A stretch of 46,363 nucleotides of DNA, taken from contig JANWWP010000050.1 in assembly GCA_025055575.1 (NCBI GenBank), positions 1-46,363 of the forward strand, in the 5' to 3' direction. Below are positions 1 through 46,363 of this stretch, one piece after another. This DNA is from Flavobacteriales bacterium (lineage in GTDB: Bacteria > Bacteroidota > Bacteroidia > CAIKAF01). Under the pieces are notes generated by a model. The model was not told the origin of the DNA and did no database searches. It worked only from the letters and a program-made list of their open reading frames with translations. Within the stretch, counting starts at the first letter, position 1; the number at the start of each line of letters is the position of its first letter. Made by a program: the position numbers and the translations under genes.

Positions 1-402
1 CTCGGCTTTACGCTTGGCCTCAGCTTCCGCGGCCAGGCGGGCCTCCTCTTCGGCCCTGCGGCGGGCTTCTTCCTCGGCTTTGCGCTTGGCTTCGGCTTCT
101 GCGGCCAGTCGGGCTTCCTCTTCGGCCTTGCGGCGGGCTTCTTCCTCGGCCTTTCGCTTGGCTTCGGCCTCGGCGGCCAGTCGTGCTTCCTCTTCGGCTT
201 TGCGGCGGGCTTCTTCCTCGGCCTTGCGCTTGGCTTCGGCCTCGGCGGCCAGGCGGGCTTCCTCTTCGGCCTTGCGGCGGGCTTCTTCCTCGGCCTTGCG
301 TTTGGCTTCGGCTTCCGCAGCCAGGCGGGCTTCCTCTTCGGCTTTGCGGCGGGCTTCTTCCTCGGCTTTGCGTTTGGCTTCGGCCTCGGCGGCCAGTCGG
401 GC
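1..402 (-). pseudogene. In-frame continuation of the charged-helix protein beyond a premature stop; runs off the left edge
   Basis: Directly downstream of the TAA at 405-403 on the minus strand, the same frame stays open for 134 codons to the window edge. It keeps encoding the same pattern of EARRKAEE, EARLAAEA and EAKRKAEE octets seen before the stop. At the stop position every other copy has GAA, so one substitution accounts for the interruption. The segment is therefore the rest of the gene at 403-1131, separated by a nonsense change or a sequencing error. Its true end, and any C-terminal domain, lie outside the window. Confidence 0.7.
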
Positions 403-627
403 TTACTCTTCGGCGTTGCGGCGTGCTTCTTCCTCGGCCTTGCGCTTGGCTTCGGCTTCCGCGGCCAGTCGGGCTTCCTCTTCGGCCTTGCGGCGTGCTT
501 CTTCCTCGGCCTTGCGCTTGGCTTCGGCCTCGGCAGCCAGGCGGGCTTCCTCTTCGGCTTTGCGGCGTGCTTCTTCCTCGGCTTTGCGGCGGGCTTCTTC
601 TTCGGCTTTGCGGCGGGCTTCTTCCTC
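1..627 (-). repeat. 72-bp tandem repeat (three 24-bp octets) encoding a charged helix
   Basis: A 72-bp unit recurs in register, with the recognisable segment encoding RLAAEAEA near positions 19, 91, 163, 235, 307, 379, 451 and 523. Each unit encodes 24 residues in three octets (EARRKAEE, EARLAAEA, EAKRKAEE). Three extra EARRKAEE-type octets lie at about 555-627. Copies differ mostly at synonymous positions (for example gcc/gct, gag/gaa), suggesting expansion by duplication with selection on the protein. The array is continuous coding DNA without spacers. Confidence 0.9.
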
Positions 628-1131
628 TGAGTTTTTTACAGAGACCAAACTTTCTCGAAGTTGAGTCAGTTTGGCTTTTTGGTTTTTTAGGGATCGGAAG
701 GTCTCATTTTCAAATATCAGATCATAAAAGCTGTTATCCCATTGAACAACGGACGCGAATTCTTCTTTTTCCCTGAAAACGGGCTTATACAACAACACGT
801 CCATTATGAAAGGCATCAAGCCGTCCTTTGCCGCTTCTGCGGGGACTTTAGTTTTAAATTCAAACCGCTTGGAAACAAAACCGGGAGCCGAGAAAACTAC
901 ATCAAAGCGGTCGTTTAAAGCCAACTGAAAACTGAATTTGCCCTGTGCGTTGGTTTTGCCTGTCGCAATTTTTTTGCCTTCTTTCAATATCACATATTCA
1001 GCTTGTTGGCCACCCAAAGAATCCAACACCACAGTGCCTGAGACCTGGATCATTTTGTCCTGGGCCCTCAGAAGGAAAGAAAAGGCCAGGAAACAACACC
1101 ACAGCATTCCCAGGTTGCGGAGGCTTCGCAT
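403..1131 (-). CDS. Exported protein: Ig-like (carboxypeptidase-regulatory-like) domain plus charged helix, truncated by a premature stop
   Basis: This reads as 242 residues from the ATG at 1131; a longer frame begins only at a GTG at 1182, which would put extra residues before the signal peptide. Residues 1-24 form a signal peptide ending LLRAQ. Residues about 28-115 look like a carboxypeptidase-regulatory-like beta sandwich, with a motif VVFSAPGFVSKRFEF. A linker of about 50 residues follows, then from residue 168 an Arg/Lys/Glu/Ala helix in octets. The paralogue at 20429-22141 has the same order and the related motif VEFTAPGYVTKKVEV. Translation ends at a TAA (405-403) inside the repeats, while the frame continues to position 1. 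Location is probably periplasmic or outer-membrane facing. The function is unknown; a structural spacer or cell-envelope scaffold is only an inference. Confidence 0.75.
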   Translation of the reverse strand: MRSLRNLGMLWCCFLAFSFLLRAQDKMIQVSGTVVLDSLGGQQAEYVILKEGKKIATGKTNAQGKFSFQLALNDRFDVVFSAPGFVSKRFEFKTKVPAEAAKDGLMPFIMDVLLYKPVFREKEEFASVVQWDNSFYDLIFENETFRSLKNQKAKLTQLRESLVSVKNSEEEARRKAEEEARRKAEEEARRKAEEEARLAAEAEAKRKAEEEARRKAEEEARLAAEAEAKRKAEEEARRNAEE

Positions 1132-1242
1132 AGAATTTTTAATTACTAAGTGACCTAATGGCTGAAATAGAAACAGGCGCACACCAGAGATCCTAAGGAA
1201 AAATTAACAAATGGCAGATAACGTAATAATTTGCTTCATATT

Positions 1243-1533
1243 TCACTTCAGAATGATTTCTTTCACGGCTTCGCTTCCTAGCTTATCGTTCAGAAGACGG
1301 CAGATTTCGGACCGCATTTGGTGCAGTTCGTGACGCAGGGGTGGAGAAAGAATCTCCACCGTAAGCACTTGATTTTTTAATGAAATCCGTCCCGTTCTGT
1401 TGGCCACCATGGGGCCCATAGCAGAAGTCCACACGCGTTGCACCATCTGGTTAAGAATTTCCTGACCCGATGGATCTTTCTGAAGCCATTGGCTCAAAAG
1501 ACCGGATATATGTCTGGGATGGTGCTTAGACAT
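1243..1533 (-). CDS. DUF721 / DciA-like protein
   Basis: A 96-residue protein starting at the ATG at 1533. It has the compact DUF721 pattern: an N-terminal helix (ISGLLSQWLQ), a central stretch with WTSAMGPMVANRT, a strand LKNQVLTVEI, and a helix beginning SPPLRHELHQMRSEI. DUF721 proteins include DciA, the helicase-loading factor of many bacteria without DnaC; whether this short form does that job is unproven. The start overlaps the 3' end of recF by 8 bp, so the two are probably translated together. The only longer frame uses a TTG at 1581 deep inside recF, which I rejected. Confidence 0.8.
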   Translation of the reverse strand: MSKHHPRHISGLLSQWLQKDPSGQEILNQMVQRVWTSAMGPMVANRTGRISLKNQVLTVEILSPPLRHELHQMRSEICRLLNDKLGSEAVKEIILK

Positions 1534-2704
1534 GAGAAATTGTGCGGCGTGCGACACGAAGGTTGCCCGCGTCGCATTCAAAAATATGAAAATTCATGTC
1601 GGGCACACCCTTTACTGAAAAAAGGCGACCGGGTTCTGTGTCTGAAATAAAAAGCTGGCCTTTGAACTCAGCCAAAAGCTGCAGAAGCGATTCTACCCGG
1701 CGGGGATCTAATTTATCAAAAATATCATCCAAAAGAATGAGGGGTTTGCGGTTTAGTTTCACCGAGAGCATGTGGATGGCTGCCAGTTTGAGAGCGATGA
1801 GATAGGTTTTTTGTTGCCCTTGGGAACCATGTTTTTTCAAAGGTTGTCCGTGGAGCCGGAATTCTACCTCGTCTTTGTGAGGGCCCCGCAGCGTGGATCC
1901 AACTCTTAGGTCGGCTTCATATGCTGTAACAAGCTCATGCCGGAATTTTTCCGTTTCAGGCGCTGAAGGGTGCCATTCCAAATACGGATATTCGTTGTTG
2001 TGTGCCAGAACTTCATAAAATAGGATGAGCTTTTCATTGATATGGGATACATACCGGCTGCGCAGTTCATTCAATATTTCAGTGGCAGCGCCCATCTCTT
2101 CGGCGTAAGCCTCCAGAAGGACTGGATCCGGCGACCTTCGTGCTTCTTTAGCCTGGCGCAGATGGGCGTTGCGCAGTTCTAAAAATTTGTAGTATCTTTT
2201 TAAAACATTCAAATAGTTCGGATCAGAAAAACTGAGAATTTGATCCAGATATTTTCTGCGATCGGCTGCGTAGCCCCACACCATCTCAATATCCGCGGGA
2301 TATATGGCCACCGCAGGCAGGCGCCCTAGGTGATCGCTCAACTTTCCGTAAAGTTTTCCGTTGAACCGGAATTCTTTTCCCACGCCGGATTTGTACGTGC
2401 ATTCGATTTTAAAGGGCAAGGTATCCAACCGGAAGTGGCCATGCAGTTCAAACCCCTCCTGTTCATGGCCCAGCATCACATAATTCTGGTCCTGGCCGGA
2501 AGCAAAGCCCCGGCCTGTGCATAGATAGGAGATGGCTTCCAGAAGGGCGCTTTTCCCGGATCCGTTGGGTCCGGTAATACAATGGGCCCAACTTTGAAAA
2601 TTTACGGCCGTGTGGCGGTGGTTGCGAAAGTTCCAAATTTCCAGTTTTTCCAGCGTCACCGCCGGGAATCCGGACACTTCTGACCACAAATTTTCAAAGG
2701 CCAT
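1526..2704 (-). CDS. recF: DNA replication/repair protein RecF
   Basis: A 392-residue SMC-like ATPase that helps load RecA onto gapped DNA as part of RecFOR. The Walker A motif GPNGSGKS lies at residues 45-52 after the family N-terminal motif LEIWNFRNHR. The ABC-type signature region GSQGQQKT and the Walker B LILLDDIFDKLD are near the C-terminus in the expected order. About 13 residues precede the usual RecF start, so the N-terminus is slightly extended or the start slightly upstream of the true one. It is divergent from the TPR gene at 2774 and overlaps the DciA-like gene downstream, a grouping typical of Bacteroidota. Confidence 0.95.
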   Translation of the reverse strand: MAFENLWSEVSGFPAVTLEKLEIWNFRNHRHTAVNFQSWAHCITGPNGSGKSALLEAISYLCTGRGFASGQDQNYVMLGHEQEGFELHGHFRLDTLPFKIECTYKSGVGKEFRFNGKLYGKLSDHLGRLPAVAIYPADIEMVWGYAADRRKYLDQILSFSDPNYLNVLKRYYKFLELRNAHLRQAKEARRSPDPVLLEAYAEEMGAATEILNELRSRYVSHINEKLILFYEVLAHNNEYPYLEWHPSAPETEKFRHELVTAYEADLRVGSTLRGPHKDEVEFRLHGQPLKKHGSQGQQKTYLIALKLAAIHMLSVKLNRKPLILLDDIFDKLDPRRVESLLQLLAEFKGQLFISDTEPGRLFSVKGVPDMNFHIFECDAGNLRVARRTISHV

Positions 2705-2750
2705 ATCCCTGGCAAATATCCGAAGCCTTTCGGGAATGGTTTTTAAAAAT

Positions 2751-2758
2751 TACTTTTG
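2751..2758 (+). promoter_or_regulatory. -7 promoter element TACTTTTG for the TPR gene
   Basis: TACTTTTG matches the Bacteroidota -7 consensus TAnnTTTG and ends 15 bases before the ATG at 2774. A possible weak -33 element, TTTC, lies at 2728-2731 with a 19-base spacer. Confidence 0.5.
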
Positions 2759-2773
2759 CCGCCTCATTTTCCT

Positions 2774-3460
2774 ATGGCATCGGAGACGCCCAACTTGATA
2801 ACCCCCAAAAAACTGCTGGCTGAGGCTGATAAATTTGTCCGAAAGCACAAGCAGGCTGTCACCATAGCGTTAGCAGCACTTATTGCCTTACCCTTACTTT
2901 GGTTCGCTTATCAGAAGTGGTATGCTGAGCCCCGCAATCAGGAGGCCTTTGATTTGATGTTTAAAGCCGAGCAATATTTTGCGCTGGATTCCTTCAATCT
3001 GGCTTTGAATGGCGGTGGCGACGTTACCGGTTTTCTTACCATTACCGAAGAGTATGGAAGCACGGACGCCGGCAACTTAGCCCATTATTATGCCGGAATA
3101 TGTCTTATGCGACTAGGCCGCTTTGAGGAAGCCATTGAACATTTGAAAAGTTTTTCTTCCCAGGATGTCATGGTAAGCTCCATGGCTCTTGGAGCTACTG
3201 GAGATTGTTATCGGGAACTGGGTCAAAGCGATAAGGCTGTAGATTATTATCTGAAGGCTGCCAGGCGGCGTCCCAACAATTTTACTACCCCGATATTTCT
3301 GAAAAAAGCAGCCATGACTTGCGAAGAAGATTTGCAAAACCTAGAAAAAGCGATTGCACTCTACGCTGAAATTGAACGGGATTATCCCACCACGCGGGAA
3401 GGTCAGGAAATTCCTAAATATTTAGCCAGGGCCCGGGCCAAGGCAGGCGTCACTGATTAA
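2774..3460 (+). CDS. Membrane-anchored tetratricopeptide repeat protein
   Basis: A 228-residue protein from the ATG at 2774. The TTG at 2756 upstream is rejected because it lies inside the promoter element. A basic N-terminus (KFVRKHKQ) leads into one transmembrane segment (ALAALIALPLLWFAYQKW, about residues 35-55). TPR-like helices follow, including HYYAGICLMRLGRFEEAIEHL and ATGDCYRELGQSDKAVDYYLKA. The layout resembles YfgM-type ancillary proteins with one N-terminal anchor and a soluble TPR domain, which suggests protein-protein scaffolding at the inner membrane. It sits 2 bp upstream of ribH in the same direction. The exact partner is unknown. Confidence 0.8.
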   Translation: MASETPNLITPKKLLAEADKFVRKHKQAVTIALAALIALPLLWFAYQKWYAEPRNQEAFDLMFKAEQYFALDSFNLALNGGGDVTGFLTITEEYGSTDAGNLAHYYAGICLMRLGRFEEAIEHLKSFSSQDVMVSSMALGATGDCYRELGQSDKAVDYYLKAARRRPNNFTTPIFLKKAAMTCEEDLQNLEKAIALYAEIERDYPTTREGQEIPKYLARARAKAGVTD

Positions 3461-3462
3461 TT

Positions 3463-3972
3463 ATGGCCACAGCCCTTACGAACCTAAGCACACTTCACGG
3501 GGCAGAAAGTCTTTCTGCAGCGGGTCTAAGGCTGGGTATTGTGGTGTCTGAGTGGAATGCAGAAATAACCTCAGCTCTGCTGAAAGGTGCCGTAGAAACC
3601 CTTTTACGTCTTGAAGGGGAGGAAGAGAACATTTTGATAGAGAGTGTTCCGGGCGCTTTTGAATTGCCTTTCGGAGCCCAGTTGATGGCCCGGATGACCG
3701 ATGTGGATGCTGTGATTTGCCTTGGATGTGTGATCCGGGGTGAAACCCCCCATTTTGATTACGTCTGCCAAGCTGCGGCCCAGGGTATTCTGGAAGTAGG
3801 TCTCCAATTGGAATTGCCTGTGATTTTTGGCGTGCTCACAACGGATACTTTAGATCAGGCCCGGGAAAGGGCCGGTGGTCGCCATGGAAATAAAGGGGTA
3901 GAAGCAGCCCTGGCGGCTCTTAAAATGGTGGGATTGGCACAACGAATGAGCCGCTTTGAAGCCTCCTCGTAA
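3463..3972 (+). CDS. ribH: 6,7-dimethyl-8-ribityllumazine synthase
   Basis: A 169-residue enzyme that condenses 5-amino-6-ribitylaminouracil with 3,4-dihydroxy-2-butanone 4-phosphate, the penultimate step of riboflavin synthesis. Family hallmarks are present in order: GIVVSEWNAEITSALLKGA, SVPGAFELPFGAQ, CLGCVIRGETPHFDYVC with the catalytic His, PVIFGVLTTDTLDQA, and RAGGRHGNKGVEAA. Length is normal for the family (about 150-170). It starts at the ATG at 3463 directly after the TPR gene, so both are probably on one transcript. No other rib genes are in the window. Confidence 0.96.
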   Translation: MATALTNLSTLHGAESLSAAGLRLGIVVSEWNAEITSALLKGAVETLLRLEGEEENILIESVPGAFELPFGAQLMARMTDVDAVICLGCVIRGETPHFDYVCQAAAQGILEVGLQLELPVIFGVLTTDTLDQARERAGGRHGNKGVEAALAALKMVGLAQRMSRFEASS

Positions 3973-4008
3973 TCGTTTTTTTGCGCACAGAAATACCTTC
4001 TTACTTAT

Positions 4009-5751
4009 CTATTCAGCTTCTCTTCTTTCTAGGTCCACGGTGCCCAGCCAGTAGCCGGGTCTTTGATCACTGACGGTGAGACCGCGCAATCGTGCGCTGG
4101 CGACCATTCGGTCTTTTTCAGCGACGATGAAAACTACTGGTATCTCTTCGTACACTAAGGCCTGGAGTTTTTTGAGCTGTTCCATCCTCTGACGGCGGTC
4201 TAAAGTGACCCGGTACCTTTCGATCAGGGCATCGGCCTCCGGCCGGCTGAAGCCTGTAAAGTTGCTGCCCATAGAGTAGGCGGTGGAGTGCCAAATTTGA
4301 AAAGGATCTGATTCCACTACAGAAGAAACCATTCCGCCCAAAAACATATCAAAATCGTGGCTTCGCATCTTTTCAATCATTTGTGGCAATTCCATGAGGC
4401 GGATATCCAGCTTTATACCGGCCTGGGCAGCAGAGGCGCTGATCATTTCAGCCATGTTCTGCCGGGCTGGATTCCCGGTGTTGGTGAGGATGGTGAACCG
4501 AAGCTTCTGGCGACGGCCCTGCAACAGTTTGTCAGGAATCCCATCCTTATCGCTGTCGTGCCAACCGTTTTTCCTTAACACCTCGGAAGCATATTGAACA
4601 TTGAAAGGGTACGGGCGCAAGGTGTCGTTCAACCATTCGGTGCGGGTGGGGTGGATGAAGGTGGCCGCCGGGTACACAGTGTTTCGGAACACCACGTGCA
4701 CAATATCGGCTGTAGGCACCAGGTGGGCTAAGGCCCGTCGAATCTCTTTTTCGGCCAGAACCGGATGGCGCAGGTTAAAATACAAAGCGTGATAGGCCAT
4801 TTGGTTGGGTGTGAATTTTTGGAGGGGTGATTGTTGGGTGTCCACCTGTTCAAACGCCAGGGGACTGATGCCGTTTATCAGGTCAATCTGGCCGGACCGA
4901 AGGGCAGCCAGGGCGGACTGTTCATCTTTTATGATTTCAAAAACCAAGGTTTGAGGCCGCGCCGTGAAAAACACAGGCACATTGTTCTTGTTGGAAAGGG
5001 CATCTCCCCACCAGTTCTCTTTTCGTTCCAGAACAATTCTTTTGTCGGTTTCCCAGCTCTTCAGGCGATAGGGGCCACAGCCGAAAACATAACGCCTTCC
5101 GTGGTATTCTGTATTGAACCAATGGGCCAATTTTTGAATGTTGCTGTCGCGCGCAACGGAATCGGGCCGCTCCAGCATATCTCTGACGCTGTAACGACGC
5201 ATGACACCTGTGCTGTCCGTCTTGTGTTCCGGGAAAAGATATAAATCCCCCGCCAGGAAAGGCGCATTGAAATAAGGTTTTCGAAAGATCACTTCATAGG
5301 TTTGGCTGTCTTTTTCAGCCACCCGGGCGTCTTCCATTAAAAGATAAAAATTTTTAAGGTGTTGACTGTTCACGCCCGGGCACAACAGGAGTTTTAAGGA
5401 AAAAACAGCGTCGGCGCCGGTCACCGGGCGCCCATCATCCCACCGGGCCTCCTTTCGGAGGCGGATTTTTACGGAGAGCCGCCCATCTATTAATGAGTCT
5501 ACCTGCGGCAGCGCCTCCGCCACGACGGGCGTCCAATCTAGGCCCAAGGGGTCAATGCTTAAAGGCGACCATTGGAGGTAACTCAGAATCGTGGTTTTGT
5601 TGGCATCGCCAAGAAGAAAACCATTCAAAGTGGCGGGTTCGCTGTTGATGCGCACACGCACCGTGCCATGGGGTCGGGATTCTGGTTGCAGGCATCCCCA
5701 GAATACCATTACAGTGGCTAGAAAAAAAACAACAATGAGCGTGCGTTTCAA
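4009..5751 (-). CDS. Peptide/oligopeptide ABC transporter substrate-binding lipoprotein (SBP family 5)
   Basis: A 580-residue lipoprotein with the N-terminus MKRTLIVVFFLATVMVFWGC; Cys20 is the likely lipidation site. The mature part matches family 5 solute-binding proteins (DppA/OppA type), with segments such as RKEARWDDGRPVTGADAVFS, FGCGPYRLKSWE and YFNLRHPVLAEKEIRRALAH. The start appears to be a TTG at 5751, since the next in-frame Met (residue 15) would destroy the signal peptide. No permease or ATPase gene lies nearby, so its transporter is encoded elsewhere or it acts alone. It converges with ribH and diverges from pyrG. The ligand cannot be inferred from the sequence. Confidence 0.85.
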   Translation of the reverse strand: MKRTLIVVFFLATVMVFWGCLQPESRPHGTVRVRINSEPATLNGFLLGDANKTTILSYLQWSPLSIDPLGLDWTPVVAEALPQVDSLIDGRLSVKIRLRKEARWDDGRPVTGADAVFSLKLLLCPGVNSQHLKNFYLLMEDARVAEKDSQTYEVIFRKPYFNAPFLAGDLYLFPEHKTDSTGVMRRYSVRDMLERPDSVARDSNIQKLAHWFNTEYHGRRYVFGCGPYRLKSWETDKRIVLERKENWWGDALSNKNNVPVFFTARPQTLVFEIIKDEQSALAALRSGQIDLINGISPLAFEQVDTQQSPLQKFTPNQMAYHALYFNLRHPVLAEKEIRRALAHLVPTADIVHVVFRNTVYPAATFIHPTRTEWLNDTLRPYPFNVQYASEVLRKNGWHDSDKDGIPDKLLQGRRQKLRFTILTNTGNPARQNMAEMISASAAQAGIKLDIRLMELPQMIEKMRSHDFDMFLGGMVSSVVESDPFQIWHSTAYSMGSNFTGFSRPEADALIERYRVTLDRRQRMEQLKKLQALVYEEIPVVFIVAEKDRMVASARLRGLTVSDQRPGYWLGTVDLERREAE

Positions 5752-7733
<1,982 letters not shown>

Positions 7734-7735
7734 AT

Positions 7736-8056
7736 ATGGCCTTTCTCCGCATTCCGATTTTTCTTTTTTTGATATATTGGTGTGGGGTCGCCTGTTCCAA
7801 GTCCATTCATGGTCGGTATGAAAGCAATGGGGAATGCGTTCTGTTAGAGTGGCTTGAAATCTACCCGGACAATACAGCCGATATTAAATACAGGGGGCTG
7901 AATGAAGAGTTCAACGTACCTTGCACGATAGAAGATGATACCGTCATCGTGGTGAAGGAACGTAACCGCACCTGGTACTGGGTGTACCGGCGGGATACCC
8001 TGCGCGAGGGTATGCACATCGACTACCCGAATTGCCGGTTGATTAAAAAGAAATGA
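7736..8056 (+). CDS. Small putative lipoprotein of unknown function
   Basis: A 106-residue protein from the ATG at 7736, 2 bp after pyrG. The N-terminus MAFLRIPIFLFLIYWCGVAC is a lipoprotein-like signal with Cys20 the probable lipidation site (Cys16 is an alternative). The mature part is a short beta-rich domain (IHGRYESNGECVLLEWLEIYP, then TWYWVYRRDTL) that looks like a small lipocalin-like or META-like barrel, but I do not recognise the family. Its TGA overlaps the hutI ATG (ATGA), suggesting coupled translation. A longer frame reaching back into pyrG was rejected because it has no signal peptide. Confidence 0.7.
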   Translation: MAFLRIPIFLFLIYWCGVACSKSIHGRYESNGECVLLEWLEIYPDNTADIKYRGLNEEFNVPCTIEDDTVIVVKERNRTWYWVYRRDTLREGMHIDYPNCRLIKKK

Positions 8057-9318
8057 CCACCGGCCAGGATATTCTGTTTCATAATATTAGCCGGCTGCAT
8101 GGGGCATGGGACTTGGCGCCTCCGCGCCAACCGCTGAGAGGGGAGATGATGCATCAGTGGCCGGTATGGAACAATGCGTGGATCTATGTTAAGGAAGGCC
8201 TAATTCACTCCATTGGTTGCGGAGAGCTCCCACGGGGGGGGGGCGACACACTTTTTATTGATCTTCAGGGAGCCCTGGTGGTCCCCGGTTTTTGCGACAG
8301 CCACACCCACGCGGTCTTTGCTGCCTGGCGCTGGGAAGAGTATCTCTTGAAGCTCCAAGGCATGAGCTATGCTGAAATTGCCGCACGCGGGGGGGGGATT
8401 TTGAACAGCGCAGGGAGGTTGGCCCAAATGGATGAAGATGAACTGTACGAAGTGTCCCTTCGCCGGGTGCAGGATTTGATTGGGCTGGGAACCACGGCTT
8501 TGGAAATAAAAAGCGGATATGGACTGGATGTAGAAAACGAACTCAAAATGCTGCGTGTTATTTCCCGCTTGCGCCGTCATCTGAAAATACCTGTCAAAGC
8601 CACATGCCTGGCCGCCCATGCTCTACCAGAAGCCTATAAAAACCGGAAAAAAGAATATATTGAAAAGGTGTGCGGAGAGTTGCTCCCGGCCGTAGCTGCC
8701 GAGCAGTTGGCAGATTATGTGGATGTGTTTTGTGAAACCGGTTTTTTTGATGAAACCGATACGGAAATAATCTTGAAAACAGCTGCAGATTTGGGGTTTG
8801 GATTAAAGGTTCATGCCCATCAGCTGGGCCGGAGCGGCGGGGTGCGCGTAGGCGTGCGATGGGGTGCGGCATCGGTGGATCATTTGGAGCACATGAACGA
8901 GGAGGATATGGACTTGCTGGCTACTTCGGCTGTGATGCCCACCGCACTGCCTATTGCAGCCTGGTTTCTAAATCTTCCCTATCCTCCTGTCCGGCAGATG
9001 ATTCAAAAAGGTTTGCCTGTGGCCATAGCCACGGATTTCAACCCAGGCTCAGCGCCATCAGGGAGTATGTGGATGGCTTTGGCTTTGGCCTGCACCGGCA
9101 TGAAAATGCAACCCAGTGAAGCCTTTGCTGCCGCCACATTCAATGGAGCCTGGGCCATGGGTTTGCAGGGCCTGTGCGGGGCTCTCAGTCCGGGGTATCG
9201 CGCGGATTTTTTAGCCATTCACGGATTGGAAGACCTGAGCGAAGTGCCTTACAGATTTCACAGCGCACTGGATCTGGATGTTTTTGTGGCTGGGGAAAAA
9301 TGGTCTGCGCGCTCCTGA
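8053..9318 (+). CDS. hutI: Imidazolonepropionase
   Basis: A 421-residue amidohydrolase that opens the imidazolone ring in histidine degradation, giving N-formimino-glutamate. Family motifs are GALVVPGFCDSHTHAVFA with the metal-binding HxH, the conserved AARGGGI, LEIKSGYGLD, LKVHAHQL, DHLEHM and ATDFNPGSAPSGSM. Length is slightly above the usual 400-412. The gene contains a run of ten G (8234-8243, encoding RGGG before DTLF) and one of nine G (8389-8397, encoding the GGG of ARGGGI). The reading frame is intact with these run lengths. No hutH, hutU or hutG is present; the gene is coupled instead to pyrG and a lipoprotein gene. Confidence 0.93.
   Translation: MTTGQDILFHNISRLHGAWDLAPPRQPLRGEMMHQWPVWNNAWIYVKEGLIHSIGCGELPRGGGDTLFIDLQGALVVPGFCDSHTHAVFAAWRWEEYLLKLQGMSYAEIAARGGGILNSAGRLAQMDEDELYEVSLRRVQDLIGLGTTALEIKSGYGLDVENELKMLRVISRLRRHLKIPVKATCLAAHALPEAYKNRKKEYIEKVCGELLPAVAAEQLADYVDVFCETGFFDETDTEIILKTAADLGFGLKVHAHQLGRSGGVRVGVRWGAASVDHLEHMNEEDMDLLATSAVMPTALPIAAWFLNLPYPPVRQMIQKGLPVAIATDFNPGSAPSGSMWMALALACTGMKMQPSEAFAAATFNGAWAMGLQGLCGALSPGYRADFLAIHGLEDLSEVPYRFHSALDLDVFVAGEKWSARS
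8234..8243 (+). repeat. G10 homopolymer inside hutI
   Basis: Ten consecutive G within codons cgg-ggg-ggg-ggc, at codons 61-64 of hutI. A one-base slip would frameshift the enzyme. It is the longest G run noticed in the window. Confidence 0.9.
8389..8397 (+). repeat. G9 homopolymer inside hutI
   Basis: Nine consecutive G read as three GGG codons in the conserved ARGGGI motif. Gly is conserved here, but synonymous codons could have broken the run. Confidence 0.9.
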
Positions 9319-9347
9319 GGGAGAGAATGGTTCATTACTAAAAGCAG

Positions 9348-9366
9348 ATAGGAGATCTCAACCTAT
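9348..9366. terminator. Possible bidirectional terminator hairpin between hutI and the FAD oxidase gene
   Basis: ATAGG (9348-9352) pairs with CCTAT (9362-9366) across a 9-base loop. It is flanked by AAAAATTTTT on the right, and by TTTT on the minus-strand exit side. The stem is short, so the call is weak. It lies between two convergent stops. Confidence 0.3.
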
Positions 9367-9385
9367 TATCAGGAAAAATTTTTGG

Positions 9386-10798
9386 TCAAAAGATTTTTCC
9401 AGGGTTCAAAATGTTCTTGGGATCCAGAAGTTTTTTGATGGACTTCATCAGCTGCAATTCGGCTTCAGAAAAGACCAAAGGCATATAGCGGCGCTGCACC
9501 CACCCAATGCCGTGCTCGCCGCTGATAGTGCCGCCCAGCCTTTTACACAACTGGAAAATTTCGGCAATGGCCTCCGGCAATTCATGATTCCAGAAAGTGT
9601 CGCTGAGGTCGCCTTTAAGAATGTTCACATGCAGATTTCCATCACCGGCATGGCCATAGCATACGGAACGAAATCCGTAGCGGCTGCCTATTTCCTTGAC
9701 ACCGCGCAGCAGACGGGGAAGCTCGAAGCGGGGCACCACGGTGTCCTCTTCTTTGTATATGGAATGACTTTTCACCGCTTCGCCCACTGCCCTGCGCAAG
9801 CGCCATAGGTTGGCCTGGCCGGCTTCGTCATCCGCATAAAGGATATCAAATGCCCCCTTTTTTTCCAGGACTTCATAAAGTCCTTCGCAGTCACGCTCCA
9901 CGACATCCGGATACAGGCCATCCGTTTCCACGAGCAACTGGGCCTGGGCGCGTTCCGGAACCGCCAAAGAGATGTCGGGCTTGTAGGCGAGTGTGTAATC
10001 CATAGCCTCCCTTTCCATGAATTCAAGAGCGGAAGGCACGAAGCCGGCTTTAAAGATTTCGGCCACGGTTTCGCAGGCCGCTTCAGGACTTTCAAAATTG
10101 GCCAACATAAGCCTACGGTGGCGCGGATGGGGGAGCAGTTTCAGGGTGGCTTCCGTCACCACGCCCAGCGTACCTTCAGAGCCCACGAACAATTGGGTGA
10201 GATTATATCCGGTGGCATTTTTTAAAGTGGCGGCGCCGGTGCTGATGAGGGTGCCATCCGCCAGAACTACCTTCAAATTCAGGACAAAATCTTTCGTAGT
10301 CCCATATTTTACGGCGCGCGGCCCTCCGGCGTTTTCAGCGATATTGCCACCGATAAAACAACTGCCCCGGCTGCTGGGATCGGGTGGGTAAAACAAGTCT
10401 TTTTCTGCCACAACCTCCTGAAGGTGCTGAGTGATGACACCCGGCTCCACCGTCACCGTGAAATTGTCTGTATCCAGTTTGAGAATACGGTTCATGCGGG
10501 AGGTGTCCAACACCAGGCCTCCGCACACCGGCAGTGCGCCGCCGCTGAGGCCTGTGCCGGCTCCCCGTGGCGTGACGGGGATATTTTCTGCGTGGCAATA
10601 GCGCAACAGGTGCGCCACTTGTTCGGCGTTTCCGGGCCGTGCCACCGCTTCAGGAACGAAGCACAGGTCTTCGGTTTCATCTCTTGAAGCCCGTACCATC
10701 CAATCATGGCCTGGCTCCCAATACACATGAGCTTCACCACAGATGTCGGCAAAGGTTCGAAGCTCTGCTTCCCCGATTTTTTTGTAAAGTTCCGGCAT
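9386..10798 (-). CDS. FAD-binding oxidase, GlcD / D-lactate dehydrogenase type
   Basis: A 470-residue flavoprotein of the vanillyl-alcohol-oxidase fold. The FAD-binding domain contains TPRGAGTGLSGGA (residues 76-88), the strand LDTSRMNRI, PPDPSSRGSCFIGGNIAENAGG and the loop GTLGVVTEATLKLLPHP. The C-terminal cap has CYGHAGDGNLHVNIL and SGEHGIGWVQRRYM, and ends LDPKNILNPGKIF, all typical of glycolate oxidase subunit GlcD and D-2-hydroxyacid dehydrogenases. The substrate (D-lactate, glycolate or D-2-hydroxyglutarate) cannot be decided from sequence. GlcE/GlcF partners are absent. The start lies 4 bp after the accD stop, so it is probably the last gene of the aldolase-accD operon. Confidence 0.88.
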   Translation of the reverse strand: MPELYKKIGEAELRTFADICGEAHVYWEPGHDWMVRASRDETEDLCFVPEAVARPGNAEQVAHLLRYCHAENIPVTPRGAGTGLSGGALPVCGGLVLDTSRMNRILKLDTDNFTVTVEPGVITQHLQEVVAEKDLFYPPDPSSRGSCFIGGNIAENAGGPRAVKYGTTKDFVLNLKVVLADGTLISTGAATLKNATGYNLTQLFVGSEGTLGVVTEATLKLLPHPRHRRLMLANFESPEAACETVAEIFKAGFVPSALEFMEREAMDYTLAYKPDISLAVPERAQAQLLVETDGLYPDVVERDCEGLYEVLEKKGAFDILYADDEAGQANLWRLRRAVGEAVKSHSIYKEEDTVVPRFELPRLLRGVKEIGSRYGFRSVCYGHAGDGNLHVNILKGDLSDTFWNHELPEAIAEIFQLCKRLGGTISGEHGIGWVQRRYMPLVFSEAELQLMKSIKKLLDPKNILNPGKIF

Positions 10799-10802
10799 GG
10801 GG

Positions 10803-11657
10803 CTATTTCACATTGGCCGTCAGCATGGTCAGCACTTCATGCAGGAAAGGTTTGAGTTGTTTTCGGGGGACGATCTTATCCAAAAATCCAGTTTCCAATA
10901 CAAATTCTGAAGTTTGAAAACCTTCCGGAAGGTCGCGCTTGATGGTTTCTTTCACTACACGGGGCCCTGCAAAACCAATGAGGGCTTCTGGTTCGGCAAT
11001 GTTCAGGTCGCCCAGCATGGCAAAGGAAGCGGTCACCCCGCCTGTGGTGGGATTGGTGAGCACCGAAATATAAGGAATGTGTTTTTCCGCCAACTCTTTG
11101 AGTTTGGCGCTCGTGCGGGCCATTTGCATCAGGCTGAAGGGAGCTTCCATCATGCGGGCGCCACCGCTTTTTGAAATAATAATCAGAGGTTTTTTGTAGC
11201 GGAGGCAATGATCCACTGAACGAACAATTTTTTCACCTACCACCGAGCCCATACTTCCGCCGATGAATTCAAAATCCATACAGGCAATCGTGACAGGCTT
11301 GCCGGAAAGTTTGCCATAGGCCGCTTCCATGGCATCTTTGAGCCCGGTGGATTCCATGGCTTGGCGCAGGCGATCCTTGTAGGGCTTGGTGTCCTTAAAA
11401 TTCAGGGGATCCGCACTTTGAAGGTTCGGCGCAATCACCGTGTACTTGTTGTCATCAAAAAGGATTTTGAAATACTGGGCTGAGCCGATGCGGTCATGAA
11501 ACTGGCACTCCGGACACACCCAGAGGTTGGCCGCGTGTTCTTCCGAAAGACAGATGTATTTGCACCGGGAACATTTATGCCAGAGGCCTTCCGGTGTTTC
11601 TTTTTTTTCCTCGGTGGAGGTGAGTATGCCGGATTTTTGACGCTTGAACCAGGACAT
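10803..11657 (-). CDS. accD: Acetyl-CoA carboxylase carboxyltransferase subunit beta
   Basis: A 284-residue subunit of the carboxyltransferase that moves CO2 from biotin to acetyl-CoA for fatty acid synthesis; the alpha subunit (accA) is not in the window. The N-terminal zinc ribbon has Cys29, Cys32, Cys48 and Cys51 (CSRCKYIC...VCPEC). The crotonase-like core carries FIGGSMGSVVGEKIVRSVD, SKSGGARMMEAPFSLMQMA and NPTTGGVTASFAMLGD, which build the acyl-CoA site. Length is normal. It starts 13 bp after the aldolase stop. Confidence 0.96.
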   Translation of the reverse strand: MSWFKRQKSGILTSTEEKKETPEGLWHKCSRCKYICLSEEHAANLWVCPECQFHDRIGSAQYFKILFDDNKYTVIAPNLQSADPLNFKDTKPYKDRLRQAMESTGLKDAMEAAYGKLSGKPVTIACMDFEFIGGSMGSVVGEKIVRSVDHCLRYKKPLIIISKSGGARMMEAPFSLMQMARTSAKLKELAEKHIPYISVLTNPTTGGVTASFAMLGDLNIAEPEALIGFAGPRVVKETIKRDLPEGFQTSEFVLETGFLDKIVPRKQLKPFLHEVLTMLTANVK

Positions 11658-11670
11658 ACCGGCCTTTGAA

Positions 11671-12741
11671 TTAGGCTAAAGTGATGGAGGGATCCAGGTA
11701 TACATCTTGGATGGCATGCAGGAGGGCAACCCCCTCATTCAGAGGCCTTTGAAAGGCCTTTCGGCCTGAAATGAGACCGTGGCCCCCGGCTCTCTTGTTC
11801 ACCACGGCGGTGAAGACAGCCTCTGCCATGTCGGATTCCCCCGAGGAGGCGCCCCCGGAATTGATTAAACCGATACGGCCCATATAACACGAAGCCACTT
11901 GGTATCGGCACAAGTCAATCGGATGGTCGCTGGTGAGTGTATCGTACACTTTTTTATGCGTTTTGCCGTAGCCTTTATCTTTTTCCTTTTGAAGGTAAAG
12001 ATACCCCCCGTTGTTTTCAGGAAGCTTTTGTTTGATGATGTCGGCCTGAATGGTGACGCCCAAATGATTAGCCTGACCCGTGAGGTCGGCTGAAACATGG
12101 TAGTCCTTGTCCCCTTTAAACACAGGATTTCTCAGATAACACCATAAGATGGTGGCCATCCCCAGTTCATGGGCATAAGCAAAAGCCTCGGCAATTTCTG
12201 TGATCTGCCGCGTGGATTCGGCAGAACCGAAATAAATGGTTGCGCCCACAGCTGCGGCACCCAAATTCCAAGCGTCCTTAACGGTGCCGAAAAGCACCTG
12301 GTCGAATTTATTGGGATAGGTGAGGAGCTCGTTATGATTGATTTTAACAATAAAGGGAATTTTGTGGGCATACTTGCGACTGCAGGCTGCCAAAACGCCA
12401 AAGGTTGAAGCCACGGCATTGCAGCCGCCTTCCAGAGCCAGCTTAACAATATTTTCCGGATCAAAATAATCGGGATTGGGGGCAAAACTGGCTCCTGCGC
12501 TGTGTTCTATTCCTTGGTCCACAGGCAGGATGGACACATACCCGGTACCTGCCAGCCTTCCGCTGTTGTAAATCCATTCCAAAGCGGCCAGAGTGCGGTT
12601 GTTGCGGTTGGACATGCCAAAACTTTTGTCCACGAAGTCCGGCCCGGGAAGCATTAGACTTTCTTTGGGAATGCCTTTGCAAATGTGCGTTAAAAGGCTT
12701 TCAGCCCTTTCGCCCAAAAGCGCAGTGATCGATGTGCTCAT
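11671..12741 (-). CDS. fbaB: Class I fructose-bisphosphate aldolase (archaeal/DhnA type)
   Basis: A 356-residue aldolase of the DhnA/FbaB family, which cleaves or forms fructose 1,6-bisphosphate through a Schiff base. Recognisable parts are [20 protein letters not shown], the strand [37 protein letters not shown] (probable position of the Schiff-base lysine) and the phosphate-binding segment [19 protein letters not shown]. Length matches long bacterial members. Upstream lies a -7 element at 12773-12780 and a leader of roughly 25-30 bases. It heads the operon aldolase-accD-FAD oxidase. Confidence 0.93.
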
Positions 12742-12772
12742 GTTTCAATATTGAAAATTCAAAAGACGTGCG

Positions 12773-12780
12773 CAAATCTA
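12773..12780 (-). promoter_or_regulatory. -7 promoter element TAGATTTG for the aldolase operon
   Basis: On the minus strand TAGATTTG matches TAnnTTTG, and 31 bases separate it from the aldolase ATG. No clear -33 element was found. Confidence 0.45.
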
Positions 12781-12915
12781 AAGCATAATCCCGTTGAGCG
12801 GCCACCTTCTGATGGGCAAGTCTGGATGCGCCCCGAATTCTATTGTCCTGGGCGTTCGTTCCTATCAAAATAAAAAATTTACAAACCACCTACCTCTGAA
12901 CCCCTGGGAATCAAT

Positions 12916-12946
12916 TATAAAAATAGGTGGGGAGCAAAAATGCCCC
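12916..12946 (-). terminator. Probable intrinsic terminator after the DUF4249 gene
   Basis: Immediately after the DUF4249 stop, the minus strand forms GGG-GCA-TTTT-TGC-T-CCC, a 6-bp stem with one bulge and a T4 loop. About eight bases later comes a T5 run (CACCTATTTTTAT). This fits termination of the receptor/lipoprotein operon. Confidence 0.45.
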
Positions 12947-12951
12947 ATAGT

Positions 12952-13908
12952 TTACTGTGCCAAAGTCCAGATGTCAAAGGCGCCGTAGCCTACCCAGCCC
13001 CCGAGCGCTCCCCCGGTGATGTTGCTTTTGACTGTGCTGGGATTAGAAAAAGGATTGCCGCTGGTGTTGGCCGCATCCTCGAAAGTGCGCAGGTATTCGT
13101 AGGAGACCCGGTCAATAGAACAGAAACGGACATAAATACTGTCGCCCCGTTTCCAGTAAAACCGTTCTCTTCTCTCCTGTTCGGTGAGGGTGTCGCTGTT
13201 GAAGAAAACAAAATTTTTGGGATCCGGACGGTAAAATGGAAATTCGATTTTCTGGCCGTTAAAGGATTGATCGTCCAATACGCTGGGATCAAATATGGGC
13301 CTGTAATGCACATAACCCTGGCGCTTGCAGAACAGGCGGTAAATATTCCCGCTGGCTGGAGGGTCTGTAAAATATAGGTTGCAGGGGCCCAGGGAATCCA
13401 GTTGCCCTTCCGGTTGCCAGCGCAAACTGTCGAGAGCGACGATGGGAGGTATGCTGGTCATGGCTGTGTATGTGCGACCCTGGTGGATGATAGTCAGCGT
13501 GTAAGTTTTTCCGGGTACTCCTATCAACGTATCACCTGTGTAATACACCGGTGGAAAGTAAGTGTTATCTAAAGTCAATGTCAGGTGGTCTGTCAGGCTT
13601 CCATCGCTCACCTTCACCTGAGCATCCAGAGCCAGAAACTCGCTCCAGGCGTTGGGATCCGAAATATCCAGGCCTTGGAGGGGCGTGAAAAAGGGGAAAT
13701 TAAAAGTCAGCCACACCCTGGGAGGTTCCCCGGAAAACAATCTGCCGTCCACCACCAGTTTTTTCTCTCCTTTCGGCAGATCCACCGTGATATCTTTTTC
13801 ACAGGACTGCGCCAAAGCCAGTATAACCATTGCAGAGGCCATAAGAGGGGCAATATGGCTTTGGCATATATTCTGGAGATTCAGGTAAAATTTAATAATG
13901 TGCCGCAT
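12952..13908 (-). CDS. DUF4249 lipoprotein, partner of the TonB-dependent receptor
   Basis: A 318-residue exported protein with the DUF4249 pattern: a lipoprotein-like leader ending ALAQSC (Cys36), then CEKDITVDLPKGEKKLVVDG, YTLTIIHQGRTYTA, and a C-terminal GGWVGYGAF-type ending. DUF4249 proteins are found in Bacteroidota next to TonB-dependent receptors and are thought to be surface lipoproteins that work with them. The start lies 2 bp after the receptor stop, indicating one transcript. A shorter start at Met23 (13842) would still give a signal peptide. The ligand is unknown. Confidence 0.85.
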   Translation of the reverse strand: MRHIIKFYLNLQNICQSHIAPLMASAMVILALAQSCEKDITVDLPKGEKKLVVDGRLFSGEPPRVWLTFNFPFFTPLQGLDISDPNAWSEFLALDAQVKVSDGSLTDHLTLTLDNTYFPPVYYTGDTLIGVPGKTYTLTIIHQGRTYTAMTSIPPIVALDSLRWQPEGQLDSLGPCNLYFTDPPASGNIYRLFCKRQGYVHYRPIFDPSVLDDQSFNGQKIEFPFYRPDPKNFVFFNSDTLTEQERRERFYWKRGDSIYVRFCSIDRVSYEYLRTFEDAANTSGNPFSNPSTVKSNITGGALGGWVGYGAFDIWTLAQ

Positions 13909-13910
13909 GG

Positions 13911-16277
13911 TCAGTATTTAAAATTCCATGTGATGGTGGGAATAATTGGGAAAAGCGACACTTGGCGGGCTTGGAGCCGAAAGGTGCCTTCTGTCAGGTT
14001 GCCGCTGGCATTGTAATAGATGAAAAACGGATTGAGTCGGGAATACACGTTGTAAATGGAAAGGGTAAGAGAAGAATGGAATTTTTTCTGGGGTTTGGAA
14101 AGCACGTAAGTGGCCGCCAGGTCCAAGCGGTGGTAGGGGGCAAAACGATACGAGTTGCGCTCCGCGAATTCGGTGACCAGTCTTTCCTCCAGAAAATACA
14201 GATTCACCGGAAGCGTGAGCGTGTTGCCCGTGGCAAATACAAAGACAGCCGAAACATTCCAGCGGGGCGTGATGTCGTAGCTGGCGACGACGGAAAGGTC
14301 ATGCCGGCGGTCGTATTTTGCCCAAAACGTGCGCCCTTCATTCAGCTGGGGAAAGGTCCGGTTGGTCCATGCCAAGGTATAGCCTATCCAACCGTTCCAC
14401 TTGCCACGGGATTTGCGAAGGAAAAATTCCACCCCCCAGGCTTTGCCTTTTCCTTGCACCAAAGTGTTGTCTATGTTGCTGTTGAGGGTTTGGGCCGGGT
14501 CGGCCCCGTCCTGAAATTCAATCAGGTTGCGCATGGGTTTGTAATAAGCTTCCACGCTGGCTTCCAGCATGTCTTCCCAAAAGTTTTGGTAGTAGCCCAC
14601 CGCCACCTGCTGGCTGAACTGCGGCACCACATACTCCGTGGTGGGCAGCCACACGTCGAAGGGCAGCGAAATGGTGGCCCTGGAGGCCAATTGAATGTAT
14701 TGCCAGTTCATGGTATAAGAGGCCTTCACGGAAGCATTCTCGTGGATCAGGAATCGGGCTGCCAGCCTCGGCTCGGGCCTGAAGTAGGGTTTGATCAACG
14801 CACCGCGTCCATAGTACAAGGTATCCACCGTGGCCCCCAGGGCGTCTTTCACATACCGTACAAACCTGCCGTTGAAGGCATAAAAAGTGGCGCGCAGACC
14901 CAAGTTCAGGCGGAGACGCCGTGTGGCATCCCAGTCATCCGAGATGTACACAGAAGCCTCGTTGGAGTGGTAGCGAATGGGCTCTGGCGGCTTGACATCC
15001 AGGATTTGGGAGGCAAATGTGACATTGCTGGGTTCGAAACGATGGTTTAGATATTCGGCCCCGAAACGGATTTCGTGTCCTGAAACCGGATAGTAATTGA
15101 AATCCGCTTTTAACCCATAATCTCGAACACCAGAAAAAAGTTTGAAACGGAAATTGTTTTGGTCGCCGTCAAACTGAAATTTATAATCTGTAAATAGGGC
15201 TGTGACGTTGCTGAACAGTTTTTTACTGTATTGGTGATTCCAGCGCAGGGTGGTGGTGGCATTACCCCAGAAATTCACGGCACTGAAGGCGGTTTCGCGG
15301 TTTTTAAAAGTGAACACATCCCGGCCAAAGTAACCGCTCAAAAACAGGCGGTCTTTATCGGATATCCGGTAGTTGATTTTGGCATTAAAATCATAAAAAT
15401 AATAGCCGGAACCGCGTAGAGGTGAATTTTTTGAAATAAATGGGCGGGCAATCACATCAAAGTAAGTGCGGCGGCCGGAAGCAATCACGGCCAGTTTATT
15501 TTTGATCACCGGCCCCTGTACCGTCAGCCGGGAGGCGATGGCACCAAGGCCCCCTTCCACTTCCCAACGCTTCATGTTGCCTTCTTTCATCGTAATGTCC
15601 AGCACACTGGACAGCCGTCCACCATATTGGGCAGGCATGCCGGCTTTCACCAGATTCACGGATTTGATAGCGTCGCTGTTGAATACCGAAAAAAAGCCAA
15701 ACAAGTGGGATGCGTTGTACACGGTGGCCCCATCCAGGAGGATCAGATTTTGATCCGGCCCGCCACCTCTGACATACAGACCCGAATTACCCTCGCCTGA
15801 AGACTGCACCCCCGGCAGCAGCGTCAACGTTTTCAATATATCCACTTCTCCGAAGAGAACAGGCAGTTTTTTCACATCTTCCATCTGCAATTCCACGGTG
15901 CCCATGCGCGTGCTCTCGGTGTTTTGCTTATTTCGTTCGTCAGTCACTTCCACGACGCCGGCCTGAACGCTCAGTCGCCGGAGTTCAATATTCAAGGTTT
16001 TATCCTGAGTTAAATCCACGCTCTGCGAAAAATTCTCATAACCAATAAAGGAACACACCAACGTGTATTGACCTGGCTCCACGGTGAGGGAATAAAAACC
16101 GTAAGTATTGGCTGTGGTGCCTTTAAGATTTTCTTTCAAATACAGGCTGGCGCCCAGCAAGGCCTCCCCGCTGGCGGCGTCTTTCACGTAGCCGGAAAGC
16201 GTCGTTTTTTTTGTGGGTTGCCCGCACACCGAGGGTGCAGCTAGGATCAAAATGCCATACCAAACAAGATTTCTCAC
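13911..16277 (-). CDS. TonB-dependent outer-membrane receptor with N-terminal carboxypeptidase-like domain
   Basis: A 788-residue receptor starting at a GTG (16277). Residues 1-20 are a signal peptide ending VCGQ. Residues about 25-100 are a carboxypeptidase-regulatory-like domain (LSGYVKDAASGEALLGASLYL). The plug domain follows (VKKLPVLFGEVDILKTLTLLPGVQ, GLYVRGGGPDQNLILLDGATVYNASHLFGFFSVFN), then a beta barrel of about 550 residues ending in the aromatic strand ITWNFKY. It imports an unknown large ligand using TonB energy. The DUF4249 lipoprotein gene follows 2 bp downstream. Upstream, a -7 element and a palindrome suggest a regulated promoter. It is not a typical SusC, since no SusD follows. 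Confidence 0.92.
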   Translation of the reverse strand: MRNLVWYGILILAAPSVCGQPTKKTTLSGYVKDAASGEALLGASLYLKENLKGTTANTYGFYSLTVEPGQYTLVCSFIGYENFSQSVDLTQDKTLNIELRRLSVQAGVVEVTDERNKQNTESTRMGTVELQMEDVKKLPVLFGEVDILKTLTLLPGVQSSGEGNSGLYVRGGGPDQNLILLDGATVYNASHLFGFFSVFNSDAIKSVNLVKAGMPAQYGGRLSSVLDITMKEGNMKRWEVEGGLGAIASRLTVQGPVIKNKLAVIASGRRTYFDVIARPFISKNSPLRGSGYYFYDFNAKINYRISDKDRLFLSGYFGRDVFTFKNRETAFSAVNFWGNATTTLRWNHQYSKKLFSNVTALFTDYKFQFDGDQNNFRFKLFSGVRDYGLKADFNYYPVSGHEIRFGAEYLNHRFEPSNVTFASQILDVKPPEPIRYHSNEASVYISDDWDATRRLRLNLGLRATFYAFNGRFVRYVKDALGATVDTLYYGRGALIKPYFRPEPRLAARFLIHENASVKASYTMNWQYIQLASRATISLPFDVWLPTTEYVVPQFSQQVAVGYYQNFWEDMLEASVEAYYKPMRNLIEFQDGADPAQTLNSNIDNTLVQGKGKAWGVEFFLRKSRGKWNGWIGYTLAWTNRTFPQLNEGRTFWAKYDRRHDLSVVASYDITPRWNVSAVFVFATGNTLTLPVNLYFLEERLVTEFAERNSYRFAPYHRLDLAATYVLSKPQKKFHSSLTLSIYNVYSRLNPFFIYYNASGNLTEGTFRLQARQVSLFPIIPTITWNFKY

Positions 16278-16302
16278 AGGATGAGCAGGCGAAAAATGCG
16301 CG

Positions 16303-16310
16303 CAAAAATA
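16303..16310 (-). promoter_or_regulatory. -7 promoter element TATTTTTG for the TonB-dependent receptor operon
   Basis: On the minus strand TATTTTTG matches TAnnTTTG and lies 25 bases upstream of the GTG start at 16277. A palindrome sits just upstream of it. Confidence 0.5.
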
Positions 16311-16313
16311 AAC

Positions 16314-16326
16314 GCCTCTTAGAGGC
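16314..16326. promoter_or_regulatory. Palindrome GCCTCT-T-AGAGGC, candidate operator
   Basis: A perfect inverted repeat with 6-bp arms and a one-base centre lies 3 bp upstream of the receptor -7 element, inside the spacer where -33/-7 contacts occur. A repressor binding here would block RNA polymerase. As RNA it would not be transcribed from that promoter, so an operator is more likely than a terminator. No regulator gene is adjacent. Confidence 0.4.
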
Positions 16327-16541
16327 TGTTTGTTGGAGAAATTGAGCCTCCTTTGAAGATTAACGAAAAAATAACCGTTCCGCCAGATTCCATACTTAAC
16401 CTGGGTCGGAAAGTCATTTAGGCAGCGGTGCTATGCCGTCCTGAATTTAAGCAGTAAGTAGTTATTAAAATTTTGTGAAACCTAATGATACCCACAATGG
16501 GTCTTCAAAAATGAATCCCTCAGACCTTTTAGATTTGCGCG

Positions 16542-17981
16542 GTGAAACGAAGGGATGTTCTCAAGGGATTCGCGGCTTCAGCCATGATGGGCCCCTCCGC
16601 CCTGCGGGCCGCCATTCAGGAGGACACTCCGCTCACGGCAGACCAGTTTGGTCCCGGGTTCCTGTGGGGCACTGCCACGGCCGCCTATCAGATTGAGGGG
16701 GCCTGGAATAAGGACGGGAAAGGACCCTCCATTTGGGATGATTTCTCCCACAAGAAAGGACACATCAAAACGGGTGAAAACGGAGATGTAGCCTGTGACT
16801 TCTACCACCGCTATCCGGAAGATCTGGACCTTCTGAAGCAGATGCATTTTGATGTTTTCCGCTTTTCTATTGCTTGGAGCCGCATTTTGCCGGAAGGTAC
16901 GGGCGCCCCGAATGTGGCGGGTCTGGCGTTTTACGACAGGGTGATTGATGCCTGCCTGGAACGCCAGATCCAGCCCTGGATCACTTTGTACCACTGGGAT
17001 CTTCCTTTGGCTTTGCACCATCGAGGGGGGTGGCGCACCCGGGATATTGTAGGCTGGTTTTCGGATTATGTGGCTTTGTGTGCCCGCCGATTTGGCGACA
17101 GAGTGAAAAACTGGATGGTTCTCAACGAACCAATGGCTTTCACTGCCTTAGGATACTTTTTGGGAATGCATGCCCCGGGAGAGCGTGGGTTTGGCAAATT
17201 CAAACGAGCCGTACACCACGCGGTATTGTGCCAGGCCGAAGGAGGGCGTATTCTGCGCTCTGAGGTGTCCAATGCCCACATTGGTACCACGTTCTCCGTG
17301 ATGCCCGTTCAGCCCAAATCGAACAAGGAAAAAAACATCCTGGCCGCCCGGCGGGCGGATGCCTTATTCAATCGCCTCTTTATTGAACCGGCTCTGGGTT
17401 TGGGCTATCCAGTGGATGGTTTCCCCTATTTACGCACTATGGAAAAACTAATGCAGGATGGGGATACCGAGAAAATGAAATTTGATTTTGATTTTATCGG
17501 ACTTCAGAACTACACCCGTTTTGTGGCAGGTTTCAGCTTATTTCCCCCGGTATTGTGGGCCCACCAAGTGAAGCCGGCCCGCCTCGCCGGCGGCCGCGAA
17601 CACCTCACAGAGATGGGCTGGGAAGTGTATCCGGAAGGAATGTATCAAATCCTGAAACAGTTTGCCGCTTATCCCGGTGTGCGAAAAATCATTGTCACCG
17701 AAAACGGTGCGGCCTTTCCGGACACAATACAAGACGATGGGGTGCACGATATTCGGCGCGTCCGGTTCTTTCAGGATTATCTCAGGCAGGCTTTAAAAGC
17801 GAAAAAGGAAGGCGTGCCGCTGGCCGGCTATTTTGTATGGAGTTTGATGGATAATTTTGAATGGGCGGAAGGCTTTAAGCCTCGTTTTGGTCTGGTTTAT
17901 GTGGATTTTAAAACGCAAAAACGTATCCTAAAAGATTCAGGACTATGGTGGAAAAATTTTTTGGAAAAAAAAGGTCATTAG
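16542..17981 (+). CDS. Family GH1 beta-glycosidase with a Tat signal
   Basis: A 479-residue retaining beta-glycosidase (beta-glucosidase type). It begins FGPGFLWGTATAAYQIEGAW; the acid/base Glu196 is in VLNEPMAF and the nucleophile Glu387 is in IVTENGAAF. The C-terminal motif WSLMDNFEWAEGFKPRFGLV binds substrate. The N-terminus MKRRDVLKGFAASAMM looks like a twin-arginine signal (Arg3-Arg4) followed by a weak hydrophobic stretch, so export to the periplasm after folding is likely; most GH1 enzymes are cytoplasmic. The start is a GTG at 16542. Its 3' end overlaps the next gene by 37 bp. Confidence 0.93.
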   Translation: MKRRDVLKGFAASAMMGPSALRAAIQEDTPLTADQFGPGFLWGTATAAYQIEGAWNKDGKGPSIWDDFSHKKGHIKTGENGDVACDFYHRYPEDLDLLKQMHFDVFRFSIAWSRILPEGTGAPNVAGLAFYDRVIDACLERQIQPWITLYHWDLPLALHHRGGWRTRDIVGWFSDYVALCARRFGDRVKNWMVLNEPMAFTALGYFLGMHAPGERGFGKFKRAVHHAVLCQAEGGRILRSEVSNAHIGTTFSVMPVQPKSNKEKNILAARRADALFNRLFIEPALGLGYPVDGFPYLRTMEKLMQDGDTEKMKFDFDFIGLQNYTRFVAGFSLFPPVLWAHQVKPARLAGGREHLTEMGWEVYPEGMYQILKQFAAYPGVRKIIVTENGAAFPDTIQDDGVHDIRRVRFFQDYLRQALKAKKEGVPLAGYFVWSLMDNFEWAEGFKPRFGLVYVDFKTQKRILKDSGLWWKNFLEKKGH

Positions 17982-18760
17982 CCTTAGTCATTTGCGCGTT
18001 GTCGCTTTCAACATCTTTTTCGCAATTTAATTATAGTCCATCCGATACGGTTTTCTGTATCAAACCGGAAGGGATTCCTTTGTATGATCAGTTGGACAGA
18101 GGCCATGTGCTGCAGCGCGTAAGGTATGGCAAACGTATGGTGATTCTGGATAAATATGACGCGGATACCTTTGACAACATTCGTGACCATTGGTATAAAG
18201 TGCAAACGGATTCGGCTGTCGGATATGTATTCGGCGGCTATTTGTGGTTTATGCCGGCGCCGCCTCCCGGGGGCCAAATAGAAATGTACCTGCGGAGGTA
18301 TATCCCTAAACCCAAAGTAATATCCAAAGAGCAACTCAACTGTGCCACGGTTCCCCCGGAACGTTGCCAGCGTCAGGTGTTGGAATTCAACTGGAAAGGC
18401 CGGAAAATAGAGTTCACCAGCGAAACGGGCGATCAGGAATCTCTCTATGAAGCTTTGAGATTTCCCGGATTGGATGTGGAACATCTTTTAGTCTTCGTGA
18501 GAGCGGCTTATCGCAACATCATAGAGCAAAATGTGACGCGCATTTTCAATGGCAACGTACTGCCGGATGCGGCAGCCAGAGAGCAGGCCGTAAAAGAATT
18601 CCGGAAGGCCTTTGAGAAAGCTGAATTTACAGATGTGGGCGGGCGCAGTCTTCATGTGGTGCCGCACTTATATTCCACTTCCGGCATGGAGGTGATGGAT
18701 GTGGAGGACCAAGGACAGGGACAGTTTCTTTTTGAATATTATTTCATACCAGGTTTCTAA
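17945..18760 (+). CDS. Exported protein with an SH3-like domain
   Basis: A 271-residue protein starting at an ATG (17945) inside the end of the GH1 gene. A signal peptide KKRSLALVICALSLSTSFSQ follows a short charged start. Residues about 30-105 look like a bacterial SH3 domain: IPLYDQLDRGHVLQRVRYG, then DHWYKVQTDSAVGYVFGGYL. A linker rich in Pro leads to a C-terminal domain of about 130 residues that I do not recognise (VLEFNWKGRKIEFTSETGDQ and later FEYYFIPGF). Bacterial SH3 domains often bind cell-wall or surface ligands. Linkage to the GH1 gene suggests periplasmic work, but the role is unknown. Confidence 0.75.
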   Translation: MVEKFFGKKRSLALVICALSLSTSFSQFNYSPSDTVFCIKPEGIPLYDQLDRGHVLQRVRYGKRMVILDKYDADTFDNIRDHWYKVQTDSAVGYVFGGYLWFMPAPPPGGQIEMYLRRYIPKPKVISKEQLNCATVPPERCQRQVLEFNWKGRKIEFTSETGDQESLYEALRFPGLDVEHLLVFVRAAYRNIIEQNVTRIFNGNVLPDAAAREQAVKEFRKAFEKAEFTDVGGRSLHVVPHLYSTSGMEVMDVEDQGQGQFLFEYYFIPGF

Positions 18761-18805
18761 AGTGTCCCCCATCTATTGCATCCAGCTTTAAATTTCAGCC
18801 GGAAT

Positions 18806-19720
18806 ATGCGCCTGGCCATTCTTTCCCGCAGCGCTGCCATCTATTCGACCGGGCGTTTGATGGAAGCTGCCCGCGCTGCTGGCTGGGATTGTGATGTAGT
18901 GGACTATGCCAAGTGCAGTGTTCTGATTCGGGAGGGGAAACCGGAGGTTTATTTTAAAGGCCGTCCATTGGAGGGTTATAATGCTGTCATTCCAAGGATT
19001 GGGGCTTCCCTCACATTTCATGGAACAGCTGTGGTGCGGCAATTTGAAGTGCAGGGGGTGTGGGTGGCCAACAGTTCCCAGGCCATCGTACGGTCAAGAG
19101 ATAAGCTTCGGGCCATGCAAATCCTCAGCCGGGAAGGCATCGGCCTTCCGATTACGGTGTTTGCCAAATTCCCGAAAGACCAGGAAGTGGATGAACTGAT
19201 CCGCGCCGTAGGCGGGCCGCCCATCATCATTAAATTACTGGAAGGAACTCAGGGCATGGGCGTGATGTTGGCCGAAAACTATCGGTCGGCCCGATCCACC
19301 ATTGAAGCGTTCTCCGGGGTGCGGGAAAATATTTTGATTCAGGAATTCATTGCCGAGGCTGCCGGATCGGATATTCGGGCCATCGTGGTAGGCCAAAGGG
19401 TGGTGGCGGCTATGCGCAGGTTGAGCAAAAAGGGAGATTTTAGGAGCAACCTGCACCGAGGCGGAGAAGCCGTACAGGTGGACCTGGATCCGGATCAGGA
19501 GCGGACGGCCCTTCGGGCAGCAAAAGCCCTGAACTTGCAAGTGGCCGGAGTGGATATGCTGCCTTCCGTGCGGGGTCCTTTGATTCTTGAAGTCAATAGC
19601 AGCCCCGGGCTTAAAGGGATAGAGTACGCTACAGGCGTGGATGTTGCGAGTGAAATTATCAGATATTGCGCTGAAGAATTAACCAAAACTACTGAGAACC
19701 AAAACACCGACGAGAAATGA
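18806..19720 (+). CDS. rimK: RimK-family ATP-grasp ligase (ribosomal protein S6 glutamate ligase)
   Basis: A 304-residue ATP-grasp enzyme from the ATG at 18806 (MRLAILSRSAAIYST); a TTG at 18776 was rejected because it adds an unrelated tail. RimK family motifs include AVIPRIGASLTFHG, IIIKLLEGTQGMGV, DIRAIVVGQRVVAAM, FRSNLHRGGEAV and the metal-binding LEVNSSPGLKGIE. In E. coli RimK adds glutamates to the C-terminus of S6; the substrate here may be S6 or another protein. The stop overlaps the start of the decarboxylase gene (ATGA). Confidence 0.92.
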   Translation: MRLAILSRSAAIYSTGRLMEAARAAGWDCDVVDYAKCSVLIREGKPEVYFKGRPLEGYNAVIPRIGASLTFHGTAVVRQFEVQGVWVANSSQAIVRSRDKLRAMQILSREGIGLPITVFAKFPKDQEVDELIRAVGGPPIIIKLLEGTQGMGVMLAENYRSARSTIEAFSGVRENILIQEFIAEAAGSDIRAIVVGQRVVAAMRRLSKKGDFRSNLHRGGEAVQVDLDPDQERTALRAAKALNLQVAGVDMLPSVRGPLILEVNSSPGLKGIEYATGVDVASEIIRYCAEELTKTTENQNTDEK

Positions 19721-20391
19721 TTCCCCGCATCCATAAGGAAGGATGGCCTACATTGATCAATGTAGGTTTGCTGCTTGGGATTATAAATTTCACCGCCTCT
19801 TACTATTTGGAAAATGCACTACTAAAGGCTTTTCTGGCTGGCTTTAGCCTAGTTCTTGGGGTATTCTTTCTGCAGTTTTTCCGGCACCCGAGACGCCGGG
19901 CTCCTGGGCCACCTTCCGGTCTTCTTTCGCCGGCCGATGGTAAGGTGGTGTTTGTTGGGAAGGTCAATGAACCTGAAGTGTTGCAGGCCGAAGCTGTGCA
20001 GCTGAGCATCTTCATGAGCCCCTTCAATGTGCATGTGAACCGCTATCCTGTGACCGGGGAGGTTTTGTACGTCAAACATCACCCGGGTCGGTATCTTGTG
20101 GCTTGGCATCCCAAGTCCTCCGAATTGAATGAACGTTGTACCACGGCTATTCTTCAGGAGGACGGTCAGGTGGTGGTGGTGCGTCAAATAGCTGGTATTT
20201 TGGCCCGACGGATTGTGAATTATGCGCGGGTGGGTCAGCGTGTTCAAGCAGGGGAGGAAATGGGGTTTATCAAATTTGGAAGCCGTGCGGACGTTTTTTG
20301 GATTCCACGTGATGACTGGGAAATAGCTGTGAAGGAAGGCGATGCAGTGAAGGCTAAAGAAAGCGTGCTGGCGCGGTTAAAAAGTCGTTGA
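19717..20391 (+). CDS. psd: Phosphatidylserine decarboxylase, short (archaeal-type) form
   Basis: A 224-residue membrane-associated enzyme that makes phosphatidylethanolamine from phosphatidylserine. It self-cleaves to form a pyruvoyl group, and here the cleavage site is in KFGSRADVFWIP (Gly188-Ser189). Other family segments are SPADGKVVFVG, IFMSPFNVHVNRYPVTG, NERCTTAI and QIAGILARRIV. The N-terminus has two hydrophobic stretches (LINVGLLLGIINF and AFLAGFSLVLGVFFLQFF). Length is typical of the short Psd subfamily. It overlaps rimK by 4 bp and converges with the charged-helix gene. Confidence 0.94.
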   Translation: MIPRIHKEGWPTLINVGLLLGIINFTASYYLENALLKAFLAGFSLVLGVFFLQFFRHPRRRAPGPPSGLLSPADGKVVFVGKVNEPEVLQAEAVQLSIFMSPFNVHVNRYPVTGEVLYVKHHPGRYLVAWHPKSSELNERCTTAILQEDGQVVVVRQIAGILARRIVNYARVGQRVQAGEEMGFIKFGSRADVFWIPRDDWEIAVKEGDAVKAKESVLARLKSR

Positions 20392-20428
20392 ACGTTTTTT
20401 TATTTAAATTCTTCTACCAAGCCTTCAC

Positions 20429-22141
20429 TTACCGGGGAACCACGTTATAGATATCTTCCATCTGCGCTTCGTATTGCTTGAATTCTTCTTCTGTCACTTC
20501 AATGGGCCCGGCGCCATCCCCAAAGTTTACATATCCGTAATATTTCATCCGGGGATTGCTGCGTACGGCCTCAGTGTAGGGCACCAGAGACACCACCTTC
20601 ATATTTTGCCGCGCCCGAAGCATAGCCAGACGCCGTTCTTCTTTTTCTAAAGCCATCAGCCTTTCAGCTTCCAGTTTCTGGCGCATAAATTCTTCTCTTT
20701 CCTTCTTTTCACGCATGCGTTTATCCTGCACGGCCATATAATTCTGCTCTAATTCTCTTTGCGCTTTCAGTGTCGCGGCGGCTATTTCAGCCTTCTTTTG
20801 CTTTTTCATTTTTTGCACCTGTTTAAAGTGCTTGGCTTCGGCCAGTTCATTCTGTTCTTTCCATTTGGCCAGCTCGGCCATTTTTTCAGCTCTGGACAAA
20901 GCCATATCCCGTAGTTGTTTCGCTTCTTCTTCGGCCCGGCGTCGCGCGGCTTCTTCCTCCGCTTTTTGCAAGGCTATTTTGGCCGCCATCAACTCGGCCT
21001 CCATACGTTTTCTGTCTTCTTCACGCCGTTTTTCCTCTTCCTCCCTGCGTTTTTTCAATTCCTCTTGTTCCCGTGCTATCCGCTCGGCTGCCAGGCGTTC
21101 AGCCTCCATGCGCTGGCGAATGCGCTCTTCCTCAGCCTGTTTCCTGGCCTGCTGCTCGGCCTCCAGACGTTTGGCCTTCAGTTGGTCCATGATTTCCTTT
21201 TCTTCCCGGCGACGGGCTTCTTCGGCTTCTTTTTGGGCTTTCAAAGCGGCAAACGTGCTGTCCTGGATAAATTTCTGACGGGCTTCAGCCTGACGGCGGG
21301 CCTCTTCCTCTGCCATTTTCTTCGCCTGTTTTTCGGCAAAGAGGCGGGCTTCCTCCATCCGGCGGCGTTCTTCTTCTTCCAGTTTTCGCTTTTGTTCTTC
21401 CAGGAACCGCAAGCGCGCCTCTTCTTCCGCTTTTTGTTTGGCTTCCAATTCGGCTTTACGGCGGGCTTCTTCTTCCATTTGTTTTTTCTGTTTGGCCAGC
21501 ATAGCCTCCATTTCAGCCTTGCGGCGGGCTTCCTCTTCGGCGGCTTTACGTGCCGCTTCTTCCTCAGCCTTTTTGCGGGCCTCTTCCTCTTTAAGTTGTT
21601 GTTTTTGGGCTTGTTCTAAACGCTTTTGTTCTTCCTGGCGGGCTTTGAGTTCGGCTTTGAAGGCGTCTTCCACGATTTTATCCCGCACAAAATCCATCAC
21701 ACCTTTTTCAAAATAAAACTTTGAAACCGGCTTTTCGTAAGCTTTATCTACCGGGCCGCCGGTGGCTTTGGGCAAGACCACATTGAACTCCAGAGGGGCC
21801 ACGTCCTGGGCTTCAAGCTCCTTCAGGATGGCCGTGTTCACTTCCACTTTCTTGGTCACATAGCCCGGCGCCGTGAATTCCACTGTAAATTCGTTCTGAT
21901 ATTCAAGTTCAATGCTGTACATACCGGCCTGATTGGGAACGTATTCGCCCACTTTTACCCCATTTTTGCGCACGATCACTTTTCCTTGAGCTGCCGTGCC
22001 GCCTTCAGGTTTAATGTACCCTACTATTCCGATGCTGTAGCTTTGGGCTCGGGCAGTAGATAAAAAGCCTCCCCACAGCGGGGATAAGAATGCCAAGCCC
22101 AACAACAGATTTCTTACGTGAAACCTTTTGATAACTAACAA
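20429..22141 (-). CDS. Exported Ig-fold protein with a long charged helix (paralogue of the gene at 403-1131)
   Basis: A 570-residue protein probably started by a TTG at 22141; no ATG precedes the signal peptide, which ends STARAQ. Residues about 35-125 form a carboxypeptidase-regulatory-like domain with FTVEFTAPGYVTKKVEV. Residues 135-160 hold a conserved linker (PVSKFYFEKGVMDFVRDKI). Residues about 161-512 are an uninterrupted Glu/Arg/Lys/Ala stretch with no prolines or glycines, the signature of a single alpha-helix or coiled coil roughly 50 nm long. A C-terminal domain (about 58 residues) holds KYYGYVNFGDGAGPIEVTEE. The gene at 403-1131 shows the same front half. The function is unknown; a periplasmic spacer is an inference. 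Confidence 0.82.
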   Translation of the reverse strand: MLVIKRFHVRNLLLGLAFLSPLWGGFLSTARAQSYSIGIVGYIKPEGGTAAQGKVIVRKNGVKVGEYVPNQAGMYSIELEYQNEFTVEFTAPGYVTKKVEVNTAILKELEAQDVAPLEFNVVLPKATGGPVDKAYEKPVSKFYFEKGVMDFVRDKIVEDAFKAELKARQEEQKRLEQAQKQQLKEEEARKKAEEEAARKAAEEEARRKAEMEAMLAKQKKQMEEEARRKAELEAKQKAEEEARLRFLEEQKRKLEEEERRRMEEARLFAEKQAKKMAEEEARRQAEARQKFIQDSTFAALKAQKEAEEARRREEKEIMDQLKAKRLEAEQQARKQAEEERIRQRMEAERLAAERIAREQEELKKRREEEEKRREEDRKRMEAELMAAKIALQKAEEEAARRRAEEEAKQLRDMALSRAEKMAELAKWKEQNELAEAKHFKQVQKMKKQKKAEIAAATLKAQRELEQNYMAVQDKRMREKKEREEFMRQKLEAERLMALEKEERRLAMLRARQNMKVVSLVPYTEAVRSNPRMKYYGYVNFGDGAGPIEVTEEEFKQYEAQMEDIYNVVPR

Positions 22142-22185
22142 AATTACAACGGATATTCTTAAGGATTTGTTACTTTGGAAGCGTT

Positions 22186-23451
22186 TTAGTTGCTTTTTTT
22201 AGCTAACCAAAAAATCTGCCACAAATACAAAACATTTAAAATGACTTCAAAGCACGCGTACGCAGCTAAAAACTGATGGATGTGAACAAATGGGATAATA
22301 AAAAAAGTTAAAATCCCAGCCGCGTAAGTGTACTGCCACCATACGCTACGCCCAATCTGGTGGGTGCCCGCAAAAAAAACTGCGAGAGGTGCCACCACCA
22401 GGCGGCTTCCGATGGCGGGGATCAACCAAATAGCATAGGCATAGGATAAACCGTATTCCGAACCAAAAAGAAATTGAAAGCCAGAGGTTCCAAGCAAGGC
22501 TATGCCCAAAGCCATCAATAAGGCCAAACCCATCAGGCCCGTGGCCGTGCGTTTTAGAAATCCGAACAAAGGCCGGCTTTGGCGGTGTCGTTGCGAAATT
22601 TCGGCCAACAGTACATTGGAAATGGCGTTGATTACAAAACCCGCAGGCAAAGCCAGAACTTGCAGGCACATGTCAAAAAGTCCGTTGGCATAGCTGCCAA
22701 AATGATAATTGACGATGAGGCTGGGCGCCAATAGGGCCAAGGCGTTGAGGAAAGTTGGGAAAAAAGAACGTAAAGGATACTGGCGGAAGGCCAGCAAAGG
22801 AAGCAGCCACTTTCTGGCGTTCCTGAGCAGGTGAATGGAACCAGGATGAGATTTCAAAAGAAAATAAAAACCCAAAGCGGTCATGGAGATGCGTCCGGCT
22901 ATTTCACCCGCCACCAGGCCAAGATTCAAACGCCCTGCAGCGCCCCACTGAAAAATAATTTCAGGAATCCGCCGCCCAATACGCAGGGCATTCACACGTT
23001 GGTAACTCTGATTTCGGGAAAACAAATTTTGAAACAGCATAAACATTCCATAGAGCCACACGGAGGGTCCTACCCACGGCAGCCACAATGTAGCGGTGGA
23101 GGGCAGGCGCATCAGATCGATGAGAGGTTCTGCTGCCAGCAAAGCCAGAAGAGTTATACATAAGCTGAAAAAAGTATTCAGCAGGGTGGCGCCCCAGAAA
23201 ATTTTCAGGGCTTTATCCTGGGAAGCCGGAATCATTAAGGCCAATTCGTAACGAAAAGGAGCTACAGTGGCTAAAACGCCCGTGAGGCTTAAATACAGGG
23301 ACAATTCTCCAAAATGCTCCGGAGCATACAGCCTTCTTAGAAGTGGCTGGGCTGCAAGTAAAATAAGTTGGGCTACAAGGGTGCCCGAGAGGGATACGAG
23401 GAGGTGACGTACAAGGGGTCTTTGTTTTAGAAATTTTTGCAGGCCTGTCAT
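22186..23451 (-). CDS. Polysaccharide flippase-like membrane protein (Wzx/MATE-like)
   Basis: A 421-residue protein made almost entirely of hydrophobic segments (about 12 membrane helices), with the early motif LLRRLYAPEHFGELSLYLSLTGVLA typical of Wzx/oligosaccharide flippases of the MVF/MATE superfamily. Such proteins move undecaprenyl-linked sugars across the inner membrane. No glycosyltransferase cluster surrounds it, so the substrate is unclear. It starts 7 bp after the rny stop, suggesting co-transcription. Confidence 0.8.
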   Translation of the reverse strand: MTGLQKFLKQRPLVRHLLVSLSGTLVAQLILLAAQPLLRRLYAPEHFGELSLYLSLTGVLATVAPFRYELALMIPASQDKALKIFWGATLLNTFFSLCITLLALLAAEPLIDLMRLPSTATLWLPWVGPSVWLYGMFMLFQNLFSRNQSYQRVNALRIGRRIPEIIFQWGAAGRLNLGLVAGEIAGRISMTALGFYFLLKSHPGSIHLLRNARKWLLPLLAFRQYPLRSFFPTFLNALALLAPSLIVNYHFGSYANGLFDMCLQVLALPAGFVINAISNVLLAEISQRHRQSRPLFGFLKRTATGLMGLALLMALGIALLGTSGFQFLFGSEYGLSYAYAIWLIPAIGSRLVVAPLAVFFAGTHQIGRSVWWQYTYAAGILTFFIIPFVHIHQFLAAYACFEVILNVLYLWQIFWLAKKSN

Positions 23452-23458
23452 AGCCCTG

Positions 23459-25009
23459 TCATCGGGCTACGGCCACAGAGCGCTTTTCCCGGATCACAGT
23501 CACCTTCACCTGGCCGGGGTACGTCATTTCATTTTGGATCTTTTGGGACAAATTAAAGGCCAAAGCATCGGCCTCCTGGTCGTTCACTTTGTCGCTTTCT
23601 ACAATCACACGGAGCTCCCTGCCGGCTTGGATGGCAAAGGATTTTGAAACGCCGGGCATGGTCATGGCCAAATTTTCCAGGTCTTTAATGCGCTGAATGT
23701 AGGAAGCGGTGGTTTCCCTCCGGGCTCCGGGCCGGGCTCCAGAAATGGCATCGCAAACCTGCACAATGGGGGAGAGGAGACTGGTCATTTCCACCTCGTC
23801 GTGATGGGCACCGATGGCGTTGCACACTTCCGGGTTTTCTTTGTGCTTTTCGGCCAGTTTCATACCCGCAATGGCATGCGGCAGTTCGGTGTCGAAATCC
23901 AGGACTTTGCCGATATCGTGGAGCAGACCGGCCCTCTTGGCAAGCTTGGGGTTGAGGCCCAGTTCAGAGGCCATCACGGCACAGAGCTGGGCCACTTCGC
24001 GGGAGTGTTGCAGCAAATTTTGGCCGTACGAGGAGCGATACTTCATGCGGCCTACATAGCGGATGATTTCGGGAGGCAGGCCATGGATACCCAAATCAAT
24101 GGCGGTTCTTTTGCCCACTTCCACAATCTCATCTTCAATTTGTTTGCTCACTTTTTCCACCACTTCTTCAATCCTTGCCGGATGGATGCGGCCGTCCAGG
24201 ACCAGCTGGTGAAGGGCCAATCGGGCAATTTCACGGCGCACCGGATCGAAGCAGGAGAGCACAATGGTTTCCGGGGTGTCGTCAATAATAAACTCTACAC
24301 CGGTAGCAGCCTCCAAAGCGCGGATATTGCGCCCTTCGCGTCCAATAATGCGTCCCTTGATGTCGTCGTTTTCCAATGGAAACACGGTGATGGCGTTTTC
24401 CACAGCCGTTTCCGTGCCGATGCGCTGAATGGTTTGAAGCACAATTTTCCGGGCTTCTTTTTGGGCTGTGAGGCGGGCTTCCTCCAAAGTATTCTGAATG
24501 AACACGGCCGCTTCTGAACGCGCTTCGTTTTTAATGGTTTCCACCAGCTGCTGGCGGGCTTCCTCGCGGGATAAGCCCGACAAAGCTTCTAACTGTTGGA
24601 TATGGCGCTGTTTGATTTTATCCAGTTCTTCCTCTTTCATTTTCAGGGACTCCAATTTTTCGCGCGCCGCCTTATCCTTTTCGTTCAAGGCATTTTGCAA
24701 CCGGTTGTTATGTTCGAGTTTTTGTTGCAGCGATTGTTCTTTGGAACGCAGTTTTTGCTCCCATTCCTGAAGTTTTTTCTGGCTCTGGCGCACCTGTTCT
24801 TCATGTTCCGACTTGAGAGCCAGAATTTTTTCTTTTGCTTCCAACAGCCGGTCCTTTTTCAGGACTTCGGCCCGCGCTTCGGCTTCTTTGAGGATTTGAG
24901 CGGCTTTGCCGCGGTTGGTCTTTTTAAGATAGGAGAAGCCGAGCCAAAAGCCAAAACCCAGGCCGGCCGCTCCCACGAGCAGGAGGGTGATGAGGTGTGT
25001 AATGTCCAT
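23459..25009 (-). CDS. rny: Ribonuclease Y
   Basis: A 516-residue membrane-anchored endoribonuclease that starts mRNA decay. The order is an N-terminal transmembrane helix ([23 protein letters not shown]), a long coiled coil (about residues 30-200), a KH RNA-binding domain with [29 protein letters not shown], an HD domain with LLHDIGK and the later HHDEVE, and a conserved C-terminus ending [15 protein letters not shown]. Length is the usual 510-520. It sits 30 bp after zapA, a frequent arrangement in Bacteroidota. Confidence 0.96.
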
Positions 25010-25039
25010 AATACATAAAATTTTTATTCGGCGACCGGT

Positions 25040-25348
25040 TCATGGGTTCAACTGGTGATATGAAAGATACGATGACAGCTCCTTGTGCAAAGCCTGGAGT
25101 AAACCCAGGGCCCTGGCGTCGGTCAGGAAATCTGAGTTGGGCTGGGACAGAAGGCGCATGGCCAACTCTAAAGCACAGAGGGCTAGGGCATCCCCTGGCA
25201 TGGTGATGCTTCCGGAAGCGCGGTATTTTTCAATACCGGCGTTCACCAGACCAGCGGCTTGATGAACTTTGCCGATTTGTTCTTCTGAAACACGCAGCCT
25301 GTACTCACGTCCGGAGATGGTCACCTGAACGGGCTGTGTTTCAGGCAT
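25040..25348 (-). CDS. zapA: Cell division protein ZapA
   Basis: A 102-residue protein with the ZapA fold: N-terminal strands QVTISGREYRLRVSEEQIGKVHQAAGLVNAGIEKY, followed by a helix ALALCALELAMRLL. ZapA tetramers bundle FtsZ filaments at the division site. The 5' end overlaps the upstream coiled-coil gene by 8 bp, and the pair precedes rny. Confidence 0.85.
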   Translation of the reverse strand: MPETQPVQVTISGREYRLRVSEEQIGKVHQAAGLVNAGIEKYRASGSITMPGDALALCALELAMRLLSQPNSDFLTDARALGLLQALHKELSSYLSYHQLNP

Positions 25349-25637
25349 GGACAGGAGTTTGTTCGTTGAGCTTACCTAAACAATATTCAATATCAGCCTT
25401 CATGCCCTCCAGCACTTGCTGGATTTGCTGGGCCAGGGTGCGAATCTCTTCGCTGGACAGGGAACCCATTTCAGCGGGAGTGGATTCTGCGGTTTGTACG
25501 ACCTCACTCAGACGCAGTACCGTATTTTTTAATTCCGTGTTCTCTTTCCAGAGAAATTCGTTTTCTTGTTTTAAGCGGCTGTGCTCCTGCATCAGTTTTT
25601 CCACCTTATCTTTCAGTTCTTGAACCAGTTGTAACAT
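25341..25637 (-). CDS. Small coiled-coil protein upstream of zapA
   Basis: A 98-residue protein from the ATG at 25637, chosen because the -7 element at 25659-25666 leaves almost no leader for the ATG at 25649. The first about 60 residues form a heptad coiled coil (ELKDKVEKLMQEHSRLKQEN, FLWKENTELKNTVLRLSEVV). The rest is a helix ending GMKADIEYCLGKLNEQT. It overlaps zapA by 8 bp. By position and shape it resembles a ZapB-like bridging coiled coil, but sequence identity to ZapB is not evident. The function is inferred only. Confidence 0.65.
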   Translation of the reverse strand: MLQLVQELKDKVEKLMQEHSRLKQENEFLWKENTELKNTVLRLSEVVQTAESTPAEMGSLSSEEIRTLAQQIQQVLEGMKADIEYCLGKLNEQTPVHA

Positions 25638-25658
25638 TGAACCATCCATCGCAGTGGG

Positions 25659-25666
25659 CAAAAATA
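25659..25666 (-). promoter_or_regulatory. -7 promoter element TATTTTTG for the coiled-coil/zapA/rny cluster
   Basis: On the minus strand TATTTTTG matches TAnnTTTG; 21 bases separate it from the ATG at 25637, and only 9 from the ATG at 25649. Confidence 0.5.
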
Positions 25667-25779
25667 TGCAATTTCCATGGCAGCATGATGTTAAATTTTA
25701 CCTGCAACTCATTTAAATTCCCTCCAAGGCAAAAAACAGCGGAGCTCCATCAAAAAATAACCCTGCTTCAGGAAGAAAG

Positions 25780-27267
25780 TTAACTCTCAGAGCCGGACTT
25801 TCCATCTTTCAATTTAACGATGACCTCATCCAGAGCTTTTTTGTTTGTACCTAAAAGGGTGAGACGATCGTGGGCTTGTAATAGGGTGGAACCCCCAGGC
25901 CGTATGAATTGCCCCTGTCTTTTAATTAAAAGAATGAAAATATCTGGTGGGATTTTAAGATCCATAATCTTTTTTTTAACGGCATAGTGCCCAGGAAGCA
26001 ATTCAAATTCACGAATGGCAGAACGGGGGAGGTCCTCCGGCAGAAAATGGGCTGGAATGGAGTTTTCGCTGATCTCTTTATCCTTTTGTAATAGGCCAAG
26101 CCAACGTGCTACAAGAGGCATAGAGGTGCCTTGCACCACCACTGAAAGAACGGATACAAAAAATACCAGATTAAAAATTAAATCCGCTTTTTCTACGCCG
26201 GCTAGGTAAGGATATGTGGCAAACACAATAGGAACGGCCCCCCTCAAACCGGCCCACGCAATGAAAAGACGGCATCGAAAGTCAAACCGGAAAAAAGCCA
26301 AAGACGAAAAAATGGCCACCGGACGGGCCACAAGTATTAAAAAGCTGGCCACCAAAAAACCCTTGGAAGCTACGGCCCATAGATGGGACGGAAACACCAG
26401 CAGGCCCAAGGTCAGGAATAGGCCAATTTGCATCAGCCAGGCTAAACCGTCAAATACTTTGAGAACAGTGTTTTTATGGACAATTTCGCGGTTCCCGATG
26501 ACCACGGCACAGAGATAGTTGGCCAAAAATCCGTTGCCTCCCAGGAACTCAGTTCCTGAAAAGGTGAGCAGCATTAGGGCAATCACCAGCACCGGATACA
26601 AGCCTTCGTAGCCCAATTTTACCCGGTTAATAAGCCTATAACTGAGGTGGCCCGCACTATACCCTGAAAGTCCACCTACGAGCATTTGAGTGGCAAAAAG
26701 TCGGAATAGTTCCAGGCCATCAGTTTCAGGTTGCTTAAGCAGTTGAAGGCTTGAAATGGTGAGCACATATGCCATCGGGTCGTTGCTGCCGCTTTCCAAT
26801 TCCAGTAAAGGTCGCAACTTGGACCTCAGGGCCATGTTGCGGGCCCTCAGAATTGAAAATACCGCTGCCGCATCCGTGGAGGATACGATGGAGCCGATCA
26901 ATAGGCTTTCTGGAAATGAATAATTTAAGATCTGCCAAAGAAAGAGAGCCAGAGTGATAGCTGTCAACAATACGCCCAGGGTGGATAAGGTGATTCCAGG
27001 CCAGAGCACCGGTTTTACAGCCCGCCAGCGGGTATCCAGACCTCCTGAAAATAAAATGAAATTCAAACAAACTATGCCAATGAATCGTGTGAGCGCGGGG
27101 TCATCAAATGGAATCCCTCCAATGCCCTCCGAACCAGCCAGCATACCTACACTTAAAAAAAGCAAAAGCGTTGGCACTCCAAAGCGGTAAGTGGTACTTC
27201 CCGCCAGAAGACTTATAAGTAAAAGAATGGACAGCCCCAGTAAGAAATTTTCTGATAGAAAATTCAC
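25780..27267 (-). CDS. Potassium/proton antiporter of the CPA1 NhaP2/CvrA type
   Basis: A 495-residue inner-membrane transporter starting at a GTG (27267). About 12 membrane helices include the CPA core signature SIVSSTDAAAVFSILR and LELESGSNDPMAYVL (Asp residues of the ion site). The last about 110 residues hold a TrkA-C-like domain (LPGHYAVKKKIMDLKIPPD and DRLTLLGTNKKALDEV), which in relatives senses nucleotides and is typical of NhaP2/CvrA. K+/H+ exchange is the likely role, with Na+ possible. It stands alone between the zapA cluster and the FAH gene. Confidence 0.85.
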   Translation of the reverse strand: MNFLSENFLLGLSILLLISLLAGSTTYRFGVPTLLLFLSVGMLAGSEGIGGIPFDDPALTRFIGIVCLNFILFSGGLDTRWRAVKPVLWPGITLSTLGVLLTAITLALFLWQILNYSFPESLLIGSIVSSTDAAAVFSILRARNMALRSKLRPLLELESGSNDPMAYVLTISSLQLLKQPETDGLELFRLFATQMLVGGLSGYSAGHLSYRLINRVKLGYEGLYPVLVIALMLLTFSGTEFLGGNGFLANYLCAVVIGNREIVHKNTVLKVFDGLAWLMQIGLFLTLGLLVFPSHLWAVASKGFLVASFLILVARPVAIFSSLAFFRFDFRCRLFIAWAGLRGAVPIVFATYPYLAGVEKADLIFNLVFFVSVLSVVVQGTSMPLVARWLGLLQKDKEISENSIPAHFLPEDLPRSAIREFELLPGHYAVKKKIMDLKIPPDIFILLIKRQGQFIRPGGSTLLQAHDRLTLLGTNKKALDEVIVKLKDGKSGSES

Positions 27268-27392
27268 ATTTCAAATATTACAAAAATTCTGGCTTTTTGG
27301 AAGGTTGGCCCAATGAGGAGAAATTGATTTGTTAAAAGAGTTTTTCCCCTTTGAAATTATGGGATGTGCCCAACACGCTTTCACAGTTTCAC

Positions 27393-28004
27393 TTAAAGAA
27401 TCTTCATCTTCAAGCTGGGCGTACCATTTAATAATCCTTCCAAAATATCCCCCCGGTGCACGGGACCGACGCCGGCCGGAGTGCCTGTATAGATCAGATC
27501 GCCCTGGCGCAATGTGATAAACCGCGACACATAAGCCACAATGTGGTCCAACGGGAACAGCATTTCGGAGGCCGTTGCAGATTGTTTAATGTGCCCGTTT
27601 ACAAACAATTCAAACTTTAAATTTTCAAGCGGCCCCACTTCTGTCAGAGGGAAAAAATGACCACAGGCCGCAGAGCCGTCGAAGGCCTTGGCTTTCTCCC
27701 AGGGCAGCCCCTTCATTTTTAGAGCGGTCTGGATGTCGCGGGCGGTGAAGTCAATGCCTATTGCCACAGCATCCACGTAGCGTTGGGCAAAATGCGCTGC
27801 AATATGACGGCCATTTTTCGCCACGCGAAAAACCAATTCCGCCTCATAATGCACTTCTCGGGTGAAATCCGGAATAAAAAAAGGTCGGTTGGTGCGCAGA
27901 AGAGCCGTGTCCGGTTTCAGAAAAAACACGGGTTCTTCCGGGGCTTCGGCTTGCATTTCACGGGCATGTTCTCTGTAATTCCGGCCGATGCAAATGATTT
28001 TCAT
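27393..28004 (-). CDS. Fumarylacetoacetate hydrolase (FAH) family protein
   Basis: A 203-residue enzyme of the FAH superfamily (YcgM/FAHD1-like), which cleaves or decarboxylates acylpyruvate-type substrates with a divalent metal. The start MKIICIGRNYREHAREM is the family's N-terminal motif. Metal ligands are in HYEAELVFRV and GIDFTARD, and YTGTPAGVGPVHRGD is the conserved late motif. Length is short, as in the FAHD1/YcgM subgroup. It overlaps the exonuclease gene by 4 bp (ATGA). The exact substrate is unknown; oxaloacetate decarboxylation or acylpyruvate hydrolysis are options. Confidence 0.88.
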   Translation of the reverse strand: MKIICIGRNYREHAREMQAEAPEEPVFFLKPDTALLRTNRPFFIPDFTREVHYEAELVFRVAKNGRHIAAHFAQRYVDAVAIGIDFTARDIQTALKMKGLPWEKAKAFDGSAACGHFFPLTEVGPLENLKFELFVNGHIKQSATASEMLFPLDHIVAYVSRFITLRQGDLIYTGTPAGVGPVHRGDILEGLLNGTPSLKMKIL

Positions 28005-28783
28005 GGGGTGGTCTTTTTATGAGGATAAAGCCGGCAAAAATGCGCTGTGATCATGGCTTTGGTGGATAGCAGGAAATCTTTTTCCATCATCCAATAATAA
28101 TAGCTAGGTTCCTGCATAAAGGCCTCCCGCAAAGATTTTCCTTTGTACTTTCCAAAGGCAAACCAGGGTTCACCGTCCGGCCCCCATTCAAATTTCCCTT
28201 CCCAATCCGGAGGCAAAGCGCCTCCGCTGAACTCCGACAAAAAATCCAGGTCGGCCAAAAGTTCAGGATATCTTCTCAACTGGCCCTCCAAAACGCGCCG
28301 GGTGGCCTGGGCATCCGCCAGCGCCCTGTGGGCATCCTGGGCCTCTTCCTGGCAATAAAATCGCAATGCGGCCCGCAGGGTGCGTTCCTCCATTTTGTGG
28401 AAAATGGTCTGGCAATCCACAACGCGCACCCCTTGGAGCTGAAGTTCCTTGCCACACCTGAGAAATTCCTCACACAGCATCGGAAGGTCAAATTTTCGGA
28501 TATTAAACCCCGCCAAATCCGCGTCCTGGATGAACTGACGGACAGTATCCGTCAGGCTTTCCATCGAGGGGGCCTGGGCCACGTCGGCATCGGTGAGACC
28601 ATGCACGGCCGTAGCGGCGGAAGGAATGGGAAAGCCCGGATTCACTAAAGAGGAGAAAGATTCTTGCCGGCTGTCGGGGTATAGTTTCAGAAGTCCAATT
28701 TCGATAATACGGTCGGAGTAAATGTTGGGCCCCGTGGTTTCTAAGTCCAGGAAAACCAAAGGGCGGGATAGCGGAAAGGGCAT
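28001..28783 (-). CDS. DnaQ-like 3'-5' exonuclease (DEDDh)
   Basis: A 260-residue protein with an N-terminal exonuclease domain: FLDLETTG supplies the first Asp/Glu, the second Asp is in LAGFNIRKFDLPML, and HRALADAQATRRVLE supplies the His/Asp end. The last about 80 residues carry FEWGPDGEPWFAFGKYKGKS, an added C-terminal domain also seen in some Bacteroidota exonucleases. Roles could be replication proofreading or RNA trimming; a polymerase partner is not present. It overlaps the FAH gene downstream and diverges from YggS. Confidence 0.88.
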   Translation of the reverse strand: MPFPLSRPLVFLDLETTGPNIYSDRIIEIGLLKLYPDSRQESFSSLVNPGFPIPSAATAVHGLTDADVAQAPSMESLTDTVRQFIQDADLAGFNIRKFDLPMLCEEFLRCGKELQLQGVRVVDCQTIFHKMEERTLRAALRFYCQEEAQDAHRALADAQATRRVLEGQLRRYPELLADLDFLSEFSGGALPPDWEGKFEWGPDGEPWFAFGKYKGKSLREAFMQEPSYYYWMMEKDFLLSTKAMITAHFCRLYPHKKTTP

Positions 28784-28826
28784 GGAGCGCCAAAATTAGC
28801 GGCGGTTCATCAATACGGGCGGTCAT

Positions 28827-28834
28827 TACATTTG
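28827..28834 (+). promoter_or_regulatory. -7 promoter element TACATTTG for the YggS gene
   Basis: TACATTTG matches TAnnTTTG, with only 8 bases between it and the ATG at 28843, so the transcript would have almost no leader. No clear -33 element was found. Confidence 0.5.
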
Positions 28835-28842
28835 CACCACAA

Positions 28843-29496
28843 ATGATCCAAGGTTTTTTGGACATCCGCAGGGCTTTGCCGGACCATGTGGGCCTTGTGG
28901 CGGTTTCAAAAAACCGGTCCCCGGACGACGTCATGGGTTTGTATCGGCTGGGGCAGAGAGATTTTGGGGAGAACCGGGTGCAGGAGTTGTTAACCAAAAT
29001 GGCGGTTTTGCCTTCCGATATTCGATGGCACCTGATTGGCCATCTTCAAACCAACAAGGTGAAATATGTAGCGGGTAAGGTGTTCCTAATTCATTCCGTG
29101 GACAGCGAAAAATTGCTGGATACCTTGCAACACCACCTATCAAAATCTGGTTTGAAACAGGATATATTACTTCAGGTGCATATTGCCCAGGAGGAAAGCA
29201 AATATGGTTTTGCCCCCGAAGCCGTGCCAGCCTTGTTGCGGCGCAGGGCTCCCCAGGAATGGCCCTGCCTGAGGATCAGGGGCCTCATGGGAATGGCCAC
29301 TCTCACGGATAATAAAGAGCAGGTGCGTTCTGAGTTCCGGCAATTATCGGAAGTATTCGGACGCATCCGTAAGGAATTTTTTTCAGAAAGTCCATACTTT
29401 AATGTTCTTTCTATGGGTATGTCCAGCGACTGGCCAGTGGCTGTGGAAGAGGGCGCCACTTTGGTCCGTATTGGTACAGCGCTGTTTGCAGAATGA
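28843..29496 (+). CDS. PLP homeostasis protein, YggS/PLPBP family
   Basis: A 217-residue protein that binds pyridoxal 5'-phosphate and keeps vitamin B6 and amino acid pools balanced; it has no known catalytic reaction. Lys23 in VAVSKNRSPDDV is the PLP lysine, and FGENRVQELL, WHLIGHLQTNKVKY, SVDSEKLL and the late SMGMSSDWPVAVEEGATLVRIG are all family hallmarks. Length is close to the usual 220-235. It overlaps the next gene by 4 bp (ATGA). Confidence 0.93.
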   Translation: MIQGFLDIRRALPDHVGLVAVSKNRSPDDVMGLYRLGQRDFGENRVQELLTKMAVLPSDIRWHLIGHLQTNKVKYVAGKVFLIHSVDSEKLLDTLQHHLSKSGLKQDILLQVHIAQEESKYGFAPEAVPALLRRRAPQEWPCLRIRGLMGMATLTDNKEQVRSEFRQLSEVFGRIRKEFFSESPYFNVLSMGMSSDWPVAVEEGATLVRIGTALFAE

Positions 29497-30251
29497 ATAG
29501 CGGATCCCCCTTTTCAGAAAAACAAAGGGCCCGCATCAGCGGCATCCATCCTGTGCTTGAGGCCCTGCAAAGCGGGGTGTGGCTGGATAAGATTTTCGTA
29601 AAACAGGGTTTGGAGGGACCAAATGTCTTAAAAATCAAAGTACTGGCGCGGGAGCGTGGGGTTCCTGTCAAAGAAGTTCCGCCTCAGAAACTGCGCGCGT
29701 TGGGCTTGTTGCCGGCTCAGGGGGTGGTGGCCGAAGTGTCGCCGGCGCCCTTTGTGGATTTGGAAAATACCATTGCAGGAGTCTACGAGCAAGGCCGTGT
29801 GCCCCTTCTGGTGATGCTGGATGGCATCACCGATGTCCGCAACGTAGGCAGCATTGTGCGCAGTTTGGTGTGTGCCGGAGGGCAGGGCCTTATTGTGGCA
29901 GGCAGCCGCACTGCAGCTTTCAGCCCGGATATGGTGAAGGCGAGCGCCGGGGCCTTGTTCCACACCGCTTTGCATCGCTTTGATAAATTGGACTCAGCTG
30001 TGAAAATTTTAAAAAACTGTGGAATCAAAGTAGTAGGTTTAACCGAAAAAACCCGGCAATCGCTCTTTCAGTGTGACTTATCAGGCCCCCTTTGCCTTGT
30101 TCTTGGGGATGAAGAAAAGGGGCTGTCACCCATTTTGCTGAAGGCTTGCAACGAATTGGCCAGCATTCCCATGCCGGGTAATTTTTCTTCCCTCAACGTG
30201 GGCCATGCCGCTGCTGTGGCTCTATTCGAAACCGTGCGCCAGCGCCTTTAA
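29493..30251 (+). CDS. rlmB: 23S rRNA methyltransferase, RlmB/TrmH (SPOUT) family
   Basis: A 252-residue SPOUT methyltransferase. An N-terminal substrate-binding domain (ISGIHPVLEALQSG) is followed by the SPOUT core with LDGITDVRNVGSIVRSLVCAGGQGLIV, LVLGDEEKGLSPILLKACNEL and the knot motif IPMPGNFSSLNVGHAAAVALFE. RlmB methylates the ribose of G2251 in 23S rRNA. The knot has GH where many RlmB proteins have SV, so a different rRNA or tRNA position is possible. It overlaps yggS at the start, and its stop overlaps the convergent gene by 4 bp. Confidence 0.87.
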   Translation: MNSGSPFSEKQRARISGIHPVLEALQSGVWLDKIFVKQGLEGPNVLKIKVLARERGVPVKEVPPQKLRALGLLPAQGVVAEVSPAPFVDLENTIAGVYEQGRVPLLVMLDGITDVRNVGSIVRSLVCAGGQGLIVAGSRTAAFSPDMVKASAGALFHTALHRFDKLDSAVKILKNCGIKVVGLTEKTRQSLFQCDLSGPLCLVLGDEEKGLSPILLKACNELASIPMPGNFSSLNVGHAAAVALFETVRQRL

Positions 30252-31297
30252 AAAGTTTGAAGGGCGTCGCTGCGCACCACATCAAATCGGGGCAAAATAT
30301 CCCTCCTGAATTCTTGGGGATCTCCTTCGAACTGAATATAAGCGTCGCAAATCTCGGCGATCAACCGGGCGGATCTACCGCCGGTTTGCACGGGCATTTT
30401 GGCTTTCAGTTCTTCCAGGGGAAAATAAGAATGACACTTTTTCCCCAGAGCCAAACCCACGAACACCACTGAGGAATATTGAGTGATTAGTTCCACACAA
30501 TTGGCAATCATGGCGTCCGTAGGTCCGTCTAAAAAGATGGGGACGTCCGGGCCGGCTTCTTCACGAATTTCGCGGACGGCCCGGTCCAGCTTTTCATTAG
30601 GATGAAGTTTCCACACCAGGGGGCGTCCATTGGCAATGGCCACACACTGGCGGATGAATCGCCGGCGGTTGTGAAAGGTTCCGGTTTCTCTCAGGTCAGA
30701 GCTGCACACCAGCACATAATCGCGCAATGGAAAATCATTTTGTAGCGCTTCGGCAGCGTTGTCAAAATTTGGAATGCCAGTCACCACAATTTTATCCTTT
30801 TGGGTGCCCATGCTGGCGAACTGGCGGGCGTATCCCTCGGATCCAACGCAGTAAATGTCGCACAGATTGGACGTGCCATTCAGGCTGGTATTAAAAGCGA
30901 GATAACCCGGCCATCCCATGCGCTTCACGAAGCGGGCCCAGGGATGCAAGGGATCGGTCATCCCTTCCTGCACGAATACGGTTTTTAATTTTCTTAGTTC
31001 CTTGGGCACCAGCATGTCCGTGCATACCACTGCCAAATCGTATGTGTGTTGATACACCTTGGTGCCATAATCGTTCCGGAGGCCGTGTTCTTCCAAAAAC
31101 TTATCGGCCAATTCTTTAAAGCGGCCGGCCATGATGGTGCTGTCAAAAACTCCGCGCCTTTTTAGCCATTGCGCTAACGGATGGTTGGTAAAAAATTGCG
31201 TGAAGTAGCAGTCGTATCGATCCTTCAGATGTTCATAAATTTTGAACATCTGGGTGGTCTGATTGGGCGAGCCAATCATGAAAAGAATCCGCTTCAC
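30248..31297 (-). CDS. GT-B-fold transferase-like protein (CDP-glycerol glycerophosphotransferase/epimerase-like)
   Basis: I chose the GTG at 31297 (VKRILFMIGSPNQTT), which follows the DUF2147 stop by 13 bp and gives 349 residues. A TTG frame at 31363 would overlap that gene by 53 bp and is less likely. Features are an N-terminal Rossmann-like start, VFVQEGMTDPLHPW, YCVGSEGYARQFASMG and KIVVTGIPNFDNA. A C-terminal domain follows with WKLHPNEKLDRAVREIREEA and TDAMIANCVELITQYSSVVFVGLALGK split across its sugar-nucleotide-type site. This resembles CDP-glycerol glycerophosphotransferases and UDP-GlcNAc 2-epimerase-like GT-B proteins. The substrate is unknown. Confidence 0.65.
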   Translation of the reverse strand: MKRILFMIGSPNQTTQMFKIYEHLKDRYDCYFTQFFTNHPLAQWLKRRGVFDSTIMAGRFKELADKFLEEHGLRNDYGTKVYQHTYDLAVVCTDMLVPKELRKLKTVFVQEGMTDPLHPWARFVKRMGWPGYLAFNTSLNGTSNLCDIYCVGSEGYARQFASMGTQKDKIVVTGIPNFDNAAEALQNDFPLRDYVLVCSSDLRETGTFHNRRRFIRQCVAIANGRPLVWKLHPNEKLDRAVREIREEAGPDVPIFLDGPTDAMIANCVELITQYSSVVFVGLALGKKCHSYFPLEELKAKMPVQTGGRSARLIAEICDAYIQFEGDPQEFRRDILPRFDVVRSDALQTF

Positions 31298-31310
31298 GGG
31301 CGGCCGGTTT

Positions 31311-31763
31311 TTACTGGGAAACGCGGTTAAAATAGAGGGATCGTCCCAGAAAGGGAAAACCAATGTAAGCGCGCACCTCTGCTCTGTCCATCGTCACTAA
31401 ACTTACGTAGCAATCATAGGTTTTGCCAGATTCCACATCGTACAACTGACCACCGCTCCAGCGGTCTCCATTAAATTCCAAACCGGTGAGCACCGGAAGG
31501 CCCAAATACGTCCGGTTACGGAGGGCCGGATCGGGATTCAGAATATCCCGTTTGGGCTGTCCATGGATATCCAAACCGTGTTTGAGCCAGGTGATGCGTC
31601 CAATAAAATAAGGACCGTTGGGCTCTATGCGCACTTTAAATTCTTCATTTTCATCTTGCCAAATGCCCATAATGTCAAAACTTCTCAAACCTGTGGGCTT
31701 GTCCGCGGCAAAACCACCTGCCATCAGAAAGGAAAGGGTGAATAACAGGACAATTTTCTTCAT
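31311..31763 (-). CDS. DUF2147 family exported protein
   Basis: A 150-residue protein with signal peptide MKKIVLLFTLSFLMAGGFAA. The mature part carries the DUF2147 features: GIWQDENEEFKVRIEP, YFIGRITWLK, DILNPDPALRNRTYLGLPVLTGL, and the end GFPFLGRSLYFNRV. DUF2147 is a small beta-rich periplasmic or exported domain of unknown function, widespread in Bacteroidota and Proteobacteria. It is divergent from the OmpA/TPR lipoprotein gene, with separate -7 elements. Confidence 0.87.
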   Translation of the reverse strand: MKKIVLLFTLSFLMAGGFAADKPTGLRSFDIMGIWQDENEEFKVRIEPNGPYFIGRITWLKHGLDIHGQPKRDILNPDPALRNRTYLGLPVLTGLEFNGDRWSGGQLYDVESGKTYDCYVSLVTMDRAEVRAYIGFPFLGRSLYFNRVSQ

Positions 31764-31782
31764 GTTTTGCCTGATTTGGCCG

Positions 31783-31790
31783 CAAAGTTA
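31783..31790 (-). promoter_or_regulatory. -7 promoter element TAACTTTG for the DUF2147 gene
   Basis: On the minus strand TAACTTTG matches TAnnTTTG, with 19 bases between it and the ATG at 31763. It faces the element at 31813-31820. Confidence 0.5.
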
Positions 31791-31812
31791 AAAAATCCCC
31801 ACCTATTCCGGT

Positions 31813-31820
31813 TATCTTTG
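31813..31820 (+). promoter_or_regulatory. -7 promoter element TATCTTTG for the OmpA/TPR lipoprotein gene
   Basis: TATCTTTG matches TAnnTTTG, with only 10 bases before the ATG at 31831. The two divergent -7 elements are 22 bases apart, so the polymerases would compete for the same region. Confidence 0.5.
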
Positions 31821-31830
31821 CTGCGTTTCC

Positions 31831-33537
31831 ATGAAACGTTGTTTTGTTTACACGGGCATTACCTGCGTTTCCATTCTGGGCTTGGTTCTCTCCGGATGCA
31901 CCGGCTACAAGCTCAGTGATATTCGTTACGTCGTGGACCCCAGTCCGCTGCGTTTCCACAACGATTCTATTAGAATCCGGGTATCGGTTACGTATCCGGC
32001 TCGTCTGGCGCCGTCTCAGGCCGATATCGTGGTGACCCCTTACTTGGAATACGAGGGCGGTACATTGGAATTAAAGCCCTTGGCTCTGAGAGGCGCCAAG
32101 TCTCCTTCTAAATTAGGCCATACCCTCAAACCTCAAGGGGGTGAACTGACGTATGAAGACGTGGTGCCCTATGCATCTTATTTAGATCGTTGCCGTTTGA
32201 AGGTAAAGGCCGTTGGTTCCCTCAAAGGAAAAATCAAAAAAGATTGGGCCCTTCAGGAACCCTTGGCCTTTGGCACTGTCACTACGCCTTTGATGGGCCA
32301 GGCCGAACCCGAATTTGTGGAGGCTGCCGACCGTTTGGGCCCTGTTCAAAAGGTGCACAGCACATTGCTGTATTTTCCATTTAACAGCAGCGAAATACGG
32401 CCGTCCGAAAGGGAGAGTCCCGATGTGGAAGGTTTTAAAGGATTTGCGGAACGCTATGCCAGGGAAGGCGCTACATTTAAAAATATGGAAGTGGTGGGCT
32501 ACGCATCGCCGGAAGGTCCGGATGATGTGAATCTGGAGCTTTCCCGCAAAAGGGCCGGCAGCTTGGAGGGACTTGTCCTGCAAGAGCTGAATAAAATCAA
32601 AAATCCAGGCCCGCCTTTAAAACCTAAAACACGCGGACAAGGGCGTGACCTTCAAGGTTTTCGGAAAAAACTTGAAGAGAAAAAGCTGCCCGAAAAACAA
32701 AATTTAAGTAACCTCGTGGAGCAGGGCTTAAACCGTGTTCAAATCCGCGAAAAAGTGCAATCGCTATCGCCTGTCCTCGACAACGAACTGGAAGTAGAAA
32801 TCTTCGCTCCGCTGCGTCGTGCAGAGGTGCTTACCACAGTGGAGGTGCAGCCCCGCAGCGATGAGGAGCTGAAAAAGCTGGCCCGTTTTAACCCCGAGGG
32901 CTTTACTTTGGAGGAAGGTTTGTACACATGCCGGAAATTGATTCACGACCCTTCTGTGTGTGTGCGGGTCATGGAGGCCCTCCAGGTGAAATTTCCAGAA
33001 GATTGGCGCCCCTACAACAACGCCGGCGTGTTTCACGCGCAGCTGGGGGAATTGGAAGCCGCCGAAGAACAATTCAGAAAGGCGGAAAAACTGAGCCCCG
33101 CTGAAAAGGTGGTGAAAACCAATCTCGGCATGATGTGGCTCAAAAAAGGCCAAACGGCTCAGGCTCAGGCTATGCTGTCAGAAGCTGGTACAGCGGAGGC
33201 TGCAGCCGCTTTGGCGCCAGTGTGGCTTCGTAAAGGACGCTATGCTGAAGTAATTCAAATGTTGGGCGACAGCCCTTCCTTTAATGCGGCGCTTGCCCAA
33301 CTGCTGACCGGTCATCCTGACGTGTGTCTTGATATCCTGGATAGGCTAAAGAAAGGGGAGGAGAAACCCATTCAATATCTGCGGGCCATCGCATTGGCCC
33401 ATCAGAAAAATGAGAGCGCATTTTTCCCCGCCCTCAAAAAACTCATTTCAGGCCTGCCCCCTGCCGAAAAGCGCCGTATTCTGACGGATCCCGAATTTTT
33501 ACCATTCTGGAACCATCCGGAGTATCCCAAATCTTAA
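31831..33537 (+). CDS. Lipoprotein with an OmpA-like domain and C-terminal TPR-like repeats
   Basis: A 568-residue lipoprotein with a lipobox at GLVLSGC (Cys23). Residues 24-170 are a beta-rich region I do not recognise. An OmpA-like peptidoglycan-binding domain starts near residue 176 (HSTLLYFPFNSSEIRPSE) and carries NLELSRKRAGSL near residue 234, the N-x-x-L-S-x-x-R-A pattern. About 75 extra residues, including KPKTRGQGRDLQGFRKKLEE, precede the usual ending APLRRAEVLTTVE. Residues about 391-450 are TPR-like (YNNAGVFHAQLGELEAAEEQF, KTNLGMMWLKKGQTAQAQAML, and more). A peptidoglycan-anchored outer-membrane assembly or scaffold role is plausible. It is not a recognised PorE, as the domain order differs. 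Confidence 0.8.
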   Translation: MKRCFVYTGITCVSILGLVLSGCTGYKLSDIRYVVDPSPLRFHNDSIRIRVSVTYPARLAPSQADIVVTPYLEYEGGTLELKPLALRGAKSPSKLGHTLKPQGGELTYEDVVPYASYLDRCRLKVKAVGSLKGKIKKDWALQEPLAFGTVTTPLMGQAEPEFVEAADRLGPVQKVHSTLLYFPFNSSEIRPSERESPDVEGFKGFAERYAREGATFKNMEVVGYASPEGPDDVNLELSRKRAGSLEGLVLQELNKIKNPGPPLKPKTRGQGRDLQGFRKKLEEKKLPEKQNLSNLVEQGLNRVQIREKVQSLSPVLDNELEVEIFAPLRRAEVLTTVEVQPRSDEELKKLARFNPEGFTLEEGLYTCRKLIHDPSVCVRVMEALQVKFPEDWRPYNNAGVFHAQLGELEAAEEQFRKAEKLSPAEKVVKTNLGMMWLKKGQTAQAQAMLSEAGTAEAAAALAPVWLRKGRYAEVIQMLGDSPSFNAALAQLLTGHPDVCLDILDRLKKGEEKPIQYLRAIALAHQKNESAFFPALKKLISGLPPAEKRRILTDPEFLPFWNHPEYPKS

Positions 33538-33568
33538 ACTCTTTTAATAATTTTTTGTATTAAAAAGC

Positions 33569-34276
33569 ATGAAAACAAAATTCGCTCTGGTAATTTTCAT
33601 CGCTCTGTCTCTTCCTTTGGCTGTCAAAAGCCAAACCGCCGAAGAGATTGTAAAAAATTATGCCCAGGCTTTAGGGGGGGCTGAAGCCTGGAAGAAACTT
33701 CAATCGATGTCCATGCAGGGCCGCGTGGTGATGCAGGGTATGGAAATGCCCACCACCATCCGAATCCGCCGCCCCTCCTTCTTTTATCAGGAAATATCTT
33801 TCATGGGAAAAAACATTATCCAGGCCACAGACGGCTCCAGCGGCTGGTATGTGAATCCTTTCATGGGAAATGAAAAGCCTCAGCTCATGAAACCAGAAGA
33901 GGTTGAAGAATTAAAAAAAGGTGGTCAAATGGATGATGAATTGATGTTTTACAAGGAAAAGAATGGTAAAATCTCCTTGGAAGGGGAAGAAATTGTCGAA
34001 GGCATACCCTGCTACGTGGTGGCCCTTTCCTTTGGAGCGGACAACACATCCAAATATTTTATTGATAAAGAACTGTGGCTGCCTGTCAAGCAAGTGAGCC
34101 AAAAAAAATCAGAAGATGCGGTGGAGCAGTGGTTTTATGATTACCGGTCGGTCGAAGGCAAATGGGTTCCCTTCAGAATGGTTCAAAAAATGAAAGGCGA
34201 AATCCTATCCGAAATTTTGGTTCAAAAAGTGGAATTTGACTCCGTGCCCGACGAAAAGATTTTCAAAATGCCCTGA
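33569..34276 (+). CDS. LolA-like outer-membrane lipoprotein-sorting fold protein
   Basis: A 235-residue exported protein with signal peptide MKTKFALVIFIALSLPLAVKSQ. The mature part begins TAEEIVKNYAQALGGAEAWKKL and continues with MSMQGRVVMQGMEMPTTIRI, IQATDGSSGWYVNPFMG, and paired strands ending WVPFRMVQKMKGEILSE. This is the LolA/LolB-like half-barrel seen in many Bacteroidota proteins annotated as outer-membrane lipoprotein-sorting proteins. Whether it carries lipoproteins is uncertain. A hairpin lies about 48 bases downstream. Confidence 0.75.
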   Translation: MKTKFALVIFIALSLPLAVKSQTAEEIVKNYAQALGGAEAWKKLQSMSMQGRVVMQGMEMPTTIRIRRPSFFYQEISFMGKNIIQATDGSSGWYVNPFMGNEKPQLMKPEEVEELKKGGQMDDELMFYKEKNGKISLEGEEIVEGIPCYVVALSFGADNTSKYFIDKELWLPVKQVSQKKSEDAVEQWFYDYRSVEGKWVPFRMVQKMKGEILSEILVQKVEFDSVPDEKIFKMP

Positions 34277-34323
34277 CGGGGCAATTTGTTAGCCAGCTTT
34301 TAGTCAAAAGTGAGCAGATTTTT

Positions 34324-34344
34324 AACGCTCCGAAAGGTGGCGTT
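34324..34344 (+). terminator. GAAA-tetraloop hairpin after the LolA-like gene
   Basis: AACGCTCC-GAAA-GGTGGCGTT folds into a stem of about 8 pairs (one G-U, one bulge) closed by a GNRA tetraloop, and is followed by ATTAATTTTTATTATTTT. It could be an intrinsic terminator for the upstream gene. Position only 37 bases before the Usp ATG leaves a regulatory leader hairpin possible. Confidence 0.4.
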
Positions 34345-34381
34345 ATTAATTTTTATTATTTTGGCTACATAATTCGTTGTT

Positions 34382-35266
34382 ATGGAATTAAATTTTGAAA
34401 TTACTCATATCCTGCTGCCCACGGATTTCAGTGAATCCGCGGACACAGCCCTCCGGCATGCCGGCAATCTGGCCCGGCTTTTCAATTCTCGTCTTTCCAT
34501 ACTCAACGTCCGGGAATCCTTTGCGGAGCATGTTATCTTGCAGAGATATGGTTTGCAAGGGCACGAGGATAAAGAATATTTTCAGCATGTGATGACGCCG
34601 CTTCAAGAGCGGGCGGATTGGGTGATGAAAGAATTTGGCGTACGCGCGGAAGTGGTTGTGAAGTCGGGATCCATCACGCAGGAAGTCAGCCGTTTTGTGA
34701 AGGAAAATGAAGTGTCCGACATTGTCATAGGCATGCACGGTTTAAAGGGGCGTAACTCATTTTTCATGGGGGGACACGCTTATAAGATTGTCAATTCCAC
34801 CAAAGTGCCGGTTTTGCAGGTGGAACAGGATGCCCGCAATCTGGATTATAAAACCATTGTGATGCCCATCGACAGTTCCTTCCACACGCGGGAAAAGGTT
34901 CCTTATGTGGCCATGTTGGCTCAAAAATTTCAATCCTTGGTGAAAATTCCGGCCTTGCTCACCTCTTCCAGTACCGAAGCCCGGAACAATCTGACCAAGG
35001 TGATGCATCAGGTGGAACAGTATCTGAACACGCGGGGCATCCGCACGGAAGCCGAGTTGATTCAATCGGGCAATCTGGCCAAGGAAACCCTGAGTTACGC
35101 CGAAAGTTGTCAGGCCGATTTGATCGTGATCATGAGCGAACAGGAAATTTCCATCAAGGGGTTGTTTTTAGGACCCTTTGCCCAGCAAATCGTACAGCAA
35201 TCCCGAATTCCGGTATTTACCATTCCGCCCAAAGTGGAAATGCTCATCAGCCGGGTGAGTATTTAA
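34382..35266 (+). CDS. Tandem universal stress protein
   Basis: A 294-residue protein with two Usp domains. The first (about 1-150) has ILLPTDFSESADTALRHAGNLARLF, SRLSILNVRES and the loop GMHGLKGRNSFFMGGHAYKI. That loop keeps the G-x-x-G spacing of the ATP-binding motif, but it ends in GH instead of GS/GT. The second (about 155-290) starts TIVMPIDSSFHTREKVPYVAMLAQ and lacks the glycine loop (MSEQEISIKGLFLGPFAQQI), as is common in tandem Usp proteins. It probably acts in the cytoplasm in stress survival. Its stop overlaps the convergent aldehyde dehydrogenase stop by 4 bp. Confidence 0.88.
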   Translation: MELNFEITHILLPTDFSESADTALRHAGNLARLFNSRLSILNVRESFAEHVILQRYGLQGHEDKEYFQHVMTPLQERADWVMKEFGVRAEVVVKSGSITQEVSRFVKENEVSDIVIGMHGLKGRNSFFMGGHAYKIVNSTKVPVLQVEQDARNLDYKTIVMPIDSSFHTREKVPYVAMLAQKFQSLVKIPALLTSSSTEARNNLTKVMHQVEQYLNTRGIRTEAELIQSGNLAKETLSYAESCQADLIVIMSEQEISIKGLFLGPFAQQIVQQSRIPVFTIPPKVEMLISRVSI

Positions 35267-36687
35267 AAAGGCTTGATGCAGAGCCTTTCTTCGCTGAAGC
35301 TGCGCATGGCATAACGAATACCTTCAAGGCCTGTTCCCGAGTCTTTAAGGCCGCCAAAAGGCATGTGATCCAACCGGAAGCCGGGGGCTCGGTTCACTAA
35401 AAGATTGCCGGCTCGTACGGTACGGAAAAAGGCATTCATTTCAGAAAGGCTGTCTGTGAAAAGAGAGGCTTGAAGTCCAAAGCGGCTGTCCTGGATCTGG
35501 CCGAGAGCCTCTTCAAAATCCTGCACCGGTTCCACGCACACCACCGGTCCGAAAACTTCCTCGTCGCGCACCTTATGACCTTTCCGGCTGCCCGTGAGGA
35601 CTGTGGGAAACATCACAGCGCTTTCCCGGCGTAAGGGGGTCAGCAGCCGCACACCCTCCTCCCGGGCTTCGTTCACCCAACTTTCCACGCGTCGGGCCTC
35701 AGCTTCTGAAATCATACAGCTGAAGCGGCAATCCTCTGTATCCGGTCTTTCGGGCTGCAAGGCGGATGCGTATTGAACAAAAGCCTGGGAAACCGTTTCA
35801 AAATGGCGTGAATGAACATAGAGGCGCTGGAGGTGGATGCAGACCTGACCACTGTAATTGAACGCGGCAGGAAGGCATTGCCGGAGCGCTTCCTCCAAGT
35901 TAGCCGATTCAGCAATGTAAGCCGCAGCATTGCCGCCCAGTTCCAAAGTGAAATGTTTCCGTGGAAATAATTCTTTGAGCCGCCATCCCACCGCATCCGA
36001 ACCTGTGAATGAAACCACAGCGACACGGGGATCCCCGGCCATTTTTTCAGCCAGACGTCCGGGCATGTTCAGGATGCTGATACTGCCCTCTGGCCAGCCC
36101 AGATCCGCCATTTCCTGACCTAATGCCAGCAAAGTGAGGGGGGTGGCGGAGGCGGGCTTGGCAATCACCGGGCAGCCCGCGGCCAAGGCTGGGGCTATTT
36201 TGTGAACGGCCAGATTTAAAGGAAAGTTAAAGGGCGAAATGGCCAAAACCACCCCGCGCGGAAACCTTTTAAGCAGAGCTTCCATGCCTGTGCCCTGAGG
36301 TGTGCGGTCCAGCCGAATCCACTCCGCCTCAGGCCTGAGGCATTCTTCCGCGGCCGTCCGGAACCCAAAAATGGCCCGCTGCACCTCTGTACGGGCCAAA
36401 AAAAGAGGTTTGGCGGCTTCCAGTGCGATGAGTTGGGCCAGAGATTCGGCTTTTTCTTCCACGCGGCGCGCTGTGTTCATGAGAAGTTCAGCCCGCTGAT
36501 ACAGAGGAAGCTCCGCCAGAACTCGTGAGGCTGTATCCGCCTTTTCCAACGCGCGCAGGGCTTCCTCTTCTCCGGCCACCGGAGCCATACCTATCCATTG
36601 GCCATCCCAAGGGCAATACATGGACTGGGCGGTAGCCCCGGCAGTTAATTCACCGCCAATTAAAAGAAAAAAAGATCTTTCGGACAT
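35263..36687 (-). CDS. NAD(P)-dependent aldehyde dehydrogenase family protein
   Basis: A 474-residue enzyme of the aldehyde dehydrogenase superfamily, which oxidises an aldehyde to an acid with NAD(P)+. The order is family-like: VLAISPFNFPLNLAVHKIAPALAAGCPVIAKPAS (split over the cofactor site), VSFTGSDAVG, the catalytic Glu in FTLELGGNAAAYI, the nucleophile Cys in FNYSGQVCIHLQR, and EVFGPVVCVEPV near the end. Length is typical. The substrate is not fixed by sequence; relatives act on lactaldehyde, glyceraldehyde-3-phosphate or succinate semialdehyde. It diverges from the EamA transporter gene. Confidence 0.9.
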   Translation of the reverse strand: MSERSFFLLIGGELTAGATAQSMYCPWDGQWIGMAPVAGEEEALRALEKADTASRVLAELPLYQRAELLMNTARRVEEKAESLAQLIALEAAKPLFLARTEVQRAIFGFRTAAEECLRPEAEWIRLDRTPQGTGMEALLKRFPRGVVLAISPFNFPLNLAVHKIAPALAAGCPVIAKPASATPLTLLALGQEMADLGWPEGSISILNMPGRLAEKMAGDPRVAVVSFTGSDAVGWRLKELFPRKHFTLELGGNAAAYIAESANLEEALRQCLPAAFNYSGQVCIHLQRLYVHSRHFETVSQAFVQYASALQPERPDTEDCRFSCMISEAEARRVESWVNEAREEGVRLLTPLRRESAVMFPTVLTGSRKGHKVRDEEVFGPVVCVEPVQDFEEALGQIQDSRFGLQASLFTDSLSEMNAFFRTVRAGNLLVNRAPGFRLDHMPFGGLKDSGTGLEGIRYAMRSFSEERLCIKPF

Positions 36688-36737
36688 GCTTGGGGTCGTT
36701 TTTTTCCGGCAAATTTGGGGGCAATATTTGGGAATTT

Positions 36738-37616
36738 GTGGAGAAACCTGCAGTACAGGTAGGCGTTCTTGTGCTTCTTGGGGCCTTGTGGGGCAGTTCT
36801 TTCTTGCTGATTAAAAAAGCTTTGTTGTATTTTTTACCTTGGGAGGCGGCGCTGATCCGGATCGTCATTTCCGCTTGCGTCCTGGTCCCTCTGGTGACAC
36901 GACATCTGAGGAATTTCTCGATGCGCGATTTGTCATGGCTTGTCATCACGGGGCTATTTGGCAATGGCATTCCCGCGTTTTTGTGGGCCTTGGCCCAACA
37001 GGGGCTGGACAGTTCTTTCGGAGGGCTGATCAACGCCACCACGCCTTTGTTTACTTTGGGTGTTTCTGCGGTATTTTTCAAAAAAATTCCCCGGCGGTTT
37101 GCATGGATGGGGCTCGGGTTGGGCACCTGCGGAGCGGTTCTGTTTTTTGTCCTGGCCCGACGTTGGGCCGGCCCTGGCCAATTTTCAGCTTTCCACGCGG
37201 CTCTTGGTCTGGCTGGAGCGGCTTGCTATGGCGTGTCGCTCAATCTCATTCGACATCGTCTGCAACATGTGCATCCGCTGTCCATCACTGGTGTGCCTTT
37301 TGTGTTTATGGGCGCCGTTTCTTTTATGACTTTAATGGCCTTTTCCCAACCCTGGCAATGGCCCCAAAAGCCTGGCGTTCACCATGGTCTCCTGTATCTG
37401 ACCCTGCTGGGGGTTTTTGCCACAGGTTTTGGAGTGTGGCTTTTTAACCGCCTTCTCAAACACACCAGCGCTTTGTTTGCCTCATCCGTCACCTATTTGA
37501 TTCCGGTATTTGCCATGTTCTTTTCCTTTCTTGCTGGAGAACCTTTTCATGTTTTTTTAATACCGGTCCTGGTTTTGATTCTATCGGGCATTTTCCTCAT
37601 CCAAAAAAGCGGCTAA
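36738..37616 (+). CDS. EamA/DMT-family transporter
   Basis: A 292-residue inner-membrane protein with about ten helices in two EamA repeats. The first repeat begins VGVLVLLGALWGSSFLLIKKALLYFLPWEAALIR, and the second AALGLAGAACYGVSLNLIR. I prefer the GTG at 36738, since the only upstream candidate is a TTG at 36690, 3 bp from the divergent gene, which leaves no room for a promoter. The family exports metabolites or amino acids by proton exchange. The substrate is unknown. Confidence 0.82.
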   Translation: MEKPAVQVGVLVLLGALWGSSFLLIKKALLYFLPWEAALIRIVISACVLVPLVTRHLRNFSMRDLSWLVITGLFGNGIPAFLWALAQQGLDSSFGGLINATTPLFTLGVSAVFFKKIPRRFAWMGLGLGTCGAVLFFVLARRWAGPGQFSAFHAALGLAGAACYGVSLNLIRHRLQHVHPLSITGVPFVFMGAVSFMTLMAFSQPWQWPQKPGVHHGLLYLTLLGVFATGFGVWLFNRLLKHTSALFASSVTYLIPVFAMFFSFLAGEPFHVFLIPVLVLILSGIFLIQKSG

Positions 37617-37668
37617 GATTTTCAAAAAGCCTTTTGTGAATCATTGAGTAGGAAACTGAAATTGAGGG

Positions 37669-40600
37669 TTAACGCGTGATGGTCACCGTTCCATTTATCT
37701 GTGCCATGGAACCGTCTGGACTGCGGTAGGTGAGCACCCAGAAATACACCCCAGGGCTCACAGAAAATCCAGGATTCCAGGGAGCATCGATGCGGTTGGT
37801 TTCAAAAATTTTCTGGCCCCACCGATTGTGAATGGTGAGGACAAAATCATAACACTTTTCCGTATTGTTAGGAAACTTCAATACGTCGTTCAAACCGTCT
37901 CCATCAGGGGTCAGTATGTTGGGAAGACTGCTCAGGTCCACCGTGTTGAGCGTGGTCACGGGAAATGTGAGAGAATCTTTACATCCGTTGGCATCGGTGA
38001 CGACTAAGGTCACGTAGTAGGTGGTATTATACTCAGGATAACTGTGGGGAATTTGCGCTTCAGACGAATGGCTTTGTGTGCCATCTCCGAAGTCCCATAG
38101 GAAAGTTTGTAAAGCCGAAGATCCGGGCTGGGTTTCATTCAAAAAAACAACCTGACCAAAACACACAGGATCGGCCGTCGCCTGAATTTGTGGCCCCTGA
38201 TAAATACCAACTGTTTCCGTAATGGAAGCCGAACAATTTTTGTCGGTGGTGACTGTCAGGGTAACACTATTCTGTGAATTCTCGGGGAATAGGACCACGG
38301 GATTCTGAGTGTTTGAGGAGCTCGGTGTCCCGTTTTGAAAGGTCCATTGCCAGGATGTCAGGCTTCCCTGGCTCACGGTGCTTTGATCCTGAAAAGGCAC
38401 ACCCACGCCGCCGCAGTAATTCAAGGGGCCAAAAGCCGGCACGGGGAGCGGAAATACGGTTACATCCCAGCTGGCGGTGGCTGTGCAGCCATCGGCGGTG
38501 AGAATGTTCACAGAGACAGGGCCTCCGGGCCAAAGCAGCGTGGGGCCTGTGGCCCCGTTGCTCCAAGAGTAGGTAATGATGTTAGGGCCGGTGGCTGTGA
38601 GCCCCACAGGCGTGTTCTCGCAAGTCTCCGTGGGTCCGCTGATGCTCACGGAAGCCGGCAGTTCCGTCACCTGGGCGCTGGCCTGGCCCTGGCATCCATT
38701 CACGCTGGTTACAGTAACGGTCACAAGGCCGGGATTACTTACAAAAGTGAAGGGCGTAAGGCTCCCAGTACTCCACTGATACGCGGCATAGGTGGCAGGC
38801 TGGGCTGAAAGTTGAGTGCTGTCTCCTGCGCAAAAGGATAAATTCCCAGTAATTTGAACGGGAAGTTGATCTTCAATAATTTGGAACACAGGGCTCGTCG
38901 CCTGGCATCCGCTTTGACTCACGGTCACCGTATAGGTGCCCGGCCCGGCTGAAAGTGTCGCGGAAGTTGCATTTCCAGGAGACCATTCATAGCTGCTGTA
39001 TGGGCCGCCGCTTACGGTGAGCGTTGTCGTTGCGCCGGGGCACAAAAGACTGTCGCCTTGAATGATGGGCGTCAAAAGGATTTCGGAAATTACGTGCGGT
39101 CCTGCCGTATCGGCGCATTGGTTTAAGGTCACTACCACACTGTATTGGCCGGGGCCGGCATTCACACTGGCTGTGGAAGCCCCATTGCTCCACTGGTAAC
39201 TGGAATAAGGCCCCCCCGATACGGAAAGCACCGTGGTTTGTCCGCTGCATACCGTGGTATTGCCCTGGATTTGCGGATTGAGTGTGACTTCGGTGATGAC
39301 GAAAGGTGGCGATGTGGCAGTGCAGCCCTGCTGACTCACTTGCACGGTGTAGCTTCCCGGTCCGGCTGGAATACTGGCTGTGGCGGCGCCGCCAGGCGAC
39401 CACGAATAGCTGTCATAGGGCCCGCCACTGACACTCAGGTTGCTCACCCCGCCCTCACACACTTGATTCTGACCGGTGATCACAGGATTGGGTTGTATTA
39501 AGTTGACGGTGAACGGCGGACTTGTTGCCGTACAGCCCGACTGGACTACAGTTACGGTGTAATTTCCGCCGCTTGTGATGGAGAGGGAAGAGGAGGTTTG
39601 ATTGCCGGGACTCCATTGGTATGCGCTATAGGGTCCCCCACTCACGGTAAGAGTTTGAGACTGTCCGGAGCATAAGATGGAATTGCCTTGAATCTGGGGA
39701 TTCAGGGTGATTTGATTGACCGTGAAAGCAGGCGACGTGGCAGAACAGCCCTGCTGTGTCACTGTAACTGTATAAGTGCCCGGGCCCGCATTTAGGGTGG
39801 CAGTTGTGGCGTTGTTGTTCCACAGGTAGGAAGCGTAAGGCCCCCCGCTCACACTGAGCGTTGCCGTTTGGCCCGGACAAATAGTACCAGGTCCCTGAAT
39901 CTGGGGATTTAAAACCACTTCTGATACTGTGAAGCTGGGACTGGTGAAGCTGCATCCCTGTGTTTGCACAGTGACGGTATAACTTCCTGGTCCTGCATTG
40001 ATGCTGGCCGTGTTTTGTCCACCTGGTTGCCAGGAATACGATGAGTAATTACCTGTGACATTCAGAAGGGTGGTTCCGCCGGTGCACACGGTGGGGCTTC
40101 CGGTGATCACCGGATTGGCCTGAACCTGACTCACCGTAAAGGGTGGGCTGGTGAAGGAACATCCAGCCGAGTCCACCGTCACGGTGTAACTCCCGGGTCC
40201 GGCATTAAGGGTTGGTGCATTGACATTTCCAGGCGACCAGGTGTAGGCGTTATAAGGTCCTCCGCTCACATTGAGGGCTGTGGTTTGTCCGGGACAAACG
40301 GTGGAACTGCCCTGAATCACCGGATTCAGAACTACATTTTTCACAATCACAGTGAGATAGTAGGTGGTATTGGCCGCCGGGGAGCCATTGTCCGTGGCCA
40401 GAATTTGCAAAACGTTGGTGCCCACATTGGCCGCCGAAGCCACAAACTTCACCGTGAGGTTGGCCACATTGCCGGGATTGTTGCTGAGTACTGTGAAACC
40501 TGTGCCTTGTACCGGGGTGGTGGTGACAGAGGTTACCTGGCCTTGTTCCGGAGACAGAAATCCTATGGAAAAGGTGGTGCTGTCGTTCACACACAAAGTG

Positions 40601-41670
40601 AGCGTGTCCCCACATATGTTGGAAGCCTGAATCACAGGCGGCACGTTGGTATTTCCGGTGGAAGTGCATGTATTGAAATTAAATGTTTGATAATCAAGCC
40701 AATCTACGCCGCTCAATCCAAAAGGACCGGCGTAATCCGTGCCGGGATGATCAAACCGGCCGAACTGCACAAAATCCACCCCATTGTTGCGGTTAGCACC
40801 CACGACGGCCGGCGCCCCACAGAAGCCCCCACTGCCGCCACAGAAATAATTCTGGCCATTGTAGGTGCAAAAGGTCCCCACGCCGCTGCCGCAACTGGCC
40901 GCCCCGGTGGTCCATTGCATGTCTTTGTATCGAAACCCGACATTGTTACCGGGCGGTAGCACCGGATCATTGCCGTCTGTGATAATCACTTGAAAGGTAT
41001 TTTTTTTATCATGCTGTTCGTTGTAATAACCCACATTATACCAAGTCACGATGGCGTTGGTGGCATTCACCTGGTAGTAGCACACGCTGGTGTTGTTGGG
41101 GCCAAATCCTCCAAAATCCACATCCGCCCAAAAAGGAGCAATCATGGGTTGGGTGGTGCTGTTCGGAAAGCCTACGGGTGTGAAAGTGGCATAGACTCCC
41201 GTGAAGGTGATGTTGCCGTTCGTATTAATGTAAAATGAATTGTAATTTGTGCCATAAAAACAAAAGCTGAACGGCAGGGGAATGGGTCCGAACCCGCCAT
41301 CGTCCAACTGATAAAAATTTGGTGGTGTGGAATAAGCGGAAGCCGGCACCGGTTCAATAAAACAATAGGAGTTCAAGTTTTTGGGACTGCCATTTTGCTG
41401 TGCGGGTTTTGTGTCGGGGATTTTGAAACCATCCGGGGTCAGTACGGCAGGCTTTCCCGAAGGCAGCCCCACGAGATACGTGGCATTCGGTTTAAGCTGA
41501 CCGGAACGCTTCAGCAGGTCATATTCTTCATGGGAAAGATGGATGATTTCATTCTTGGATTTTTCTGGTTCTGAATTCTTGTTTTCAATGGTTTGAGCGT
41601 GGGCATTTAACTTAAAAATGAATAAAAATGCGCTCACAAGAAAAATTTTTTGGAGGGGCTTCACCTTCAA
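37669..41670 (-). CDS. Secreted protein with nidogen-like domain, Ig-like repeats, PKD-like domains and a type IX (CHU_C) sorting domain
   Basis: 1333 residues, starting at a TTG (41670) or a GTG two codons later; signal peptide ends HAHAQ-like at about residue 25. Residues about 120-330 look like a nidogen (NIDO) domain: MIAPFWADVDFGGFGP, AIVTWYNVGYY, NTFQVIITDGND, RYKDMQWTTGA. Residues 345-447 form a cadherin-like region. From residue 449, about nine Ig-like repeats of 69-71 residues follow, each with a core such as VSGGPYSSYQWSPGN and a pair of cysteines. Two PKD-like domains come next (WDFGDGTQSHS in the second). The final about 80 residues are the CHU_C domain (ILTPDGDGLNDVLKFPNN, IHNRWGQKIFE, GVYFWVLTY). 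It is exported by the type IX system and probably adheres at the cell surface. Confidence 0.9.
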   Translation of the reverse strand: MKVKPLQKIFLVSAFLFIFKLNAHAQTIENKNSEPEKSKNEIIHLSHEEYDLLKRSGQLKPNATYLVGLPSGKPAVLTPDGFKIPDTKPAQQNGSPKNLNSYCFIEPVPASAYSTPPNFYQLDDGGFGPIPLPFSFCFYGTNYNSFYINTNGNITFTGVYATFTPVGFPNSTTQPMIAPFWADVDFGGFGPNNTSVCYYQVNATNAIVTWYNVGYYNEQHDKKNTFQVIITDGNDPVLPPGNNVGFRYKDMQWTTGAASCGSGVGTFCTYNGQNYFCGGSGGFCGAPAVVGANRNNGVDFVQFGRFDHPGTDYAGPFGLSGVDWLDYQTFNFNTCTSTGNTNVPPVIQASNICGDTLTLCVNDSTTFSIGFLSPEQGQVTSVTTTPVQGTGFTVLSNNPGNVANLTVKFVASAANVGTNVLQILATDNGSPAANTTYYLTVIVKNVVLNPVIQGSSTVCPGQTTALNVSGGPYNAYTWSPGNVNAPTLNAGPGSYTVTVDSAGCSFTSPPFTVSQVQANPVITGSPTVCTGGTTLLNVTGNYSSYSWQPGGQNTASINAGPGSYTVTVQTQGCSFTSPSFTVSEVVLNPQIQGPGTICPGQTATLSVSGGPYASYLWNNNATTATLNAGPGTYTVTVTQQGCSATSPAFTVNQITLNPQIQGNSILCSGQSQTLTVSGGPYSAYQWSPGNQTSSSLSITSGGNYTVTVVQSGCTATSPPFTVNLIQPNPVITGQNQVCEGGVSNLSVSGGPYDSYSWSPGGAATASIPAGPGSYTVQVSQQGCTATSPPFVITEVTLNPQIQGNTTVCSGQTTVLSVSGGPYSSYQWSNGASTASVNAGPGQYSVVVTLNQCADTAGPHVISEILLTPIIQGDSLLCPGATTTLTVSGGPYSSYEWSPGNATSATLSAGPGTYTVTVSQSGCQATSPVFQIIEDQLPVQITGNLSFCAGDSTQLSAQPATYAAYQWSTGSLTPFTFVSNPGLVTVTVTSVNGCQGQASAQVTELPASVSISGPTETCENTPVGLTATGPNIITYSWSNGATGPTLLWPGGPVSVNILTADGCTATASWDVTVFPLPVPAFGPLNYCGGVGVPFQDQSTVSQGSLTSWQWTFQNGTPSSSNTQNPVVLFPENSQNSVTLTVTTDKNCSASITETVGIYQGPQIQATADPVCFGQVVFLNETQPGSSALQTFLWDFGDGTQSHSSEAQIPHSYPEYNTTYYVTLVVTDANGCKDSLTFPVTTLNTVDLSSLPNILTPDGDGLNDVLKFPNNTEKCYDFVLTIHNRWGQKIFETNRIDAPWNPGFSVSPGVYFWVLTYRSPDGSMAQINGTVTITR
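38443..40326 (-). repeat. Tandem Ig-like repeat array of about 207-213 bp per unit
   Basis: Nine consecutive units of 69-71 codons. Seven near-uniform units lie at 40326-38863 (residues 449-936), and two divergent ones reach 38443. Each begins with NPQIQG or NPVITG, has a Cys near unit residue 11, a W in YxW, an AGPGxYTVTV strand and a second Cys. Nucleotide similarity between units is visible, for example in the stretch encoding VSGGPY. Unequal recombination could change copy number. Confidence 0.85.
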
Positions 41671-41867
41671 TAATTTAAATCGTAAAATTACAAAATTCTA
41701 AAAAGTCAGACCTGATGTGATATCCGTTCAGATAACAAGGACGGAAGATTAAAAAAGATAGTACCGGTTGGTATTTAAAATGGTTAGATTTTGGTTGAGT
41801 ATTCTCTTTTTTAATTTTCAACCCAATACGCCTTGGAACAAATTTTTACTGTACGGGTTATTACAAC

Positions 41868-43184
41868 GTGAGCTCTACAGAAATTCCCGTCTTCTTCTGG
41901 TTTCGGCGCGACCTCCGGTGGGAAGACAACGCCGCACTGTATGCGGCACTGAGCCAACATGACGGGGTTCAGCCTGTGTTCATTTTTGATGAAAATATTT
42001 TGAAGGCGCTTGAGGATAAGGACGATGCCCGCGTCACTTTTATCTGGGACCATGTGCAGAAATTAAAACAATCGGTCGCATCTAGGGGGGGCACTGTCTG
42101 GACATGGTTTGGCGATCCTGTGGCATTTTGGGAAAGCATGGCGGTACGTTTTCCGCGATTGATTGTGTATGCGGGGGAGGACTATGAGCCGGGCTATCCG
42201 ATGGTCCGCGATGCGCGGGTGGCAAAAATTTTGAAGGCAGCCGGAGGCCGTCTGGAACTCGTTAGGGACCACGTGCTGGTCGCCCCCACGGAATGTTCTA
42301 AACCCGATGGGACTCCCTACACCGTATATACTCCTTTCAGCAAGTGTTGGCTGAGCCTTCTGCACGAAGAACGGCTGTCTTCAAAGCCATCAGAAAATTA
42401 TTTGCATCGCCTGGCCACCGGGCTTGAAGGACCCGAGGTGCGCAATTTGGAGGAGATGGGTTTTGTTCGTTCTTCTATTAAGGTGGAGGCCCCCCGTCTG
42501 GATGAAAACATGCTGGCCACCTACGACAAAACCCGGAATTTCCCCGGACATCCCCACGGTGTCTCACGTCTCAGCATGCACCTGCGTTTTGGCACTATCA
42601 GCGTGAGAGCCTTGGCCAGAAAAGCCCGGGATCTGAACCTCACTTTTCTCAAAGAGTTGGGATGGCGGGAGTTTTTTATCCACGTATTGTACCATTTTCC
42701 CCACACAGTGAATCAGGAGTTTCGTCCAGAGTTCCAACGCCTCCCCTGGCGGCATGACGAGGCTGCGTTCGAAAAATGGTGCGCGGGCCACACCGGCGTT
42801 CCCTTGGTGGATGCCGGGATGCGCGAATTAAATGCCACAGGATACATGCACAACCGGGTACGGATGGTGGTGGCCAGTTTCCTCACCAAGGATCTTTTGA
42901 TAGACTGGCGCTGGGGAGAAAGGTATTTTGCCCGCAAGCTCTTGGATTTTGAACTGGCAAGCAATGTGGGCAATTGGCAATGGGCCGCCGGCACGGGCTG
43001 TGATGCCGCGCCTTACTTCCGCATATTCAATCCTACGCTACAGCAGGAAAAATTCGACCCGGAGGGTGTCTATGTTCGACGCTGGGTCCCCGAGGTGCAT
43101 TCCTCCACTTACCCCCGTCCCATGATAGATCATCACCAGGCCCGCGATCGGGCCCTGGAATTTTTCCGAAGCGTGCAGGTCTAA
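41868..43184 (+). CDS. phr: Deoxyribodipyrimidine photolyase
   Basis: A 438-residue flavoenzyme that repairs UV-induced pyrimidine dimers with light. The N-terminal antenna domain begins FFWFRRDLRWEDNAAL. The FAD-binding domain has RLSMHLRFGTISVRAL, LGWREFFIHVLYHFPH, HTGVPLVDAGMRELNATGYM, HNRVRMVVASFLTKDLLIDW and NWQWAAGTGCDAAPYFRIFNP. This matches class I CPD photolyases in length and order. The start is a GTG at 41868. It has its own promoter region, shared divergently with the CHU_C gene. Confidence 0.95.
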   Translation: MSSTEIPVFFWFRRDLRWEDNAALYAALSQHDGVQPVFIFDENILKALEDKDDARVTFIWDHVQKLKQSVASRGGTVWTWFGDPVAFWESMAVRFPRLIVYAGEDYEPGYPMVRDARVAKILKAAGGRLELVRDHVLVAPTECSKPDGTPYTVYTPFSKCWLSLLHEERLSSKPSENYLHRLATGLEGPEVRNLEEMGFVRSSIKVEAPRLDENMLATYDKTRNFPGHPHGVSRLSMHLRFGTISVRALARKARDLNLTFLKELGWREFFIHVLYHFPHTVNQEFRPEFQRLPWRHDEAAFEKWCAGHTGVPLVDAGMRELNATGYMHNRVRMVVASFLTKDLLIDWRWGERYFARKLLDFELASNVGNWQWAAGTGCDAAPYFRIFNPTLQQEKFDPEGVYVRRWVPEVHSSTYPRPMIDHHQARDRALEFFRSVQV

Positions 43185-43217
43185 GTTCTTTCCACCTGGG
43201 CAATCCGTATGTCCGGT

Positions 43218-43225
43218 TACTTTTG
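43218..43225 (+). promoter_or_regulatory. -7 promoter element TACTTTTG for the ROK-GH20-cutC cluster
   Basis: TACTTTTG matches TAnnTTTG. It overlaps the TTG at 43223, so translation must start downstream: 6 bases later at TTG 43232, or 30 bases later at GTG 43256. Confidence 0.5.
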
Positions 43226-43231
43226 TTGTCG

Positions 43232-44194
43232 TTGAAAGCCGAACAAAATTTTTACGTGGCGGCTCTTGACCTGGGCGGCACCAATGCGGTCTGTGCCCTG
43301 GTGGATCAGGAAGGAAATTTGCATTTTAAGGAAGGCTGGAAAACCCGGGAATTTTCTTCCCCGGAAGCATTGGCTCAGGCTGTGGCCCTCTGGCTTAAGG
43401 AAAAAGCCCAAAAACCGGATATTCTCGTTTTGGGAATGGGTGTGGGGGCTCCCAGTGGAAACCGCCAAACAGGAACCCTGGACTTTGCACCTAATTTGCC
43501 ATGGAAAGGACGCATTCCTCTGGCCCGTTTAATTTCTGAAGCCACCGGGCTTCCCTGTGCACTGGATAACGATGCCAACGCAGCGGCTTACGGGGAATGG
43601 CTCTTTGGAGGGGCGCGGGGCCTCAGGGATTTTGTGGTGATCACCTTGGGCACAGGGGTAGGCAGTGGAATCGTGTGCGATGGTCGTATGATTTATGGTC
43701 ATCAGGCTTTAGGCGCTGAATTAGGCCATGTGATTCTTCAGCCGGAAGGAAGGCTGTGCGGGTGTGGACGTCGGGGGTGTGTGGAAGCGTATTGTTCTGC
43801 TACAGGTTTTATGATCACTTTTCGCGAACTGGCGCATCAAGAAGGTTTTCCGGAATTGGCTGAAAGGGTTCGGTCGCCGTGGGATGCCAAAAATCTGGCG
43901 GATGAGGGCCATTCGGTGGCGCGGACAGCTTTTCGGATCACGGGAGAATGGTTGGGACTGGCGTTGGCCAATTGCTGTGCTTTTTCCAATCCCCAGGCGC
44001 TATTTCTAACAGGCGGCTTAGTCGGGGCCGGAGAATATTTGCTCCAGCCCACGCGTTCCTCCTTTGAAAAAAATGTACTTTCTGTGTATAAAGATCACAC
44101 GCGAATCGAAATTTCAGCCCTTCCTGGAGAAAATGCTGCTTTACTCGGGGCAGCTTCTGTTTTTCAAAAAACCCGGAAAAAAACAGAAGGTTGA
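43232..44194 (+). CDS. ROK-family sugar kinase (glucokinase or N-acetylhexosamine kinase type)
   Basis: About 320 residues from TTG 43232; the GTG at 43256 is an alternative, and starts at 43223 are excluded by the promoter element. ROK motifs are ALDLGGTNAVCALV (phosphate loop), LDNDANAAAYGEW with the catalytic Asp, VVITLGTGVGSGIV, LGAELGHVIL with the zinc His, and CGCGRRGCVE with the zinc cysteines. Family members phosphorylate glucose, N-acetylglucosamine or N-acetylmannosamine, or act as regulators; without a helix-turn-helix this one is a kinase. Its TGA overlaps the ATG of the GH20 gene, so an amino-sugar substrate is likely but unproven. Confidence 0.9.
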   Translation: MKAEQNFYVAALDLGGTNAVCALVDQEGNLHFKEGWKTREFSSPEALAQAVALWLKEKAQKPDILVLGMGVGAPSGNRQTGTLDFAPNLPWKGRIPLARLISEATGLPCALDNDANAAAYGEWLFGGARGLRDFVVITLGTGVGSGIVCDGRMIYGHQALGAELGHVILQPEGRLCGCGRRGCVEAYCSATGFMITFRELAHQEGFPELAERVRSPWDAKNLADEGHSVARTAFRITGEWLGLALANCCAFSNPQALFLTGGLVGAGEYLLQPTRSSFEKNVLSVYKDHTRIEISALPGENAALLGAASVFQKTRKKTEG

Positions 44195-45771
44195 TGCGTC
44201 CTGTTCCTCTTCTCCTTTTCTTCGTGATCCGCCTTTGTTCAGCGCAATCTCTTTGGCTGATTCCGGTCCCACAACAGGTGGTGATAAAGGGCGGTTTTTT
44301 CCCTTTACATTCCCAATGCGTTCTGAGGGATTCTGCTGGGCGCGGGGCCCCGGCTTGGTCTGCCATGGAAGCGGTGCTGGGCCGCCTGGGCCTGGATTTG
44401 CCGGAAATAGGGCGCGATCCTCGGACCGATAAAAAATCAGACGGAGGAATTTATCTAAAGGTGCGCGAAACAGAAGCGCCAGGGCATTATCGACTCCTGA
44501 TTGAACCACGGTACCTGGAAGTGGCCGGCAGCCCTTCCGGTGTTTTTCATGGGCTCATGACGCTGGCCCAGTTGATTCTGGGAGCTCCAAAGGCGCAGGA
44601 CACGGTGTATCTTCCCTGTCTTCAAATGGAAGATCAGCCCAGATTTGGCTGGCGGGGTATGCACCTGGATGTCGTGCGCCATTTCTTCCCCGTGGAATTC
44701 CTTAAGAAGTATATCGATCTTCTGGCCCTTTATAAATTCAATGTGTTTCATTGGCACCTCACCGATGACCAAGGCTGGAGGATTGAAATAAAAAAATATC
44801 CGCAGCTCACGCAAAAAGGCAGCGTGCGCCATGGAAGCATGGTGGGACATTACAACGAAGGGCGGGTGGACGACCTTCCGTATGGAGGATTTTACACGCA
44901 GGATGAAGTGCGGGAAGTGGTTCGATACGCCGCGGAACGTCACATCACAGTGGTTCCAGAAATTGAAATGCCCGGCCATGCCCAGGCAGCTCTGGCGGTT
45001 TTCCCCCGTCTCAGTTGCACGGGCGGACCTTTTGAGGTGGGTCGGGTGTGGGGCATTTACGAAGACGTGTTCTGCACCAAAGAAGAGGTATTTGACTTTT
45101 TAAAAGATGTTCTGACGGAAGTAGCCTCGTTGTTTCCTTCGCCTTATATTCATATCGGGGGAGATGAGTGTCCGAAGACCCGCTGGAAAGTGTGCGGCGT
45201 ATGCCAGGGCAACATCAGGCGTCTGGGCCTTCGGGACGAACACGCCTTGCAAAGCTATTTCATTCGGCGCATCGAGGCTATTCTGCAAGGACTGAATAAA
45301 AAGCTGATGGGCTGGGACGAAATTATGGAAGGCGGCCTGGCCCAGACAGCTACGGTCATGAGCTGGCGGGGTACAGAAGGCGGACTGCAGGCCGCTATGC
45401 AAGGCAACGATGTGGTGATGTCCCCGGGGCGCCCCTGCTATTTTGACCACCGTCAAAAAGTGCCTGAAGATTCCCTGACAATTGGTGGATACAATCCTTT
45501 GTCGGCTGTTTATGCTTATGAGCCCATTCCGCCCCAGCTGCCATCCGAGAAACATGTTCACATTCTGGGCGCTCAAGGCAATGTCTGGACGGAATACATG
45601 ACCCATCCGGCCAAGGTGGAATATATGGTACTGCCCCGGCTCCCGGCTTTGTCAGAGGTGCTTTGGTCACCTGCCATAAAAAGAGACTGGCAGGATTTTT
45701 TGCGCCGAATTCAGGTCCACAAAACTTTTTGGCAAGCCGGCAATTACCAGTATTGCGAAACGGTGGAATGA
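44194..45771 (+). CDS. Family GH20 beta-N-acetylhexosaminidase
   Basis: A 525-residue exported glycosidase that removes terminal GlcNAc or GalNAc. The signal peptide is MRPVPLLLFFVIRLCSAQ, from the ATG at 44194 (a TTG one codon earlier was rejected). An N-terminal GH20b domain (residues about 20-140) is followed by the catalytic barrel: WRGMHLDVVRHFFP, FHWHLTDDQGWRIEI, VPEIEMPGHAQAAL, and the catalytic pair Asp324-Glu325 in HIGGDECPKTRW; substrate assistance by the acetamido group is the family mechanism. It overlaps the ROK kinase by 1 bp and cutC by 4 bp. Confidence 0.95.
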   Translation: MRPVPLLLFFVIRLCSAQSLWLIPVPQQVVIKGGFFPLHSQCVLRDSAGRGAPAWSAMEAVLGRLGLDLPEIGRDPRTDKKSDGGIYLKVRETEAPGHYRLLIEPRYLEVAGSPSGVFHGLMTLAQLILGAPKAQDTVYLPCLQMEDQPRFGWRGMHLDVVRHFFPVEFLKKYIDLLALYKFNVFHWHLTDDQGWRIEIKKYPQLTQKGSVRHGSMVGHYNEGRVDDLPYGGFYTQDEVREVVRYAAERHITVVPEIEMPGHAQAALAVFPRLSCTGGPFEVGRVWGIYEDVFCTKEEVFDFLKDVLTEVASLFPSPYIHIGGDECPKTRWKVCGVCQGNIRRLGLRDEHALQSYFIRRIEAILQGLNKKLMGWDEIMEGGLAQTATVMSWRGTEGGLQAAMQGNDVVMSPGRPCYFDHRQKVPEDSLTIGGYNPLSAVYAYEPIPPQLPSEKHVHILGAQGNVWTEYMTHPAKVEYMVLPRLPALSEVLWSPAIKRDWQDFLRRIQVHKTFWQAGNYQYCETVE

Positions 45772-46363
45772 GGGTCTTTCCGGTTCTGGAAATTGCCTGT
45801 TTCTCGCGTCGGGATGCTTTTGTGGCACAACAGGCCGGAGCCCACCGAATCGAATTCTGCTCTGGCTATGCTTCGGGCGGGGTGAGCGCGCCTCCCACGG
45901 TGGTGGAGGAAGTCTGCCGCGGGGCCGGTGTGCCGGTGGTCGCCATGCTGCGGCCCCGCCCCGGAAATTTTGTGTATTCCGAAAAAGAATGGGCGGGCAT
46001 GATGCGTCTTTTGGATCAATATCTAAAGGCGGGTGTAGCAGGAATAGCCGTTGGTTGCCTTCGTCCGGACGGTCGCCTGGATGTAGCCAGGATGGCGCGG
46101 CTGGTGGCGACGGCTGCGCCGGTCCAGGTGACACTACATCGGGCTTTTGATCTGACGCCCAACCCTCTGGCAACTGTGCAGATGGCCTGCGATCTTGGAA
46201 TTGCCAGAATTCTTACAGCCGGAAGAGCCGCCGGGGCTTTGCAGGGTCTTCCCGTTTTGCGGCAGCTGGTGGCGCACTCGCAGGGTCGGATAGAAATCAT
46301 GGCCGGAGGCGGGGTACGCTCCGGAAACTTGAAACAACTGCTGGAAAAAAGTGGGCTTTGTGC
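45768..46363 (+). CDS. cutC: CutC family protein, 5' part (runs off the right edge)
   Basis: An ATG at 45768 overlaps the GH20 stop (ATGA), and the frame stays open for 198 codons to the window edge; family members have about 240 residues, so roughly the last 45 are missing. CutC motifs seen are LEIACFSRRDAFVAQQAGA, HRIEFCSGYASGGVSAPP, MLRPRPGNFVYSEKEW, VTLHRAFDLTPNP, ILTAGRAAGALQG and IEIMAGGGVRSGNL. CutC is a TIM barrel once tied to copper tolerance in E. coli, but its real role is doubtful. Linkage to GH20 and ROK genes suggests sugar-related metabolism instead. Confidence 0.92.
   Translation, partial: MRVFPVLEIACFSRRDAFVAQQAGAHRIEFCSGYASGGVSAPPTVVEEVCRGAGVPVVAMLRPRPGNFVYSEKEWAGMMRLLDQYLKAGVAGIAVGCLRPDGRLDVARMARLVATAAPVQVTLHRAFDLTPNPLATVQMACDLGIARILTAGRAAGALQGLPVLRQLVAHSQGRIEIMAGGGVRSGNLKQLLEKSGLC

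Follow-up and report, generated by a model that had tools for sequence, protein, structure and literature searches.

Two conserved heads and an exchangeable linker in an exported protein family of Bacteroidia: candidate envelope tethers

What does a bacterium gain from exporting a protein that consists largely of one long charged helix, and is the helix the part that is conserved? The question is raised by a gene in a 46,363-nucleotide stretch of a Flavobacteriales genome (contig JANWWP010000050.1, here contig C30; the whole stretch is called the window). An earlier note on this DNA had paired the gene with a second, truncated one and proposed a paralogous family that carries an Ig-like domain and a rigid rod of about 50 nm. 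The coordinates given there for the two genes are correct, and both genes lie on the minus strand, which the note had left unstated. The complete gene runs from 22141 to 20429 and is predicted to encode an exported product of 570 aa. Its probable start is the TTG at 22141, the first of several possible starts; there is no in-frame ATG. The product divides into the following parts.

20429..22141, minus strand: complete window gene, 570 aa, TTG start
22046..22141, minus strand: signal peptide, residues 1-32, ending ARA before Q, without a lipobox Cys (by eye)
21773..22045, minus strand: N-terminal head, a transthyretin/Ig-like CarboxypepD_reg domain, residues 33-123 (Pfam, AF2 model, Foldseek)
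21683..21730, minus strand: beta-hairpin, residues 138-153, the counterpart of the wider family's FDYD motif
20606..21679, minus strand: charged helical linker, residues 155-512, with breaks in the model near 235-245 and 403-410
20432..20605, minus strand: C-terminal head (YG type), residues 513-570, about 58 aa, strand-helix-hairpin-helix

The N-terminus of the window protein resembles a cleavable signal peptide (ARA|Q), as in its homologs, although this was judged by eye and a retained transmembrane helix of the TolA type is the alternative. In all complete homologs the signal peptide ends in AQ or SQ without a cysteine. The Sec-type signal peptides read by eye in the window protein and its copies thus support the claim that the family is exported. 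Beyond the signal peptide, the window protein shows no transmembrane helix, and neither a lipid anchor nor an OmpA domain nor a T9SS tail was seen in it. Among the family proteins, Pfam gave no OmpA-like domain, with 15 other OmpA-domain matches in the genome, and NCBIfam gave no T9SS sorting tail (TIGR04183 type), with 88 matches (76 of them over the cut-off) elsewhere in the genome. Since tails are so frequent in this genome and absent from the family, export to the surface by the T9SS is unlikely, and a T9SS surface protein was rejected as a candidate. The 88 tail matches amount to a large share of the proteins of this 2.4 Mb genome. An SLH domain or an outer-membrane beta-barrel has neither a Pfam match nor a corresponding region in the AlphaFold (AF2) model.

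The N-terminal head is modeled as a transthyretin-like beta-sandwich, with an AF2 pLDDT of about 90 within the domain and Foldseek similarity to the NTE of SusC (9hfj, TM by target 0.72) and to the TTL domain of carboxypeptidase D (5aq0). The Ig-like CarboxypepD_reg assignment of the earlier note is thereby supported by fold, although the Pfam scores of the window protein, copy 1, and a third copy on contig C19 (15.5, 23.1, and 28.3 bits, respectively) lie below the gathering cut-offs of PF13715 and PF13620 (32.2 and 32.3). The authors who described the SusC NTE, a periplasmic domain, call its function unknown (PMC7782687).

The protein also ends, as claimed, in a distinct domain, the YG-type head with KYYGYVNFGDGAGPIEV at residues 513-570. 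It is modeled as a strand, a short helix, a hairpin, and a helix (pLDDT 78, pTM 0.60), and is characterized by the motif G[YF][IV]N[FMY]G[DN]GxG...E[FY]. Distant relatives carry a different C-terminal head with a WGG motif. Neither head has a sequence match in Pfam, NCBIfam, or the PDB, in line with the expectation that no characterized family would be hit, and a Foldseek search of the PDB with the YG head returned nothing below E = 0.78. An EF-hand was considered for the GDGxGNIE loop and rejected, as the scores are weak and at chance level and the invariant Glu is not spaced as an EF-hand would require. The YG and WGG motifs look alike by eye, but hhalign gives their homology a probability of only 0.4%, and for this reason we do not claim it.

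Between the heads lies the charged linker. Its longest run without Pro or Gly measures 373 aa (residues 148-520), slightly more than the roughly 350 residues originally claimed, and would extend over about 56 nm as a straight helix. Pairs of opposite charge are in excess over shuffled sequences at i,i+4 (z 8.7) and at i+3 (z 4.4), and the hydrophobic occupancy of a/d positions is no higher than in shuffles (mean 0.34 vs 0.35), that is, there is no heptad excess. These statistics come from a crude purpose-made test rather than from a published single alpha-helix (SAH) or coiled-coil predictor. The AF2 model is mostly helical, with helices at 155-234, 246-402, and 411-512 separated by low-confidence breaks, which may be artefacts of a thin alignment (15 sequences) and of low complexity. 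Together, these features support the proposed single-helix linker and are as expected for an SAH, the signature of which the linker appears to carry; naturally occurring SAHs have been described (PMC5347031). We infer that the linker is helical in vivo. Long charged helices often coil, and local a/d maxima reach 0.62 within this one, which would suit a coiled-coil that multimerizes into a filament or a periplasmic scaffold. Its mean occupancy, set beside the 0.50 (0.39 in shuffles) of the RNase Y helix encoded in the same window, makes such a multimer unlikely.

The second gene of the window, copy 1, is interrupted and runs into the end of the contig.

403..1131, minus strand: copy 1, with signal peptide, N-terminal head, and the start of the helix; ATG at 1131, in-frame TAA at 403-405
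1..606, minus strand: tandem repeat of copy 1, 72 bp (24 aa), 8.4 units, running off the contig end; likely C-terminus at 48085-48468 (minus) of contig C44

With the helix excluded, the N-terminal regions of copy 1 and the window protein share 27.7% identity over about 133 aa (E = 3e-15), a similarity well beyond chance. Both score highly against the N-head profile (1e-46, precisely 1.1e-46, for the window protein and 1e-41 for copy 1), being themselves rows of that profile. The TAA at 403-405 falls inside the 72-bp repeat and may reflect either an error in the assembly or a truncation of recent date. The frame is open on either side of it and continues to position 1, where contig C30 ends. 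The earlier note had predicted a similar C-terminal domain for copy 1 outside the window, and a search of the same genome found that domain at the end of contig C44 (48085-48468, minus), where repeat DNA that shares 91% identity with the C30 repeat leads into a C-terminus ending in TSYIVMRKYTTGTSKYYGYINFGNGTGNHNLTEAEYNEYYKKYRLVLRD. This piece is likely the C-terminus of copy 1, the join being indirect since the two contigs share no exact overlap. In the sister genome G015, the same C-terminal piece lies at a contig end of its own, and the genes that come after it there and on C44 are homologs. A third paralog, on contig C19, is an 849-aa open frame comprising the N-terminal head, TPR repeats, a charged helix, and the same C-terminal domain. 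With three copies in the source genome the proposal of a paralogous family holds, and both the architecture and the paralogy are solid.

Tandem repeats of family genes coincide with contig ends in several unrelated assemblies (window 1-606, C44, G015 C133, G001, G004, G469, and G490). Short-read genomes therefore split or miss members of the family systematically.

A comparison of the relatives shows that the heads are the constant part and the linker is not. From the end of the N-terminal head to the start of the C-terminal head, the distance is 70 aa of Pro-rich sequence in L136, L137, and L145, 328 aa in the window protein, and about 1,100 aa of charged helix in L139, and in L107 and the C19 paralog the same two heads are joined by TPR linkers. 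The sister-genome ortholog (L087) keeps the 328-aa spacing, and its identity to the window protein is 89% and 88% at the two ends and 82% in the helix. Between the two genes, dN is about 0.11 overall (0.13 in the helix) and dS is saturated; purifying selection thus acts on the gene, including the helix. The exchangeability of the linker between conserved heads is a solid conclusion.

These observations bear directly on the fixed-length rigid rod of the earlier note, thought to span or brace the periplasm. The long Pro/Gly-free run, the charge pairing without heptads, the mostly helical model, and the spacing kept in the sister ortholog all agree with it. However, a rigid rod of some 50 nm can hardly be the defining or conserved feature of a family in which head spacing ranges from 70 to over 1,100 aa and the helix is replaced by Pro-rich or TPR segments, and the window helix itself has two low-confidence breaks in its model. 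The typical Gram-negative periplasm is moreover narrower than 56 nm. A helix of about 1,100 residues would measure about 165 nm if straight and could not cross the periplasm radially, so it must bend, follow the envelope lengthwise, or be helical only in part; a straight radial span is thus impossible for many relatives. A fixed-length ruler was rejected on account of this variation, and we consider the rigid rod improbable. The linker could, on the other hand, have no specific role and consist of slippage-prone, possibly partly disordered repeats that drift neutrally between functional heads, as the tandem repeats, the wide length variation, and the in-frame stop in one copy might suggest. 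The window helix is not a perfect repeat, though, and its identity to the ortholog and its low dN make neutral drift quite improbable.

The two-headed plan extends well beyond the window. The YG head together with the N-terminal head occurs in 14 of the 16 genomes of the window's order, which is represented here by one family. In the class sample, the YG head was found in 29 of 395 genomes from four families, so its restriction to one order, which a first phylum sample had suggested, was discarded. Scanning a large genome collection for the YG form yielded 21 loci, nearly all in metagenome assemblies of uncultured Bacteroidota; the exceptions, filed under Chitinophaga pinensis and Candidatus Competibacteraceae (one each), are metagenome assemblies too. 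A profile of the N-terminal head plus hairpin matches 223 of the 395 genomes of the class, often more than once and with up to 10 paralogs in each. All 19 full-length relatives examined from other families combine a signal peptide, the N-terminal head, a strongly conserved hairpin of the FDYDTDYTKS type, and a variable linker with the small WGG-motif domain at the C-terminus; this domain was found in 167 of 375 genomes of the class. The window protein has no C-terminal domain of the WGG type; among the genomes listed, its family (f1) carries the YG type only and family f80 has both. These counts are lower bounds: metagenome assemblies make up most of the genomes, and their contigs break at long repeats, so that members are hidden. 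Literature searches on single helices in bacterial envelopes and on such CRD proteins retrieved no description of this family; the class-wide exported family opened by the N-terminal head is apparently undescribed.

Gene neighborhoods differ by lineage. The window gene neighbors the genes for RNase Y, a polysaccharide flippase, and a PS decarboxylase; in its lineage the gene follows RNase Y and the flippase, an order common to L087 and L089. This context tells little about function, and no conserved operon partner was found in the window's own family. Among the 28 loci examined, 13-15 have two genes divergent to the family gene, one for an exported TPR protein (c1) and one for a small exported protein (c2), and 11 also have a Cys-rich exported protein (c3); c2 and c3 have no Pfam family match. 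The short YG-type proteins of f80 likewise adjoin the c1 TPR gene. In the f1, f58, f69, and f80 genomes tested, c3 is absent (two positive controls worked), and a search for c2 in f1 genomes, run without a positive control, gave no match.

Several further observations concern the surroundings of these genes. The c1-c2-c3 trio adjoins WGG-type members across many Bacteroidia families (L176-L194), one of its proteins having an invariant set of cysteines. PorE-like proteins, judged from sequence by a TPR start and an OmpA-like end, occur near L088, L089, and L106. One genus group (L098, L101, L102, L104, L105, and L093) has a conserved gene order upstream of the family gene, comprising a TPR protein of about 1000 aa, a probable outer-membrane barrel protein without a Pfam match, and an HSDR_N-domain protein. 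Within the window, two small genes at 25040-25661 (minus), just upstream of RNase Y, appear by eye to encode a ZapA-like and a short coiled-coil protein, and a 568-aa open reading frame (31831-33537) contains, at 32371-32643 (plus), a weak sub-threshold match to the OmpA domain (21 bits, E 6.7e-4).

We propose, at roughly even odds, that the window protein is a Sec-exported, two-headed envelope tether or adaptor with a spacer of variable length. The protein would be exported by Sec, cleaved at ARA|Q, and retained in the periplasm. A periplasmic location is suggested by the export signal; a surface, vesicle, or inner-membrane-associated one is possible too. The N-terminal head with its hairpin would dock on one envelope partner, likely an outer-membrane protein by analogy with the SusC NTE and the carboxypeptidase-like domain of PorE, and the small C-terminal head would bind a second; the identity of both partners is a guess. 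The charged helix would serve as a stiff, soluble spacer rather than a fixed ruler, a preference that rests chiefly on the variation in linker length. As no anchor was seen, tethering would depend wholly on non-covalent binding. This proposal is favored by the joint conservation of both heads despite the exchange of the linker, by the missing T9SS tail, by the exported TPR and small proteins next to distant members, and by the PorE-like proteins near some members; the neighbors of the window gene, which do not indicate an envelope-tether system, count against it.

A survey of force transducers reported no identifiable tol-pal loci in Bacteroidetes and proposed PorE as a tether (PMC12204202, 2025), and further tethers in this phylum are therefore plausible. 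The missing tol-pal loci, together with a helix that is placed between folded ends and matched by TolA models, could point to a TolA- or TonB-like transducer that passes force from an inner-membrane motor to the outer membrane. Yet the TolA matches are confined to the low-complexity helix of copy 1 and fall below the cut-offs (28.7 and 29.5 bits vs 59.45 and 213), with no match for the complete copy. The apparently cleavable signal peptide, in place of a retained N-terminal TM helix, and the lack of adjoining motor genes also render a force transducer very improbable.

Extending the tether proposal, the two-headed linker proteins of the class (an N-terminal head plus a YG or WGG C-terminal head, often beside the exported TPR protein and the two small exported proteins) might form an envelope connection system that does what elsewhere falls to Tol-Pal or OmpA-type tethers, an idea that we regard as rather doubtful. 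Should the tether proposal be right, it would give a name to a large exported family that occurs in over half of the genomes sampled from the class, with up to ten copies per genome, whose C-terminal heads have no Pfam or NCBIfam model and which is easily dismissed as TolA-like low complexity. Given the reported lack of identifiable tol-pal loci in the phylum (PMC12204202), the family and its conserved neighbors would be concrete, testable candidates for envelope integrity. The fact that relatives naturally carry a helix, TPRs, or a Pro-rich linker between one and the same pair of heads would provide a built-in experiment on the purpose of a long periplasmic helix.

Among known systems, SAH domains such as those of myosins and the KER region of CAF-1 resemble the linker in being rich in E, R, and K, with i to i+4 salt bridges and neither Pro/Gly nor heptads, but the family described here is bacterial and exported and includes some much longer members. 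The SusC NTE (PF13715) of Bacteroidota TonB-dependent transporters has the same fold as the N-terminal head, a periplasmic position, and the same phylum, whereas the window protein, which stays below the Pfam cut-off, has a hairpin, a linker, and a small C-terminal domain in place of the TonB-dependent barrel and plug. PorE, a lipoprotein with TPR, PD40, carboxypeptidase-like, and OmpA domains, is likewise periplasmic and has a carboxypeptidase-like domain, with TPRs recurring in some family copies; the family has no lipobox, PD40, or OmpA peptidoglycan-binding domain. Domain II of TolA is also a long helical linker of Ala, Glu, Lys, and Arg between folded periplasmic ends, but TolA differs by its membrane-anchored N-terminus, its domain III, and its tol-pal context. 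Although it has neither a beta-barrel nor an SLH domain and shows single-helix rather than trimeric coiled-coil statistics, the family shares with the SlpA/OmpM connectors of outer membrane and cell wall the folded ends and a long helical stalk, the length of which differs from species to species (PMC9388160).
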